Shown here in pieces: positions 1 to 64,000 of a DNA stretch of 64,000 nucleotides. The translations under genes were made by a program, and so were the position numbers. The stretch comes from Tepidamorphaceae bacterium (lineage in GTDB: Bacteria > Pseudomonadota > Alphaproteobacteria > Rhizobiales > JAKSCL01). Location: contig JANQPO010000024.1 in NCBI GenBank assembly GCA_028289445.1, positions 1 through 64,000 on the forward strand. Direction: 5' to 3'. How positions within the stretch are numbered: position 1 is the first letter of the stretch; each line of letters opens with the position of its first letter. Below the pieces are notes generated by a model. The model made no database searches and was not told where the DNA came from. It saw nothing but the letters and a program-made list of their open reading frames with translations.

Positions 1-170
1 ATCGACGGCATTGGGCCAAACGGCCCGGCCCTTTGGGTTTCCGTCCGGCGGGCGCCCACTATGTCGAAGCGCTTGTCCGTAGTCCCGCTACGCACCGCGC
101 GCTTCTCCTCCTGGATCGCCACCCCGGACGAGAAACAGAATTGATCCAATCTCTTCACAGATGGCTCTAA
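1..170 (+). CDS. possible 3' end of a plus-strand gene (partial)
   Basis: The left edge is open in two plus frames. The frame starting at base 3 runs to a TAA at 168-170 and would overlap the dnaE2 stop by a few bases in a convergent arrangement; its C-terminus reads roughly HRALLLLDRHPGRETELI. The frame starting at base 1 runs to a TGA at 142-144. Neither gives a recognisable domain and too little is present to choose firmly. The first is preferred because its composition looks protein-like. No function is assigned. Confidence 0.3.
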   Translation, partial: RRHWAKRPGPLGFRPAGAHYVEALVRSPATHRALLLLDRHPGRETELIQSLHRWL

Positions 171-3100
171 TGAAAGTCGCGGCTGGGGAAGAGGCGTTTG
201 GCCTGTTCGCGGGGATGGCGAACGGTTGATTTGACCTGTATCGGCCGCGGCGCGTCATCGGCCTGGGGCAGCGTGATGCCAATGGCGCCGTCCAGCGGGT
301 GGCCCAGATCGGACAGGCGATGGGACATATCCTCGACCTTTTGCGCGATCAGATGGACGACGATGCCCTCGCGCTGGAGATAGCCGGTGACGCGCAAAAG
401 CCGCCCGCCCATGACCTGCCGCCGGAATTTTTCAAACACTTTGGGCCAAACCACCACATTGGATACGCCGGTTTCGTCCTCCAGCGTAATGAAGATCACG
501 CCGGATGCCGTGCCCGGACGCTGACGTGTGATGACAAGGCCGCACACGCTGGTCCGGCCAAGCGGCGCGTCGGGCAGCTTCGCATGAGGGGTGAGTCCCG
601 GCATCGATGAGCGCAGCAGTTCCATTGGATGGGCGCGCAGGGACAGGCGCATGGAGACGTAGTCCTCCACCACTTCCTCGCCCAGATGCATGGCGGGCAG
701 TTTGGCGTCGGGTTCGTGGATGCCCTCGCCCTCGATCGGGTTGTCGAAGAGCGGCAGCGGGGTCTGCGCGCGGATAGCCTTGACCTGCCAAAGCGCCTCG
801 CGCCGCGACAACCCCAAATCCGAAAAGGCATCGGCCTCGGCCAGGCGTTCAAGTGCGGATGGCGCGATCTGAGTTCGCAACCAGAACACCTGCACGTCGG
901 GGTAGCCATTGCCCCGCACGGCGACGATCTGGTCCGCGTCGTCTTCCTTGAACCCTTTGATCTGGCGAAAGCCAAGGCGCAGCGCCAATGCGCCATCGGG
1001 GCGGCGTTCCAGCGTGTTGTCCCAAGCGCTGTTGTTCACGCAAATGGGACGCACTTCCACACGGTGCTCGCGGGCATCGCGCACGATCTGGGCGGGTGCA
1101 TAGAACCCCATCGGCTGGGCGTTCAAAAGCGCGCAGGCGAAGACCGCCGGATAGTGGCATTTCAGCCAGGCCGAGACATAGGCCAGCATGGCGAACGCGG
1201 CCGCGTGGCTTTCGGGAAAGCCGTAATCGGCAAAGCCCTCGATCTGTCCGAAGCATCGCTCGGCGACCTCAGGATCATACCCGTTATCGAGCATGCCTTG
1301 GATGAACTTGTCCTTGAATTGGCCAATCGTGCCCATGCGCCGGAACGAGGCGAGGGAGCGGCGCAGGTGATCCGCTTCTTCCGCCGTGAACCCAGCCCCG
1401 ACCACGGCGATCTGCATCGCCTGTTCTTGAAACAGCGGCACGCCGAGCGTTCGTTTCGTGACTTCTTCCAATGCGGGGCCGAACGGTTCCGGTTTTTCCA
1501 GTCCCTGCCGCCGCTTGATATAGGGTTTGACCATGCCGCCCTGGATCGGGCCGGGACGGACAATGGCGACCTCAATGACGAGATCGTAAAAGGTCCGAGG
1601 GCGCATCCGGGGCAGGAAGTTCATCTGTGCCCGGCTTTCCACCTGGAAGACGCCGATAGCATCGGCGCGACAGAGCATGTCGTAGGTGGTTTCGTCTTCC
1701 TGTGGCACGGTGGCGATGGTCAAGGGGTGTCTTTCATAGCGCTCCATCAGATCGAAAGCCTTGCGTACGCAGGTCAGCATTCCAAGGCCCAATACGTCGA
1801 CCTTGAGAATGCCCAAAGTGTCGATGTCGTCCTTGTCCCATTCGATCACGGTGCGATCTTCCATGGCGGCGTTCTCGATGGGGCAGAGTTCGTCCAGCCG
1901 GCCCTTGGTGATGACGAAGCCGCCGACATGCTGGCTCAAATGTCGGGGAAAGCCGATGATCTCGCCGATGAGGCGGATCGTCTGAGCGAGTCGCCGGTCG
2001 GTCAGGTCGAGACCCAGTTCCCGGATGCGGTCGGGATCGGCACCGCCATTCGACATGCCCCAGATTTGCCCCGACAGGCTGGCCGTTACGTCTTGGCTCA
2101 GCCCCATGACCTTGCCCACCTCGCGGATCGCGGCGCGGGAGCGGAAATGGATCACCGTGGCGCAGAGCCCGGCGCGGTGGCGGCCGTATGTCTCGTAGAT
2201 GTGCTGGATCACCTCCTCGCGGCGCTCGTGTTCGAAGTCGACGTCGATGTCGGGAGGTTCGCCCCGGTATTTCGACACGAAACGCTCAAAGACCATGGAG
2301 ATTTGATCGGGGCTGACATCGGTGATGCCAAGCGCCCAGCACAGGATGGAATTGGCGGCTGATCCGCGCCCTTGGCACAGGATGTCGCGACTTCGGGCAT
2401 AGGCCACGATGTCATGCACGGTCAGGAAATAGGCGGGAAATTTCAGTTCCTCGACCAGGGCCAGCTCCTTTTCCGCCAGGGCACGGTAGCGGTCGGGAAT
2501 GCCGTTCGGGCAGCGCTTGGCCAGTCCTTCGCGGGTCAATCGCTCCAGGCGTGCCTGCGGGGCCTCGCCCTCGGCGATCTCGTCGGGATATTCATAGCTG
2601 AGTTCGCTCAGGCAGAAGCTGCATCTTGCGGCGATTTCCAGCGTTCGGCGGAGCGCGGCTGGATGATCGCGGAAAAGCCGCGCCATGTCCTCGATGCCCT
2701 TTAGCCGCCGCTCGGCGTTGGGCAGGGCGCGCGTGCCGATCTCGTCAATGGTGATGTGCTCTCGGATACAGGTCAGGACATCGGCCAGTTGGCGGCGGCT
2801 GGCGCGGTGCATCAACACATCGCCGACGGCCACCATGGGCGCCGAGGTTTTCTGCGCCAGCCGGTCGCAGGCCGTCAGATGTGCCTGATCGCTGCCGTCA
2901 TAGCGTGGGGCGGCGCCCAGAAAGACGTGACAGGGAAAGCGGCGCCGGACGGCCCGGATATCTTGCGTCGTTTCTGAAAGCTCTCCCTGCGGTAAAGCGA
3001 TCAGGATCATGCCCGCGCCGTTTTCCAGCACATCTTGACGATCGAGATGGCAGTCGCCTTTTTCCGCCCGCCGCTTGCCCAAGGTGAGCAATCGGGTCAG

Positions 3101-3550
3101 ACGTTGATAGGCCGCGCGATCGGTGGGCAGAGCAAGCCAATGGACCGGGCTGTCACGCAACACCAGCCTTGCTCCCACGATCAGCTTGGGCAGATGGATC
3201 GTGTCCGGTCGATCAATCTGTTGGGGCGTGCCGACTTCCTGGCGTGAGCATGAATCGACGCGATGTCTGGACCGGACCCGGATCGCTTCCTCGGCCTTGC
3301 GGCGCAGTTCCTTCAATGCCGTATAGGCGCGCACCACTCCCGCCAATGAATTCCAGTCGGTGACGGCAATGGCCTCCAGTCCTATTTCCGCCGCGCGGAT
3401 GACGAGTTCTTCCGGGTGTGAAGCGCCTTTCAAGAAGGTGAAGTTGGAGGTCACGCATAACTCGGCATAGCCCGGTCCGGCCTTGGGACCGGCCGGTAGA
3501 TTGCGATCTGGCGTTTCGGTCTGGCGTCGATCGGGATTCGTCTCGGTCAC
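167..3550 (-). CDS. dnaE2: error-prone DNA polymerase DnaE2 (ImuC)
   Basis: C-family polymerase of the ImuA-ImuB-DnaE2 mutasome, which performs translesion synthesis and damage-induced mutagenesis. The N-terminal PHP domain begins with YAELCVTSNFTFLKGASHPE, and the catalytic palm carries PDIDVDFEHERR with its acidic residues intact. An OB-fold lies near the C-terminus (VCGLVITRQRPGTASGVIF). The frame is open further upstream, but the best start is the GTG at 3550: it overlaps the imuB TGA as GTGA, which implies translational coupling and gives 1127 residues, close to the usual family length. Last gene of the imuA-imuB-dnaE2 operon. DnaE2 rather than DnaE1 is supported by the neighbours and the shorter length. 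Family call very sure; start likely. Confidence 0.95.
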   Translation of the reverse strand: MTETNPDRRQTETPDRNLPAGPKAGPGYAELCVTSNFTFLKGASHPEELVIRAAEIGLEAIAVTDWNSLAGVVRAYTALKELRRKAEEAIRVRSRHRVDSCSRQEVGTPQQIDRPDTIHLPKLIVGARLVLRDSPVHWLALPTDRAAYQRLTRLLTLGKRRAEKGDCHLDRQDVLENGAGMILIALPQGELSETTQDIRAVRRRFPCHVFLGAAPRYDGSDQAHLTACDRLAQKTSAPMVAVGDVLMHRASRRQLADVLTCIREHITIDEIGTRALPNAERRLKGIEDMARLFRDHPAALRRTLEIAARCSFCLSELSYEYPDEIAEGEAPQARLERLTREGLAKRCPNGIPDRYRALAEKELALVEELKFPAYFLTVHDIVAYARSRDILCQGRGSAANSILCWALGITDVSPDQISMVFERFVSKYRGEPPDIDVDFEHERREEVIQHIYETYGRHRAGLCATVIHFRSRAAIREVGKVMGLSQDVTASLSGQIWGMSNGGADPDRIRELGLDLTDRRLAQTIRLIGEIIGFPRHLSQHVGGFVITKGRLDELCPIENAAMEDRTVIEWDKDDIDTLGILKVDVLGLGMLTCVRKAFDLMERYERHPLTIATVPQEDETTYDMLCRADAIGVFQVESRAQMNFLPRMRPRTFYDLVIEVAIVRPGPIQGGMVKPYIKRRQGLEKPEPFGPALEEVTKRTLGVPLFQEQAMQIAVVGAGFTAEEADHLRRSLASFRRMGTIGQFKDKFIQGMLDNGYDPEVAERCFGQIEGFADYGFPESHAAAFAMLAYVSAWLKCHYPAVFACALLNAQPMGFYAPAQIVRDAREHRVEVRPICVNNSAWDNTLERRPDGALALRLGFRQIKGFKEDDADQIVAVRGNGYPDVQVFWLRTQIAPSALERLAEADAFSDLGLSRREALWQVKAIRAQTPLPLFDNPIEGEGIHEPDAKLPAMHLGEEVVEDYVSMRLSLRAHPMELLRSSMPGLTPHAKLPDAPLGRTSVCGLVITRQRPGTASGVIFITLEDETGVSNVVVWPKVFEKFRRQVMGGRLLRVTGYLQREGIVVHLIAQKVEDMSHRLSDLGHPLDGAIGITLPQADDAPRPIQVKSTVRHPREQAKRLFPSRDFH

Positions 3551-5025
3551 GCGAATTCCCCTTGCACGAACCAGCCGGGATGTTGCGGCGTGTGAAACAG
3601 CCATAATCGCCGTCCCTGGCGCGTCTCGACCTGCCAGTAATCGCGCAGACCTGAGTGCCAGTTTCGATCCTGCAGCCACCAGTCGGGCGCAATGCGTTCC
3701 GGCCCCGTGGCGCGCGCGGTGGTCAGCGCCATGCGCCGCCAGCGAAAGCGGGTCGGCGGATGCGGCCCGGTGCCGTCAATCGGCTCGGGCGGGAACAGGC
3801 GCAAGGGGCGGGGACGCGGACTCCCCCATCCTCCTTCCGGTTCGGAGTAAGCGGCGGGCGCGATGATGAAACTGCGTTCCGGGATATGGCTGTCGGCGGG
3901 CAGGAAGCGCTGGATATTCTCCAAACCGATCCGGGTGCCGATCTTGGTAATCAGGTCGTCGAGCCGGTCTTTGTTCTCGGCGGCGACATGGTTGATCTGC
4001 TGGGGCGGGAGCGGCTCGACCTCTATCGCCTCGACACGCAGTTGATCGATGCCGTAACCCGCCTCGACGGTGGAGACTCCACGCTCGAACAGCGACAGGA
4101 TTCGGTCGGGGTCGTGCAGCGCGCGGGCCAGCCGCAACTCGACCTGTTGGCTTGCCATATCGACGCGGCGCAGGGTCAAGAGCAACACGCGGGCGCCTGC
4201 GTTTTGCGTTTGCAGTTTGGCGCAGAGCCGGTCCAGCAGGCGCGCTGCGCCGGCCATCACGTCGTCAACGAGTCCGATCGGTTCGGGCAAGGTCATGCGC
4301 ACGCCATAATGCGCGGGCGGCGCAATCGGCGTGATCTCTTCGGGCTGTCTCCCTAAAGCCTGATCCAACCGCTTGAGCAAATCCGGGCCGAACCGGCGGG
4401 TCAGCGGCGCGCGGGGACGTTTGGCCAGATCGAACACCGTCCGTAGCCCCAGCCGTTGCAGCGCGGTGATGGTATCTTCGTCCAACCGCAATGCCGCAAC
4501 CGGCAAGGCATCAAGGGCCGTAAGCATGTCACCCGGCGCGGCAACTCCCTCGCCATAATGCGCCAGGGCCCAGGCCGCGCCACGCGTATCCGCCACCCCC
4601 AACCGCACCGACAATCCCGCACGAGCGAGCCGCGCGCGTATGTCGGCAAGCATTGCCGCTTCGCCGCCCCACAGATGGGCGGCGCCCGTTATGTCCAGAA
4701 TCAGGCCGTCCCGGCCCTCCAGCCCCACCCAGGGGCAATAGCGCATCGCCCAGCGGTGCAGGACCTGCAAAAAGCGCCTGTCGGCCTGCGGATCGGCGGG
4801 GCGGCTGTGGAGATCGGGGCAAAAGGCACGGGCATCGGCAAACGCCATATCCCGATGCAAACCCTCCCGCTCGGCTTGCGCATTCAGGCAATAAAGCCGC
4901 TCGGCGTTGTTCTGTTTCAATGTGAGTACAAAAGGCGCTTCAATCGGACGCTGTCTCAAAACCCGGTCGCTTGCCAGCCGGGGGAACCACATCGAGACGA
5001 TGCGCCGTGTGATCCCATCGAACAT
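3547..5025 (-). CDS. imuB: ImuB, Y-family-like mutasome subunit
   Basis: 492 residues. Inactive Y-family polymerase relative that bridges DnaE2 to the beta clamp. The N-terminal signature reads RRIVSMWFPRLASDR and a central segment reads GLILDITGAAHLWGGE, both typical of ImuB; the full catalytic acidic set of DinB polymerases is not apparent. The C-terminal extension (RPRPLRLFPPEPIDGTG and after) is the ImuB-specific tail thought to contact DnaE2. The first 86 bases overlap the end of imuA and the stop overlaps the dnaE2 GTG, so the three genes are one transcription unit. A slightly later start is possible, but the residues just after the chosen ATG are family-like. Confidence 0.93.
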   Translation of the reverse strand: MFDGITRRIVSMWFPRLASDRVLRQRPIEAPFVLTLKQNNAERLYCLNAQAEREGLHRDMAFADARAFCPDLHSRPADPQADRRFLQVLHRWAMRYCPWVGLEGRDGLILDITGAAHLWGGEAAMLADIRARLARAGLSVRLGVADTRGAAWALAHYGEGVAAPGDMLTALDALPVAALRLDEDTITALQRLGLRTVFDLAKRPRAPLTRRFGPDLLKRLDQALGRQPEEITPIAPPAHYGVRMTLPEPIGLVDDVMAGAARLLDRLCAKLQTQNAGARVLLLTLRRVDMASQQVELRLARALHDPDRILSLFERGVSTVEAGYGIDQLRVEAIEVEPLPPQQINHVAAENKDRLDDLITKIGTRIGLENIQRFLPADSHIPERSFIIAPAAYSEPEGGWGSPRPRPLRLFPPEPIDGTGPHPPTRFRWRRMALTTARATGPERIAPDWWLQDRNWHSGLRDYWQVETRQGRRLWLFHTPQHPGWFVQGEFA

Positions 5026-5521
5026 TCCAGGCTCCTAATGTTCCTGATTTGTTCTTTTTAAGCGACCATCGTTGCAGAGTCGAGTCGGTTGGGTCGAAAA
5101 CGGGCGTGCAATGCCATCTGGTCTCGACCGCATTGCTTCCCATGTCGTCGGGAATCATAGCCAGGGCCGTCGTTTCGCCGTCCCTTGCGGCCAGTTGCAA
5201 CCGCCGTCCGTCGGTCAATCCCAAGGGTTTGCTCAAATCCATCACGACCAGTGGCGCCGCGCCGGACCGCAGGGCCTCTTCCGCCACCGCCAGCACGTTC
5301 AACTGATCCTTCGCGCGGGCCAGAAGAAATCGACTTGGATCGAAAAATGCGCTGAAACCTGAGGGGTTTACGTGCTCCGCCTTCCAGTCCTCCGTGACCC
5401 AAAGCATCGTGCCGCCGATCTGGGCGCCCCGCGCGAAGGCGAAAAACACGGCACCTGGGCCATAAACTTCATGGGCGCGGCCGGCGCGAAGCGCGCGCAA
5501 GGGCAAGGTCTCATCCGTCAT
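4940..5521 (-). CDS. imuA: ImuA, RecA-like mutasome accessory protein
   Basis: 193 residues; first gene of the mutasome operon. ImuA is a short RecA/SulA-like protein that works with ImuB and DnaE2 at stalled forks. Visible features are the N-terminal GRAHEVYGPGAVFFAFARG segment, a central VVMDLSKPLGLTDGRRLQLA strand-helix unit, and the C-terminal RWDHTAHRLDVVP common in alphaproteobacterial ImuA. No intact Walker A motif is seen, as expected for this family. The ribosome site (GGAG) is close to the ATG. Regulation would be expected through LexA; only a degenerate SOS-like half-site pair is visible upstream. Confidence 0.88.
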   Translation of the reverse strand: MTDETLPLRALRAGRAHEVYGPGAVFFAFARGAQIGGTMLWVTEDWKAEHVNPSGFSAFFDPSRFLLARAKDQLNVLAVAEEALRSGAAPLVVMDLSKPLGLTDGRRLQLAARDGETTALAMIPDDMGSNAVETRWHCTPVFDPTDSTLQRWSLKKNKSGTLGAWNVRWDHTAHRLDVVPPAGKRPGFETASD

Positions 5522-6001
5522 CGCTCCACATTAGCTTAGCAGGGATAGTGGCTCAATTTCAGAACCTGGCATCCTTGGAGGCTCGGATTCCCGAACCCAA
5601 AGAGGTGCAGCACCTTCACAACGTCGATGAACGGATGTTTGAAGCCAAGGCGAATTGGTCAAAGAGCAAGTAGCATCTTCTCTGCTCAGTATGGCGCAAG
5701 CGCGCAGCAGTTGTCCTCGCGTGCTTGAAACTGGTTTAGGGTTTCGCAATGTGGCTGGAGATCGTAGCGGAATTGGCCTGAAATCAGCGGCCTGATTCGG
5801 CATGTGAAGCAGATGTGACCAAATGTGCACGAAGATTGACGGGATGTAAGCCATTGAAAATTATATGTTTCATCGAAAATTAACCATAAATCCTTCAACC
5901 TCAACAACTCTAAGTAGAAGGGGTGCGGGACTTTTTCCGCGAAAGCCACCATATTGCCATCGGAATGCGTTAGAGGGAGTAGCGCACAGGAGGAATTGGT
6001 T
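5522..6001. other. intergenic region without a recognisable gene
   Basis: About 480 bases between imuA (leftward) and a small membrane ORF (rightward). Base composition becomes distinctly AT-richer around 5840-5950 than in flanking genes. Two minus-strand frames stay open for about 110 residues (5531-5854 and 5686-6033) but they overlap each other, have no ribosome site and look like no known family. It probably holds the divergent promoters of imuA and of the 6002 gene. A decayed coding segment cannot be excluded. Confidence 0.5.
5551..5565 (-). promoter_or_regulatory. degenerate SOS-box-like site before imuA
   Basis: Read on the minus strand, GTTCTGAAATTGAGC lies about 30 bases before the imuA start. 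The alphaproteobacterial LexA consensus is GTTC-N7-GTTC: the first half-site is perfect, the second (GAGC) has two mismatches. Position is right, match is weak, so this is a candidate only. Confidence 0.3.
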
Positions 6002-6127
6002 ATGGACCGAACTCCGACAAATGAGCGCCTCAAGGCGTCGCTCCGTATATCGCCAGCCGGCTACCTCATCATCATTTGCATGTTCCTGCTATTCATAGCC
6101 TTACAGTTGGTCATCTTAATCGCTTGA
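6002..6127 (+). CDS. 41-residue single-pass membrane miniprotein
   Basis: Short gene with a strong ribosome site, AGGAGG at 5989-5994, followed seven bases later by the ATG. The product begins MDRTPTNERLKASLRISPAG, a basic, polar cytosolic-type N-terminus, and continues into an uninterrupted hydrophobic segment of about 20 residues rich in I, L, F and V that ends the protein. This fits a small inner-membrane protein with N-in topology. It lies 50 bases upstream of a second membrane-anchored protein on the same strand, so the two may be co-transcribed. No family recognised; the coding call rests on the ribosome site and membrane segment. Confidence 0.6.
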   Translation: MDRTPTNERLKASLRISPAGYLIIICMFLLFIALQLVILIA

Positions 6128-6177
6128 GTATTTCGCGACCGGTGTTCTAGATTTGCTGGATGCAGGGGAGGGGCAGC

Positions 6178-6828
6178 GTGTCCGAGGGTCCAGTAGATCA
6201 AACTAGAACAGCTAACGATGGCCCGATTAGGCATGCGACTTTTAATCTCACTCGTGGAGATTTTTTGGCGATGTTCGGCGCGCTTGCTGCCATCGCGGCA
6301 TTAGCCATTCCAGCCACCGCTGCCTTGATAAATGCTCGCACGACGGAAATGGAAAAAGATGTTGAACTGTTGCGTGGCGAGATTGGATCGGTTCGCGATG
6401 AAATTGGATCACTTCGTCGCGAGATAGATCTGCGCTTTCAGCTCGTGCAGCAAGGATTTGATACGCTTTCTCGCGATGTTGAGAAAGCCATCGATGATGG
6501 CCTGGCGGAGCAATCCAATCTAGTTGCCAAGAGTCTAATCAAGGAAACTGTGGCAGGGAAAGTGTATACTGCATCGGTGGCAAATGCGCCGTGGAGCATC
6601 ATCGACAGCAAAAAGTGGAAGGACGTCTACAAGTCTCTCCAGGACTATCGACTAGTACAGTTCAACGACACAGCGATCCTCGAGATTGATTTCTCCGACA
6701 TACTAGGTCCCAAGGCGATGGCAATCGCACGGATCCATGATCTGGCATTGGAAGACGGCGTCTCGTTTAAGATCATTCACTTTGTTGACGAGGACAAGCT
6801 GAACGACATAGACAACGGCACCCCCTAA
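6178..6828 (+). CDS. membrane-anchored coiled-coil protein, function unknown
   Basis: 216 residues from the GTG at 6178, chosen because a purine-rich GGGGAGGGG precedes it at the right distance; an in-frame ATG at 6160 has no ribosome site. A hydrophobic segment near residues 27-52 (FLAMFGALAAIAALAIPATA) is followed by a heptad-rich coiled coil (about residues 56-105: EMEKDVELLRGEIGSV, then IGSLRREIDLRFQLV) containing a repeated E/R-IGS unit. The C-terminal 100 residues look globular and mixed alpha/beta, with no family I recognise. Codon use is more AT-rich than most neighbours, which may mean acquisition. Possibly works with the 41-residue membrane protein just upstream. Confidence 0.75.
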   Translation: MSEGPVDQTRTANDGPIRHATFNLTRGDFLAMFGALAAIAALAIPATAALINARTTEMEKDVELLRGEIGSVRDEIGSLRREIDLRFQLVQQGFDTLSRDVEKAIDDGLAEQSNLVAKSLIKETVAGKVYTASVANAPWSIIDSKKWKDVYKSLQDYRLVQFNDTAILEIDFSDILGPKAMAIARIHDLALEDGVSFKIIHFVDEDKLNDIDNGTP

Positions 6829-6953
6829 GTGGCTGCAATATATCTGACGCTGCGATGTCACCACTGAGCCGTTTGATGGTAGGCGGCGACTAGAGCGCAT
6901 ACCTCAGTCGTTCTTCGATTGACCACCAAGCAAATGGATTGCACGGTCGATGA

Positions 6954-8000
6954 ATGCGAATTGTGCTCAATCCCTTTCGCCGCTCCGGCCTAGCCTGCGC
7001 AGACCTTGAGGATGTGCCCTATCCCAGCACGTTGTCGGAGAGACCGCTTTGCCTTCTCGACCGCAACCAGCGTGCCCGTGAAACACCGCTGGTCCACGCA
7101 CCGGGGCTGGCAGACGCCTGCGGCGTAGCCGACGTCATCTTGAAGGATGAACGCGACCGTATGGGGCTCGGTAGTTTCAAGGCGCTGGGCGCGGCTTACG
7201 TGATTGCCTGCGATGCGGCCAAGGAAAAGGCGGCTGGCGCGACCTATGTCACGGCGAGCGCCGGCAATCACGGCCTATCGGTCGCGGCCGGCGCATCGGC
7301 GTTCGGCGCGCGCGCCGTGGTCTACCTGTCGGAACAGGTGCCGCAGTCGTTCGCGGACAGGCTGGCATATGAAGGCGCCGAAGTGGTTCGCAGCGGCGCC
7401 ACCTATGAAGAGAGCATGGTTGCTGCCGCATCGGCTGCCGAGCAGGATGGCGCGATCCTTTTGTCGGACAGCTCCTGGCCGGGCTATATCGAACGGCCGT
7501 TCACGCTGATGGAGGGCTATCTCGTCCTCATGGAGGAAGTGTTTGTGCAGCTCCCTGAGCCGCCGACGCATATCCTGCTTCAAGCCGGCGTTGGTGGATT
7601 GGCGGGCGCCGCCGCGGCCATCGTGCGGGTGCACTGGGGCGACGCACCCATGATCATCGTCGTCGAACCGGACGTTGCCCCCGCGCTTGTCGCATCCATC
7701 GAAGCCGGCCGGCCGGTTCACGCCGATGGCCCCGTTTCCGCGATGGGGCGCCTCGATTGCAAGGAACCGTCGCTGATCGCGCTGAAGGGATTGGCGAGAG
7801 ATGCCGACGCGTTTGTCACGATCTCCGAGGAGGAGGGACTGTCCGGAGCTACCTTTTTGACGCAGCACGGCTTCGATACGACGCCTTCGGGCGCGGCCGG
7901 GTTTTCCGCGCTTCTCGCCGCCAAGCCGCATTTCGACAAGCTCAATCTCGGCCCCTCAGCCAGGGTTCTCGCAATCCTTAGCGAAAGCGCACAGGCATGA
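6954..8000 (+). CDS. PLP-dependent lyase, diaminopropionate ammonia-lyase-like
   Basis: 348 residues, fold-type II PLP enzyme. Lys76 in GLGSFKALGAAY is the likely Schiff-base lysine; ASAGNHGLSVAAGA and LLQAGVGGLAGA are the substrate- and phosphate-binding loops; DSSWPGYIERP followed by LMEGYLVLMEE resembles the segment found in 2,3-diaminopropionate ammonia-lyases. That enzyme splits diaminopropionate to pyruvate and ammonia. The protein is shorter than typical members (about 400 residues), so threonine/serine dehydratase-like activity on another amino acid is possible. The stop overlaps the start of the next gene (ATGA), an M24 peptidase, which suggests joint processing of a peptide or N-acylated amino acid. 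Confidence 0.75.
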   Translation: MRIVLNPFRRSGLACADLEDVPYPSTLSERPLCLLDRNQRARETPLVHAPGLADACGVADVILKDERDRMGLGSFKALGAAYVIACDAAKEKAAGATYVTASAGNHGLSVAAGASAFGARAVVYLSEQVPQSFADRLAYEGAEVVRSGATYEESMVAAASAAEQDGAILLSDSSWPGYIERPFTLMEGYLVLMEEVFVQLPEPPTHILLQAGVGGLAGAAAAIVRVHWGDAPMIIVVEPDVAPALVASIEAGRPVHADGPVSAMGRLDCKEPSLIALKGLARDADAFVTISEEEGLSGATFLTQHGFDTTPSGAAGFSALLAAKPHFDKLNLGPSARVLAILSESAQA

Positions 8001-9169
8001 CATCGCCCGCAAGGGGCTTTCCCGCCGATGAATATCGCGACCGGCTGGCGCGGGCGCAGGCGTTGATGGCCGAGGCCGATCTGGGCGCGCTCTTTCTGAC
8101 GACCGAACCCGATATCCGCTATTTCACCGGCTTTTTGACAAGGTTTTGGGAAAGCCCGACCCGGCCGTGGTTCTTGATCGTGCCGGCGAGCGGCGAGCCG
8201 GTGGCGGTCATCCCGTCCATCGGCGCGCACCTGATGGGACAAACCTGGATCGCCGATATTCGCACTTGGCGGTCTCCCGATTACGCCGACGATGGTGTGA
8301 GCCCGGTGGCCACAGCGCTCGCCGAACGTGTCCCGAAAGATGGCCGCATCGGTGTGCCGAGCGGCGCGGAAAGCCACATTCGCATGCCGCTGGAGAGTTG
8401 GGTGAGACTGCAAGCCCTGCTTGGCGCGGATCGTCTGGTGGGCGATTCCGGCATCATGCGGCGCCTACGCTTGGTGAAATCGGATCGCGAGATCGGGAAG
8501 ATCAAAGCGGCCTGTGCGATTGCCGACCGGGCCTTCCAACGGGCGCCGGAGATCGCGGCGGCGGGCACGCCTCTCGACCGGGTGTTCCGCGAATTTCAAG
8601 TGCTTTGCCTTCAAGAGGGCGCCGATTGGGTTGCCTATCTCGCCGGCGGTGCCGGGCCCGGCGGCTATGGTGACGTTATCTCTCCGGCCACCGATGCACC
8701 GCTTCAGCCGGGCGATGTGCTGATGCTCGATACCGGTCTCGTCTGGGACGGCTATTTCTGCGACTTCGACCGCAATTATGCGGTTCCGCCCGTCGCCCAG
8801 GCCATTGAGGATGCCCATGCGCGGCTTCTAGACGCCTCGGACGCCGCATTTGAGATCGCGCGCCCTGGAGCCACGGCAGCCGAGCTGTTTCAAGCGATGG
8901 ATCGGATTGTGAGCGGCGGCGCAGGCGGGTCGCAAGCGGGGCGCTTGGGACACGGGCTGGGGATGCAGTTGACGGAATCGCCGTCGCTTATCCCGGACGA
9001 CCGCACCGTGCTTGAAGCCGGCATGGTGCTCACCCTTGAGCCGGGCATAACGCTCGGACCTGGTCGGACCCTGGTGCATGAGGAGAACATCGCCATCACA
9101 CCGACCGGCGCCACCTATCTTTCCACGCCGGCGCCTCGCCACATGCCAAGGCTTGAAGGCGCATCGTGA
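7997..9169 (+). CDS. M24-family metallopeptidase (Xaa-Pro peptidase-like)
   Basis: 390 residues with an N-terminal creatinase-like domain (TEPDIRYFTGFLTRFWE) and a C-terminal pita-bread domain. The dinuclear metal ligands can be read in order: the two Asp in MLDTGLVWDGYFCDFDRN, His in GHGLGMQLTES, Glu in TLEPGI and Glu in HEENI. No signal peptide, so cytoplasmic. Family members cleave Xaa-Pro peptides or hydrolyse small amidines and N-acyl amino acids (creatinase, ectoine hydrolase DoeA). Translationally coupled to the preceding PLP lyase, so hydrolysis followed by deamination of the released amino acid is plausible but unproven. Confidence 0.88.
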   Translation: MTSPARGFPADEYRDRLARAQALMAEADLGALFLTTEPDIRYFTGFLTRFWESPTRPWFLIVPASGEPVAVIPSIGAHLMGQTWIADIRTWRSPDYADDGVSPVATALAERVPKDGRIGVPSGAESHIRMPLESWVRLQALLGADRLVGDSGIMRRLRLVKSDREIGKIKAACAIADRAFQRAPEIAAAGTPLDRVFREFQVLCLQEGADWVAYLAGGAGPGGYGDVISPATDAPLQPGDVLMLDTGLVWDGYFCDFDRNYAVPPVAQAIEDAHARLLDASDAAFEIARPGATAAELFQAMDRIVSGGAGGSQAGRLGHGLGMQLTESPSLIPDDRTVLEAGMVLTLEPGITLGPGRTLVHEENIAITPTGATYLSTPAPRHMPRLEGAS

Positions 9170-9290
9170 GTTCACGCCATTGTGGGTGGAGCGAAGTTTT
9201 ACGGCGTTGACCGTTCCACCAATACGGGTGACAAATTCCAGACGACCGCCTATACCGATTGGCGGAATCATCTGTGAGGCCGCACGATTG

Positions 9291-10403
9291 ATGCGTAGCG
9301 CAAACCGGCGATCGGCAATCCATCTCGGGTTTCTCAGTCTGACGATCGCAGTCACGGCCGGCGCGGTATTCGCTCAGGACACCGTTCCAAGCGTGGTCGT
9401 CACGGAGGCGGCCGAGCGCGATATCACGCCGCAGTTCAGCTATGTCGGTCGCATCGAACCGTTCGAGCGCGTTGAACTGCGCGCGCGTGTTGAAGGGTTC
9501 CTGGAACAGCGCAATTTCCGCGAAGGGTCGGAGATTGCCGAAGGCGATGTGCTCTTTGTTATCGAGAAGGCGCCTTACGAAGTTGTCGTCCGACAGCGCG
9601 AGGCCGATCTTGTCGGCGCCAACGCGACGCTTGAAAATGCATCGGCTAATTTCGAACGGCAGCAGACCCTCGTTGAGCGGGGCACGGTGTCGGAAGCCAC
9701 GCTTGATGAATCCCGCGCCGCGCTCGGCACATCCCGCGCTCAGGTTCTTCAGGCCGAAGCGGCGCTGGAAAGCGCCAAGCTCGACCTCAGCTATACCGAA
9801 GTCACCAGCCCGGTCGAGGGCCGGATCAGCCGTGCGCGCTACAGTGTCGGCAATCTTGTGGGTCCGAACAGCGAGCCGCTGGCGACCGTCACGAAGGTCG
9901 ATCCGATCTATGTCGAGATCAATGTCAGCGAGAAGGACTTGGTTGAGGCGCGCCGCCAGGGCATCGATCTCGAAGATCCGCCGGTGGCGCCGTCGCTCGT
10001 TTTGTCCGACGGCAGCGATTACCCGCATTCCGGCGAATTCGACTATCTCGATCCCGAGGTCAGCCAGAGCACCGACACGGTGACGGCGCGAGCTGTCTTT
10101 CCCAATCCCGAACGACTGCTTCTGCCCGGCCAGTTCGTCACGGTCATCGTTAAGCAGAAGGACCCGGTTTCGGCGATCATGGTGCCGCAAAGCGCCGTGC
10201 AGCGCGACCAAGTGGGCTATTTCGTTCTCGTCGTCGACCGCGCCGATAAGGTGGAACAGCGCCGCGTCGAGGTCGGCAACCAGGTGGGCACGGACTGGGT
10301 CGTTTCGAACGGCGTGACGGTCGGCGAGCGGATCATCACGCAGGGGCTGCAAAAGGTCCGGCCCGAGATGGTCGTCAATCCGGTTCTCGGCGGCGAGAGC
10401 TGA
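9291..10403 (+). CDS. RND efflux periplasmic adaptor (membrane fusion protein)
   Basis: 370 residues. The reading frame is open far upstream but the ATG at 9291 gives a clean signal peptide (basic start, then hydrophobic core ending AGAVFAQ). The order of domains is that of AcrA/MexA: beta-barrel and lipoyl half-motifs (RVELRARVEGFLEQRNFREG, GDVLFVIEKAPYEV), an alpha-hairpin (residues about 100-165), the second lipoyl half (VTSPVEGRISRARYSVGNLV) and a membrane-proximal domain. It connects the inner-membrane pump encoded six bases downstream to an outer-membrane channel, which is not in this cluster. The 120-base gap before it is the likely promoter region. Confidence 0.93.
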   Translation: MRSANRRSAIHLGFLSLTIAVTAGAVFAQDTVPSVVVTEAAERDITPQFSYVGRIEPFERVELRARVEGFLEQRNFREGSEIAEGDVLFVIEKAPYEVVVRQREADLVGANATLENASANFERQQTLVERGTVSEATLDESRAALGTSRAQVLQAEAALESAKLDLSYTEVTSPVEGRISRARYSVGNLVGPNSEPLATVTKVDPIYVEINVSEKDLVEARRQGIDLEDPPVAPSLVLSDGSDYPHSGEFDYLDPEVSQSTDTVTARAVFPNPERLLLPGQFVTVIVKQKDPVSAIMVPQSAVQRDQVGYFVLVVDRADKVEQRRVEVGNQVGTDWVVSNGVTVGERIITQGLQKVRPEMVVNPVLGGES

Positions 10404-10409
10404 CCGCTT

Positions 10410-13400
10410 ATGTTTTCGGCGTTCTTCATCGACCGGCCGAAATTCGCCTTCGTTATCTCCATCATCATCACGCTGGCGGGGCTGATCTCGATCTATTCGA
10501 TTCCGGTCGCTGAATATCCGGATATCACGCCGCCGCAAGTTCAGGTGTCGACAAGCTATCCGGGCGCCAACGCAGCCACGGTTCAAGAGTCCGTCGCCAC
10601 GCCGATCGAGGCACAGGTGAACGGCGTCGACGATATGATCTACATGTCATCGACCAGCGCGAACGACGGCAGCTACGTGCTGACGGTTACGTTCGAGGTT
10701 GGCACCGACCCCGATATCGCCGCGGTCAACGTACAGAACCGGGTCGCCATTGCGACATCGCAATTGCCCGAGGAGGTCACACGCCAAGGCGTCGTGACGC
10801 AGAAGCAGTCCACCAGCATGCTTCTGGTGATCAATCTGATTTCGCCGGAGAGCACGCTCGACAGCTTATTCCTGAGCAACTACGCCTCGATCAACATCCA
10901 GGACCGGCTCTCCCGCATCAACGGCGTCGGAAGCGTGTCCCAGTTCGGTGCGCTCGATTACGGGATGCGCATCTGGCTCGACCCGGACCGCTTGACCACG
11001 CTGGAATTGACGACGGCGGATATCGCCAATGCGATCCGGGCGCAGAACATTCAGGCGACGGCCGGCCAACTCGGTGCGCCACCATTCGAAGGCGAGCCGC
11101 AGTTTCAGTACACGCTTCAGGCCAAGGGGCGTCTGGCCTCGGTCGAAGAGTTCGAGAACATCATCATCCGGGCCGATCCGCTCGGTTCGTTCGTTCGGCT
11201 GAGGGATGTCGCCCGAGTCGAGCTCGGTTCGCAGAGCTATGCGGCGATCTCCAAGCTCAACAACGCACCGTCAGCGGCTATCGCCGTCTACCAATCCCCG
11301 GGTGCGAATGCGCTCGGCGTGGCTGACGCGATCTACGACGAGCTAGATCGGCTCGCCCAGCGGTTCCCGCCGGACATGGAGTACACGATCCTCTACGACA
11401 CGACGAAGGCAGTACGGGCGTCCGTCGCAGAGGTCATTGAAACGATCTTCATCACCTTCGGTCTTGTCGTGGCGGTCACCTTCCTGTTCCTGGCGGATTG
11501 GCGCTCGACCATCATTCCGACTTTGGCAATTCCGGTTTCGCTGATCGGTACTTTCGCCGCGCTTCTGCTGGTCGGATTCTCGGCCAATATGATCACGCTG
11601 TTTGCCATCATTTTGGCGATCGGTATCGTCGTCGACGATTCCATCGTGGTCGTCGAAAATGTCCAGCGTGTCATGACGGAAACCGGACAGAACGCCCGCG
11701 ACGCAACGCGCCAGGCGATGCGCGAAGTGACCGGACCGGTGATCGCGACGACGCTGGTGCTTCTGGCGGTGTTCGTTCCAGTGACCTTCATGCCAGGGAT
11801 CACCGGCGAGCTTTACAAGCAATTCGCGCTGACGATCGCGGTCGCGGTGTCAATATCATCGTTGAACGCGCTCACGCTGTCGCCGGCGCTCTGCGCGCTT
11901 CTGCTGAAGCCGAGTTCAGGCCAACCACGCGGGCCGCTGCGGCTGTTCTCGCGTTTCGTCGACAAGACCCGCGACGGTTATGTCTGGCTCGTCGGTCGCA
12001 TGATACGGCTGATGTTGATTTCCCTTATCGTTTTTGCGGCATTCGGCGGCGCGACCTATTACCTGTTCACCACGACACCGACAGGGTTCATTCCGCTGGA
12101 GGATCAGGGCGTGCTGTTCGGAAACGTTCAGCTTCCAGACGGCGCGTCGTTGACCCGGACGGAGGAAGTCTCCGACCGCTTGACCGAAGAGATACTTGAA
12201 GTCGATGGTGTCACCGATGTCCTCGCGGTGACTGGGTTCTCGATCCTGTCCGGCGCCGCCTCAAACTCGGCGCTTCTCATCCCGATCTTCTCGGATTGGG
12301 ACGAGCGCACGGACTTCGAACTTCAATGGTTCAATATCCTGCGGCAGATCAACGGCAAGCTTGCCGGACTGATCGAGGCCGATGCCTTCGCCTTCCCGTT
12401 GCCGCCCATCCAGGGGCTTGGCACCGGCGGCGGCATCGAGCTGCAGGTTCAGGATTTCGAGGGCCGGTCGCCGCAGGAATTGGCCGCGGCGACGCGCAGC
12501 CTCGTTTTTGCCGCCAATCAGCAGCCCGAACTGACTGGTGTCTTCAGCACTTTTTCGGCCAACGTGCCGCAGCTCTTTCTTGAGGTCGATCGCGACAAGG
12601 CGGAAGTGCTGGGTCTGTCGGTCTCCGACATATTCAGCACGCTCCAGGCCAGTCTTGGGTCGTCCTACATCAACGACTTCAACCTATTCGGCAAAGTCTA
12701 TCGGGTGATGATCCAAGCCGAGGCAGCAAGCCGCGATGCCATCGAAGACATCAACCGGCTGCATGTGCGCAATGCCGACGGCGAGATGGTGCCGCTTCGC
12801 GCGCTGGTCGATATCGAGCCGATCCTCGGTCCGCTGTCCATTGGACGCTACAACCAGCTTCAATCCGCCTCGCTGACGGGTTCGCCGGCGACCGGGTATA
12901 GCTCCGGCGACGCAATCGCGGCGATGGAGCGGGCGGCGGCCGATGCGCTTCCCGATGGCTATGGCATCCTATGGACCGGCACCTCGCAGCAGGAGCTGGA
13001 AGCCGGCGGCCTCGTCGTTCTTATCTTCTCGCTGGCGCTACTCTTCGCCTACCTCTTCCTGGTGGCGCAGTATGAAAGCTGGATGATTCCCCTGTCGGTC
13101 ATGCTGTCCGTCGTCATCGCCGCGTTCGGTGCGTTGGTGCCGCTGGCGCTTCTGCCGTTTCTGGACAACAACCTCTATGCGCAAATCGGCATCGTCATGT
13201 TGATCGGGTTGGCCAGTAAGAGCGCCATTCTCATCGTCGAGTTCGCCAAGGAGCGTCGCGAGGCAGGCTTGTCCGTCACTGACGCCACGTTGGAGGCCGC
13301 GCGTCTGCGGTTCCGCGCCGTCATGATGACGGCGTTGTCGTTCATCCTAGGCGTCGTGCCCTTGGTGCTGGCAACGGGCGCGGGTGCTGCAAGCCGCACG

Positions 13401-13547
13401 TCGGTCGGCTTCGTCGTCTTCGGTGGCATGCTGGCAGCGACGTTCATCGGCACGCTTTTCGTACCGGTTCTTTACGCGGCGGTGCAGTCGTTCCGCGAAC
13501 GCGTCAAAGGACTGTCCGGTGGGCGCTCTCAACCCGCGTCGTCATAG
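10410..13547 (+). CDS. RND multidrug efflux pump, HAE1 type
   Basis: 1045 residues, the expected AcrB/MexB length. It begins [18 protein letters not shown], the usual cytoplasmic cap and TM1. TM4 has the proton-relay pair in [16 protein letters not shown] and TM10 the partner lysine in [17 protein letters not shown]. Two large periplasmic loops follow TM1 and TM7 ([20 protein letters not shown] begins the second). Substrates are probably amphiphilic drugs, bile-type compounds or aromatics. Operon with the adaptor upstream; no regulator or TolC-type gene is adjacent. Its last six bases overlap the convergent nosX gene. Confidence 0.95.
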
Positions 13548-14501
13548 GTGAGCGGACGCATAGTCGAGACGATCGCCATTCGAAGCGGCCGCGATCGCGC
13601 GGCAAGCCGGCATTCGATCGACGCATTCCATGATTTGCGCACGATCGCAAAGCGCCAGTCCGGTCGATAGACCGTCGGCAATCGCGGCGGAGGCATGGAC
13701 GACGGTGAGTCGCCGCCAGGGCCTCGTCACGACCCCGCCGCGTGGATCGAGGATATGGCCGATCGCACTGCCAGCATCGATCAGCGTTCCGTTCGGCGCG
13801 GTCGTCGCTACGGCCATATCTCGGACATTGAGCACCTCTTCGGCCGCGTCATTGCCGCGTTCGGCGAGACCAACCCGCCAGGGCCTCCCGGCCTCGCGTT
13901 CTCCAAACGCTGCGATTTCACCAACCGAGACAAGGACGTTCGTCAGGCCGGCGGCGCGCAGAAGATCGGCAACGCGGTCGGTGACATAGCCTTGTGCGAT
14001 GCCATTCAAGGTCATGGCCATGCCGGGCCATGCATAGAACACGCCGTCGGACGTCACGCTGACATGCTGCCAGCCGATCAACGCCCGCGCCGCGCGCTCA
14101 TCCTTAGGGTCCATTTGCCCCCTCGCATCGGCGATCGCGCGCCACAAGGGTTGGACCGTGGGATCGAAGGCGCCTCCGGTCATCTCATGGATCATGTCGA
14201 CGGTGGACAGCAGCCGAATCATGTCGAGGGGCGGGACATCCAGCCGACCGGTGCGGTTGAGCTGCACGAGGGCGCTGTCCGCACGATAGAGGCTGAAGAT
14301 CGATTCCAGGCGTTCGATCTCGGCGCGGGCGGCGGCGATCAGCGGTTCGGCATCGGCGCGCGGCAATCCGGCGATCGTCAGCGAGGCGGATGCCCCCAGT
14401 GCAACGCCGCTCCACCGCGTTGTCTGGCTTGCCAGCGCGGCGCCCGGCATTGCGCTTGCCGCAGCACTAACGGCAATGAAGCGGCGTCGCGTCAGCGTCA
14501 T
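13542..14501 (-). CDS. nosX: NosX, ApbE-type FAD:protein FMN transferase
   Basis: 319 residues, periplasmic. The N-terminus [20 protein letters not shown] is a Tat-like or Sec signal. ApbE features: [25 protein letters not shown], the glycine/asparagine segment [29 protein letters not shown] and [12 protein letters not shown]. ApbE enzymes attach FMN through a phosphodiester to Thr/Ser in target proteins; NosX flavinylates NosR. The start overlaps the nosL stop (ATGA), and it is the last gene of nosRZDFYLX. Its position makes NosR, which carries an SGATVT acceptor, the obvious target. Confidence 0.92.
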
Positions 14502-15034
14502 TGCACCGACTCCGACGCTCCAGGCGCGACGACTGAGACGTCGACCGGCGCCAACACATAGTCATCGGTGATCTGTTCAAGGCGAACGGTTTGGCCACCG
14601 TGCTCGGCGATGAAGTCGGCAGCGGCTTCGGCTGACCCGAACGGCACGGCCTCGGGTGCGCCCATGCCACCGGTCCGCCTGCTTTCAACGACGAAGTAGG
14701 CGTCCTTCACCGCGATCCAGTTCTCTTTCCCCGGATCGGCCCAGCTTGCCGCGTTCGCCATGTCGTGGACATAGATCGCCGTGATCTCCGCTGTTTCTTC
14801 CGGCAGCCGGGTGTAAGCGATGGCGTCGCGAACCTGACCGAACCAGAGCGGCTGATCGAGATGAGAAACGTGGATTTGCGCCTTCGGACCCTCGTGATCG
14901 AGAATGTCCATCTGGCAGTAGTAACCGACCGCCTCGACCGTCATCGCGACCGGTTTTGGTGCCTCGACCGCGACCTCCTCCTTGCATGCGGCAAGCGCTG
15001 TCGCGAGGCTGACAATGAGGATCAGGCGGATCAT
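14498..15034 (-). CDS. nosL: NosL, copper chaperone lipoprotein for N2O reductase
   Basis: 178 residues from the ATG that overlaps the nosY stop (ATGA). The signal ends in a lipobox (LATALAAC) followed by KEE, so the protein is an acylated periplasmic lipoprotein. NosL binds Cu(I) and supplies it to NosZ with the NosDFY complex. Family features are YYCQMDILDHEGPKAQIHVS, containing the Cys and Met of the metal site, and a C-terminal region with DAYFVVESRRTGGMGAPE and PFGSAEAAADFIAEHGG. Any longer upstream start would lie inside nosY and lose the lipobox position. Confidence 0.93.
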   Translation of the reverse strand: MIRLILIVSLATALAACKEEVAVEAPKPVAMTVEAVGYYCQMDILDHEGPKAQIHVSHLDQPLWFGQVRDAIAYTRLPEETAEITAIYVHDMANAASWADPGKENWIAVKDAYFVVESRRTGGMGAPEAVPFGSAEAAADFIAEHGGQTVRLEQITDDYVLAPVDVSVVAPGASESVQ

Positions 15035-15861
15035 GGTTCCAACCTCCGAAAGACGAGGGCCGCTGCCCCAAGAGCCAGGACGATCCAGCCGCAAAGGCTG
15101 GCAAGGCCAACAATCGGCGGGAAGGGTAGGGCTTCGCCGAGACCTGAGAGGCCGGTCGCCGCCGTGCCTGTGTCGAGTGCGGCCATGTTGTAGAGCCTAA
15201 ACGCGTCGGCCGGATTGGCAGCGAGAAGCCAAGGGAACACCGATTTAGCGAAGGTTCCCTCTGAATCGGCGACCAACGCGCCAAGAAGCCCGAGATCGTA
15301 AAGCACGACCGCCGCCAACCAGATGCCGACGGCGAGTGCGGCTGCCGTTCCAGTCTGGCGCACGCTGGCGCTTGCGACATAACCGATGGCGAGAAAGGCC
15401 GCGCCTAAGCCGATGCTCGTGGCGATCAAGCGGCCCAGGTCAACTAGGCCGGCCGACCCGCCGCCGGCAAGCGTGACCACTAGAGCGCCGGCGACGCCAT
15501 AGCCCAGCGCGATCGCAATGGAGACCACGATGAGATGACCGAGAAACTTGCCGACGATAATGGCGCTGCGTGAGACCGGGCTCGCCAATGCCAATTGCAG
15601 CGTGCCGCGATCGACTTCGCCGGCAATCGCATCGAAGGAAAGAAGAAGGGCGATCAGCGGCACTAGATAGACCGAAAGCGTTGCCAGGCTCGCGACCGTG
15701 ATCGTCAAAGGACTGGCCTTGACGGCGCCGGTCGGAGCGGCGCCGACGAACGCGAGAACCAGAGCGAACGCTAACAGAATCAAGGCCGACAGAAGCACCC
15801 AGCGATTGCGGATGCCGATACGCAGCTCGGCTCCGGCGATAGCAAGAACGGCGCCGATCAT
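15031..15861 (-). CDS. nosY: NosY, ABC permease of the NosDFY complex
   Basis: 276 residues with about six hydrophobic segments, ABC-2 type. It starts MIGAVLAIAGAELRIGIRNR, an amphipathic elbow helix then TM1; the family motif SFDAIAGEVDRGTLQLALASPVSR is present. Together with the NosF ATPase and the periplasmic NosD it forms the machine that assembles the CuZ cluster of N2O reductase. Both ends overlap neighbours by ATGA (nosF upstream, nosL downstream), so all are translated from one mRNA. Confidence 0.94.
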   Translation of the reverse strand: MIGAVLAIAGAELRIGIRNRWVLLSALILLAFALVLAFVGAAPTGAVKASPLTITVASLATLSVYLVPLIALLLSFDAIAGEVDRGTLQLALASPVSRSAIIVGKFLGHLIVVSIAIALGYGVAGALVVTLAGGGSAGLVDLGRLIATSIGLGAAFLAIGYVASASVRQTGTAAALAVGIWLAAVVLYDLGLLGALVADSEGTFAKSVFPWLLAANPADAFRLYNMAALDTGTAATGLSGLGEALPFPPIVGLASLCGWIVLALGAAALVFRRLEP

Positions 15862-16769
15862 GATCGATCCTCCGCTTTGTCCTGGGTCGAGAAATGGCGG
15901 TAGATGTCATCGAGGCTCGGCTGCGACACGTCGAAATCGGTGACCAGCGGCCCGAGCGCGCTGATCGCGGCCAGCCGCGCCATCTTCTCCGGTGCCGGGC
16001 AAAGAAGCTCGACCGACTGACCGTTGACGCGCGCCCCACCCAGGCGTTCACTCACCTCGTTGACCTTGTTCGGCTCGGTCTTGACGCAAATGCGCACGGG
16101 GAGTGCCGCCTCCGCCTGAAGCTTCGATAGCGCCGCATCGGCGACGAGCGCGCCGTTGCGCAAGATAGCCACGCGGTCGGTCTTTGCTTCCAACTCGGAG
16201 AGCGAATGAGACGACAGGAAAACGGCCGTGCCGCTTGCCGCGATCTCATCGATGAGGCCATAGAAATTGCGGCGGGAGAGTGGATCGAGACCCGTCGTCG
16301 GTTCATCCAAGAGCATCAGCCGCGGCGACCCGACCAGGGCCTGAGCCAGGCCGAGGCGCTGGCGCATGCCTTTAGAATAGGTGCCGGTCCGCCGGTCGGC
16401 GGCATCGGCCAAACCGACGCGCTCAAGGGCGCGATCTGCATCTGTCCGGGCCGCCCCCTTCAGACGCGCGTAAAGCCGAACCGTCTCGCGCCCGGTCAAG
16501 GCTTTTTGAAACGCCACATTTTCCGGCAAGTAAGCGACGGCCAAGCGCGCTGCGTTCGAGCCGGGCGGGCTACCGGCGACAGCGATCTGTCCAGATGTCG
16601 GCCGGATGAAGCCAAGGATCAAACGGAAGAGCGTGGTTTTGCCGGCTCCGTTGTGACCGAGCAGCGCGACACGTTCGCCCGGCGCGACGGAGAGAGAGAC
16701 CCGGTCGAGCGCCCGGACCTTGCCGAACCGTTTCGACGCTTCGCGGATATCGAGAAGCGCGTCGCTCAT
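15858..16769 (-). CDS. nosF: NosF, ABC ATPase of the NosDFY complex
   Basis: 303 residues. Walker A GHNGAGKTTLFRL, ABC signature in YSKGMRQRLGLAQAL, Walker B LMLLDEPTTGLDPLSRR and the H-loop SSHSLSELE are all intact. A C-terminal domain of about 90 residues follows, as in NosF. The frame is open 51 codons further upstream, but that part lies inside nosD; the ATG at 16769 overlaps the nosD TGA (ATGA) and starts MSDALLDIREASKRFG, which is where the ATPase fold begins. Cytoplasmic; powers copper-sulfur site maturation. Confidence 0.95.
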   Translation of the reverse strand: MSDALLDIREASKRFGKVRALDRVSLSVAPGERVALLGHNGAGKTTLFRLILGFIRPTSGQIAVAGSPPGSNAARLAVAYLPENVAFQKALTGRETVRLYARLKGAARTDADRALERVGLADAADRRTGTYSKGMRQRLGLAQALVGSPRLMLLDEPTTGLDPLSRRNFYGLIDEIAASGTAVFLSSHSLSELEAKTDRVAILRNGALVADAALSKLQAEAALPVRICVKTEPNKVNEVSERLGGARVNGQSVELLCPAPEKMARLAAISALGPLVTDFDVSQPSLDDIYRHFSTQDKAEDRS

Positions 16770-18019
16770 GACCCCGCTCCATCTGCCGGCATGACGGGCC
16801 GCATCAAAGGCGCGCTGTCGACGACACCGCCCGGCAGCAAGGCCGGGAAGGCGTTTTGTGCCCAACGGATGAGGTGAATCGCCGGGCTGCCAAGTAGCAA
16901 GGACGCAGCCGGCTGGGTCCAAAGCACATGGTCGATGCTGTCGTTCGGGCGGAACGCCTGATCGGCCACGCCGTCGCCGTCAATGTCATAGGCGACGTGA
17001 TCGCTCCAATAGTTGCCGCGCCCGTCGGCGCTCCAGTCATGATGCTTGGAGCCGACATATTTGACTTGCGTGCGATTGCCGACAAAGGCATTGCCGGTGA
17101 TCGTGTTGCGCTCCGAGCCGGCGGTGAAATGGATGCCGATGGGGCAGCCCTCAAACCGGTTATCGACGAGGGTGTTCTTGTTGGCATTGTACATGAACAA
17201 GCACTTCTCGCCGCCGCCCACGACGAGGTTGTTCTCGATCCGCGCATCATTGGCGTAGTTCAGCATGATGCCGTGATCGCGATCGCCGATGGAGACGTTA
17301 TCGCGGACCACGACGTTCCTCGTGAACATGATGGCGTAGCCAAGATGATTGCCGACCGACACGTTGCCGGTCACCTCGCTGCCGTCCGCGTACATGTAGT
17401 GGACGGCGAAGCGCAGTGCTTCGAAGCGATTGTTGTTGAAGATGTTGTCGCGGCTTGTGTTGACGAAGATCCCGTCGCGGCCATGGCGGATCACATTGCT
17501 CTCAACGACGGCGCCCGGCGCGTTCCAGATGTAAACGCCGTTGCCGCGTTCGTTCATGCGGTGGCCGCGCCGGCCCACGATGACATTGCGGGCGACCACG
17601 GCATCCCTGGCGCCGTGAATGTCGACGCCGTGGAGATTGCCACGCAGGACATTGTCGAGGACGCGGGCGCCGGTTGCGGCCTTGGTGAGTTTGATGCCGG
17701 AATCGAGTGTTTCGTGCGACGAGCCCGAGCCGGAGACAACAAGACCCGAGATCGTCACAGCCGACGCATCGACCGTGATGGCAGTGCCCGATCCATAGCC
17801 CGCGACCCAAGCGCCGTCGCCGATAAGCGTGAGAGGCCGGTCGATCGTGACCGCCCCTTTATATTCGCCGTTGCCAAGCCGGAGGACATCTCCCGGCTCG
17901 GCATCGGCAATCGCCCGCGCAAGGGTCCCGTCACCGGGCGCAACGACGATCTCGGCGGTGCGCGCCGGGACCGCCATCGCGACGATGGCGAGACCGAGGA
18001 GACAGACGCGGGCGATCAT
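16766..18019 (-). CDS. nosD: NosD, periplasmic beta-helix protein for CuZ assembly
   Basis: 417 residues from the ATG ten bases after the nosZ stop; longer starts would run into nosZ. A Sec signal (CLLGLAIVAMAVPARTAE) is followed by a right-handed parallel beta-helix of many short repeats around N-x-I/V (for example SNVIRHGRDGIFVNTSRDN, NVSVGNHLGYAIMFTRNV), the carbohydrate-binding/CASH pattern. NosD receives copper from NosL and passes it to NosZ in the NosDFY complex. Length and repeat number are normal for the family. Confidence 0.94.
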   Translation of the reverse strand: MIARVCLLGLAIVAMAVPARTAEIVVAPGDGTLARAIADAEPGDVLRLGNGEYKGAVTIDRPLTLIGDGAWVAGYGSGTAITVDASAVTISGLVVSGSGSSHETLDSGIKLTKAATGARVLDNVLRGNLHGVDIHGARDAVVARNVIVGRRGHRMNERGNGVYIWNAPGAVVESNVIRHGRDGIFVNTSRDNIFNNNRFEALRFAVHYMYADGSEVTGNVSVGNHLGYAIMFTRNVVVRDNVSIGDRDHGIMLNYANDARIENNLVVGGGEKCLFMYNANKNTLVDNRFEGCPIGIHFTAGSERNTITGNAFVGNRTQVKYVGSKHHDWSADGRGNYWSDHVAYDIDGDGVADQAFRPNDSIDHVLWTQPAASLLLGSPAIHLIRWAQNAFPALLPGGVVDSAPLMRPVMPADGAGS

Positions 18020-18029
18020 GGCTACACCG

Positions 18030-19958
18030 TCAGGCGCTGCGCGGCTCGACGAGCATACGGCCACGCATCTCCATGTGGAGTGCGTGACAGAACCACTGGC
18101 AGTAGAACCAGTGGACACCTGGACGCTCGGCGATGAACGTGACGGACGCCGTTGCCAGCGGTCCAACCTCCATGGCGATGCCGTAATTGGCCAGGCAGAA
18201 GCCATGCGTCAGATCGTCGATGTCATCGATATTCGTGACGTAGATCGTCACTTCGTCGCCCTGCTTGACGGTGAACTTCTCCATCGAGAAGTTCGGTGCG
18301 GCCGAGTACATGTAGACGCGGACCTTGTTACCGTCGCGGATCGGCTCTTCTGCACCATCTTCCAGCATCACGCCGTCGGCGGCCGCCTGTTGGCGTGCCT
18401 CCTCCCATGTCGGATCGTCACGATCCCAGGCAACCTTCGGGTTCACCTTGGACCGGTGGACGAGGATGGAATCGTGCGGCTCGGCGAAGGTCGCGCCATC
18501 GTGGATGACCTTCATTTCGTCCGATGAGATATCGATGAGCTGTTCGCACTCTGCCTTTAGCGGGCCGACATTGAGGAACCGGTCCTTGGAGAACTTGTTC
18601 ATCGAGATCAGCCATTTGCCATCGGCTTCCGCCGTCTCGCCCATGGAGGTCGAGTTGTGGCCCGGCTGATAGTGGACATCGACCTTGGAGATGATCGGGT
18701 CGACATCGGCACCGCCATAAGCGGCAATCGCGCGCTCCATGTTCCACTTCACAACCTGGCTGTCGAGAAACAGCGTGGTGAAGCAGTTGCCCTGGCCGTC
18801 GAAGGCCGTGTGGAGCGGGCCGAGACCGAGCTCTGGCTCTGCCACGATGCAGGAGCGAGGATCGGCGTTCTCAGCGAACAGGGCATCGACCTTGGTCACG
18901 TCAATGACGGAGACCGTCGGCGAGAGCTTGCCGTTGATGACGACGTGCTTCTTGTCAGGCGCCGTATTGCAGCCGTGCGGGCTGTTGGGGATCGGCACGT
19001 ATCGGGTGTAGGCCGAATTCGCCTCCTTGCGCCCATCCAAGACCGGCACGCCGTTCAGCTCTTGATAGTCGCCGGCGGCAACGCCCGCTTCGATCGCCTT
19101 GATGTCGAAGATGACGGCGTGATCGGTTTCGCTTGCTGTCATCTCGGCGAGATTGACGCCCATCTCGGAGTTATAGCTCGTCGCGAAGGCATATTTGCCC
19201 TGATAGTCGGCATCGCAGTTGTCGAGATTGCCGGAGACGATGACCTGCCAGGCGACGGTCATGGTATCGCCGTCGATCGCCGAGAAGATGTTCACATATT
19301 TGTCCGGCTCATCTAGGATCATGCCGTCATTGATCAGCGGCGCCTCGTGTTCGCCATTGGCGAAGACATAGCCGGTGCGCGGGAACTTCTGCGGACGCAG
19401 ACCGTGGATGTCCTTGGCGTTCGGGATCTCGATGATCTTGTCGCATTTCATGACATCGCAGCGAACCCGCGCGACGCGCGTGTTGGCCTTGTCGTTCATG
19501 AACAGATAGCGCCCGTCATAGGTGCCGTCGGTGAACGACATGTGTGGATGGTGCAGGTCGCCATTGTCGTAGGTGACCTTGCCTTGGGCGGCCAGATATT
19601 CCTTTGTTTCCGGCAGGAGACCCTCGGTCAGGATCTTCAAGGATTCATTCGTCTGGCCCCAGCCGGTTGCCGAGCAGCGGTTGAACACCGGAACGCGCAT
19701 GATTTCGCGCATGGAGGGCACGCCCAGAATGCGCATCTCGCCGCTCTGGCCGGACGACCAGAAGCCGTAATATTCGTCAAGCTCGCCCGGCGCCAAGTGC
19801 GCCGAAGCTTCCTGGGCGCGGGCCGGCGAAACCATCGACTGAATACCGAGCGTTCCGCCCGCGCCGGCTCCAGCACCGGCGACCAGTGCACCGGCTGCCG
19901 TCGCTTTCATCAGATCGCGGCGATGAAGGCCGTTGTTCGTCATCTTTGTCTTGCTCAT
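18030..19958 (-). CDS. nosZ: nitrous-oxide reductase, Tat-type (clade I)
   Basis: 642 residues from the ATG at 19958, which has AGGGAG six bases ahead. A twin-arginine signal ([17 protein letters not shown]) marks periplasmic export as a folded copper enzyme and places it in clade I. A seven-bladed propeller carries the CuZ histidines (for example [13 protein letters not shown] and [14 protein letters not shown]), and the C-terminal cupredoxin domain has the CuA site in [19 protein letters not shown] with its two Cys, His and Met. It catalyses N2O + 2 e- + 2 H+ to N2 + H2O. Second gene of the operon behind nosR. Complete and apparently functional. Confidence 0.97.
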
Positions 19959-19994
19959 CGTGTTCTCCCTATGGTTGGCCTTGAGCAAGGCTCG

Positions 19995-22226
19995 TCAGTC
20001 GGCGGCCACGGGCGTTTTCAGCCGGGTCACCTTGGAAAGATCGGGGTTGAGATTGGTGGTGCGCAGGAACTTCGCGCGCTTTGCCGCCTTCTTGATGCAG
20101 ACCGGGCACTTCTTGGCGCTCTGGTAGAGCATCTGGCAGTGCAGGCATTGGTGGCATTCGTTCGGGTTGATGTGGCCCTCGGGGTGGATTGCCTGGACCA
20201 TGCATTCATTGGCGCAGCGCAGGCACGGATTGCCGCACTCGCGGTAGCGCTTGAGCCAGTCGAACATGCGCAATCGCGCCGGGATCGCCAGCGCCGCACC
20301 CAGCGGACACAGATACCGGCAATAGAACCGCTCAATGAACAGCCCAGCGCTAAGCAGGCCCACGGCGAAGAGGACAAAGGGCCAGTCGCGCTGGAATTTT
20401 AGGATGATCGCCGTCTTGAACGGCTCCACTTCGGCATAGCGCTCGGCAAGCTCCAGCGAGTAGAGCGAAAGGCCGAACAGGCCCAGGAAGATCATGTATT
20501 TGAGCGGCCATAGCCGCTCGTGCAGTGCCCACGGGACCGTGATCTGTGGGATGCGCGCAAGCTTGGCGAGCCGATTTGTCAGCTCCTGGAGCGCGCCGAA
20601 GGGGCACAGCCAGCCGCAAAATACGCCGCGTCCCCAGAAAAGCAGCGAGGCCGCGACAGAGAACCACAACACGAAGATCATCGGGTCCATCAGGAAAGCG
20701 GACCAGGAGAAGTTGGTGGTCACGGCGCCAAAGAAGGCCAGCACGTTCACGACCGATAACTGGGCATTCGCGTACCAGCCGAGGAAGACGAGTGTGAAGA
20801 CCAGGAAGCCGATGCGGAACCAAAACGTCACCGGTTCGCTGCGTGTCAGTTGGATCTGGAAGAAGAAGGCGGCCGTCAGGACGCCGATTGCGGCGACGAG
20901 AATGCCGACCTCGATCGCCTTGTCCTCCCAAATGCGCCGCCAAAGATGGGATAGGGCTTCGGCATCGGATGCAGCGAGCGTGCCGGCGACTTGAGGTGTT
21001 TCCGGCGAGGCCGCCGGCGCGACGGTTTCCAGATAGCGATCCGGCGTCCGATAGCCGAGATCGAAGGTGATGAAGGCCTTGTCGATCGGCCCGACGGCGC
21101 GCTGCACGAGGAGTTGGAGACGGAAGGGCTCGGCCGGATCGAACTCCATTTCGGCCGGGATCTTGAAGAGATCGAGTTCGTTGAAGGCCGGAGCGCCGAG
21201 GGCCGCGATCTCGCCAAGACGACGATGCTGCTTGTCGAAGAACCGTGCCGAATTGTCGCCTTGAATGATCTGAATACGGTCGAAAATGCCGCCCCGGACA
21301 TAACCGGATCCCTTGAACGAGTAGCGGCCGCGCCCTGCGATGACGATCGCGTGCTGTCCGTCATCGAGCCACGCCTTTAGGTTGCCGTATTCGGCATCGC
21401 CCAAGAGGCTGCGGCCGATGGTCGGAACGCTGACCAGAGCCACGCGCATGTCGATGAACGTGTCGGTCGGATCGCCTTTTTCCGGCCGCGCGATGGCGCG
21501 GGGATCGCCGGCGCGTTCGAAAGCGTCGTTCACCTGGCTCACGTCTAAAGAAAGGGCGCGTACGGAACCATCTCCGGCTAGCGTTTCCCAATCCTCAGAC
21601 ATGGGATCGGGATCGTCCTTCAAGATTTTGGTTGGTCCAGTTGCGGCGACTTCGGGCAGAAGCCCGCCAAGACCGAGCGCGCGGGCGACTTTCAAGCCGG
21701 CCCGGACGATTGAGTCGTCGATCACCATGATGGTCACGGTGGCGCCGGAGACAATGTCGAGCTCATGTCCGGACCCGCCGGCTTCTGCCTCCTTGATGAG
21801 GTCAAGCCCGGCATAGCGTTCCGTGACGGCCTGGATCTTGGAATCGGGAATGCCGATCAGGACGATCGGTTCGGAGTGTTCGACCAGCCGGACGCCGGTG
21901 ACCTTGGCGTTGGCGTCGACGCCCATGACGACATGGATGGGCTTGCCGGAATACCCCGTCGTTGTGACGAAATCCGATGTGAGGAAGACATGGCCGACCG
22001 TCTCGCCGTCCTTGAGAGCGGGAACGACCGGTGTATCGCTGCGCCGTTGGCCGTAGGCATCGGCGCCAGGTACGACGTCCTCGACGGGTAAGTCTTTGAG
22101 AAATCTGTCGATAAGCGGTTCGGTCGCGGCAGCGGGGACGCCGGTGAGAAAGGTCGAAAGAACGACCAATATCACCGCAAGGGCAGTTGCTAGAACGCCC
22201 CGAACTGCGATCCTGGCCCCGAACAT
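19995..22226 (-). CDS. nosR: NosR, membrane flavo-iron-sulfur protein for N2O reduction
   Basis: 743 residues from the ATG at 22226, preceded by GAGGAG nine bases upstream; an in-frame TTG slightly earlier is less likely. A signal/anchor leads into a periplasmic FMN-binding domain whose SGATVT motif is the covalent FMN acceptor site. Then come about six membrane helices and a cytoplasmic polyferredoxin with CRYLCPLGAAL, CLRCANECMVQAIHP and CHQCLHCQ. NosR supplies electrons to NosZ and is needed for nosZ expression. First gene of nosRZDFYLX, preceded by an FNR-type box. Confidence 0.95.
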   Translation of the reverse strand: MFGARIAVRGVLATALAVILVVLSTFLTGVPAAATEPLIDRFLKDLPVEDVVPGADAYGQRRSDTPVVPALKDGETVGHVFLTSDFVTTTGYSGKPIHVVMGVDANAKVTGVRLVEHSEPIVLIGIPDSKIQAVTERYAGLDLIKEAEAGGSGHELDIVSGATVTIMVIDDSIVRAGLKVARALGLGGLLPEVAATGPTKILKDDPDPMSEDWETLAGDGSVRALSLDVSQVNDAFERAGDPRAIARPEKGDPTDTFIDMRVALVSVPTIGRSLLGDAEYGNLKAWLDDGQHAIVIAGRGRYSFKGSGYVRGGIFDRIQIIQGDNSARFFDKQHRRLGEIAALGAPAFNELDLFKIPAEMEFDPAEPFRLQLLVQRAVGPIDKAFITFDLGYRTPDRYLETVAPAASPETPQVAGTLAASDAEALSHLWRRIWEDKAIEVGILVAAIGVLTAAFFFQIQLTRSEPVTFWFRIGFLVFTLVFLGWYANAQLSVVNVLAFFGAVTTNFSWSAFLMDPMIFVLWFSVAASLLFWGRGVFCGWLCPFGALQELTNRLAKLARIPQITVPWALHERLWPLKYMIFLGLFGLSLYSLELAERYAEVEPFKTAIILKFQRDWPFVLFAVGLLSAGLFIERFYCRYLCPLGAALAIPARLRMFDWLKRYRECGNPCLRCANECMVQAIHPEGHINPNECHQCLHCQMLYQSAKKCPVCIKKAAKRAKFLRTTNLNPDLSKVTRLKTPVAAD

Positions 22227-22276
22227 GCGTGTCGTCTCCTCGACACGCAAACTGCGCCTAATCGCAGTGTGGCGAT

Positions 22277-22290
22277 TTGACGCAAATCAT
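22277..22290 (-). promoter_or_regulatory. FNR/CRP-family box before nosR
   Basis: The plus-strand sequence TTGACGCAAATCAT matches the FNR/Dnr/NnrR consensus TTGAT-N4-ATCAA at eight of ten defined positions. It lies 50 bases upstream of the nosR ATG, so transcription would start very close to the gene if the box is at -41.5. It fits oxygen- or NO-responsive control of nos operons. Inference from motif and position. Confidence 0.65.
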
Positions 22291-22344
22291 TTTTTGCCCT
22301 GGATTGGTGTTACTACGCATAGGGCCTTTTGGTTTGCTTGGCGG

Positions 22345-23334
22345 TCAGTCGACCGACCAGGTAAAGCCGGCGCGCATGACGTCCTTCAGGCTGCGCTCAT
22401 CTGAGGTCTTGACGCCTGATCCTGTGTCAAAGATTGGACCCGGATTGTCGTAGAGGATGCCGGTCGCCATCGGGAAATCGGGCAACGCCATACGGGCGAG
22501 CGCGGCGGCGAGATTGCGATTGTCCGTCCTGTGGGTCAGCGCGTTGGCCGGATCGTCGACCGTCACGAGGTCCAGCGCTTCGGGGTCGAAGCCGATTCCC
22601 TTCGATCCGTCTTCACCAAAGACGAGTGGCTCGCCGTTCTCCAACTGGATTTGGTGCTCCGCGACAGCGTCGCGGGCGACGAAATCGTCGAAGACGTCTT
22701 CGTTGAAGACGATGCAGTTTTGAAAGATCTCGACGAAGGCGGCACCCGGATGATGGTACGCCGCTTTCAGGATCTCGATGAGTTGCTTGACCTGTGTGTC
22801 GACGCCGCGCGCCACGAAGCGTGCACCGCAGCCGAGTGCGAAGCCGGCCGGGTCGAGCGGGCTGTCGACACTGCCTCCCGGCGACGAGGGCGAGCGAGTC
22901 GCCAGCCGCGAGGTCGGCGAATACTGGCCCTTGGTCAAGCCGTAGGTCTCGTTGTTGAAGAGCAGAATCTGGCAGTTCACATTGCGGCGCAGGATGTGCA
23001 GTAGGTGATTGCCACCGATCGACAGGCCGTCGCCATCGCCGGTGACAATCCAGACATCGAGATCGGGATTGGCCAGCAGCATGCCGGTGGCAAAAGCCGG
23101 AGCACGGCCGTGAATGGTGTGAAAGCCGTAAGTGTCGATGTAGTAGGGGAATCGCGATGAGCAGCCGATACCGGAAACGAAGACGGTGTTCTCGCGCTTG
23201 GCGCCGATGTCGGCGAGAACCGACTTCACGGCCTTAAGGATAGCGTAGTCACCGCAGCCGGGGCACCAGCGGACCTCCTGATCGGTGGCGTAATCGGCCG
23301 GCTTTAGCGCGGCTGGGCTCACGACCTCATTCAT
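22345..23334 (-). CDS. korB: 2-oxoacid:ferredoxin oxidoreductase beta subunit (KorB-like)
   Basis: 329 residues, starting at the ATG that overlaps the end of korA by eight bases. TPP-binding motif GDGDGLSIGGNHLLHILRRN, and a WCPGCGDYAILKA segment whose cysteines ligate a [4Fe-4S] cluster. Further family features are GIGCSSRFPYYIDTYGFHT and LLFNNETYGLTKGQ. With the alpha/gamma subunit it oxidatively decarboxylates a 2-oxoacid, most likely 2-oxoglutarate, reducing ferredoxin. It could replace or supplement 2-oxoglutarate dehydrogenase under low oxygen. Confidence 0.92.
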   Translation of the reverse strand: MNEVVSPAALKPADYATDQEVRWCPGCGDYAILKAVKSVLADIGAKRENTVFVSGIGCSSRFPYYIDTYGFHTIHGRAPAFATGMLLANPDLDVWIVTGDGDGLSIGGNHLLHILRRNVNCQILLFNNETYGLTKGQYSPTSRLATRSPSSPGGSVDSPLDPAGFALGCGARFVARGVDTQVKQLIEILKAAYHHPGAAFVEIFQNCIVFNEDVFDDFVARDAVAEHQIQLENGEPLVFGEDGSKGIGFDPEALDLVTVDDPANALTHRTDNRNLAAALARMALPDFPMATGILYDNPGPIFDTGSGVKTSDERSLKDVMRAGFTWSVD

Positions 23335-25198
23335 GTCCTGTCTCCAAGCGGGCGAGGATTGCATCCTCGACTTCGCTAACCTTGAACGGCCGGCCGGTGA
23401 CCTTGTTCAGCCCCTCAGCGTTGGTGCAGCCCTCGGCGCGCAGCAGTCTCACGAGCTGACCGGCATTCATTTCCGCGACCAGAATGTTGCGATAACCGGC
23501 AAGGAGTTCGGCCTGGTTCGGCGCGAAGGGCTTAAGATGGCGCAGATGGATGTGCGAGACCTTGTGACCCTTGGCACGGATATTGGTGACCGCGCGGGAA
23601 ATCGGCCCGTAGGTCGATCCCCATCCGACTATGGCGAAATCGCCCGACGCTTCGCCCTGGTCGGGCTCAAGCGGCGGGATTAACCGCGCGACGCGCTCGA
23701 CTTTTTCGGCGCGGACATCGGTCATCTTCTGGTGGTTTTCGGGATCGTAGGAGATGTGACCGGAGGCGAAGTCCTTTTCGATCCCACCGATGCGGTGTTC
23801 GCAGCCGGGTGTGCCGGGAACCGCCCAGGCGCGCGCCAGTGTCTCCGGGTCGCGCAGATAAGGATGGAAGCCCTCCGGCTCGGTGTGATGCTTCGTTTCA
23901 ATGCGCGGGATCGCATCGAGATCCGGCAAGGCCCAGGGTCCGGACGCATTGGCGATGAAACCGTCGGACAAAAGCATCACCGGCGTCATATGGGTCAGGG
24001 CGATGCGCGCCGCTTCGATCGCTGTCTCGAAACAGTCGGACGGCGAGTGTGCGGCCAGCACCGGAATGGGACTTTCGCCGTGACGGCCGAAAAGCGCCTG
24101 GTTGAGGTCGGACTGCTCCGTCTTCGTCGGCATTCCGGTCGACGGTCCGGCGCGCTGGGTGTTGACGATGACGAGCGGCAGTTCAGCCGCGACCGCTAGA
24201 CCCATCGCCTCTAGCTTTAACGCGATGCCCGGACCGGAACTGGAAGTCACGCCCAGTCCGCCGGCATAGGCGACGCCGATCGCAGCACAGATCGCCGCGA
24301 TTTCGTCCTCCGCCTGAAAGGTCTTCACGCCGATGTCCTTGAGGCGCGCCAGAGTGTGCAGGATCGGTGATGCCGGCGTGATCGGATAGGACGCGAACAC
24401 CAGATCGCGGCCCGATAACTCAGCCGCCGCCGCAAGGCCCCAGGCCAGCGCTTCCGATCCAGACACCGAGCGATAGAGGCCGGGCGCCATTTCCAGTTTT
24501 TGGACGGAGAAAGCCGTTTCCCCTGATGCCTCGACCGCCTCGCCATAGGTGTGGCCACCATCGAGCGCGGCGATATTCGCCTTGGCGATGTCGGGTTTTG
24601 CGGCGAATTTCTGTTCCAACCATTGCTTGGTCGGCGCGCGGTCGCGCCCGAACATCCAGTAGACGAAGCCAAGCGCCCAAAAGTTCTTGCAGCGCAGGGA
24701 ATCCTTCTTGCCGAGACTGAGATCGGCGACGCTTTCCTGGGTTAGCTTGGAGATGTCCGGCGCCATCACCTGGTAGTCGTCAAGCGTACCGTCATCGAGC
24801 GGCGATGTCGTGTAGCCGGCCCGCTCGATGTTGCGCTGGGCAAACGTGCCGGCATCGACCAAGACAATGCCGCCGCGCTTCAGGGTCTCCAGATTGGTTT
24901 TCAAAGCTGCCGGGTTCAGCGCCACCAGCATGTCGGCTTCATCGCCGATCGTCTTGATCCGCCGGCCGCCGAAGTGGATCTGATAGGCCGACACGCCATA
25001 AGTCGTTCCAACTGGCGCGCGGACTTCGGCAGGAAAGTCCGGAAATGTCTCCAGGTCGTTCTCGGACAGGGCGCTGGCCAGTCCAAGCTGGCCGCCGATC
25101 ACCTGGATACCGTCGCCGGAATCGCCGGCCAGCCGCACGACGACGGTCTCGACCGCTTTGCGCGCGGCGCGGGTGTTGTCTCGAATTAGCGTATTCAT
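23327..25198 (-). CDS. korA: 2-oxoacid:ferredoxin oxidoreductase fused gamma/alpha subunit (KorA-like)
   Basis: 623 residues. The N-terminal gamma domain (VRLAGDSGDGIQVIGGQLG, residues about 15-195) is fused to the alpha/pyrimidine domain (GSEALAWGLAAAAELSGRD onward) with FASYPITPASPILHTLA and GVTSSSGPGIALKLEAMGLA. This fused arrangement is typical of aerobic-type KorAB without a separate delta ferredoxin. The start at 25198 was chosen because the conserved gamma fold begins about 15 residues later; the ribosome site is weak. Translationally coupled to korB. Substrate probably 2-oxoglutarate, from family resemblance only. Confidence 0.92.
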   Translation of the reverse strand: MNTLIRDNTRAARKAVETVVVRLAGDSGDGIQVIGGQLGLASALSENDLETFPDFPAEVRAPVGTTYGVSAYQIHFGGRRIKTIGDEADMLVALNPAALKTNLETLKRGGIVLVDAGTFAQRNIERAGYTTSPLDDGTLDDYQVMAPDISKLTQESVADLSLGKKDSLRCKNFWALGFVYWMFGRDRAPTKQWLEQKFAAKPDIAKANIAALDGGHTYGEAVEASGETAFSVQKLEMAPGLYRSVSGSEALAWGLAAAAELSGRDLVFASYPITPASPILHTLARLKDIGVKTFQAEDEIAAICAAIGVAYAGGLGVTSSSGPGIALKLEAMGLAVAAELPLVIVNTQRAGPSTGMPTKTEQSDLNQALFGRHGESPIPVLAAHSPSDCFETAIEAARIALTHMTPVMLLSDGFIANASGPWALPDLDAIPRIETKHHTEPEGFHPYLRDPETLARAWAVPGTPGCEHRIGGIEKDFASGHISYDPENHQKMTDVRAEKVERVARLIPPLEPDQGEASGDFAIVGWGSTYGPISRAVTNIRAKGHKVSHIHLRHLKPFAPNQAELLAGYRNILVAEMNAGQLVRLLRAEGCTNAEGLNKVTGRPFKVSEVEDAILARLETGHE

Positions 25199-25335
25199 CA
25201 CAGGTACTGATCTAACGCGGGCGGGGTAAGCCCCATATGCACGATCTCCAATCCTAGCACGGCTTCTCATCCAACCGCGATGAATGCGGTCCAGGCTATC
25301 GCATATGTGATCGAACAGCGGTCGCCGACAGACCG

Positions 25336-25355
25336 GGACGGCAAAAAACCCGTCC
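25336..25355 (-). terminator. weak hairpin between uspA and korA
   Basis: GGACGG and CCGTCC form a six-pair stem around an eight-base A/T-rich loop. It follows the uspA-like gene on the minus strand but no T-run comes after the stem, so it could be a poor terminator or chance. Confidence 0.3.
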
Positions 25356-25397
25356 GCGCAGCGACACTTTATGAGCCCGATGCAAAGGCGCTACTCC

Positions 25398-25886
25398 CTA
25401 CTTGACCGAAAGACATGTGCAGTCGGCCTGCGCGAAGACGGTCTGGGACACGCTGCCGAAGGCGTTTGCGTCGGTTCCCCCGGTGCCCCGGCAGCCCATG
25501 ACAATCGTCCCCGCTCCGGTCCGCTTGCGTGCCGTGAGGATGCAGTCGGCCGGATCCCCCGAAGCGATGGGCATGATTTCCGCGTCGAGGCCGCGCCGAT
25601 CGACCTTGGCGGCGGCTTGATCGAGGATCGTCTCGCCGACAACGGTCATCACGCTGTCAGGAACCGGCGCGCTGCCAGCATGGGATAGGCGTTCAAGCAG
25701 CGCTCGGATTTTTGCGTCAAACGCGTTTGCGACAGCCAGATCGAGCACTTGATGCGCTGTTCGTCCTTTGGCGAGGATATGAAGAAGGGCGATCCGGCCG
25801 CCGTATTTTTCCGCCAGATCGCAGGCGATCTGAAGCGCCTTCATCGCGTGCACGGAGCCGTCAACGGGAACCAATATCGTATGCAT
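25398..25886 (-). CDS. universal stress protein, UspA family
   Basis: 162 residues from the ATG at 25886, where the fold begins (MHTILVPVDGSVHAMKALQIA). The C-terminal nucleotide-binding signature GAGTIVMGCRGTGGTDANAFGSVSQTVF follows the G-2x-G-9x-G-S pattern, so ATP binding is likely. Cytoplasmic. Usp proteins are commonly induced by low oxygen or stress and often sit near respiratory genes, as here between korAB and a two-component system. Apparently single gene. The target is unknown. Confidence 0.9.
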   Translation of the reverse strand: MHTILVPVDGSVHAMKALQIACDLAEKYGGRIALLHILAKGRTAHQVLDLAVANAFDAKIRALLERLSHAGSAPVPDSVMTVVGETILDQAAAKVDRRGLDAEIMPIASGDPADCILTARKRTGAGTIVMGCRGTGGTDANAFGSVSQTVFAQADCTCLSVK

Positions 25887-26091
25887 GGTCCGACCTTCGC
25901 CGCTTGCCGGTCGCGTTTCAATGCGCCGTGTCAAACTTCGACGACTTTCGCCGGCAAAGAACGGTAAGGTCTATTCTAGCGGCAGCAGGCCGCGTTCGCC
26001 ATCAGGAACTGATTAGCTTGCAGGGTCAGCGTGGAAAACGCTCCGCCACTCGATCCAGAAGCGGGGCGAACACTCCGCGGCACGCGGAGTC

Positions 26092-26523
26092 CTAGTTCGC
26101 GACTTGTGGCGTCCGGGCAACCTTGAACCAGAACTCATCCACTTCTTTGACGGCATCCACCATTTCCTCAAAACCCTGAGGCTTCGTGATGAAGGAATTG
26201 GCGCCGTGGCGATAGCATTCCGCCACATCGATCGGCGACGATGAGGTCGAGAAAACCAGGGTGGGGATGCCCTTCAGATCCGGGTCGCTGCGAATGATCT
26301 TCAGCGCCTCGATCCCGTTCAGCTTCGGCATGTTGAGGTCGAGAAGAATGAGACTCGGCCGTGGCGCACTTTCGGGATCGGAATACTCGCCTTCGTGTTT
26401 GAGATATTTGACGAGTTCCTCGCCATCTCGGACAACGCGAAACTCAATGTCGCGATCCGCCTTCTGGATCGCGCGCTTGGTCATGTAGATATCGGCCTCG
26501 TCGTCATCCGCCATCAAGATCAC
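26092..26523 (-). CDS. single-domain response regulator (Rcp1-like)
   Basis: 143 residues from the GTG at 26523, which has a strong GAGGAGGATGAG ahead of it; a later ATG at 26514 would clip the first strand. The CheY-like domain is complete: acidic triad DDDEADIYM, phospho-acceptor in SLILLDLNMPKLNG, the T/S switch in VFSTSSSP, and the lysine in SFITKPQGF. There is no output domain. This Rcp1/CheY type is normally paired with phytochrome-like kinases, and it lies 23 bases after the histidine kinase gene, so the pair is very likely cognate. Output is probably by protein contact. Confidence 0.9.
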   Translation of the reverse strand: MILMADDDEADIYMTKRAIQKADRDIEFRVVRDGEELVKYLKHEGEYSDPESAPRPSLILLDLNMPKLNGIEALKIIRSDPDLKGIPTLVFSTSSSPIDVAECYRHGANSFITKPQGFEEMVDAVKEVDEFWFKVARTPQVAN

Positions 26524-26546
26524 GGTCTCATCCTCCTCTTCAGCGG

Positions 26547-28067
26547 TCAGTGCAGGTCGCGCGCGTTGGGGGCGTTTGCCAATTCGAGCCGGAAACAGGC
26601 ACCGACGCCGGCCTCGCCTTCGGCAATGAGTTTCGCGCCATGTTGCTCGGCGATCTTCTTGCACACCGCCAGGCCGATCCCGACACCGTCATACTCAGCC
26701 TTGCCGTGAAGCCGCTTGAAGGGCTCCATGATCTGTTTGGCGTGTTTGGAATCGAAGCCAATGCCATTGTCCTTGACATAGACATTGGCGGTGCGCGTTG
26801 CGTCGGTCGGGTTCTCTATGATTTCGCAATCGACCTTTATCTCCAGCGGTCTGTTTGCGGAGCGATATTTGATCGCGTTTCCGATGAGATTGACGAACAT
26901 CCGGTAGAGCTGCCGCTCGTCGCCTTCGATCGCCGGCAGCTTGCCAACGGCTATCGCTCCACCGATCTCGTCCAACTCAGCCGAGAAGCCCGAGGCGATC
27001 TGCTCGAACACCGCCTTCAGATCGACGATCGTCGTCTGTTCGACGACATTGCCGACCCGCGAGAACTCCAGGATACCCTCGATCAGATCGCGCATGCGGG
27101 CGGCGCCGCCGGTGACGAACTCCATATGATGTTTGTCGTCATCGCTGAGCCGATCTGCCATGTCCTTCTTTATGAGTTCGATAAAGGTCGTGATCTGCCG
27201 CAGCGGCTCCTGCAAATCATGTGAGGCGACATAGGCAAATCGTTCAAGTTCGGTGTTCGACCGTTCAAGGGCTTCGGCGTGGCGCGCCATTTCTTCCTTG
27301 TTGGCGCCCAGCTGTTCCCATTGCTCGACGATCTCCTGGTTGACTTCCTCCATCTCCTTGACGTGGTCGTCATTGATCGTCATCAGCCGGCTCACGAAGT
27401 TGGACACCTGGTCGATTTCGTCGTCACTGCTGGCCAACCAGCGGCTGCGCTTGATGTTCAATGTGGCCGCTGAGCGCGTCGGATCGTAGTCGCGTGTGAT
27501 CGCGGCGACAGTCGCAAGATGCCGGCCGGCCAAGCGGTAGAACACGACGATGACGCATCCACCGAGCAGGACTGCAATCAGGGCGAAATCGCTGAGCGTT
27601 CGAACGCCGATCTCGCGCAGCCGCGCGACGACGTTATCGAGGCTCGCAGATACGATGAGGACGCCGAGCTTTTCCGGCTCCGCGTAAATCGTCTTCACGA
27701 GCGGGACTTCGTAAGTGATCAAACGCTTCGCCTTGGGCGTTCCGACCGTCCAGGTCTCGCCCGTTTCAGCGATAATCCTTGCTTGCTCGATGCCCGGCGT
27801 TGCGACAACCGTTGCAAGTGTCTCGTCGATTGTCGCCTGGTTGCCAGTGGATATGCCATTCATGAGCGCCCAGCTCTGAGCCTGCTCGATGTCGCCAACT
27901 GACGTTGCGATGGCGTCCAACTCCTCGTCGTATGCGACGTATAGATTGAGAGCCGTTGCAAGCAGGGTAACGGCTGCGCAAACCGTGATGACGAGCACTG
28001 AGAACCGGCGTGTCAGTCGGCTACCCAGGACGCCAAGCCAAGGCGAGGAACCAAGCCAACGCTTCAT
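26547..28067 (-). CDS. membrane sensor histidine kinase
   Basis: 506 residues from the ATG at 28067 (a TTG 30 codons earlier is possible). TM1 near residues 20-42 (VLVITVCAAVTLLATALN) and TM2 near 172-194 flank a periplasmic sensor of about 130 residues with no recognisable ligand domain. A HAMP-like linker and coiled coil follow. The HisKA box is ERFAYVASHDLQEPLRQIT with the phospho-His, and the ATPase domain has NLIGNAIKYRS, DNGIGFD and GVGIGLAVCKK. It phosphorylates the CheY-like regulator encoded just downstream. Signal unknown; an inverted repeat lies about 170 bases upstream of the start. Confidence 0.9.
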   Translation of the reverse strand: MKRWLGSSPWLGVLGSRLTRRFSVLVITVCAAVTLLATALNLYVAYDEELDAIATSVGDIEQAQSWALMNGISTGNQATIDETLATVVATPGIEQARIIAETGETWTVGTPKAKRLITYEVPLVKTIYAEPEKLGVLIVSASLDNVVARLREIGVRTLSDFALIAVLLGGCVIVVFYRLAGRHLATVAAITRDYDPTRSAATLNIKRSRWLASSDDEIDQVSNFVSRLMTINDDHVKEMEEVNQEIVEQWEQLGANKEEMARHAEALERSNTELERFAYVASHDLQEPLRQITTFIELIKKDMADRLSDDDKHHMEFVTGGAARMRDLIEGILEFSRVGNVVEQTTIVDLKAVFEQIASGFSAELDEIGGAIAVGKLPAIEGDERQLYRMFVNLIGNAIKYRSANRPLEIKVDCEIIENPTDATRTANVYVKDNGIGFDSKHAKQIMEPFKRLHGKAEYDGVGIGLAVCKKIAEQHGAKLIAEGEAGVGACFRLELANAPNARDLH

Positions 28068-28235
28068 ATTTTCGATCTGGCCGGACGCAATCGTCTCGGC
28101 ACGGGCATCAATCGCGTTCAAAAGTGTCCCCACAGTCTGCAAGATGCGCGTTCGCAACCGTTCAGCTTCCGAAAGATCCGCAACGAAGCGATCGATCGCG
28201 CGGCTGAAGATCGGTACCCGCTAAGCGCGAGTATC

Positions 28236-28261
28236 TTCATCTTATACACGTTTAAGATGAA
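28236..28261. promoter_or_regulatory. perfect inverted repeat upstream of the kinase gene
   Basis: TTCATCTTA (28236-28244) and TAAGATGAA (28253-28261) are a perfect nine-base inverted repeat around an eight-base spacer, in AT-rich DNA upstream of the histidine kinase gene. No T-run follows on either strand, so an operator is more likely than a terminator. The binding protein is unknown. Confidence 0.45.
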
Positions 28262-28378
28262 ATAGAATCTTAACGCACGCACACGTGCATGCGCGCGAGC
28301 CTTTCGCTTCGGGTCTATGGACGCGATCCGAAGCGGGACCTCTTGCGCCTCGAAAGAGGTCAGATGCTAGGGGCGGAC

Positions 28379-28470
28379 GATCTCGGTTCTGCGGTGCACT
28401 ACCAACGTGCTACACCGCACCCGGGATGACGAACGAGGCAGATGAATCAGTTCGAGCCCATTCCACGCTA
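28379..28470 (-). repeat. dispersed palindromic repeat, copy A
   Basis: About 92 bases ending exactly at the stop codon of the CoxG-like gene. It aligns over its length, with one single-base indel and roughly 70% identity, to 33950-34040. The core is an imperfect hairpin, TGCGGTG ... CACCGCA, followed by CCCGGGATGA; the end next to the gene is GCCCATTCCACGCTA. Both copies have the same orientation after a minus-strand gene, so they may serve as 3' mRNA structures. Confidence 0.6.
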
Positions 28471-28929
28471 GGCCGCCGAATCTTCGGCCTGACGGGTCAT
28501 GACATCGGCAAAACGGGTGAAGAAAACTTTGGCCAGCTTGCGCGCCGTGCTGGTGACGAGCCGGCTGCCGAGTTGCGCAATTTTGCCGCCGATGTCGGCC
28601 TTGGCGGTGTAGCGCAGAACGGTTTCATCACCCTCGGCCACCAGTTCGACATCGGCGCCGCCTTTGGCGTAGCCGGCCGCACCGCCGCTGCCCTCGCCGG
28701 CGAGCGAGAACTTGTCCGGTGCCTCGCTCGGGTCGAGCAAGACGTTGCCGGCAAACTTGGCTTTCACCGGGCCGATCTTCAAAACGACCTTGGCTTCCAA
28801 CTCGGTGTCGGACTGTCTGGTGATCTCCTCGCACCCGGGTATGCATTCCTTCAGGACATCCTCGTCGTTGAGAGCCGCGTAGACAACGTCGCGTGTCGCG
28901 GGAATGCGGATTTCGTCGTGAAGTTCCAT
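28468..28929 (-). CDS. CoxG/SRPBCC-family protein
   Basis: 153 residues from the ATG at 28929, with AAGGA seven bases upstream. START/Bet v1-type fold of the carbon-monoxide-dehydrogenase subunit G family: MELHDEIRIPATRDVVYAAL, ECIPGCEEITRQSDTELEA and the C-terminal SRLVTSTARKLAKVFFTRF. CoxG proteins help membrane attachment or maturation of molybdenum hydroxylases, but many stand-alone members bind small hydrophobic molecules. No CO-dehydrogenase genes are here; instead it is the last gene of the dehalogenase/pobA operon, 49 bases after pobA. A role in binding an aromatic ligand is conceivable but unsupported. Confidence 0.82.
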   Translation of the reverse strand: MELHDEIRIPATRDVVYAALNDEDVLKECIPGCEEITRQSDTELEAKVVLKIGPVKAKFAGNVLLDPSEAPDKFSLAGEGSGGAAGYAKGGADVELVAEGDETVLRYTAKADIGGKIAQLGSRLVTSTARKLAKVFFTRFADVMTRQAEDSAA

Positions 28930-28978
28930 GCCCATGTCCTTCGTTATCAAGCCTGGATGAGATTAATGGGTCCCGACC

Positions 28979-33387
<4,409 letters not shown>

Positions 33388-33436
33388 GCCCGCATCTTAT
33401 CGAATTGTGGCGAAATGCCACCCCTTGGCATGCCGG

Positions 33437-33817
33437 TCAGAGCTGGCCGTCTTCCTCCAGCACCTTGCGGGCGACGCGGAAGCACTCGAGCGCCTGGGGC
33501 ACGCCGCAATAGATGCCGACGACATGAATAATGGCGCGGATTTCTTCCTTGGTGACGCCATTGGTCAGCGCGCCGCGGCAGTGGATTTCCCATTCCGTCA
33601 TCTTGCCGAGCGCACCGATCATGGAGAGGTTCATCATCGAGCGGGTCTTGGCGTCGATGGTCTCGTCGCCCCAGCCGAAGCCCCAGCACCAGGCGGTCAT
33701 CGCCTCCTGGAACGGCCGGTTGAAGTCGTCGGCGGCGGCAAGGTTCTTCTCGACATAGTCGGCGCCGAGCGTTGCCTTTCGCTGTTCCAGACCCTTGTCG
33801 AACAATGCATCATTCAT
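33437..33817 (-). CDS. carboxymuconolactone decarboxylase-family protein (PcaC-like)
   Basis: 126 residues from the ATG at 33817, with AGGAG eight bases ahead. The alpha-helical CMD fold is clear: FNRPFQEAMTAWCWGFGWGD, MMNLSMIGALGKMTEWEIHC with the Cys/His region, and EEIRAIIHVVGIYCGVPQAL. The length and the N-terminal QRKATLGADYVEKNLAAAD are those of PcaC, which decarboxylates 4-carboxymuconolactone in the protocatechuate branch. That branch would take the product of the neighbouring PobA. No other pca genes are nearby, so the exact substrate is uncertain. First gene of the rdhA-pobA-coxG operon. Confidence 0.85.
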   Translation of the reverse strand: MNDALFDKGLEQRKATLGADYVEKNLAAADDFNRPFQEAMTAWCWGFGWGDETIDAKTRSMMNLSMIGALGKMTEWEIHCRGALTNGVTKEEIRAIIHVVGIYCGVPQALECFRVARKVLEEDGQL

Positions 33818-33949
33818 GGTGAAAACTCCTAGATTGAATGAGGCTAGGTTTGCTCGCTTCGCGCGTCTTCCCGGACGCGCTGCGGCACGAATTGCTGCTG
33901 CGCTGATCCGGGATCGTTCGATGTTTGGCGCCTGCGTCGTTGACAATGC

Positions 33950-34040
33950 GATCCCGGTTCTGCGTTGCATCACCAAGGTGCTGCACCGCGCCCGGGATGA
34001 TCAAAACGGAGATGCTTAAACTTGAACCCATTCCATTCTA
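33950..34040 (-). repeat. dispersed palindromic repeat, copy B
   Basis: About 91 bases, ending at the aldehyde dehydrogenase stop codon, homologous to copy A at 28379-28470 in the same orientation. The core TGCGTTGCATCACC / GGTGCTGCACCGCG can pair imperfectly and is followed by CCCGGGATGA; the gene-proximal end is ACCCATTCCATTCTA. A family of intergenic elements is likely elsewhere in the genome. Confidence 0.6.
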
Positions 34041-35492
34041 GTTCGTTCGGATCGCCACGTTCTTGGTCTGCACGTAGTTCAACAAGGCCTCGCGGCCCTT
34101 TTCGCGGCCATAGCCTGATTTCCCGTAGCCGCCGAAGGGCGTCTCGACGCCGCCGGCGTACCACTCGTTGACGAACACTTGGCCGGCGCGGAGCCGCTGC
34201 GCCGTTGTTGTCGCGCGATCCAGATCACGGGTGAACACTCCACCGACCAGGCCGTAGTCCGTGCCATTGGCGACTTGGATCGCCTCCTCGTCGGTATCGA
34301 AGGTGAGCACCGAGAGGACCGGCCCGAAGACCTCCTCGCGGGCAATGGTCATGTCGGGCGCGACGTTGGTGAATACGGTCGGTTCGAGGAAGAAGCCCGG
34401 CCGGTTGAGCTTGTGCCCGCCAGTCGCCAGCGTCGCGCCGTCGCGTTCCGCCTCTTGAACCATGCCGGCTGCACGGTCGCGCTGTTTCTCCGAGATCATC
34501 GCGCCCATGGTGGCGCCGAACTCGGGTTGGTCGATGCCGGGACCGACGGTGATATCTTTCGCCATCTCGACGATCCCGTCGACGACCTCATCGTGGATCG
34601 ACCGATGGACAACGACTCGGGACATCGCCGAACAGACTTGCCCGGCGTTGAAGTAGATGCCCCAGCGCACGTTCTCGATCAGGTTATCGACGTCGCAATC
34701 GGGATAGACGACGGCCGCCGACTTGCCGCCGAGTTCCAGCACGCACGGTACCACATTTTGAGCGGCCGCTGTCGCGATGGAAATGCCGGTCGCGACGGAA
34801 CCCGTGAAGACCATCTGATCGATATCGGGATGGCTCGCCAGCGCTGCGCCCGCGTCGGGCCCGAGCCCGCACAGAATATTGGCCGCGCCGGCCGGAAATC
34901 CGACGGCCTCGACCGCTTCCGCGATGAAGCCGTTGGCGAGGGGATCGAGTTCCGGCGTTTTGACGACGCAGCAATTGCCGGTCGCCAGTCCCGCCGAAAG
35001 CGAGCGCGCGGTCATCTCAAGCGGATAATTCCAGGGGATGATCTGCGCCGAGACGCCATAGGGTTCAAGCAGTGTGAAGTCGAGATAGCCGCCCCCTAGT
35101 GGGATGGACCGTCCTTCCAGCGTTTCCGCCTGATTGCCGTAATACTCGAAGTAGCGCGCGGCCCCTTCGATCTCGATTCTGGATTCCCACAATGGCTTGC
35201 CGGACTCCAGGGTATGGATCGGCGCGATGGTGTCGATCCGGTCTAACAGGTATTGACCGATGGCACGCACCATACGGCCACGCTCCACCGGGCGCATGAC
35301 GGTGAGCGCGCCGCTCTCGTGGCAACGTTTGGCCGCCGCGACCGCTCGGTTGACGTCTGCGGCATCGGCGAGCGCCTGTTCGGCCAGCGGCTCGCCGGTC
35401 GCTGGATCGTCGACGGTGAGCCGTCCGGCACCGCCATCGACAAAGGCACCGTCGATATAGTTCTGCCAATACGATTTGACGTCAGGCGCCAT
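34038..35492 (-). CDS. NAD(P)+-dependent aldehyde dehydrogenase
   Basis: 484 residues, the usual ALDH length. Catalytic Cys in NAGQVCSAMSRVVVH, general-base Glu in CVLELGGKSAAVVYPD, cofactor loop FTGSVATGISIA, and C-terminal EEVFGPVLSVLTFD and NGTDYGLVGGVFT. It most resembles betaine-aldehyde/succinate-semialdehyde type enzymes. The start overlaps the end of the Rieske oxygenase gene by 11 bases, so it is in its operon and probably oxidises an aldehyde formed by N-dealkylation or side-chain cleavage (formaldehyde is not a usual substrate of this class). The exact aldehyde is unknown. Confidence 0.92.
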   Translation of the reverse strand: MAPDVKSYWQNYIDGAFVDGGAGRLTVDDPATGEPLAEQALADAADVNRAVAAAKRCHESGALTVMRPVERGRMVRAIGQYLLDRIDTIAPIHTLESGKPLWESRIEIEGAARYFEYYGNQAETLEGRSIPLGGGYLDFTLLEPYGVSAQIIPWNYPLEMTARSLSAGLATGNCCVVKTPELDPLANGFIAEAVEAVGFPAGAANILCGLGPDAGAALASHPDIDQMVFTGSVATGISIATAAAQNVVPCVLELGGKSAAVVYPDCDVDNLIENVRWGIYFNAGQVCSAMSRVVVHRSIHDEVVDGIVEMAKDITVGPGIDQPEFGATMGAMISEKQRDRAAGMVQEAERDGATLATGGHKLNRPGFFLEPTVFTNVAPDMTIAREEVFGPVLSVLTFDTDEEAIQVANGTDYGLVGGVFTRDLDRATTTAQRLRAGQVFVNEWYAGGVETPFGGYGKSGYGREKGREALLNYVQTKNVAIRTN

Positions 35493-36576
35493 CGATTGCT
35501 GCCCGCATCCAGCCGTGTAGGACTTTGATGGAGTGCTCCGACATCACGCCGCACTTTGGATCGATCACCAGCGGACCGGGTTTGTAGCCGCGGCTTTTTA
35601 GGCCACGCTGGACGGATTCGACCAAGTGGATGTCCTCCTCCACCGTCGTCGCGCGGTCTTGAACAGCAAGCCGTCGTATCACCTCTGAATCGACGCCGTC
35701 CACCGTGTACCAGCCGCGCCAGACCGTGACGCGATCCACGTCGACCGGGCGCCAGTGATACGTGTTCAGGACGTTGCCGGGGTAGACCTGAAACGAAAAC
35801 AGCGGCCACAAGAACCAGGACGAGTATTCACCGGCGTGGGCGTTGGCGGCGAGATCGATCGGATACGTCATCCGGTCGAGGTTTTGGCATTCGGTCGTAT
35901 GGCGCAGGCAGTAGCCGTCCGGCTGAATATCGTAGGTTTCCGGCTTCACGACGCCGCTGGCGAAGGTCGGGTGGTTGAGCTGGCAGTGATAGCACTCCGA
36001 ATAGTTCTCAATCGAGACCTTCCAATTGCAGTGTTCCGGGATCTCGACCCATTCAAGCGGTCTGAGCCGATCGATATCGGGCACAAAAGCGGCGAGCGCG
36101 TCGCGGGCACCCGGGAACCAGTCGTCCATCGGCGCGGCATCCGGATCGAGATTGACGAAGATGAAGCCGTGAAAGACTTCGACTTGGACCTCGGTCAGGC
36201 AGACCGTCGACCGGTCGAAGCCTTCGATCGCCTTGACGTTGGGACCGGAGCGCAGTTGGCCCGTCAATTCATAGGTCCAGGCGTGATAGGGGCAGACCAG
36301 GACCTTGGCATTGCCGGTGCCATCGACCAGTTCATGGGCGCGGTGTTGGCAGACATTGTAGAAGGCGCGGATTTCATTGTCTCGGCCCCGAATGCAAAAG
36401 AGATTCTGGCCGGCAATCTCGAACGTAAAATAGTCGCCGGGCTTTTCGACCTCGGCGGCGTGTCCCGCGAACTGCCATGTGCGGGCCAAGAGACCGGCGC
36501 ACTCCGCGTCGAACACCATCGGGTCCGTGTAGGCACGCGCCTCCAGCGCATGGGTGAGTTCGACCGGCGCGCTCAT
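35482..36576 (-). CDS. Rieske non-heme iron oxygenase alpha subunit, betaine-demethylase type
   Basis: 364 residues. Rieske [2Fe-2S] ligands Cys76/His78 and Cys95/His98 (CQHRAHE, CPYHAW). The mononuclear iron site is in ENYSECYHCQLNHP with His197 and His202; Glu194 takes the place where benzoate/naphthalene dioxygenases have the bridging Asp, a trait of the carnitine/glycine-betaine oxygenase group (CntA, GbcA, Stc2). Such enzymes oxidise a quaternary amine, releasing a methyl as formaldehyde or cleaving the C-N bond. No partner reductase gene is adjacent. The start overlaps the regulator stop (ATGA). Substrate inferred to be a betaine from surrounding genes. Confidence 0.88.
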   Translation of the reverse strand: MSAPVELTHALEARAYTDPMVFDAECAGLLARTWQFAGHAAEVEKPGDYFTFEIAGQNLFCIRGRDNEIRAFYNVCQHRAHELVDGTGNAKVLVCPYHAWTYELTGQLRSGPNVKAIEGFDRSTVCLTEVQVEVFHGFIFVNLDPDAAPMDDWFPGARDALAAFVPDIDRLRPLEWVEIPEHCNWKVSIENYSECYHCQLNHPTFASGVVKPETYDIQPDGYCLRHTTECQNLDRMTYPIDLAANAHAGEYSSWFLWPLFSFQVYPGNVLNTYHWRPVDVDRVTVWRGWYTVDGVDSEVIRRLAVQDRATTVEEDIHLVESVQRGLKSRGYKPGPLVIDPKCGVMSEHSIKVLHGWMRAAIDGA

Positions 36577-37490
36577 GATCTTGCTCTTTGGTCTTCTTGA
36601 TAAATGCCAAGCGTGTGGCGCCGCTGATGAAAGCGGTCCACCCGATCGACGATCTCCGGGCTCGCCACCGCGATGACGAAGGACAAAAGCGTTTCCAAGA
36701 GCGCGATGGTAGACACGGACGACGGAAAGAATTGCGGGGTCGTTGCCGAGACGACGAAGCCGTGGCCGGATCCGATGATGACGGGCGAGGCAGGGCTGTC
36801 GGAGACGCCGATGATCTGAACGCCTTGCTCGCGGGCAATCTCCACAGCCTCCACCACCTCGCTGCGATAGGGCTTGCAGGTCACGGCAATCAACACATCG
36901 CGTTCGTCGGCCCGCGCTAGATCGTCGACCGCCGTGGAGCCAGGGCGCGGAATGGCGTGAAACTGCTCCATGCCCGTTTGCGCCAGATAGGTGAAGTTGT
37001 GTGCGTTGGCGTTGTTCACCCCGACGCCCAGCACAAAGACTTGCCGCGACGCCCAGATCGTTTCCGCGGCGTCCTTCAAGGCATTGGCGTCGGTGCCGGC
37101 GAACATCGTTTCGATGTTGCGGATCGCGCTTGCGGCCATGTCGGCGTAAAGCCCGGAAAGCTTACCGCCCTTGGCAAGCGATTGCAGCCAGCGGGCGCGA
37201 TCCGGGAAGTTGGCACGGCCGCTGCGGATATCCTCGCGAAACGGTTCGCGAAACGTCTCGTAGCCGTCGAACCCGATCGAACGGGCCATGCGCACGAACG
37301 TATTCGGCTTGACGCCCGCCGCTTCGGCGATTTCGCGGATCGAGGACACGCCGACATCGTTGGGCCGCTCAAGCACATAGGCCGCCGCCTTGCGCACTTC
37401 CGGCGTGAGTTCGTCCAACTCATCCGCCAGCGCTTGCAGGACATCGTGCGGGGCGGGGGAGCCTGTATCTGGTACAATCATCTCATTCAT
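36573..37490 (-). CDS. RpiR/MurR-family transcriptional regulator
   Basis: 305 residues from the ATG at 37490. N-terminal RpiR helix-turn-helix (SSIREIAEAAGVKPNTFVRMARSIG, roughly residues 47-71) and C-terminal SIS domain (VFVLGVGVNNANAHNFTYLA, VLIAVTCKPYRSEVVEAVE, VQIIGVSDSPASPVI). RpiR regulators often sense phosphosugars, but close relatives control amino-acid and betaine catabolism. First gene of the Rieske-ALDH operon, divergent from the flavoprotein operon, so it probably controls both. Palindromes in the 71-base divergent gap and over its own start codon suggest autoregulation. Confidence 0.9.
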   Translation of the reverse strand: MNEMIVPDTGSPAPHDVLQALADELDELTPEVRKAAAYVLERPNDVGVSSIREIAEAAGVKPNTFVRMARSIGFDGYETFREPFREDIRSGRANFPDRARWLQSLAKGGKLSGLYADMAASAIRNIETMFAGTDANALKDAAETIWASRQVFVLGVGVNNANAHNFTYLAQTGMEQFHAIPRPGSTAVDDLARADERDVLIAVTCKPYRSEVVEAVEIAREQGVQIIGVSDSPASPVIIGSGHGFVVSATTPQFFPSSVSTIALLETLLSFVIAVASPEIVDRVDRFHQRRHTLGIYQEDQRARS

Positions 37491-37513
37491 GGTTGACGAT
37501 TGTACAAATGTAC
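37472..37513. promoter_or_regulatory. candidate RpiR operator, nested GTACA palindromes
   Basis: GTACAATC (37472-37479) and GATTGTAC (37498-37505) are perfect inverted repeats 18 bases apart; the second arm overlaps a further palindrome GTACAAATGTAC (37502-37513). A TTGACG at 37493 could be a -35 element for the rightward operon. The sites cover the rpiR start codon and the divergent promoter region, as expected for an autoregulator. Binding is inferred. Confidence 0.55.
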
Positions 37514-37561
37514 GCTTAGCGTGTCTATCGGAATTCCACGCAATGCACGTCGAAAAGGATC

Positions 37562-40045
37562 GTGGCCTTGGCGTTGGACCAGACATCCAAACTCCCGTCT
37601 TCGGCGCGGGTCGTCATCGTCGGCGGCGGCATCATGGGCTGCGGTCTCGCCTATCACTTGGCCCATGAGGGATGGACCGACGTCGTCCTTCTGGAAAAGG
37701 CGGAACTGACCTCAGGTTCGACCTGGCATGCCGCCGGTCAGATCACTCACTCCACATCGTCTTTCGGGCTCGGCAAGTGTGTCGGCTACAACATCGATCT
37801 TTACTCCGGTGCGCTTGAGGCTGAGACCGGTCAGTCCGTCACCTGGCATGGCTGCGGCTCGTTGCGGCTGGCCTATACCGAAGACGAGATGGACTGGCTG
37901 CGCCAGACGATCTCCGTCGGCAGTTCGCTGGGCTTTCCGATGGAGATGGTTGGGCCGGAGCGGATCGCCGAGCTCCATCCCTTCTATAATCTGGACGGTG
38001 TTCGCGGCGCGCTCCACACCCCGGACGACGGTCATGTCGATCCCTCGGGCGTGACGCAGGCCCTTGCCATTGGCGCGCGGGAACTGGGCGTCACGATCAT
38101 TCGCCGCTGCCGGGCCACCGACATTAAACAACAAGACAATGGCGAATGGCGGGTCTCAACGGAGCAGGGCACCATCACCTGCGAACATGTCGTCAATGCC
38201 GGGGGCACCTACGCCCGCCAGATGGGCGAGTGGAGCGGCCTGCAACTGCCGATGACGTCGATGACTCACCACTATTTCGTCACCGATCCGGTTCCGGAGT
38301 TCCAGGGCCTCGACACCGAGCTTCCCGTCGTGCGCGATGACCGGCTCGTCTCCGGCTACATCCGGATGGAGCAAAAGGCCGGCCTTATCGGCATCTACGA
38401 AAAGGAAGACCCGAACGCCGTTTGGATCGATCATTGTCCCTGGGAGGCCGAGAACGAACTGCTCGACCCGGACTATGACCGCGTGATGCCCTGGCTTGAA
38501 AACGCCATGGAACGGATGCCGGTGCTCGCCGAGCGCGGACTGAAGCGGGCGGTGCACGGCGCCATTTCTCACCCGCCCGACGGCAATCCACTGATCGGTC
38601 CGGCACCCGGCGTGCGCAACTATTGGTGCTGTTGTGGCACGCAGATCGGCATCGGCTGGGGTCCGGGTCTGACGCGTGAACTGGCGCGTTGGATGGTCCA
38701 TGGCGCCGCCGATATCTCCATGCGCGAGTTCGACCCACGCCGGTTCGGTGCATATGCAATAAAGGACTGGCAGGTGGAGAAGGCCAAGGAAGACTATTGC
38801 TTGCGTCACGAAATCCCATTCCCACATTTCAACCGTCTGGCCGGGCGCCCGATCAAGCCGAGCCCGCTGTATGAGCGGGTGACGGATAAGGGCGCTGTCT
38901 TTGAGGAAGTCTATGGCCATGAGCGGCCGCGTTGGTTCGCGGGCGAAGGCGTGACGCAGGAGGATCACTACGGGTTCCGTCGCACCGTCGTTCACGACCG
39001 CGTTGCCCTGGAGGTGAAGGCGGTGCGCGAGCGAGTCGGCGTCATGGACATCTCCGCCTTCACCAAGGTCGAGCTTTCCGGTTCGGACGCGGAAGCCTAT
39101 CTCGACCGCCTCGTTGCCAATCGCCTGCCGGCAAAGGTTGGGGGCATCGCGCTGACGCATATGCTCAACCGGCGTGGCCGGATCGAGCTGGAGCTCACCG
39201 TCGTTCGGCTTGCGGAGGATCGCTTCTATCTGGTCTGCGCGGCGTTTTTCGAACAGCGGCTTATCGATCACCTGACGCATCAGCAAAACGGTGAGAACGT
39301 TGCGATACGAAATCTCTCGGATGATTGGGCGGCGATCGCTTTGCAGGGGCCGCGGGCCCGCGACGTCCTGGCTGCCGCGACTGATGCGCCGCTCGACAAC
39401 GCCCGGTTCCGCTGGCTGAGCGCGCAAGAGATCGTGATCGCCGGCCATCGGGTTTGGGCACTGCGGCTTTCCTATGCTGGCGAACTAGGTTGGGAAATCC
39501 ACGGTCCGCGCGATGCGATCGCGACAATCTACGACGCGCTGTGGGGCGCTGGCGAGCGGCACGGCATAGCCGACTACGGCTCTTTTGCGATGAACGCCAT
39601 GCGCATGGAAAAGGGCTTCCCAGGCGCTGGCGAGTTGACCAACGAGGTTACCTTGCCGGAAGCCGCCGTGATGCGTTTCGTCAAAGTCGAAAAGGGCGAT
39701 TTTCTCGGCAAGGTCGCGACGGTCGCGAGCCTTGAAAAGCCGCTGCCCTGGGTCTGTGTCTATCTCGCAATCGAAGCGGATGGCGACGCGGACGGTCACG
39801 GTGGCGAGGCGGTGTTGATGAACGGCGGCGTCGTCGGAACGACCAGTTCGGTCGCCTATGGCCATACCGTCGGCGACGTTTTGGCGTTCGCATATGTGAC
39901 TCCAGAGGCCGCCGAGCCGGGGACAGGCTTGGAGGTTCTCATCCTTGGAGAGCCGCGCAAGGCGCGGGTGCTGAGCGAGGCGGCCTACGATCCGCAAAGC
40001 CTGTTGCCGCGCACCGATGTCGCGGCCTCGGAGGATGCCGCATGA
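37562..40045 (+). CDS. dimethylglycine/sarcosine dehydrogenase-like flavoprotein with GcvT domain (copy 1)
   Basis: 827 residues from the GTG at 37562; a TTG at 37568 has better spacing from AAGGA and is an alternative. The N-terminal DAO domain has GGGIMGCGLAYHLA and His56 in TSGSTWHAAGQ, the usual covalent FAD site. The C-terminal aminomethyltransferase (GcvT) domain, about 430-810, includes VMDISAFTKVELSG, ALQGPRARDVL and SYAGELGWEIHGP and would pass the one-carbon unit to tetrahydrofolate. Enzymes of this type remove N-methyl groups from secondary or tertiary amines. First gene of an operon with a dehydrogenase, three epimerase-like enzymes and an aminotransferase. Only part-similar to the second copy at 47475. 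Confidence 0.92.
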   Translation: MALALDQTSKLPSSARVVIVGGGIMGCGLAYHLAHEGWTDVVLLEKAELTSGSTWHAAGQITHSTSSFGLGKCVGYNIDLYSGALEAETGQSVTWHGCGSLRLAYTEDEMDWLRQTISVGSSLGFPMEMVGPERIAELHPFYNLDGVRGALHTPDDGHVDPSGVTQALAIGARELGVTIIRRCRATDIKQQDNGEWRVSTEQGTITCEHVVNAGGTYARQMGEWSGLQLPMTSMTHHYFVTDPVPEFQGLDTELPVVRDDRLVSGYIRMEQKAGLIGIYEKEDPNAVWIDHCPWEAENELLDPDYDRVMPWLENAMERMPVLAERGLKRAVHGAISHPPDGNPLIGPAPGVRNYWCCCGTQIGIGWGPGLTRELARWMVHGAADISMREFDPRRFGAYAIKDWQVEKAKEDYCLRHEIPFPHFNRLAGRPIKPSPLYERVTDKGAVFEEVYGHERPRWFAGEGVTQEDHYGFRRTVVHDRVALEVKAVRERVGVMDISAFTKVELSGSDAEAYLDRLVANRLPAKVGGIALTHMLNRRGRIELELTVVRLAEDRFYLVCAAFFEQRLIDHLTHQQNGENVAIRNLSDDWAAIALQGPRARDVLAAATDAPLDNARFRWLSAQEIVIAGHRVWALRLSYAGELGWEIHGPRDAIATIYDALWGAGERHGIADYGSFAMNAMRMEKGFPGAGELTNEVTLPEAAVMRFVKVEKGDFLGKVATVASLEKPLPWVCVYLAIEADGDADGHGGEAVLMNGGVVGTTSSVAYGHTVGDVLAFAYVTPEAAEPGTGLEVLILGEPRKARVLSEAAYDPQSLLPRTDVAASEDAA

Positions 40046-41145
40046 CCGCCGCCGATATCCCGTCGACAATGCGCGCGTTTGTCCTGACCGGTCACGGCGA
40101 CTTCGACAAGCTTGTTCACCGCGAGGACTGGCCGGTACCGGTTCCGGGCAACGGCGAGGTGCTGATCAAGGTACACGCCTGCGGTCTGAACAACACCGAC
40201 GTCAACACGCGAACCGGCTGGTATTCAAAGGCCGTCTCCGAAGCGACGACCGGCGGCGCCTATGAGACGGTGGACGCCGAGGACCCATCCTGGGGCGGTG
40301 CACCGATTGTGTTTCCGCGCATTCAAGGCGCCGACGTGTGCGGGACCGTCGTCGCGGTCGGCGCCAATGCCGATGCGGCACTGATCGGTCGACGCGTCCT
40401 GATCGATGTCTGGCTGCGCGACTGGGACGATCCGAACGACCGCACCAAGTGTGGCTACTTCGGCTCAGAGCGCGACGGCGGCTTCGCGGAGTACGCCACC
40501 GTCGATGTGCGGAACGTCCATCCCATCGACAGCGATCTCGATCACGCGGAACTGGCGACCTTCGCCACATCCTACGTGACGGCGGAGAACATGCTGAACC
40601 GGGCAGAGGTCGGGCCGGACGACACGGTGTTGATCACAGGTGCGTCCGGTGGCGTTGGCTCGGCTTTGATCCAGCTCGCGCAACGGCGTGGCGCCAAAAC
40701 CTTGGCGATGTGCGGCGCCGACAAGTCCACTGCGGTCGCCGCGCTCGGCCCCGATGCCGTTCTTCCGCGCGCGCCGGACAGCTTGAAGGCCGAATTGCGC
40801 GCGGCGATTGGTTCCGACTCCGTGACGGTGGTCGCCGATGTCGTTGGCGGGCCGATCTGGCCGCAGTTGATCGATGCGATCGCGCCGGGCGGACGCTACA
40901 CCGTATCGGGGGCTATCGCCGGGCCGATGGTCGAATTGGACCTGCGCACGCTTTACCTGCGCGATTTGACCTTTACCGGTGCAACGGTCGTGCCGCCCGG
41001 CGTCTTCGCCGATCTCGTCGGCTATATCGCGCGCGGCGAGGTGTGCCCGCTGCTGGCGGCGACCTTTCCGCTGAGCGAGTTGCATGACGCGCAACGGGCG
41101 TTCATCGCCAAAGAGCACGTCGGCAACATCGTTGTCGTGCCGTGA
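40042..41145 (+). CDS. medium-chain dehydrogenase/reductase (zinc-type alcohol dehydrogenase family)
   Basis: 367 residues. GroES-like N-terminal domain (VLIKVHACGLNNTDVNTRTG; PRIQGADVCGTVVAVG) and a Rossmann domain with VLITGASGGVGSALIQLA. The usual catalytic zinc cysteine is replaced in the CGLNNTDV segment (as in quinone oxidoreductase/enoyl-reductase relatives), and structural-zinc cysteines are not evident, so a zinc-free reductase is possible. Overlaps the flavoprotein by ATGA and the next gene by GTGA, hence tightly coupled in the betaine operon. The substrate may be an alcohol, aldehyde or enone intermediate. Confidence 0.85.
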   Translation: MTAADIPSTMRAFVLTGHGDFDKLVHREDWPVPVPGNGEVLIKVHACGLNNTDVNTRTGWYSKAVSEATTGGAYETVDAEDPSWGGAPIVFPRIQGADVCGTVVAVGANADAALIGRRVLIDVWLRDWDDPNDRTKCGYFGSERDGGFAEYATVDVRNVHPIDSDLDHAELATFATSYVTAENMLNRAEVGPDDTVLITGASGGVGSALIQLAQRRGAKTLAMCGADKSTAVAALGPDAVLPRAPDSLKAELRAAIGSDSVTVVADVVGGPIWPQLIDAIAPGGRYTVSGAIAGPMVELDLRTLYLRDLTFTGATVVPPGVFADLVGYIARGEVCPLLAATFPLSELHDAQRAFIAKEHVGNIVVVP

Positions 41146-42254
41146 AGATCACCCGGATCGCGGTCTATAAGACGGCGCTGCCCTATGTCGGCGGGCGCTA
41201 CGGTTGGGGGCGCGGCAATGGGTTTAAGGTGGCGATGGCGTCCGTCGTCGTCATCGATACGGATGCCGGACTGTCCGGCTGCGGCGAGTTCACGCCCTGC
41301 GGCGAGAACTACATGGCCGCGCATTCCGAAGGCGTCGAGGCGGCGGCACGGCTTTTGGCGCCGGTCCTGATTGGCGAAGACCCGCGCCAGGTTGCGCGCA
41401 TCGAACGGATCATGGACGCGACCATCCAGGGCCATGGATACGCTAAGGCACCGTTCGATGCGGCGTGTTGGGACATTCTGGGACAGTCCACTGGATGTCC
41501 ACTATGGATGCTCCTGGGCGGCAAACTGGTCGAGGGCGCACCGCTCTATCGTGTCGTCCCACAAAAATCCACCGATGAGGCGGTCGCCGAAATGGCCGGC
41601 TATCGGGAGGCGGGTTATCGCCAGTTTCAGATCAAGGTCGGGAGCGATTGGCAGACGGATATCGAGCGCATTCAACGGTCCGTTTCGCTGCTTGAGCCCG
41701 GCGAACTGGCCTTTGCGGACGCCAATCAGGGCTGGCATGTGGACGAGGCTTTGCGGGTTGCGCGGGCGACGCGTGATCTCGATTACATCTTCGAACAGCC
41801 CTGCCAGACCTATGAGGAGTGCCAGCAGGTTCGTCGCGCCATCGACCTGCCGATGAAGCTCGACGAGTGCATCACCGATCACCATACGCTGCATCGCGTG
41901 GTCGCGGATCGCGGCGCCGCGATGATCTGTCTGAAAGTCTCCAAACAGGGCGGTTTGTCAAAGGCGCGGCGGATGCGCGACACGCTCATCGATCACCGGA
42001 TTCCGGTCGTCATTGAGGATAGCTGGGGCGGTGAAATCGCCACCGCGACGCTGGCGCATCTGGCGGTTTCGACGCCGGAGGAGTTTCTCGTCAACACCAC
42101 GGATCTTTGTAACTACAACACCCGCTCGACCGGCCAGCCTTCACCGGTAACAGCGGATGGCAAGCTCTTCGCAGCCGACACCCCCGGCCTCGGGGTGACG
42201 CCGGATTTCGACAGTCTCGGCGCGCCGGTTGCGGCCTATGGTGATGCGGGATGA
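41142..42254 (+). CDS. enolase-superfamily epimerase/racemase-like enzyme 1
   Basis: 370 residues, GTG start overlapping the upstream stop. Muconate-lactonizing-enzyme subgroup: catalytic Lys165 (FQIKVG) and Lys265 (ICLKVSKQGG) face each other across the barrel; metal ligands Asp193, Glu218 and Asp241 are present; 20s/50s loop region at the N-terminus (YVGGRYGWGRGNGF). The Q-x-K motif and EQPC segment match 4-hydroxyproline betaine 2-epimerase (HpbD), so 1,1-proton transfer on an amino-acid betaine is the best guess; cis-3-hydroxyproline dehydratase chemistry is an alternative. First of three tandem paralogues, whose substrates are presumably related but different. Confidence 0.88.
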   Translation: MKITRIAVYKTALPYVGGRYGWGRGNGFKVAMASVVVIDTDAGLSGCGEFTPCGENYMAAHSEGVEAAARLLAPVLIGEDPRQVARIERIMDATIQGHGYAKAPFDAACWDILGQSTGCPLWMLLGGKLVEGAPLYRVVPQKSTDEAVAEMAGYREAGYRQFQIKVGSDWQTDIERIQRSVSLLEPGELAFADANQGWHVDEALRVARATRDLDYIFEQPCQTYEECQQVRRAIDLPMKLDECITDHHTLHRVVADRGAAMICLKVSKQGGLSKARRMRDTLIDHRIPVVIEDSWGGEIATATLAHLAVSTPEEFLVNTTDLCNYNTRSTGQPSPVTADGKLFAADTPGLGVTPDFDSLGAPVAAYGDAG

Positions 42255-43360
42255 CCATTTCCCGCATCACCGTCTGGCAGGTCGACCTGCCCCTGTCGGA
42301 GCCTTATTGGCTTTCTGGCGGGCGATTGAAGTTCGAAGCGCTCGGTTCGACATTCGTGCGCATCGACACCGCCGACGGTCTTTCCGGCTGGGGTGAGGGG
42401 TGCCCCTGGGGGCACACCTATCTCCCGGCCCATGGCGCCGGCATTCGCGCTGCTTTCGAGGTCTTGGCGCCGGCGTTGGTCGGCCGCGATCCCTGCGCGC
42501 TCGACACGATCAACCGCGTGATGGACGAGACGCTGCCCGGACATCTTTATGCCAAATCGCCGCTGGACATGGCGTGTTGGGACATTCTGGGACTGTCCAG
42601 TGGACATCCACTATGGCGTCTCTTTGGCGGGGATAAGTCGATACCGGTCCCGATCAACTCATCGATTGCGACGGGTACACCGGACGAAATGGTCGCGCGG
42701 ATCGAAAAGGCGCGCGCCGCCGGCTATCGTGTCCACTCCGCGAAGATCGGCGGAACCGACCCGGCTGTCGATGTCGCGCGCATTACTGCGATCGACGCCA
42801 TGATAGAGCCGGGCGAGGCGATCACCTATGACGTCAATCGCGCCTGGGCGCCGGGCGTCGCGTTGCAAGTCCTCAACGCGGTCGACGCGCGGGCTTGGGT
42901 GGAGCAACCCTGTGAGACCATCCGGCAATGCGCGGAGGTTGCCGCGCGTGTCCCCCAGCCGGTCCTCTTGGACGAGTGTCTGCATACGCTCCAGGATCAT
43001 CTGGATGCTTGGCGCACGGGCGGGTTCGCTGGCCTCAAAATCAAGCCGAACCGTGTCGGTGGATTGACCAAGGCGCGGCAAATCCGCGATCTGGCCCTTG
43101 CCGTTGGCTGGCAGATGCACATTGAGGATACGGGCGGTTCGGCTCTGGCCGATACGGCGGCGATCCATCTGGCGAGTGCAACGCCGCAGACGCACCGTTT
43201 GGCAAGCTGGCTCTGTCACGCGCATCTGGCCGTCGACCCGGTGCCTGGCCAGGGAGCACGCAACATCGATGGCCTGGCCACGCCGCCACGCGATCCCGGT
43301 CTTGGTGTCACGCCTGATCCGCATCGCCTCGGCGATCCTGTCGCTGTCTATGAGGGTTGA
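42251..43360 (+). CDS. enolase-superfamily epimerase/racemase-like enzyme 2
   Basis: 369 residues, ATGA overlap with the gene before. Same layout as enzyme 1: Lys165 (HSAKIGG), Lys265 (LKIKPNRVGGL), and metal ligands Asp194, Glu218, Asp241. The N-terminal substrate-specificity loop is different (SEPYWLSGGRLKFEAL) and the C-terminus (LASWLCHAHLAV) is not shared with the others, so the substrate should differ. A 46-base stretch (42571-42616) is 91% identical to enzyme 1 at 41462-41507, far above the flanking level. Either an epimerase acting on a betaine or N-methyl amino acid, or a dehydratase. Confidence 0.88.
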   Translation: MTISRITVWQVDLPLSEPYWLSGGRLKFEALGSTFVRIDTADGLSGWGEGCPWGHTYLPAHGAGIRAAFEVLAPALVGRDPCALDTINRVMDETLPGHLYAKSPLDMACWDILGLSSGHPLWRLFGGDKSIPVPINSSIATGTPDEMVARIEKARAAGYRVHSAKIGGTDPAVDVARITAIDAMIEPGEAITYDVNRAWAPGVALQVLNAVDARAWVEQPCETIRQCAEVAARVPQPVLLDECLHTLQDHLDAWRTGGFAGLKIKPNRVGGLTKARQIRDLALAVGWQMHIEDTGGSALADTAAIHLASATPQTHRLASWLCHAHLAVDPVPGQGARNIDGLATPPRDPGLGVTPDPHRLGDPVAVYEG

Positions 43361-43361
43361 G

Positions 43362-44465
43362 ATGCGGATCACCGGGATCACGGTGTGGCAGGTGCCACTG
43401 ACGAGTCATGAGACCTATTACATGGCCGACGGCAAGACCTGCGACACGGTCGACACCGTCGTCGTCCGGCTCGAAACCGACTCTGACCATTCCGGTTGGG
43501 GTGAAGTCTGCCCGATACCAGGATACCTGCCTGCCTACGCTGACGGGGTGGCGCCGGCGATCGGCGAAATCGCGCCGGTCTTGATCGATGCCGATCCAGT
43601 CGGGCCGGATGCCGTCATGGCGCGGCTCGAAGCCAAATTGCCTGATCACCGCTATGCCAAATCGGCGATCGATATCGCGTTATGGGACCTGACCGGAAAG
43701 GCCGCCGGTCTGCCGCTTCACGCGCTCCTGGGTGGCCGGTGCGCTACCGATCTGCCGCTCTATCATTCCATCACCTGTACCGCGCCCGACGACATGGCGC
43801 GGATCGCCAATGAGGCGCAACGGACCGGGATTGCCCAGTTTCAAGCGAAACTTGGCTGCGACGGCGACTGGCAGGCGGATGTCGCGCGTCTCAGGCGCGT
43901 TCGCGAGGCGGTCGGACCCGGCCCGCTCGTCTATGGCGACTGGAACTGCGGTGCGACCCGGCTTCATGCAACGCGGGTCGGTCGCGCGGTTGCCGATCTG
44001 GATGTCATGCTGGAGCAGCCGTGCCGGACGCTTGACGACTGCGCCGCCGTGCGCGCGGCGACCGGGCTGGCGATGAAGATCGATGAAAACGCCTACGATA
44101 CGGCCAGCCTTCTACGAGCGTATGCGCTCGGCTGTATGGATGTTGTTGCCGTCAAACTGTCGAAATTCGGTGGCCTTGGCGCGGCGCGCCGGGCGCGTGA
44201 CCTGTGCGGCCACCTGGGTGCGCAAATGTGCGTCGAGGACACTTGGGGTTCGGATATCGCGATGATGGCGGCGTTGCATCTGGCGACCGCCACGGACCCG
44301 TCGATGGTTCTGAACGTTTGCGATCTCTCGGGCTACGCGGCGCCGCGCCTCGATCCAAATGCGCCTCGCCGCGAAAATGGACGGATCGCGATCGGCGATG
44401 ACCCTGGCCTGGGCGTCGAACCGGACCCGGACGTTTTGGGCGAGCCGGTCGCGGTCTTTGATTGA
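43362..44465 (+). CDS. enolase-superfamily epimerase/racemase-like enzyme 3
   Basis: 367 residues from the ATG at 43362, one base after the previous stop; the frame is open upstream only within the preceding gene. Lys163 (FQAKLGC), Lys265 (AVKLSKFGGLG), Asp193, Glu218 and Asp241 are conserved. Specificity loop HETYYMADGKTCDTV and the segment EVCPIPGYLPAYADG are closest in style to HpbD (GETCPVGPTYAPSHA in that protein, from memory). Three full-length paralogues in tandem, all with intact catalytic lysines, is unusual; each may epimerise a different stereoisomer or hydroxylated form. Confidence 0.88.
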   Translation: MRITGITVWQVPLTSHETYYMADGKTCDTVDTVVVRLETDSDHSGWGEVCPIPGYLPAYADGVAPAIGEIAPVLIDADPVGPDAVMARLEAKLPDHRYAKSAIDIALWDLTGKAAGLPLHALLGGRCATDLPLYHSITCTAPDDMARIANEAQRTGIAQFQAKLGCDGDWQADVARLRRVREAVGPGPLVYGDWNCGATRLHATRVGRAVADLDVMLEQPCRTLDDCAAVRAATGLAMKIDENAYDTASLLRAYALGCMDVVAVKLSKFGGLGAARRARDLCGHLGAQMCVEDTWGSDIAMMAALHLATATDPSMVLNVCDLSGYAAPRLDPNAPRRENGRIAIGDDPGLGVEPDPDVLGEPVAVFD

Positions 44466-44477
44466 ATGGAGATGACC

Positions 44478-45758
44478 ATGAAAGCCGATAGCACGCAGGC
44501 TGACTGGATCGCGAGGGCCAACACCGTTTTGCCGGTCGGCGGTTTCGGCAACTTCGACCCATCCATCGTCATTCGCGAGGGGAAGGGCGCCCGCGTCATC
44601 GACGAAGATGGCAACGCCTATGTCGACTATCTGATCGGTTCCGGTCCGATGCTGTTGGGCCATGGCCATCCCGAAGTGCTTGAGGCCGTCGCGGAACAGA
44701 TCGGCAAAGGGTTCACGTTCTTCGCCAACAATGCGCGGGGCATCGAACTGGCCGAAGAGCTGGTCGCCTCGGTCGCCTGTGCCGAACAGGTGCGCTACGT
44801 CTCGACCGGTGGCGAGGCGGATATGTATGCGATCCGGTTGGCCCGCGCCCACACGGGACGCGACAAGATCGTCAAGTTCGAGGGCGGCTATCACGGCATG
44901 TCGGGCGAGGCGTTGATGAGTTTGGCGCCGACGCGGCTGGAAAACTTTCCGCTGGCCGTTCCCGACTCCGCCGGTATTCCCGAGAGCGTTCGCGACCAGA
45001 TGCTGATCGCGCCGTTCAATGATGCGGACTTCGCTAGATCGCTGATCTCCGAATATGCTGACGAGATCGCGGCCGTCATCGTCGAGCCTCTGCAGCGGTT
45101 GATTCCGCCCGCACCCGGTTTCCTGGAAGCGCTGCGTGAGGAAACGGCGCGCCGCGGTATCGTGCTGATCTTCGACGAGGTCGTCACAGGATACCGGCTG
45201 GCCTATGGCGGCGCGCAGGAAAAATACGGCGTCGTTCCCGATCTCTGTACGCTCGGCAAGACGATCGGCGGCGGCTTTCCGCTGGCAGCAATCGCCGGAA
45301 CGGCCGAGATCATGGCACATTTCGACAAAGCGAAGGCCGGTGCGGGAGGCTTCACCTATCAGGTCGGAACGCTCTCCGGGAATCCGGTCGCGGCCGTTGC
45401 CGGGTTGAAGACGCTGGAGATTTTGCGCCGTCCGGGAAGCTACGAGCGGCTTTACGAGAATGGCCGGGCGGTGATGAGCGCCTTGGAGCGGCACCTCACA
45501 GCCGCCGGTATCGCTCATCAGATTGTTGGCGATCCCGTGCTCTTCGATGTCGTCTTCACTGGCAAAGCGGTGGTCGACTATCGTGGTGTGCTTGCCGGCG
45601 ATGCCGAAATGGCCAAGCGCTTCAATCGCGCGCTGCGAGACAAGGGAATCTTGAAGCCGGACGGCAAGTTCTACATCTCCCTGGCGCTGACCGAAGACGA
45701 TTTGGCGCAAACAGAAGCGGCCATTGCCTACGCAGCGGAGACGTTGGGCGAAACCTAG
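44478..45758 (+). CDS. class III PLP aminotransferase (glutamate-1-semialdehyde aminomutase-like)
   Basis: 426 residues from the ATG at 44478, six bases after GGAG; an ATG at 44466 is possible. PLP lysine in CTLGKTIGGGFPLAA; preceding aspartate in IVLIFDEVVTGYRL; phosphate/aromatic loop STGGEADMYAIRLARA and FEGGYHGMSGEAL. It is not the haem-pathway hemL, judging by location and the altered N-terminus. In this operon it probably transaminates or deaminates an amino acid or aldehyde released from the betaine. The TAG stop shares the palindrome CTAG with the convergent methyltransferase gene. Confidence 0.9.
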   Translation: MKADSTQADWIARANTVLPVGGFGNFDPSIVIREGKGARVIDEDGNAYVDYLIGSGPMLLGHGHPEVLEAVAEQIGKGFTFFANNARGIELAEELVASVACAEQVRYVSTGGEADMYAIRLARAHTGRDKIVKFEGGYHGMSGEALMSLAPTRLENFPLAVPDSAGIPESVRDQMLIAPFNDADFARSLISEYADEIAAVIVEPLQRLIPPAPGFLEALREETARRGIVLIFDEVVTGYRLAYGGAQEKYGVVPDLCTLGKTIGGGFPLAAIAGTAEIMAHFDKAKAGAGGFTYQVGTLSGNPVAAVAGLKTLEILRRPGSYERLYENGRAVMSALERHLTAAGIAHQIVGDPVLFDVVFTGKAVVDYRGVLAGDAEMAKRFNRALRDKGILKPDGKFYISLALTEDDLAQTEAAIAYAAETLGET

Positions 45759-47317
45759 CTCGCCGGCGCTCGCATGCGCGCTGGATCGAGGTGAATTGCA
45801 TATCGGTCTCGGATCGCGCTGTCCGTTGCGCTATCCAGATAGTCAGGGAAATGACTGGCGAGGACTTCGCGTGCCGTTTCTCGCGCGCGTGCCCAGATGT
45901 CGGGCGCGCCGCTTTCAGCCCAGACATTCGGGTCATCCCGATTCGCCAGCGGCGGATAAAAGTAGTCGCGCTGCATCGCTGCCATCGTGTGGGCACTTCC
46001 AAGGAAATGCCCTTCGCCAGCAACCACCGCCTTGATGGCCTCGAAGCCGAGCGTTTCCTCCGTCACCTCAATTCCGCGTATCATGCGCGTGACGTGACCC
46101 AGCATTTCGTTGTCGAGAACGAACGCCTCGAACGAGGTGCCCAGCAGGCTCGCCATCATGCCGGTCGACTCGTAGACGATGTTCGTTCCGGCCAGACCGG
46201 CCGCGAGCGCTGCGATCGCCTTTTCGGAGCCCATTTGGGCGTCGACCGCTTTGGCGTCGGCCATCGAGCACGCCGCGCCGCCTGGAAGCCCCAGCCAGTT
46301 GGCGATCTGACCCGATGCCGCGTTCATGACACTGATCTCTCCGCCGCCGCCACAAAAGGCGCCGGTCCGCAGGTCGATGACCAATGGCCAGTTGGAGAAG
46401 ATCATCGGATAGCCGGGCGCGAAAAGGTTGACCATGACAAGTGCCGCAAGGGTTTCGGCCGTGGTCTGCGCCAACATACCAGCCAGTGTCGCAGGCGCCG
46501 TTGCGCCGGACTGAGCCGCGATGATCGCATTGATCGGCACGCCACGCTTGATGCAGGCGAGCGTTACATCGACGGCATCCTCGCCATAGCGCAGCGGAGA
46601 GATGATCGGCGATATGTGCGCTTTGCAGAACGGGCGTTCTTTAAAACGGCCTTCACCGCCGAGCGCCAGATCGAACATGTCGACAATCGGGTCGACATGG
46701 GCGGCGAGCGTGAAACTCGTTCCAACAGGTTTGGCGGTGCCGGCAATCAGCGCATAAGCGGTGTTGATGTCGAGATCGAAGATGTCCTCGACATCGGTCG
46801 CGACACAGCAGCGCGTGAACCAAGAGACCTGGCTCAGCGTGTCGGCCAGACGCGTGAAGTCGTAGAGATCGGCCAAGGTCGCGTCGCGATAGAGACCGCT
46901 GTCGATATCAAGCGTGCGAACGGCGGCGCCGCCGGTACCGAAGTAAACTCGGTCGCCGCCGATCTCGATGTCGTGCTTGGGGTCGCGGCCATAAAGGGCC
47001 ACGGTTTTCGCGGCGCCCGCGATGATGTCCTCGACCAGGGCGCGCGGGAAATGAACGCGGCCATCGGTCCCGACCGTTGCGCCTTTCTCGACCGCCCGGT
47101 CGGCCAGAACCGAAGGAACCTCGCCCATCCCGATCTCCGCCAGGATGCGAATCGCGGTGTCGTAGATCGCCGCGATGTCTTGATCACTCAGCGGGCGGTA
47201 TTGTCCGCCGCGCTGACCCGGTGGACAGGGATCAACCTCAGGTGATCCCGACAGGCGCGCGGCGGTGCGTGCCTTGCGACCGCCGCTGCGGCGCGACGAT
47301 TTTTCGGCGTAAGTCAT
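45755..47317 (-). CDS. MttB-family methyltransferase without pyrrolysine
   Basis: 520 residues from the ATG at 47317, with GGAGAG five bases upstream. COG5598 family: QRGGQYRPLSDQDIAAIYDTA start, ALIAGTAKPVGTSF, YGEDAVDVTLACIKRGVPI, NVWAESGAPDIWARARE. There is no in-frame amber codon, so it belongs with non-pyrrolysine members such as MtgB (glycine betaine) and MtpB (proline betaine), which pass a methyl group to a cobalamin protein. No corrinoid protein (MttC) or RamA activator gene is in the window. It lies between two demethylating flavoproteins, which supports betaine demethylation. Alternatively the methyl goes directly to another carrier. Confidence 0.88.
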   Translation of the reverse strand: MTYAEKSSRRSGGRKARTAARLSGSPEVDPCPPGQRGGQYRPLSDQDIAAIYDTAIRILAEIGMGEVPSVLADRAVEKGATVGTDGRVHFPRALVEDIIAGAAKTVALYGRDPKHDIEIGGDRVYFGTGGAAVRTLDIDSGLYRDATLADLYDFTRLADTLSQVSWFTRCCVATDVEDIFDLDINTAYALIAGTAKPVGTSFTLAAHVDPIVDMFDLALGGEGRFKERPFCKAHISPIISPLRYGEDAVDVTLACIKRGVPINAIIAAQSGATAPATLAGMLAQTTAETLAALVMVNLFAPGYPMIFSNWPLVIDLRTGAFCGGGGEISVMNAASGQIANWLGLPGGAACSMADAKAVDAQMGSEKAIAALAAGLAGTNIVYESTGMMASLLGTSFEAFVLDNEMLGHVTRMIRGIEVTEETLGFEAIKAVVAGEGHFLGSAHTMAAMQRDYFYPPLANRDDPNVWAESGAPDIWARARETAREVLASHFPDYLDSATDSAIRDRYAIHLDPARMRAPAS

Positions 47318-47373
47318 GGGCCTCTCCACGCTCTCATGCCTGATTTGAGACACGGAGCGCGCTTGGCGGCAAG

Positions 47374-47395
47374 CGGAGATTTTTCGACATCTCCG
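47374..47395. promoter_or_regulatory. inverted repeat in the mttB/flavoprotein divergent promoter
   Basis: CGGAGAT (47374-47380) and ATCTCCG (47389-47395) form a perfect seven-base inverted repeat around TTTTCGAC, in the 157-base gap between divergent genes. It may be an operator. It is unlike the GTACA palindromes near rpiR, so probably a different regulator. Confidence 0.4.
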
Positions 47396-47474
47396 AACGC
47401 GTCGTGATGTTGCCATTGAAGCAGCGGGCCGTTGCTTGATAGCGTCTGCTTTTGACCCGCGTGGAGGCCGCCCG

Positions 47475-49895
47475 ATGAAGTCTCAGGCCCAAGTTGTCGT
47501 CATTGGCGGCGGTATCGCTGGCTGCTCGACGCTCTATCATCTGACCCAGGAGGGGATCACCGACTGCGTGCTCGTCGAGCGCGACGAGCTGACGTCCGGC
47601 ACGACCTGGCATTCGGCGGCACAGGTGACGAATTTCGGCGCGACGCAAACCATGGTCGGCCTCAAGAGCCACTCCATCCGGCTCTACAAGGAGCTGGCCG
47701 ACGATCCCGATTATCCGATCAACTATCACCACGGCACAGGCGGATTGCGGCTCGCCTCGACCGAGGATCACCTGGACGGTTACCGCCACTTCCTCTCGCT
47801 GGCGAAGGGCATGGGCGTCGATTTCGAACTGCTCGACGCCGACGAATGCAAGCGCCGCCATCCACTGATCACGACGGGCAATCTGCTAGGCGCGCTGTGG
47901 GATCCGCTCGATGGCGATATCGATCCGGCACAACTTTGCCAATCGCTCGCGCGGCGGGCACGCAGAGCGGGCGCCGAGGTCTATCGGTTCAATCCCGTCA
48001 CCGGTCTGACGCAGAACCCGGACAGCACCTGGATCGTCCACACCGAGAAGGGCGATATCGCCTGCGAAAGCATCGTCAATGCCGGCGGCTATCGCTGCAA
48101 TGAGGTCGGTGCGATGATGGGTGTGACCCATCCGGTCGTCTCAATGGAGCACCAATATCTTTTGACCGAGCCGATCCCGGAGATCGAGGCGCTCGACTTT
48201 CGGGTGCCGCTGATCCGGTGTCCGACCGACGACTTCTATTCCAGGCAGGAAAAGGCCGGTCTTCTCGTCGGCTTCTACGAACAGGACTGCAAGACTTGGG
48301 GTTTGGACGGTATCGATCCAGGCTTTGCCAACGCCCTTTGCCCCGATGATCTCGACCGCGTGGTCGATGTCATGGAAGGTGCGTTCGAGCGGCTTCCCTG
48401 TCTTACGGACGCCGGCATCCACTCCGTCATCAATGGACCGATCACTTATACGCCTGACGGTCTGCCGCTGGTCGGTCGCATTCCGGGCAAGCGTAACGCC
48501 TTCTGCATCGTCGGCTTGCGTGCGGGTCTCGGCGAAGGCGGGGGACACGGCTGGCTGCTGGCGCAGATCATTGCCCATGGCGAGGCCTGCTACGACACCT
48601 GGTGTCTCGATCCGCGCCGCTTTACCCACCACGCCACCATCAACTACACGGCCGCAAAGGCGATCGAGGACTACCAGAATGAATTCCGCTTCCACATGCC
48701 CCATGAGTATCGCCCGGCAGGCCGGCGAGCGAAGACAACGCCCCTGACCGACACGCTCGCCGAAATGGGCGCTGAATTCGGTGTCGTCAACGGCTGGGAG
48801 CGGGCAGCGTTCTTCAAGCCATCACCGGAGTTTCACGAGCGCCATTCCTTCCGCTTCACCAATGCGTTTGATGTCGTGGCAGCGGAGGTGACGGCGGTCC
48901 AAAACGCGGTGGGGATCACCGAGGTATCCGGCTTCAATCGTTTCGAGATTACCGGCGCTGGTGTCCATGATTGGCTCGACGGTATCGTGTGCTCACGCGT
49001 GCCGCGCGCGCCCGGAAAGGTCGGACTGACATATCTTCTCAATCACGACGGAAACGTGAAGGGCGAGGCGACGCTCGCAACGCTCGCGGACGACCGAGCC
49101 TGGTTCGGGTCTGCGGCAGCGGCCGAGTATCACGACATGGATTGGTTGACCGATCACCTTCCGGCCGACGGATCGATCTGCATCGAGAGCCTGACCAATA
49201 CGCATACGATCCTCGTCATAGCCGGTCCGAGGTCCCGCGATGTGCTGTCCGAAGCGATGCCGGATACGGACTGGTCGAAGGAGGCATTTCCCTGGCTTTC
49301 CGCCAAACCGATCGCGATCGGCGACGTCGACGCGATAGCAATGGCCGTGTCGTTCTCCGGCGAACTGGCTTATGAACTGCACATCCCTAACGACGGCCTC
49401 GCGCGCGCATTCGACCTCTTATGCCAGGTCGGTCGGGGTTTCGGGATGACGCCCTTTGGGCTTTATGCCGTTGAATCGATGCGGATCGAGAAGGGTTTCC
49501 GGCACTGGAAAGCCGATCTGATCACCGAGTTCAATCCGTTCGAAAGCGGGCTCGATCGCTTTGTGCGGCTCGATAACGAGTTTATCGGCAAAGCGGGCTT
49601 GCTCGACATGCAGGCTAAGGGACCCCGCCGATCCTTCGTCTCCCTCGTTGTCGACGACGACACGGCCCCGGCCCAACCAGGCGACAGTATCCTGGCGAAC
49701 GAGCATGTTGTCGGTACCGTGACGTCGGCGGCATGGGGCTATCGGGTCGGCAAGAACATTGCCATGGGCTTCGTCGATCCGGGCCACGCGCTGGTGGGAA
49801 CGGAGCTGGCAGTGGAGGTTGTCGGCAGGTCGGTGCGGGCGATCGTGTGCGACTTTTGTCACTATGATCCAGGGTTTGAACGGGTGCGCGCTTAA
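47475..49895 (+). CDS. dimethylglycine/sarcosine dehydrogenase-like flavoprotein with GcvT domain (copy 2)
   Basis: 806 residues from the ATG at 47475, with GGAGG seven bases ahead. DAO domain with VVVIGGGIAGCSTLYHLTQ and His46 in TSGTTWHSAAQ, the covalent FAD position; GcvT domain from about 420 with VTEVSGFNRFEITG, VIAGPRSRDVL and SFSGELAYELHIP. Same architecture as the protein at 37562 but clearly divergent, so they probably take successive or different N-methyl substrates. Divergent from the MttB gene. Product would be methylene-tetrahydrofolate or formaldehyde plus a demethylated amine. Confidence 0.92.
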   Translation: MKSQAQVVVIGGGIAGCSTLYHLTQEGITDCVLVERDELTSGTTWHSAAQVTNFGATQTMVGLKSHSIRLYKELADDPDYPINYHHGTGGLRLASTEDHLDGYRHFLSLAKGMGVDFELLDADECKRRHPLITTGNLLGALWDPLDGDIDPAQLCQSLARRARRAGAEVYRFNPVTGLTQNPDSTWIVHTEKGDIACESIVNAGGYRCNEVGAMMGVTHPVVSMEHQYLLTEPIPEIEALDFRVPLIRCPTDDFYSRQEKAGLLVGFYEQDCKTWGLDGIDPGFANALCPDDLDRVVDVMEGAFERLPCLTDAGIHSVINGPITYTPDGLPLVGRIPGKRNAFCIVGLRAGLGEGGGHGWLLAQIIAHGEACYDTWCLDPRRFTHHATINYTAAKAIEDYQNEFRFHMPHEYRPAGRRAKTTPLTDTLAEMGAEFGVVNGWERAAFFKPSPEFHERHSFRFTNAFDVVAAEVTAVQNAVGITEVSGFNRFEITGAGVHDWLDGIVCSRVPRAPGKVGLTYLLNHDGNVKGEATLATLADDRAWFGSAAAAEYHDMDWLTDHLPADGSICIESLTNTHTILVIAGPRSRDVLSEAMPDTDWSKEAFPWLSAKPIAIGDVDAIAMAVSFSGELAYELHIPNDGLARAFDLLCQVGRGFGMTPFGLYAVESMRIEKGFRHWKADLITEFNPFESGLDRFVRLDNEFIGKAGLLDMQAKGPRRSFVSLVVDDDTAPAQPGDSILANEHVVGTVTSAAWGYRVGKNIAMGFVDPGHALVGTELAVEVVGRSVRAIVCDFCHYDPGFERVRA

Positions 49896-49993
49896 GGTCC
49901 GCTGAGTTGGCGCAATCGCTTAACACGCGCGGGCTAATGGTTCATACTCCGCGCGGTTGCGGCAGTGCGGCATAAAGGCGGTCCCAAAGTTCC

Positions 49994-51532
49994 ATGTCGG
50001 ATCGTGTCCCGATGGAGTTCGAGTTGAAGCTCGAGCTCGACAGTGACGAGTGCGAGCATGTGCGTCGCGCTGTGATGACGCGTCTCCAGGACGATGCCGC
50101 CGCACAGGATGTCGACATGCGGTCGACGTATTTCGATACCGCGGATCAAGCCCTGCGCCGTGCTGGCGCATCGTTGCGGCTGCGCCGGGTCGAAGGCGTA
50201 ACGCTTCAGACGGTTAAGATCGCAACCGAGGTGAAGGGTGGCATCTCCAACCCGGTCGAATATGAGGTTCAGGTCTTCAAGCAGCGACCTGAAATCTCGG
50301 CGATCCCGAACAAGAAAGCGCGCAAGGCGATCGAGACGCTCATCAACGGGTCGCCGCTTCGAAAACAGTTCGAAACCAATATGAAGCGCACAAAACTGCC
50401 GGTTCGATACGCACGCGGCGCGGCGGAACTGGCACTTGATTGCGGACAGGTTCGCGCTGCGCGTCGCGCGTTAGATTTGTGCGAGCTAGAGCTTGAATTA
50501 AAGTCCGGGGATGCGGAATCCCTCATGGAAATCGCCTCGGACTTATTCGCCGATGTTCCGATCCGGTTCAGCGCGATGAGCAAGGCGGAACGCGGATATC
50601 GCCTGATCGACCGCATGACCGACGGCTCAAAGACGCCGGCGCGCGCTGTATGGCCGAACCTGGAACCCAAGATGGACATCGCGACGGCGTTTCGGCACGT
50701 CACGGCATCGGCGGTCGATCAAGTGTTGTCGAACTGGCAGGTGGTCTTGGTCAACGACGATCCCGAGGGTCCCCATCAGATGCGCATCGGCCTCAGGCGG
50801 CTGAGAACCGCGCTCAAAATCTTCAGGCCGGAGATCGACACACCGGCGCTGCGCGAGCTTAACGACACGCTCAGAAAGGTTGCGCATCTCGTCGGTCGGC
50901 TTCGGGACCGCGATGTTCTTCTGTCCGACATCGTTGATCCGATAGCGACCCAGTTCGACGATGACGGCGCTGGCGCCGAGCTTCACGAACGCCTCATTGC
51001 CATCTGCGCGACCGAACGTCAGTCGGTGCGTGAACAGCTTGGGCAGAACAAGTGGAACGGATTGCTCCTGCGCCTTGCCATGTTGCCGCATGGCGCGGGC
51101 TGGCAGGCACCCAAGCGCGCAACGGCGGTGGCGAAGCTGGCCAAGTCCGCGCTTGATGCCTGCTGGAGCAAGGTCACCAAACGCGCCAGACGTCTTGACA
51201 GGCTGAGCGAAGACGAGCGCCATCAGCTACGTAAGGATCTCAAGATGCTGCGCTATACGGCCGAGTTCGTTTCATCGCTCTACTCGAAGAAGGACACGAA
51301 ACGCTTCATCGCTGCACTTAAGGGGTTGCAGGACGACTTCGGCTATCTCAACGACGTCGCGCTGACTCGGACCCTTCCCGATGTTCTCGGCTCGGAGGCC
51401 GACGCGCATCCCGCACTCCAACGCGCCATTGGGTTCACGCTTGGATGGCACACCCAGCACGCGGAGCACGCCTTCGCTGAAGCCTCCGGCGACTGGGCCC
51501 GCCTGCGCAAACAACCAAAATTCTGGCGCTAA
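49994..51532 (+). CDS. CYTH-CHAD domain protein (inorganic triphosphatase-like)
   Basis: 512 residues. N-terminal CYTH domain (1-~205) with ExExK-type start EFELKLEL, TYFDTADQALRRAGASLRLRR and VKIATEVKGG; C-terminal CHAD domain (~225-510) with histidine-rich helices HQMRIGLRRLRTALKIFRPE, DRDVLLSDIV and LRKDLKMLRYTAEF. CYTH enzymes hydrolyse triphosphates (tripolyphosphate), and CHAD domains bind polyphosphate, so a polyphosphate-related role is likely. It lies directly upstream of a PHO-box gene for a phytase-like protein, which fits phosphate metabolism. Cytoplasmic. Confidence 0.92.
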   Translation: MSDRVPMEFELKLELDSDECEHVRRAVMTRLQDDAAAQDVDMRSTYFDTADQALRRAGASLRLRRVEGVTLQTVKIATEVKGGISNPVEYEVQVFKQRPEISAIPNKKARKAIETLINGSPLRKQFETNMKRTKLPVRYARGAAELALDCGQVRAARRALDLCELELELKSGDAESLMEIASDLFADVPIRFSAMSKAERGYRLIDRMTDGSKTPARAVWPNLEPKMDIATAFRHVTASAVDQVLSNWQVVLVNDDPEGPHQMRIGLRRLRTALKIFRPEIDTPALRELNDTLRKVAHLVGRLRDRDVLLSDIVDPIATQFDDDGAGAELHERLIAICATERQSVREQLGQNKWNGLLLRLAMLPHGAGWQAPKRATAVAKLAKSALDACWSKVTKRARRLDRLSEDERHQLRKDLKMLRYTAEFVSSLYSKKDTKRFIAALKGLQDDFGYLNDVALTRTLPDVLGSEADAHPALQRAIGFTLGWHTQHAEHAFAEASGDWARLRKQPKFWR

Positions 51533-51548
51533 GCACCCCAATCGTGCC

Positions 51549-51566
51549 CTGTCATTTGGGTGTCAT
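51549..51566 (+). promoter_or_regulatory. PHO box (PhoB binding site)
   Basis: CTGTCATTTGGGTGTCAT: two seven-base direct repeats, CTGTCAT and GTGTCAT, separated by four bases. This is the PhoB consensus arrangement with one mismatch in the second repeat. It lies 48 bases before the start of the phytase-like gene. Implies induction under phosphate starvation; inferred from the motif. Confidence 0.8.
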
Positions 51567-51614
51567 CTCGCTCCCCTAATCGCTGAGGCATTCAGCGAAC
51601 AATGGAGACGCGCG

Positions 51615-53798
51615 ATGCATTTTCGACAGGCCGGTTTGGCGGCTGTACTTCTCATGGCGACAACGTCCTCGGCGGCGCTCGCCGAACCGGTGTTCAACCG
51701 AATCGCGTCCTTCCCGGTCAACACCAACCTGCCCGTGGACACCGACCAAAACACCGAGACATCGGCCGAAATCATCGCTGCCACCGATGACGGCATGATG
51801 CTGATCTACACCGACAGCCCCTTGGAGGCCGTTGGCATGATCGACATTACCGACCCGGCTGCGCCGAAGCCGGCCGGAACGATCGCGCTGGACGGCGAGC
51901 CGACCGCCGTTTCGATCGCCGGCGGCAAGGCTCTGGTCGGAGTCAACACCTCTGAGAGCTACACCGCGCCGTCCGGTCATCTAGCCATCATCGATATTGC
52001 ATCGAAGGCCATCGAGGGTACCTGCGATCTCGGCGGTCAGCCGGATTCTACTGCGGTTTCGCCAGACGGTAGCCTGGTGGTGATCGCGATCGAAAACGAG
52101 CGCGACGAGGACCTGAACGACGGCGTTATTCCGCAATTGCCAGCAGGCAGCGTCGCGATCCTGTCGCTGACGGACGGCGTGCCGGACTGCGGCAGCCTTA
52201 TCCAGGCGAGCGTTTCCGGTCTGGCGGACGTCGCCGGCGATGACCCGGAGCCGGAGTTTGTCGACATCAACGCTAATAACGAAATCGCCGTCACGCTTCA
52301 GGAAAACAATCACATCGTGGTGCTTGCCGCCGACGGCAGCGTCGTCAGCCACTTCTCAGCCGGTGCGGTGGACCTGACGAATGTCGACCTCGACGAGGAA
52401 CGTGCGCTCACCTTCGATGGCAACCAGCCCGGCCGCGTGCGCGAGCCCGACGCCATCCAATGGCTCGACAACGACCGCCTCGTCACCGCCAATGAGGGTG
52501 ACTACGAGGGCGGCTCGCGCGGCTTCACGATCTTTTCGAAGTCCGGCGAGGTGCTCTACGAGTCCGGCACGGATTTCGAATATCGCGTCGCCATGGCCGG
52601 CCATTATCCGGAGAAGCGCTCCGGCAACAAAGGCGTCGAGCCGGAGGGCATGGAAGTCAAAGCCTTCGGCGACCGGACCTACATTTTCCTCTTGTCGGAA
52701 CGCGGTTCCGTCATCGGCGTCTATCGCGACACCGGTGGCGACCCCGAATTCGTGCAGCTTCTGCCGTCGGCGCTTGGACCGGAAGGTGCGATCGCTATCC
52801 CGGATCGCAATCTGCTGGCCATCTCAAACGAAGTCGATCTGATCGAAGACGGTGGCGTGCGCTCGCACGTGACGCTTTACAGCTACGCTGAAGGCACGCC
52901 GGCTTATCCGATGATCGTGTCCGGTCTCGACGATAACGGCCGGCCGATCGGGTTCGGCGCACTGTCGGGCCTGGCCGCCGATCCGGAGCGGGCCGGGATC
53001 CTCTACGCCGTCAACGACAGCTTCTACGCCATGCAACCGACGATCTTCACGATCGATGCCAACCAGTCCCCGGCACGCATCACGGCCGCGACGCGCGTGA
53101 CGCGGGGCGGCCAGAATGCGCAGCTTCTCGATCTTGAAGGCATCGTGTCGGACGGCGAGGGTGGCTTCTGGCTGGCGTCGGAAGGTCGTCTCGGCCGGAT
53201 GATCATGCACGGCCTCTACCACGTGAACGCCGAGGGCGAGATCGAGAAACAGGTGGCGTTCCCGGCCGAGCTTTTGGCCGTCGAGAAGCGCTGGGCGTCC
53301 GAAGGCGTGACGAAGATCGGCGACACGTTGTGGATCGCCATTCAGCGCCAGTGGCAGGACGATCCGGACAACACCGTCAAGCTCATCTCCTACAATATCG
53401 AGACGGAAGAGTGGGGCGCGGTCCGCTATCCGACCGAGCCGGCGGAGAAGGGTTGGGTCGGCCTTTCGGAAATCACGCTTCACGGCGACTATGTCTATAT
53501 CATCGAGCGTGACAACCAGATCGGCGCGAACGCCAAGATCAAGAAACTCTATCGGGTCGCCGTCGCCGAGCTTCAGCCGGGCGAAATCGGCGGCACGCTG
53601 CCGGTCGTCGCGAAAGAGGAAGTCCACGACTTCATACCCGACCTGACGGCGACGGGCGGCTATGTCGTCGATAAGATCGAGGGCTTCGCGGTCGATGTGA
53701 ATGGCACCGGGTTTGCCGTCACCGACAATGACGGTGTCGACGATTCGAACGGCGAGACGCTGTTCTTTTCGATCGGGACCGTTGGCGGTGAATCCTAA
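51615..53798 (+). CDS. secreted phytase-like esterase (esterase-like activity of phytase family)
   Basis: 727 residues from the ATG at 51615, with GGAG seven bases ahead. Signal peptide HFRQAGLAAVLLMATTSSAALAE. The N-terminal half is a beta-propeller-like region (SAEIIAATDDGMMLIYTD, VGMIDITDPAAPKPAG, LTFDGNQPGRVREPDAIQWL); the C-terminal ~300 residues hold the phytase-like esterase domain, with LDLEGIVSDGEGGFWLASEG and the metal-site-like NEVDL and EGFAVDVNGTGFAVTDNDGVD. These are calcium-dependent, secreted phosphoesterase-like proteins. The PHO box and the upstream CYTH-CHAD gene suggest phosphate scavenging. Some homologues are annotated as alkaline phosphatase without proof of activity. 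Confidence 0.85.
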   Translation: MHFRQAGLAAVLLMATTSSAALAEPVFNRIASFPVNTNLPVDTDQNTETSAEIIAATDDGMMLIYTDSPLEAVGMIDITDPAAPKPAGTIALDGEPTAVSIAGGKALVGVNTSESYTAPSGHLAIIDIASKAIEGTCDLGGQPDSTAVSPDGSLVVIAIENERDEDLNDGVIPQLPAGSVAILSLTDGVPDCGSLIQASVSGLADVAGDDPEPEFVDINANNEIAVTLQENNHIVVLAADGSVVSHFSAGAVDLTNVDLDEERALTFDGNQPGRVREPDAIQWLDNDRLVTANEGDYEGGSRGFTIFSKSGEVLYESGTDFEYRVAMAGHYPEKRSGNKGVEPEGMEVKAFGDRTYIFLLSERGSVIGVYRDTGGDPEFVQLLPSALGPEGAIAIPDRNLLAISNEVDLIEDGGVRSHVTLYSYAEGTPAYPMIVSGLDDNGRPIGFGALSGLAADPERAGILYAVNDSFYAMQPTIFTIDANQSPARITAATRVTRGGQNAQLLDLEGIVSDGEGGFWLASEGRLGRMIMHGLYHVNAEGEIEKQVAFPAELLAVEKRWASEGVTKIGDTLWIAIQRQWQDDPDNTVKLISYNIETEEWGAVRYPTEPAEKGWVGLSEITLHGDYVYIIERDNQIGANAKIKKLYRVAVAELQPGEIGGTLPVVAKEEVHDFIPDLTATGGYVVDKIEGFAVDVNGTGFAVTDNDGVDDSNGETLFFSIGTVGGES

Positions 53799-53836
53799 GC
53801 GGCGGCTTAGCCGACCCATTTGAAAGCTATAAAGGC

Positions 53837-53862
53837 GGGCGCGTCCTCGACGCGTCCGTTTT
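53837..53862 (+). terminator. rho-independent terminator after the phytase-like gene
   Basis: GGGCGCGTC and GACGCGTCC pair over nine positions (one G-T) around a three-base loop, followed by GTTTT. It may also end the leftward acetyltransferase transcript, because the opposite strand has only a weak T-run. Confidence 0.7.
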
Positions 53863-53895
53863 GCTAGCAACGCCTCGCTGGGAAGCGGCGACCCC

Positions 53896-54390
53896 CTATG
53901 TGCGCCGCCAATCGAAGCGCTGTTCGAGGATTGGGATGCCCCAGGTGGTGTCCTCGCCTTCCTGGGTCAGCTCGAATCCATAGCTTTCGTAAAGATGACG
54001 CGCGGCGTGAAGACCGGAAAATGTGGTGAGATAGCACTGCGCGTAGTCGGCTTCGTCAATGAAGGCCATGGCCTGATCCATCATACGCCGGCCGAGACCA
54101 GCACCGCGTGCCGCGTCTGAAATTATGAACCATCGCAGATGCGACATGCCCGCCTCAAGCTGGGGGTCGGATCCCTCGACAACGAGGCTGGCAACCAGTT
54201 CGCCGTCATTCTCCGCCCAGATCACCCGATCGCGAACATCGTCATAGCGCTGGAAGAAAGCGCCCACACCGGCCGCGATAGTCGCTTCGAAATGGCGGCT
54301 GAACTGCCATTCCCGGCCGTAGTAGCGGATGTGCTCGTTGACGATCCAGCCGATCAGGCCCGGCCGCCAGCCATGGCCGGTTTCAATCAT
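53896..54390 (-). CDS. GNAT-family N-acetyltransferase
   Basis: 164 residues. Acetyl-CoA loop in WFIISDAARGAGLGRRMMDQAM (Q/RxxGxG/A pattern) and the C-terminal CYLTTFSGLHAARHLYESYGFELT. The central part (GMSHLRWF) is typical of MarR-associated or stand-alone GNATs. Start overlaps the lutC stop (ATGA), so it is the last gene of the lactate operon. Acceptor unknown. It may acetylate a metabolite or an antibiotic-like amine; nothing in the sequence decides. Confidence 0.88.
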   Translation of the reverse strand: MIETGHGWRPGLIGWIVNEHIRYYGREWQFSRHFEATIAAGVGAFFQRYDDVRDRVIWAENDGELVASLVVEGSDPQLEAGMSHLRWFIISDAARGAGLGRRMMDQAMAFIDEADYAQCYLTTFSGLHAARHLYESYGFELTQEGEDTTWGIPILEQRFDWRRT

Positions 54391-55091
54391 GCGCCGACTA
54401 TGACGATGTGGAGCCGGCGTGGCCCGTGTGCGCCAAGCAGTAACGTCTGCTCGATATCGGCGGAGCGCGACGGGCCGGTGACCATGTTCACGGTGCGCGG
54501 CATCTCGCCGGCGCCGTAGTGGTCGCGCAGCCGCTGAATTACGGACTCGTAATCGCCGTCTATGTCCTTGGCATCGATGAGGGCGATATGAGTTTCCGGC
54601 AGGAAATTGAGAGTGGTCGGGTTATCATCGCCGGATGTCAGGATGAGCGTCCCGCTCTCCGCAACACCGCCAAAGGCGTGGCTGACACCGACGGTTGTGG
54701 CGTCCTCGGCGATGCCTGTGGAGACCTCCAGCGTCTTCTGGCTCTCCCAGGGAATTTTTTCCAGCCGCGCATCGCTCCCGTGACGGATTTGCTGCGGCAG
54801 GTTGTTCTGGCGCAGAAAGTCGGAGACTTCGCCCGGAACATCGGCGGTAGCGGCGACCCGCGCGAGCGTCGCGTCGACCGCTTTCGCCATGGTCTCGAAA
54901 AGATCGACGCGGCCCTTCGTATCGAGCTGACCACGAGCTGGGACGACGCCCGCCGGGTGCGAGGCGAGACGATCGGCGACTGCCGCGCGTCGCGGCGCCT
55001 CGTCACCATCCACTTTGAGGGAGCGGCGTGCGGTCGCCAGAACCGTGTTGCGCCGCTCGGCGTTCTTCGCGGGATCGAGGATGTCGGTCAT
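54387..55091 (-). CDS. lutC: LutC, LUD-domain lactate utilization protein
   Basis: 234 residues from the ATG at 55091, overlapping the LysE gene stop (ATGA). LUD domain of the LutC/YkgG type: TVGVSHAFGGVAESGTLILTS, PTTLNFLPETHIALIDAKDI and MVTGPSRSADIEQTLLLGAHGP. It forms an iron-sulfur lactate oxidation complex with LutA and LutB that turns L-lactate into pyruvate. It is separated from lutB by a LysE gene, but the ATGA chain keeps all in one operon. Confidence 0.9.
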   Translation of the reverse strand: MTDILDPAKNAERRNTVLATARRSLKVDGDEAPRRAAVADRLASHPAGVVPARGQLDTKGRVDLFETMAKAVDATLARVAATADVPGEVSDFLRQNNLPQQIRHGSDARLEKIPWESQKTLEVSTGIAEDATTVGVSHAFGGVAESGTLILTSGDDNPTTLNFLPETHIALIDAKDIDGDYESVIQRLRDHYGAGEMPRTVNMVTGPSRSADIEQTLLLGAHGPRRLHIVIVGA

Positions 55092-55714
55092 CGGCGCATT
55101 TCGTTTGCTGCGATTGCGATGGCGGAACCCGCGAACAAGCTGGCGATGCCTCGATTGAGCGCTGTTACGCGCCGGGCGGAGTTCAAAAAGAGGCGCAGAG
55201 GCGTGCCAATCAGGCAATAGCCGGAATAAATGACGCAGGTCACGACGATTGCCGTCGGCGTTAGGATCAAGACTTGCCCTGCAAGAGGTGCCGCGGGATC
55301 AATGAACTGCGTGAACACCGCCGCATAGGCCAAAATCGCCTTCGGATTGCTCAACGAAACGAAGAAGGCATCGCGGATCATCGTTGTGCCTTTGGTGCCT
55401 TCGGACAGCCCGGCATCGCTCGGCAAAACAGGCTCGGCTCGCCATAGCTTGATCGCGAGCCAGATGAGATAGGCACAGCCGACAAGTTTTAGCAGCGTGA
55501 ACAGGCCCGCCATGGTCGCAAGCAGCGATGCAACACCCAGGAAGACCAATGCCTGAAACACGAGCGATGCGAGGAGAATGCCGACGATTGTCCAATGGGC
55601 CCGAACTGCGCCATGGTGTGCGGCCATCAAGATGCAGTTGGCGGCGTTGGGGCCAAGCGGGATGCCGGCCAGGAACCAGATGCCAACGAAGATCAGCCAC
55701 TCCGCGCCGGTCAT
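55088..55714 (-). CDS. LysE/RhtB-family exporter
   Basis: 208 residues, starting where the ATG overlaps the lutB stop; upstream in-frame sequence lies inside lutB. About six membrane helices and the family start LIFVGIWFLAGIPLGPNAANC, where the GPN motif is typical. Members export amino acids or small organic molecules. Its insertion in the lut operon, coupled to both neighbours by ATGA, is unusual; a role in moving lactate, pyruvate or an amino acid is a guess. Confidence 0.9.
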   Translation of the reverse strand: MTGAEWLIFVGIWFLAGIPLGPNAANCILMAAHHGAVRAHWTIVGILLASLVFQALVFLGVASLLATMAGLFTLLKLVGCAYLIWLAIKLWRAEPVLPSDAGLSEGTKGTTMIRDAFFVSLSNPKAILAYAAVFTQFIDPAAPLAGQVLILTPTAIVVTCVIYSGYCLIGTPLRLFLNSARRVTALNRGIASLFAGSAIAIAANEMRR

Positions 55715-57138
55715 GTGGGTGTCCCCTCTTGTCTTTGCTTCCACTGCTGTTGAAACGTCTTGCCCTCGGGCGCCGGCAGATCGCGGTGCTTGGTCCAACC
55801 GCCGGCAAGGGGGAGCGACGCCATCCGACCGGTCTTGCCGGCCCACCAGGCCATGACCGGCATACCGATGGACATCGCCATCTGATAGAGCGCCGGGCGT
55901 TTCGCCAAAAAGGCCCAGGCACCGAGGCCGGCGCGTATGGTGGCCGGTGATAGCTTGCGCTCGAACTCACGTTGGCGCCAATGCCGCATCATTTTCGGTA
56001 GTGGGATGCGCATCGGGCAAACGCTTTCGCAGCGCCCGCAAAACGTCGAAGCATTCGGCAGATGGCCCGACTGATCCACGCCGATCAGCGAAGGCGTGAG
56101 GACCGCGCCCATCGGTCCTGGATAGACCCAGCCATACGCGTGGCCGCCGACGGTGTGATAGACCGGACAGTGGTTCATGCAGGCGCCGCAGCGGATGCAG
56201 CGCAACATGTCCTGGAAGTCGGTTCCCAGCATCGACGAGCGGCCATTGTCGAGGAGCACGACGTGATACTCCTCCGGGCCGTCTGGATCGTCGGGCCGGC
56301 GCGGTCCCGTTGAGAACGTTGTGTAGACCGACATGTCCTGTCCGGTCGCGGATCGGGCGAGTACGCGGAGGATTTGTGCGGTGTCGTCCAGTGTCGGGAC
56401 AATCTTTTCCAAGGATGCCACGACGATGTGAACGCGTGGCAAGAGCTGGGTCAGGTCGCCATTGCCTTCATTGGTGACGATGACCGATGTGCCAGTCTCG
56501 GCGATCAGGAAATTCGCTCCCGTGACGCCGACATCGGCGGTTTGGAACTTGTGGCGCAGAATTTCGCGTGCCTCGGACAGGAGCGTGCGCGGGTCTTCCA
56601 AATTGCGGTCAACGGGAAGGTGAGTGTGGACGCGGCGGAACTCGTCCTCGACCTCGTCCTTGTTGACGTGAATCGCCGGCGCGATGATGTGGCTTGGATG
56701 CTCACCCCTGAGCTGGATGATGTACTCGCCAAGGTCGGTCTCGATCGGCGTCAGGCCGTTCCGCTCAAGATGATCGTTAAGGCCGATCTCCTCGGTGATC
56801 ATCGACTTGCCCTTGGTCACCGTGCGGGCATCGACCGACTTGCAGATCGCGGTGACGATGTCGCGGGCTTCCTCGGCATCGACGGCCCAGTGGACGTGTC
56901 CGCCTGACGCCGTCACCTTTTCCTCGTAGGCCTCCAGGTAAAGGTCGAGATGCTCCAGCGCGTGGTTCTTGATGTCGCGCGCCTCATCGCGCAGGTCCTC
57001 GAATTCCGGCAATTTGGCCGCCGCATTGGCGCGCTTTTGGATGAAGCCGGAGCGTACATTGCCCATGGCACGCTGCAGCGCCTGATCGTCGAGGGCTGCG
57101 CGTACGTTGCCCTTGAACTGCGGGGACCGGATTTCCAT
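55711..57138 (-). CDS. lutB: LutB, iron-sulfur LUD protein of lactate oxidation
   Basis: 475 residues. LUD domain (about 60-300; TGANFLIAETGTSVIVTNEGN) and a C-terminal bicluster ferredoxin-like part with CIRCGACMNHCPVYHTVGG and CGRCESVCPMRIPLP. It is the redox relay of the LutABC L-lactate dehydrogenase. The start overlaps the lutA stop by one base (TGATG arrangement). It is followed by a tail of about 90 residues containing MRHWRQREFERKL, usual in LutB. Confidence 0.93.
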   Translation of the reverse strand: MEIRSPQFKGNVRAALDDQALQRAMGNVRSGFIQKRANAAAKLPEFEDLRDEARDIKNHALEHLDLYLEAYEEKVTASGGHVHWAVDAEEARDIVTAICKSVDARTVTKGKSMITEEIGLNDHLERNGLTPIETDLGEYIIQLRGEHPSHIIAPAIHVNKDEVEDEFRRVHTHLPVDRNLEDPRTLLSEAREILRHKFQTADVGVTGANFLIAETGTSVIVTNEGNGDLTQLLPRVHIVVASLEKIVPTLDDTAQILRVLARSATGQDMSVYTTFSTGPRRPDDPDGPEEYHVVLLDNGRSSMLGTDFQDMLRCIRCGACMNHCPVYHTVGGHAYGWVYPGPMGAVLTPSLIGVDQSGHLPNASTFCGRCESVCPMRIPLPKMMRHWRQREFERKLSPATIRAGLGAWAFLAKRPALYQMAMSIGMPVMAWWAGKTGRMASLPLAGGWTKHRDLPAPEGKTFQQQWKQRQEGTPT

Positions 57139-57899
57139 CAGCGGTCCTCGGCGATTGCCGCCGTATCGGTCATTCCGGCCAGCACTTCGGCGACGTGACG
57201 CGCCTGAATGGGCCGTCCCTCGCGCTTCAGCTTGCCTGCCATGTTCAGCAGGCAGCCGAGATCGCCGGCCAGCAACGTCCCGGCGCCGGAGGCCACGATC
57301 GCCTCGGTTTTGCGGCCAACCATCGCATTGGAGATGTCGGGATACTTGACGCAGAATGTTCCGCCGAAACCGCAGCAGACATCTGAATCCGCCATCTCGG
57401 TCAGTTTCAGTCCCTCAACGGTATCGAGCAGGGCACGGGGCTGCGTCTGGACGCCCAGTTCGCGCAGGCCAGAGCAGGAGTCGTGATAGGTGACGGTGCC
57501 GTCGAAAGACGCGGCGACCGATTTGACGCCGGCGATGTCGACCAGAAACGAGACGAGTTCGTGGACCTTATCCGCAAACGCTTCGGCGCGCGCTTTCCAC
57601 TTAACCTCGTTCTCAAACAGCTCCGGGTAATGCTTTTTCAGCATCCCGGCGCACGACCCGGAGGGTGCAACGATGAAATCGTAGCTCTCGAACGCCTCGA
57701 TCACCTGACGGGCGATGTCTCGGGCGTCGCGATTGTCGCCGGAATTGTAGGCGGGCTGGCCGCAGCAGGTTTGCGCGGAGGGCACCTCAACCGTAAATCC
57801 GGCGTCTTCCAAGAGCTTCACCGTCGCGAATCCGACGCTCGGCCGAAACAGATCGACCAGACAAGTGACAAAGAGCGCGACGCGGCGTGTTTCCGCCAT
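57138..57899 (-). CDS. lutA: LutA, CCG-domain subunit of lactate oxidation
   Basis: 253 residues from the ATG at 57899, which has AGGA seven bases upstream; an ATG six codons earlier is possible. Two CCG cysteine-rich motifs: SAQTCCGQPAYNSGD with VAPSGSCAGML, and VTYHDSCSGLRELG with SDVCCGFGGTFCVKYP, which bind [4Fe-4S] or disulfide-linked clusters. First gene of lutA-lutB-lysE-lutC-GNAT. Cytoplasmic, passing electrons from lactate to the respiratory chain. Divergent from a membrane protein gene. Confidence 0.93.
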   Translation of the reverse strand: MAETRRVALFVTCLVDLFRPSVGFATVKLLEDAGFTVEVPSAQTCCGQPAYNSGDNRDARDIARQVIEAFESYDFIVAPSGSCAGMLKKHYPELFENEVKWKARAEAFADKVHELVSFLVDIAGVKSVAASFDGTVTYHDSCSGLRELGVQTQPRALLDTVEGLKLTEMADSDVCCGFGGTFCVKYPDISNAMVGRKTEAIVASGAGTLLAGDLGCLLNMAGKLKREGRPIQARHVAEVLAGMTDTAAIAEDR

Positions 57900-58042
57900 G
57901 GAGGGATCCTGACTCATACGATGGCCGATTACGCATATGCTATCGCCGCGCGCACTGGCAAGCCTGACGAATGTCGCAATCGTTGCGGCCGCGACCGGCT
58001 TGGCGTCTAATAGTGCTCGAACCGATCTGCGAGGGCGTTAGC

Positions 58043-58753
58043 ATGGATTTATCCGACCTCATGATCCTGCGCGGGGCCGAGCGACTGCTGGTCGTCGCCA
58101 TTGCCGGACTGTCGATTGTCCTCGGCTATCACCTGTTCAAGATCGTTCCAGTCGACAAGGATTCGCGTGGCGAGTTCAAGGCGCTGAACATCTCGATTGT
58201 TGTCTCGAAAGTAGGGCCGGGTGTCTTCTTCGCCGCTTTTGGGGCGCTGGTGCTGGGATTGTCGGTCATGACTCAGCTCAAGGTTGAGCCCGGGCAGCCG
58301 ACCGCCGGAACTGCACTTTCCGGTGAAACGGTGCAGACGGCGCTTTTGGAACCGCGAGTTGAATATTTGCAGCAAGCTCCGGCACCCGAACTGGTGCCGC
58401 AAGTTGCCTATGCTCCGGTGTTCCAACCGGCTCCGGCGAACCAGGTCACGTATTTGGGCGTTGACGCCGCACCGCCTGCCTCGCTCGAGGATGTGAACCG
58501 GATCAAGGACCAGATCGGATTCCTGAACTGTGCAGCGGAACATGCGGCAATCGGCCTTGATCCCGGACTTGCCGACGCCATGCGGTCGGCGGTCGATGCC
58601 GCGTCCACCGCGCTTGTGCGGGCCGCCTGGCAAGCCGATTGGGGCGAGCCGGCCAGCTTGGACAACGGCAATGCGGTCGAGGCGGTCAACGCACTCCTTG
58701 CGGCAAGATCATCCGTATGTCTTGCCGCGGTTCTCAAGGTTGAGGCGAACTGA
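58043..58753 (+). CDS. membrane protein of unknown function
   Basis: 236 residues from the ATG at 58043. Two hydrophobic segments (about residues 17-35, LVVAIAGLSIVLGYHLF, and 60-76, GVFFAAFGALVLGLSVM) are followed by a Pro/Val-rich periplasmic stretch (QQAPAPELVPQVAYAPVFQP) and a C-terminal helical part with two cysteines. No family recognised. It stops two bases before the M48-like protease gene, so the two are likely co-expressed and may act together. Confidence 0.75.
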   Translation: MDLSDLMILRGAERLLVVAIAGLSIVLGYHLFKIVPVDKDSRGEFKALNISIVVSKVGPGVFFAAFGALVLGLSVMTQLKVEPGQPTAGTALSGETVQTALLEPRVEYLQQAPAPELVPQVAYAPVFQPAPANQVTYLGVDAAPPASLEDVNRIKDQIGFLNCAAEHAAIGLDPGLADAMRSAVDAASTALVRAAWQADWGEPASLDNGNAVEAVNALLAARSSVCLAAVLKVEAN

Positions 58754-58755
58754 CG

Positions 58756-59766
58756 GTGGCGTTCTTGCGGAACGCCATTTTCGCGGTGACATTGGCCGCA
58801 GCCGGGGGTGCAGGGGCGCAAACAGCCGATCCGCGATCACCCTATGCGGACGCCGACATCGACCGTGTCGAGGAACGAGCGGTGCCGGCGCTACACGGTA
58901 TCCTCTTCGGCAATCTCATCCCGCGTCTGCCGCGTGCCGAGCAGATTGCCCTCACCGGGCTGACGCTTGAAACGCCGCGTCGGGTCAGCCCGTGGCGACC
59001 TTTTGCCGTGTGGGCCGAGTCGCACCGCATGGCGATTGTGTTTCCGATGGAGACCATTCGCTTCCTCGACGATCTGGCGACCGTCACCGTCGCGTTCAAT
59101 CGCGCCGGTTGCGACTTGAACCGGGTCGCCACCTATGCCGGCATGCTGACCCGGATCGATCCGCCGGATGGCGACCGTTTCCCTGATCCGATCACCGCGT
59201 TCGGCCTCGATCGCGACAGCCTGTTGGCCGATCCCGATATCGATAAGTTCTCGCAACTGCAGCTCAAGACAGCGATCGCCTTCGTGCTTGCGCATGAACT
59301 AGGTCATGTCGCGCTACAGCATGTCGCGGATGGCGATGCAGCGGCGAGCCGCGAACGGGAGCGGGCAGCCGACGCTTATGCGCTTCGATTGCATCGCCTG
59401 CTTGGCGCGCCGCCGCTCGGTGCGTCGATCCTCTTCACCATGATGGGGCATGCTTATCTCGGCGCAGGCGATTATCCGAGCGTCGCCGCGTTCGAAGCGA
59501 GCTTCCGGGAAAGGGGAACGCACCCGCTCGATGGAGACCGCTTGCGGGCGATTGGCGATGCCATCGAGGCCGATGCCGCCTACTATGCCCGCACCGAGCC
59601 TGATCCCGACGCCGCAGAAGTGCAGATGCGAACGCTTGCCGGCGAGTTCCGTACGCTTGGGCGCAACCTGGACGACGCCGATGTACGACTGTTGCAAGCC
59701 GAAACCGCACGGACGACGCGGTGGGACGAATTAGAGAACGCGTGCGCGCGCCTGCGTGTACGCTGA
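58756..59766 (+). CDS. secreted M48-type zinc metalloprotease-like protein
   Basis: 336 residues from the GTG at 58756. A signal peptide (FAVTLAAAGGAGAQ) is followed by about 150 residues, then the zinc-protease helix FVLAHELGHVALQHV with both His and the Glu; further downstream RERERAADAYALRLH supplies the third ligand region (E/D) of M48-type peptidases. The remainder is not similar to Oma1/HtpX, so the family label is loose. It probably acts in the periplasm. Coupled to the membrane protein before it. Substrate unknown. Confidence 0.8.
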   Translation: MAFLRNAIFAVTLAAAGGAGAQTADPRSPYADADIDRVEERAVPALHGILFGNLIPRLPRAEQIALTGLTLETPRRVSPWRPFAVWAESHRMAIVFPMETIRFLDDLATVTVAFNRAGCDLNRVATYAGMLTRIDPPDGDRFPDPITAFGLDRDSLLADPDIDKFSQLQLKTAIAFVLAHELGHVALQHVADGDAAASRERERAADAYALRLHRLLGAPPLGASILFTMMGHAYLGAGDYPSVAAFEASFRERGTHPLDGDRLRAIGDAIEADAAYYARTEPDPDAAEVQMRTLAGEFRTLGRNLDDADVRLLQAETARTTRWDELENACARLRVR

Positions 59767-59949
59767 TTGTTGGACTTGGATCACCAAAAATTGTTGCGCC
59801 TTTGGAATTAAACCTCAGCCGAAAGTGGGGTGGCAATTCCCGTTGGACGCTTTAGCATGGCGACATTCGCCGAATTGACGCAGCGCAACGCGCACTGCAT
59901 CAGTGCGGTGTTTCTGCATTATGTGATCTTAATTGGGAGGACAGACCAC

Positions 59950-60981
59950 ATGAATTCATATTTGAAAGGTGCTGCCGTTGGCTTGGCCTTGACCGCGTCG
60001 GCTGGCATGGCGAGTGCCGAAACCTGGCAGATGCAGTCGACCTATCCGGGGTCGCTGACCCAGCTTGGAACCCTTGGCAAGCGCATCGCTGACCAGATCG
60101 CGATCGTGACCGGTGGCGCAGTCGAGATCGAGTTCCAGGAGCCTGGCGCTCTCGTTCCGGCGCTTGAGACCTTCGACGCCGTTGCATCGGGCGCCATCGA
60201 AGCAGGCTGGTCGACGCCCGGGTATTGGGCCGGCAAAGTGCCGTCCTTGCAGCTTTTTGCGGCCGTGCCATTCGGTCCGTCGGCGGGTGAGTACATTGCC
60301 TGGCTGAAATTCGGCGGCGGCACCGAGCTGTTCGAAGAGATTTATGCCAACTCCAACATCATTGGCATTCACTGCGGCATCATCGCGCCGGAGGCGTCCG
60401 GTTGGTTCTCCAAGGAGATCAACTCGCCGGAGGACCTGAAGGGGCTGAAGATGCGCTTCTTCGGTCTTGGCGCGAAGGTCATGGAAAAGCTTGGTGTCTC
60501 GACCCAGCTTCTGGCGGGTGGCGATATCTTCCCGGCGCTTGAGCTTGGTACGATCGACGCGACGGAATTCTCCATGCCGGCGATCGACCTCAATCTCGGC
60601 TTCTATCAGGTCGCCAAGCACTACTACTTCCCCGGTTGGCATCAGCAGTCGACGCTGTTCGATCTGATGATCAATCTCGATGTGTGGGAAGGCTTGGATG
60701 AGCAAACCCAGCAGCAGATCCGCGCCGTTTGCGATGCCAACATCACCTACGGCCTGGCCGAAGGCGAGGCGATCCAGGGCAAGGCCCTCGCCGAACTCCA
60801 GGAAAAGGGCGTCACCATTCACCGGTGGTCCGACGACATGCTGAACACGTTCCAGACCGCTTGGAACGAGGTCGCCGAAGAGCAGAAAGCTGCCGACGCC
60901 GACTTTGCCCGTGTTTGGGAGTCGCTCTCGGCTTTCCGCGCTGAATACGCGACCTGGAAGGATCTGGGCTACCTGCAATAA
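59950..60981 (+). CDS. dctP: TRAP transporter substrate-binding protein (DctP), TakP-like
   Basis: 343 residues from the ATG at 59950, with GGGAGG nine bases ahead. Signal peptide YLKGAAVGLALTASAGMASA. DctP fold: WQMQSTYPGSLTQLGTLGKRI, LKGLKMRFFGLGAKVMEKLGV, and the ligand segment SMPAIDLNLGFYQVAKHYYF followed by PGWHQ, which is characteristic of the 2-oxoacid (TakP) and lactate binders. With lutABC a few kilobases away, uptake of lactate or a 2-oxoacid is the best guess. A stem-loop after it probably limits read-through to the permease genes. Confidence 0.9.
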   Translation: MNSYLKGAAVGLALTASAGMASAETWQMQSTYPGSLTQLGTLGKRIADQIAIVTGGAVEIEFQEPGALVPALETFDAVASGAIEAGWSTPGYWAGKVPSLQLFAAVPFGPSAGEYIAWLKFGGGTELFEEIYANSNIIGIHCGIIAPEASGWFSKEINSPEDLKGLKMRFFGLGAKVMEKLGVSTQLLAGGDIFPALELGTIDATEFSMPAIDLNLGFYQVAKHYYFPGWHQQSTLFDLMINLDVWEGLDEQTQQQIRAVCDANITYGLAEGEAIQGKALAELQEKGVTIHRWSDDMLNTFQTAWNEVAEEQKAADADFARVWESLSAFRAEYATWKDLGYLQ

Positions 60982-61008
60982 GGTCGCGGATTATCAAGAC
61001 AATAAATG

Positions 61009-61038
61009 GGGCGGCTCCGCATAGCGGCGCCGCCCTTT
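61009..61038 (+). terminator. stem-loop between dctP and the permease genes
   Basis: GGGCGGC (61009-61015) and GCCGCCC (61029-61035) with an inner CCGC/GCGG extension form a GC-rich hairpin followed by TTT. It probably acts as a partial terminator that makes the binding protein more abundant than the permeases. Confidence 0.6.
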
Positions 61039-61129
61039 GAAAACCGGCATGCGCGGACCGATGCCGCCCATGTTGGCTATCCCCTTGGTTGAGGGATAGA
61101 TTAGGCGCGCCAGAGGGAGGGGCGAGCGC

Positions 61130-62176
61130 ATGGGTACCGTGTTTTCCATCGCAGCGATTGCGCTGTCGGTCTTCCTGATCACCGTTCCGTTTGGCGCTCA
61201 CTTTTATCTGTTGGGCGGGCTTGTCGCGGTGCTTTGGATCGCGGCGCTCACCCGGCCGAACCCGACGTTGTTCATGGCCGGCGGCATGTTGACGGTGTTC
61301 GTCGGCCTGGCGCTACAGCCCTTCGCGGCGCCGCGTAAGTTCCTCAACGCTTTGAAGAAATCGGCGCGCGAGGACGAGCCCGGTGCGCAGTCCGCGCTCG
61401 ATTTCTACACCGCCTTATCGGACTATGCTTTGTGGCTGGAGATTGCGCTGATCGTCGTCATTATTCTGGCGGTGGTCGTGGCGACCCGGCGGGCGCAGCG
61501 CGGAGCGCACGCCTTTCTCTTTGATGCCAGCGAAGGGCTCGGCGTGTTTACGGTCAGGGCCGGCAAGATCGCTTCGGTGCTCTTCATCCCGATGATGCTC
61601 TTGATCTTTTACGACGTCACACAGCGCAAGTATCTGGAATTCGATCCAGGCTTCGCCGACACCATCCTATTCAAGACCCTGACCTCGACGAAGCTTCAGG
61701 AGATGCAGTGGCATCTCCATGCAGTCTTGTTCTTGATGTGCTTCGGGTTTGCCTACTTGAAGGACGCCCATGTGCGCATCGAGCTGGTCCGCGACCGGAT
61801 GCAACCGCGCACGCGGGTCTGGATCGAGCTGTTGGGCTGTTCGGCATTCCTTCTGCCCTACTGTTTCCTCGTCTACGCCTATGGCTATGAATTCGCCCGC
61901 AAGTCCTTCGAGATAAACGAGGTCTCGTCGGCGCTCACCGGTCTGCCCTACCGCTTCATCATCAAATCGTTCCTGCCGATCGGCTTCACTGTGCTCGGAG
62001 TGGCGGGTCTTTCTGTTTGGTTGAAGTGCTTCGTCTATCTGTTCGGGCCGCCGGATCTGAAGGACAAGAGTTCCTATTATGCCGGTACACACCACGCCGA
62101 CATTCCCGAAGACGCCCATGGCGGCGAAGCGGACGCCGCGCCGGCTGAGCCGGCCACCTCTGCGAACCAGGCGTGA
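61130..62176 (+). CDS. dctQ: TRAP transporter small permease (DctQ) with N-terminal membrane extension
   Basis: 348 residues, much longer than common DctQ proteins (about 160-230). Residues 1-~125 form four extra hydrophobic segments in a region unlike DctQ. The DctQ domain follows (VRAGKIASVLFIPMMLLIFYDVTQRKYLEF, ... QEMQWHLHAVLFLMCFGFAYL, DAHVRIELVRDRM), with four membrane helices and the QW motif. Such extended forms occur with TakP-type binding proteins. A polar tail is alanine/glutamate-rich. The start is at an ATG with weak spacing; a shorter start inside is possible but would lose the extension. Confidence 0.85.
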   Translation: MGTVFSIAAIALSVFLITVPFGAHFYLLGGLVAVLWIAALTRPNPTLFMAGGMLTVFVGLALQPFAAPRKFLNALKKSAREDEPGAQSALDFYTALSDYALWLEIALIVVIILAVVVATRRAQRGAHAFLFDASEGLGVFTVRAGKIASVLFIPMMLLIFYDVTQRKYLEFDPGFADTILFKTLTSTKLQEMQWHLHAVLFLMCFGFAYLKDAHVRIELVRDRMQPRTRVWIELLGCSAFLLPYCFLVYAYGYEFARKSFEINEVSSALTGLPYRFIIKSFLPIGFTVLGVAGLSVWLKCFVYLFGPPDLKDKSSYYAGTHHADIPEDAHGGEADAAPAEPATSANQA

Positions 62177-62187
62177 AGGTGTAGGTC

Positions 62188-63570
62188 ATGGAAAGCTTTG
62201 TCGAATACCTTCCGCTGTGGATGTTCGCCGCACTCGGCGTGCTTCTGTTCACCGGCTATCCGGTCGCCTTCATCCTGGGCGGTGTCGGGCTTGCGTTTGC
62301 CTTTATCGGCGACATGGCCGGCGCGTTCCGGTTGCAACAGCTCTTTCTCGTTCCGCTTCGGATCTATGGCGGCACGATGGAAAGTCCGGTCCTGGTGGCG
62401 ATCCCCATGTTCATTTTCATGGGCACGATGCTGGAGAAATCCGGCGTCGCGAAGGACCTCTTGCATGCGCTGCAGGTGTTGACCCGACGTATTCCAGGTG
62501 GCCTCGCGCTGTCGGTAACCCTCATGGGCACGATCATGGCGGCGACGACCGGCATCATCGGCGCATCGGTGGTCATGATGACGCTTCTGGCGCTGCCGGT
62601 GATGCTCGACCGCGGTTACAACCGCGCCCTGGCGACCGGGACGATCGCGTCATCGGGCACGCTCGGCATTCTCATTCCGCCATCGATCATGCTGGTGATC
62701 ATGGCCGATCTGCTGTCGGTCCCCGTGGGTACGGTGTTCATCGCGGCGGTCATTCCAGGCCTTCTGCTGTCGGGTCTCTATGTCCTCTACATTTGGGTGT
62801 TGTGCCACTTCAGGCCGCAATTGGCGCCGCCATTGCCGGATGATGTTGGGCCCGAGAACAGCGGTGAACTGGTTTCCATGCTCCTGCGCAGCTTCGTGCC
62901 GCCAGTGTTTCTCATCGTCATCGTGCTCGGGTCGATCTTCGCCGGCTTCGCGACGCCGACCGAGGCGGCGGGTGTCGGCGCGCTCGGATCAGTGGTGCTT
63001 GCCGCGTTCAACCGCAAGCTCACTTGGCCGGTCATGAAGGATGTGTGCGAGAGATCGGCGCTCACGGGTGCGATGCTGTTCGGCATCTTCGTTGGCGCGA
63101 CTTGTTTTTCCTTTGTCTTCCGCACCCTCGGGGGCGAACACCTGATCATTGAATTTATCGAGCACATTGGGGTCGGCCCCTGGTCGATCCTGTTCATCTT
63201 GATGGCGATGGTGTTTGCGCTTGGTTTCTTCTTCGACTGGATCGAGATCACGCTTATCGTGCTTCCGGTCTTCGCGCCGATTGTCGGTCTGCTCGACTTC
63301 GGCAACCATATTGGCGACTATGCCGGCGTCGACAGGGAAGCGATCATCTGGTTCACTATCCTGGTCGCGGTGAACCTTCAGACGTCTTTCCTCACACCGC
63401 CATTCGGGTTTGCGCTGTTCTACATGAAGGGCGTGGCGCCGCCGGAAGTGACGATCCAGGACATCTACAAAGGGATCATTCCGTTTGTGCTTCTGCAGCT
63501 TGTTGGCTTAACCTTCGTGCTAATCTTTCCAAATTTGGCGTTGTGGTTGCCAAGTAGCCTCCTACAATAG
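62188..63570 (+). CDS. dctM: TRAP transporter large permease (DctM)
   Basis: 460 residues, about 12 hydrophobic segments, close to the usual DctM length. Motifs: ALGVLLFTGYPVAFILGGVG, IPMFIFMGTMLEKSGVAKDL, GTIMAATTGIIGASVVMM, SGTLGILIPPSIMLVI, FATPTEAAGVGALGSVVLA and LTPPFGFALFYMKGVAPPEV, which are all classic for the family. It carries substrate with sodium ions. Eleven bases after dctQ. Confidence 0.95.
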   Translation: MESFVEYLPLWMFAALGVLLFTGYPVAFILGGVGLAFAFIGDMAGAFRLQQLFLVPLRIYGGTMESPVLVAIPMFIFMGTMLEKSGVAKDLLHALQVLTRRIPGGLALSVTLMGTIMAATTGIIGASVVMMTLLALPVMLDRGYNRALATGTIASSGTLGILIPPSIMLVIMADLLSVPVGTVFIAAVIPGLLLSGLYVLYIWVLCHFRPQLAPPLPDDVGPENSGELVSMLLRSFVPPVFLIVIVLGSIFAGFATPTEAAGVGALGSVVLAAFNRKLTWPVMKDVCERSALTGAMLFGIFVGATCFSFVFRTLGGEHLIIEFIEHIGVGPWSILFILMAMVFALGFFFDWIEITLIVLPVFAPIVGLLDFGNHIGDYAGVDREAIIWFTILVAVNLQTSFLTPPFGFALFYMKGVAPPEVTIQDIYKGIIPFVLLQLVGLTFVLIFPNLALWLPSSLLQ

Positions 63571-63599
63571 GGCCGGATCGATGGTTCGGAGGCAGGCCG

Positions 63600-64000
63600 A
63601 TGCACGGGATGGACAACTTAAGCAACAAAGCTGACGTGCAGGGTGGGATCAGGCTTGTTGCGGCCGGCGATCCCATCCCGACCCATCCGCTTCGCACCCG
63701 TGTTGCGCGGGAAATCCATGCACGGCCGTTTGAGGCGCTACCGACGCCCGCGCGGGTCTACAAGATCGCCTATCTGACCGGCGCGCGGGCGGCCGCCGCC
63801 GATGTCGACAAGCTCAACCGGTTCTGTATCAGCCATGACGCGCCGCTCCCCGATGTCGAGCGGCGGCAGCACAGCGTCAAGATCGGCACCGTCAAGATGC
63901 GCTGGGAGCAGCACTCCGAGTTCACCACCTATTCCTGGCAGACGGAGGAACAAGCCGTGCCGCCGTTTTCGCGGTCGGTGTTCGGCGACGTGCCGCTCCA
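63600..64000 (+). CDS. DUF3422 family protein (partial, right edge)
   Basis: The first 133 codons from an ATG at 63600, continuing past the window. Features are HPLRTRVAREIHARPFEALP and later KIGTVKMRWEQHSEFTTYSW, typical of the DUF3422 family of proteobacterial proteins, predicted to be membrane-anchored at the C-terminus (not visible here). Function unknown. Confidence 0.85.
   Translation, partial: MHGMDNLSNKADVQGGIRLVAAGDPIPTHPLRTRVAREIHARPFEALPTPARVYKIAYLTGARAAAADVDKLNRFCISHDAPLPDVERRQHSVKIGTVKMRWEQHSEFTTYSWQTEEQAVPPFSRSVFGDVPL

Follow-up and report, generated by a model that had tools for sequence, protein, structure and literature searches.

Does the small membrane ORF that precedes a larger membrane-anchored ORF in this Tepidamorphaceae genome form a genuine gene pair with it, and what might the two proteins do together? 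The window, by which we mean the whole 64,000-nt stretch of DNA that was analysed, carries both ORFs on the same strand with a gap of exactly 50 nt between them (6128-6177); we refer to the smaller as S and to the larger as C (Table 1). Much of what the initial annotation had said of the locus was borne out: coordinates and predicted segments agreed with its layout of a membrane miniprotein followed 50 nt later by a membrane-anchored coiled-coil protein, and the small ORF did have a good ribosome site. That S and C look like real orphan ORFs for membrane proteins, on an islet of foreign composition, is well supported. Going further, we favour a reading, to which we assign a probability of about 45%, in which both are real, probably co-transcribed genes on a lineage-restricted, likely acquired islet, with the mechanism proposed below.

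Table 1. Coordinates of the ORFs, ribosome-binding sites, islet and predicted RNA hairpin within the window.
Feature	Position	Strand	Remarks
Low-GC islet	5522-6953		Between imuA-like ORF (minus) and PALP gene (plus); GC 0.504
Ribosome-binding site of S, AGGAGG	5988-5993	+	8-nt spacer to ATG; SD match length 6
ORF S, 41 aa	6002-6127	+	ATG 6002, stop 6127, read from sequence
Predicted RNA hairpin, 7+12 pairs with 4-nt bulge	6143-6210	+	MFE -30.3 kcal/mol
Ribosome-binding site of C, GGAGG	6167-6171	+	6-nt spacer to GTG; SD match length 5
ORF C, 216 aa	6178-6828	+	GTG 6178, stop 6828, read from sequence

The ORF listing gave S as a longer in-frame TTG form from 5954 and started C at ATG 6160, a codon without a ribosome site by the same SD test. 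S had a short, basic N-terminal stretch and a hydrophobic C-terminal segment (around residues 18-41) that reached the C-terminus, with a 19-residue hydropathy of 3.28. Start codons opening ORFs of 30-60 codons on both strands of the window (n = 1,173, nested starts counted apart) served as a chance test, with thresholds chosen only after S had been seen: six of these starts had an SD match of 6 nt or longer, seven had a 19-residue hydropathy of 2.2 or more, and the two combined at S only (1/1,173). Among 1,000 dinucleotide shuffles of the islet, a single one yielded an S-like ORF with both site and membrane segment. GC content by codon position in S was 0.46/0.37/0.68, a weak phase signal (p=0.013), and its codon-usage score was 0.078 in frame versus 0.098 on the minus strand in register. 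In C the phase was clear, both over the whole ORF (0.60/0.38/0.54, p=1.6e-5) and when only the C-terminal part was taken (0.53/0.32/0.64, p=1.1e-5), and an open stretch of C-like length (at least 225 codons) arose in just seven of 1,000 islet dinucleotide shuffles; the codon-usage score was 0.109 in frame versus 0.108 on the minus strand in register. For S and C alike, the true frame scored highest of the three plus-strand frames. On the strength of the chance tests, codon phase and opposite-strand codon scores, C appears well supported as a coding sequence and S moderately so.

This difference leaves some room for an explanation that is possible but that we hold doubtful, in which C is the sole gene and S either arose by chance or serves as a leader that affects translation of C and whose peptide has no function. 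The weak phase of S, its codon score being no better than that of the opposite strand, the post hoc thresholds of the chance tests and the finding of no S relative above chance all fit such an account. Set against it are the rarity of S in those same tests, with a ribosome site and a membrane segment together at one start and in one shuffle, and the position of the predicted hairpin over the start of C: it begins 15 nt past the S stop, so that a ribosome terminating on S would barely reach it.

C carried a predicted membrane segment at around residues 28-53 (hydropathy 2.17). From there, its structure model continued as a helix over residues 26-126, predicted as a coiled coil, with a pLDDT of 92-95 across residues 51-100 and a pattern that looked heptad-like by eye. 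The C-terminal part was modelled as strands and short helices at a pLDDT mostly below 50, and refolding it alone did no better (mean pLDDT 40.6). No usable C-terminal domain came out of the fold models, and in a Foldseek search with the low-confidence model of this part none of the 68 matches at E 10 or below was better than E 2.2.

Both proteins had been called unrecognised, and family collections agreed. Searches with C returned nothing above cut-offs in Pfam (best E 0.078, residues 54-84) or above curated cut-offs in NCBIfam (best E 0.0052, residues 45-125); the archaeal flagella accessory protein FlaC (PF05377) scored 13.8 bits against a gathering threshold of 27.8, over the coiled coil (54-84) only. 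PHROG matches to C (best E 0.036) fell in its membrane and coiled-coil part or just past it, and the best PDB match stood at E 0.43. S belonged to no family in Pfam, PHROGs, PADLOC or NCBIfam, and neither protein met a PADLOC family up to E 1. Plasmids, phages and viral contigs held no relative of C, and plasmids and phages gave only chance-level matches to S. C was also absent from genome contigs in a single-sequence query, which reaches close relatives only, and from all 60 relatives at E 0.001.

Wider searches covered genome sets of the order, class and phylum, which overlap and whose sizes are not additive. With the whole of C, 41 matches besides its own reached E 0.1 in 397 genomes of the order (best 0.0043); all of those listed ended by residue 139 and left the rest of the C-terminal part uncovered. 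Of these frames nine at most were read, and for seven of them Pfam named three flagellins, an RlmN-type radical-SAM protein, ZapA, RmuC and, for L003, a sub-cutoff ABC transporter C-terminal domain; it gave nothing for an eighth (L009). The C-terminal part of C was sought in 385 genomes of the class, where 37 besides its own reached E 0.5; the best (0.0097) was a ribonuclease HII, as by eye was a second member of its genus. Two besides its own reached E 0.05 in 398 genomes of the phylum, one an ankyrin-repeat protein and the other, by eye, an aminotransferase, while the own genome gave one further match (E 0.55). For S, 50 besides its own reached E 1 in the 397 genomes of the order (best 0.018), and at the two loci with small frames that were read the match lay opposite a longer ORF. 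From those read, we judge the matches to S or C in these sets to be due to chance. With no homologue of either found above chance, both look like lineage-restricted orphan genes. The source family has one other genome in the searched set, from another genus, and the absence therefore means that the pair is not shared across the order, rather than that it is proven to be recent. The conservation by which the initial annotation would have judged the pair was not seen, no second copy having been found down to this nearest genome.

On the left of the islet, on the minus strand, lay an imuA-like ORF, an imuB-like ORF with both Pfam IMS domains (3547-5025) and then an ORF with DNA polymerase III alpha domains in the place of dnaE2. 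The imuA-like ORF (4940-5521, minus strand) scored 25.7 bits to the NCBIfam ImuA model, whose cut-off is 150, and overlapped the start of the imuB-like ORF by 86 bases; being so far under the cut-off and overlapping in this way, it is either a divergent form or an ORF whose end is not native. A GTTC-N7-GTTC pattern, the LexA-box form for Alphaproteobacteria according to PMC3323433, was situated at 5040-5054, inside the imuA-like ORF and 14 nt upstream of the ATG (5025) of the imuB-like ORF; its frequency in the window was not above chance (two found versus 2.28 expected). To the right, on the plus strand, followed a PALP enzyme (PF00291) and an M24 peptidase (PF00557), together at 6954-9169. 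The models that the PALP enzyme came closest to were those of diaminopropionate ammonia-lyase, at scores below cut-off. A scan with its protein sequence led to 22 named loci, the majority bearing Rhodobacteraceae names, and in 18 of the 22 the M24 peptidase came directly after PALP; one of the remaining four (L090) ends within the gene. Neither S nor C occurred at any of the 22 loci at E 0.001, and 17 loci around imuA matches (in 16 other genomes, flank up to 1.5 kb) lacked C and matched S once, by chance (E 0.81). Because it is absent from both sets of loci, the S-C pair does not regularly belong to either neighbouring gene group.

The lower GC content claimed for this DNA was evident: the islet stood at 0.504 versus 0.620 for the whole window (z -5.5 among windows of equal length). 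Among 626 windows of 1,432 nt taken at steps of 100, the six with a GC content of 0.53 or below all began at 5301-5801, and at this length no part of the window is poorer in GC than the islet by more than 0.002. Third-position GC in C was 0.54, whereas the 17 listed ORFs of 400 aa or more ranged from 0.67 to 0.80. Islet DNA had no match in plasmids, and in four of the 60 relatives it had a single match each, of 21-34 nt; the own genome had no second copy of the DNA. Direct repeats of at least 12 nt were absent from 5000-7100, as were tRNA genes from the window. Composition and absence elsewhere suggest that the islet was most likely acquired.

Acquired DNA may also decay, and there is an outside chance that this is what the islet represents, with neither ORF now expressed. 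Low GC and the lack of relatives would suit decay, as would the 480 nt 5' of S, which held no clear gene, and a 41-aa plus-strand ORF with a GTG start at 5548-5673 whose coding-like phase (p=0.006) comes with no Pfam family; this ORF is possibly a remnant of another gene. What argues otherwise is that the frames of S and C are both intact and have ribosome sites, and that an open stretch as long as C was so rare in shuffled islets. Two minus-strand ORFs (5531-5854 and 5686-6033) had no family and phase p values of 0.07 and 0.16.

The initial annotation had further likened the pair to small stress or phage-defence modules, and this analogy gained no support. A small anti-phage or stress module would share with the pair a foreign composition and a membrane location only. 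We consider it highly improbable: PADLOC returned no family, PHROG matches of C were no better than the value given above, other matches were sub-cutoff or of coiled-coil type, phage, plasmid and viral relatives were absent, and no EcfG- or RpoH-type pattern was present in 5501-7000. Two sigma-70-type patterns likewise found no match in that interval, and a promoter-like site upstream at 5836-5864 was not above chance (one found versus 1.1 expected).

Both the GGAGG site and the GTG of C lie within the predicted hairpin. None of 200 shuffles folded as well (z -5.07), though the stretch was chosen after its fold had been seen, and five of 7,992 GC-corrected plus-strand windows of its size folded better. 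It was kept in all four wider contexts, with the outermost pair lost in one; a 121-nt window around it folded ordinarily (z -1.11, 23/200 shuffles). The opening cost at the C start, 21.8 kcal/mol, came third in a set of 31 made up of C and 30 genes from the GC-rich window. No Rfam family was found in 5400-7100, and Rfam on 6120-6240 gave one meaningless match (E 1, 11.1 of 70 bits); one 20-base arm of the hairpin had no match in viral contigs.

From the adjacency of S and C, the strand and membrane location that they share and the predicted fold, we propose how the two proteins might work. C would cross the membrane once, self-assemble by way of its coiled coil and bear a small C-terminal domain, and S, a single-pass membrane miniprotein, would most likely associate with C in the membrane and tune its assembly or stability, while the hairpin over the C start would hold translation of C down. 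Each of these functional steps commands less confidence than the reading as a whole. The sequence work shows the two ORFs with their ribosome sites, the unusual composition, the codon phase of C and that no relatives turned up; membrane segments, coiled coil and hairpin are predictions, whereas acquisition, a common transcript, contact between S and C, control by the hairpin and any cellular role are inferences. We counted in favour of that reading the same strand, the short gap, the ribosome site of each ORF, the uniqueness of S among the starts tested, the codon phase of C, the foreign composition, the absence at PALP loci and in the 60 relatives, and the hairpin. Counted against it were the lack of a second copy that could reveal selection on either protein or a lasting association of the two genes, the weak phase of S, codon scores equally high on the opposite strand, a promoter-like site at chance, the ordinary wider fold, the rank of the opening cost, and structure models that were poor past the helix. 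A bolder version, in which the two make up an undescribed membrane module, with S gating the self-assembly-prone coiled-coil protein C and the hairpin setting their ratio or switching C on in response to a signal, is unlikely.

S and C might also be unrelated neighbours, C being independent and S a stand-alone membrane peptide, for example a type I toxin. Such toxin peptides are short and have one hydrophobic segment. S resembles them in both respects, and adjacency is the sole link between S and C. Nevertheless, no Rfam family was present around the pair, no minus-strand sigma-70-like promoter was listed in 5400-7100 (with a pattern blind to other types of promoter), and the antisense fold over S was ordinary (z 0.75). 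That these searches recognised no antisense RNA or RNA family, and that a larger membrane-protein ORF lies downstream, are points of difference from type I toxins, and we regard this explanation as improbable.

Among other known systems, FtsL-type bitopic coiled-coil proteins (NCBIfam NF049847) share with C a membrane helix that runs into a coiled coil, although the model scored only 14.9 bits (cut-off 50, E 0.015) over residues 34-83; C differs in its additional C-terminal part, and no cell-division neighbour was among the flanking genes scanned. The closest parallel in setting is with orphan genes (ORFans), which are common on low-GC islets. Like these, S and C lack relatives, are foreign in composition, are small and lie between conserved gene groups; unlike them, they stand side by side, both encode predicted membrane proteins, and a strong hairpin is predicted over the start of the second. 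The finding is a plausible new orphan pair of modest interest, which would gain wider importance only if S and C act together or if the hairpin is a switch. If both are translated, the islet would hold a compact orphan miniprotein gene, of a size easily missed by automatic annotation, linked to an orphan membrane-protein gene.
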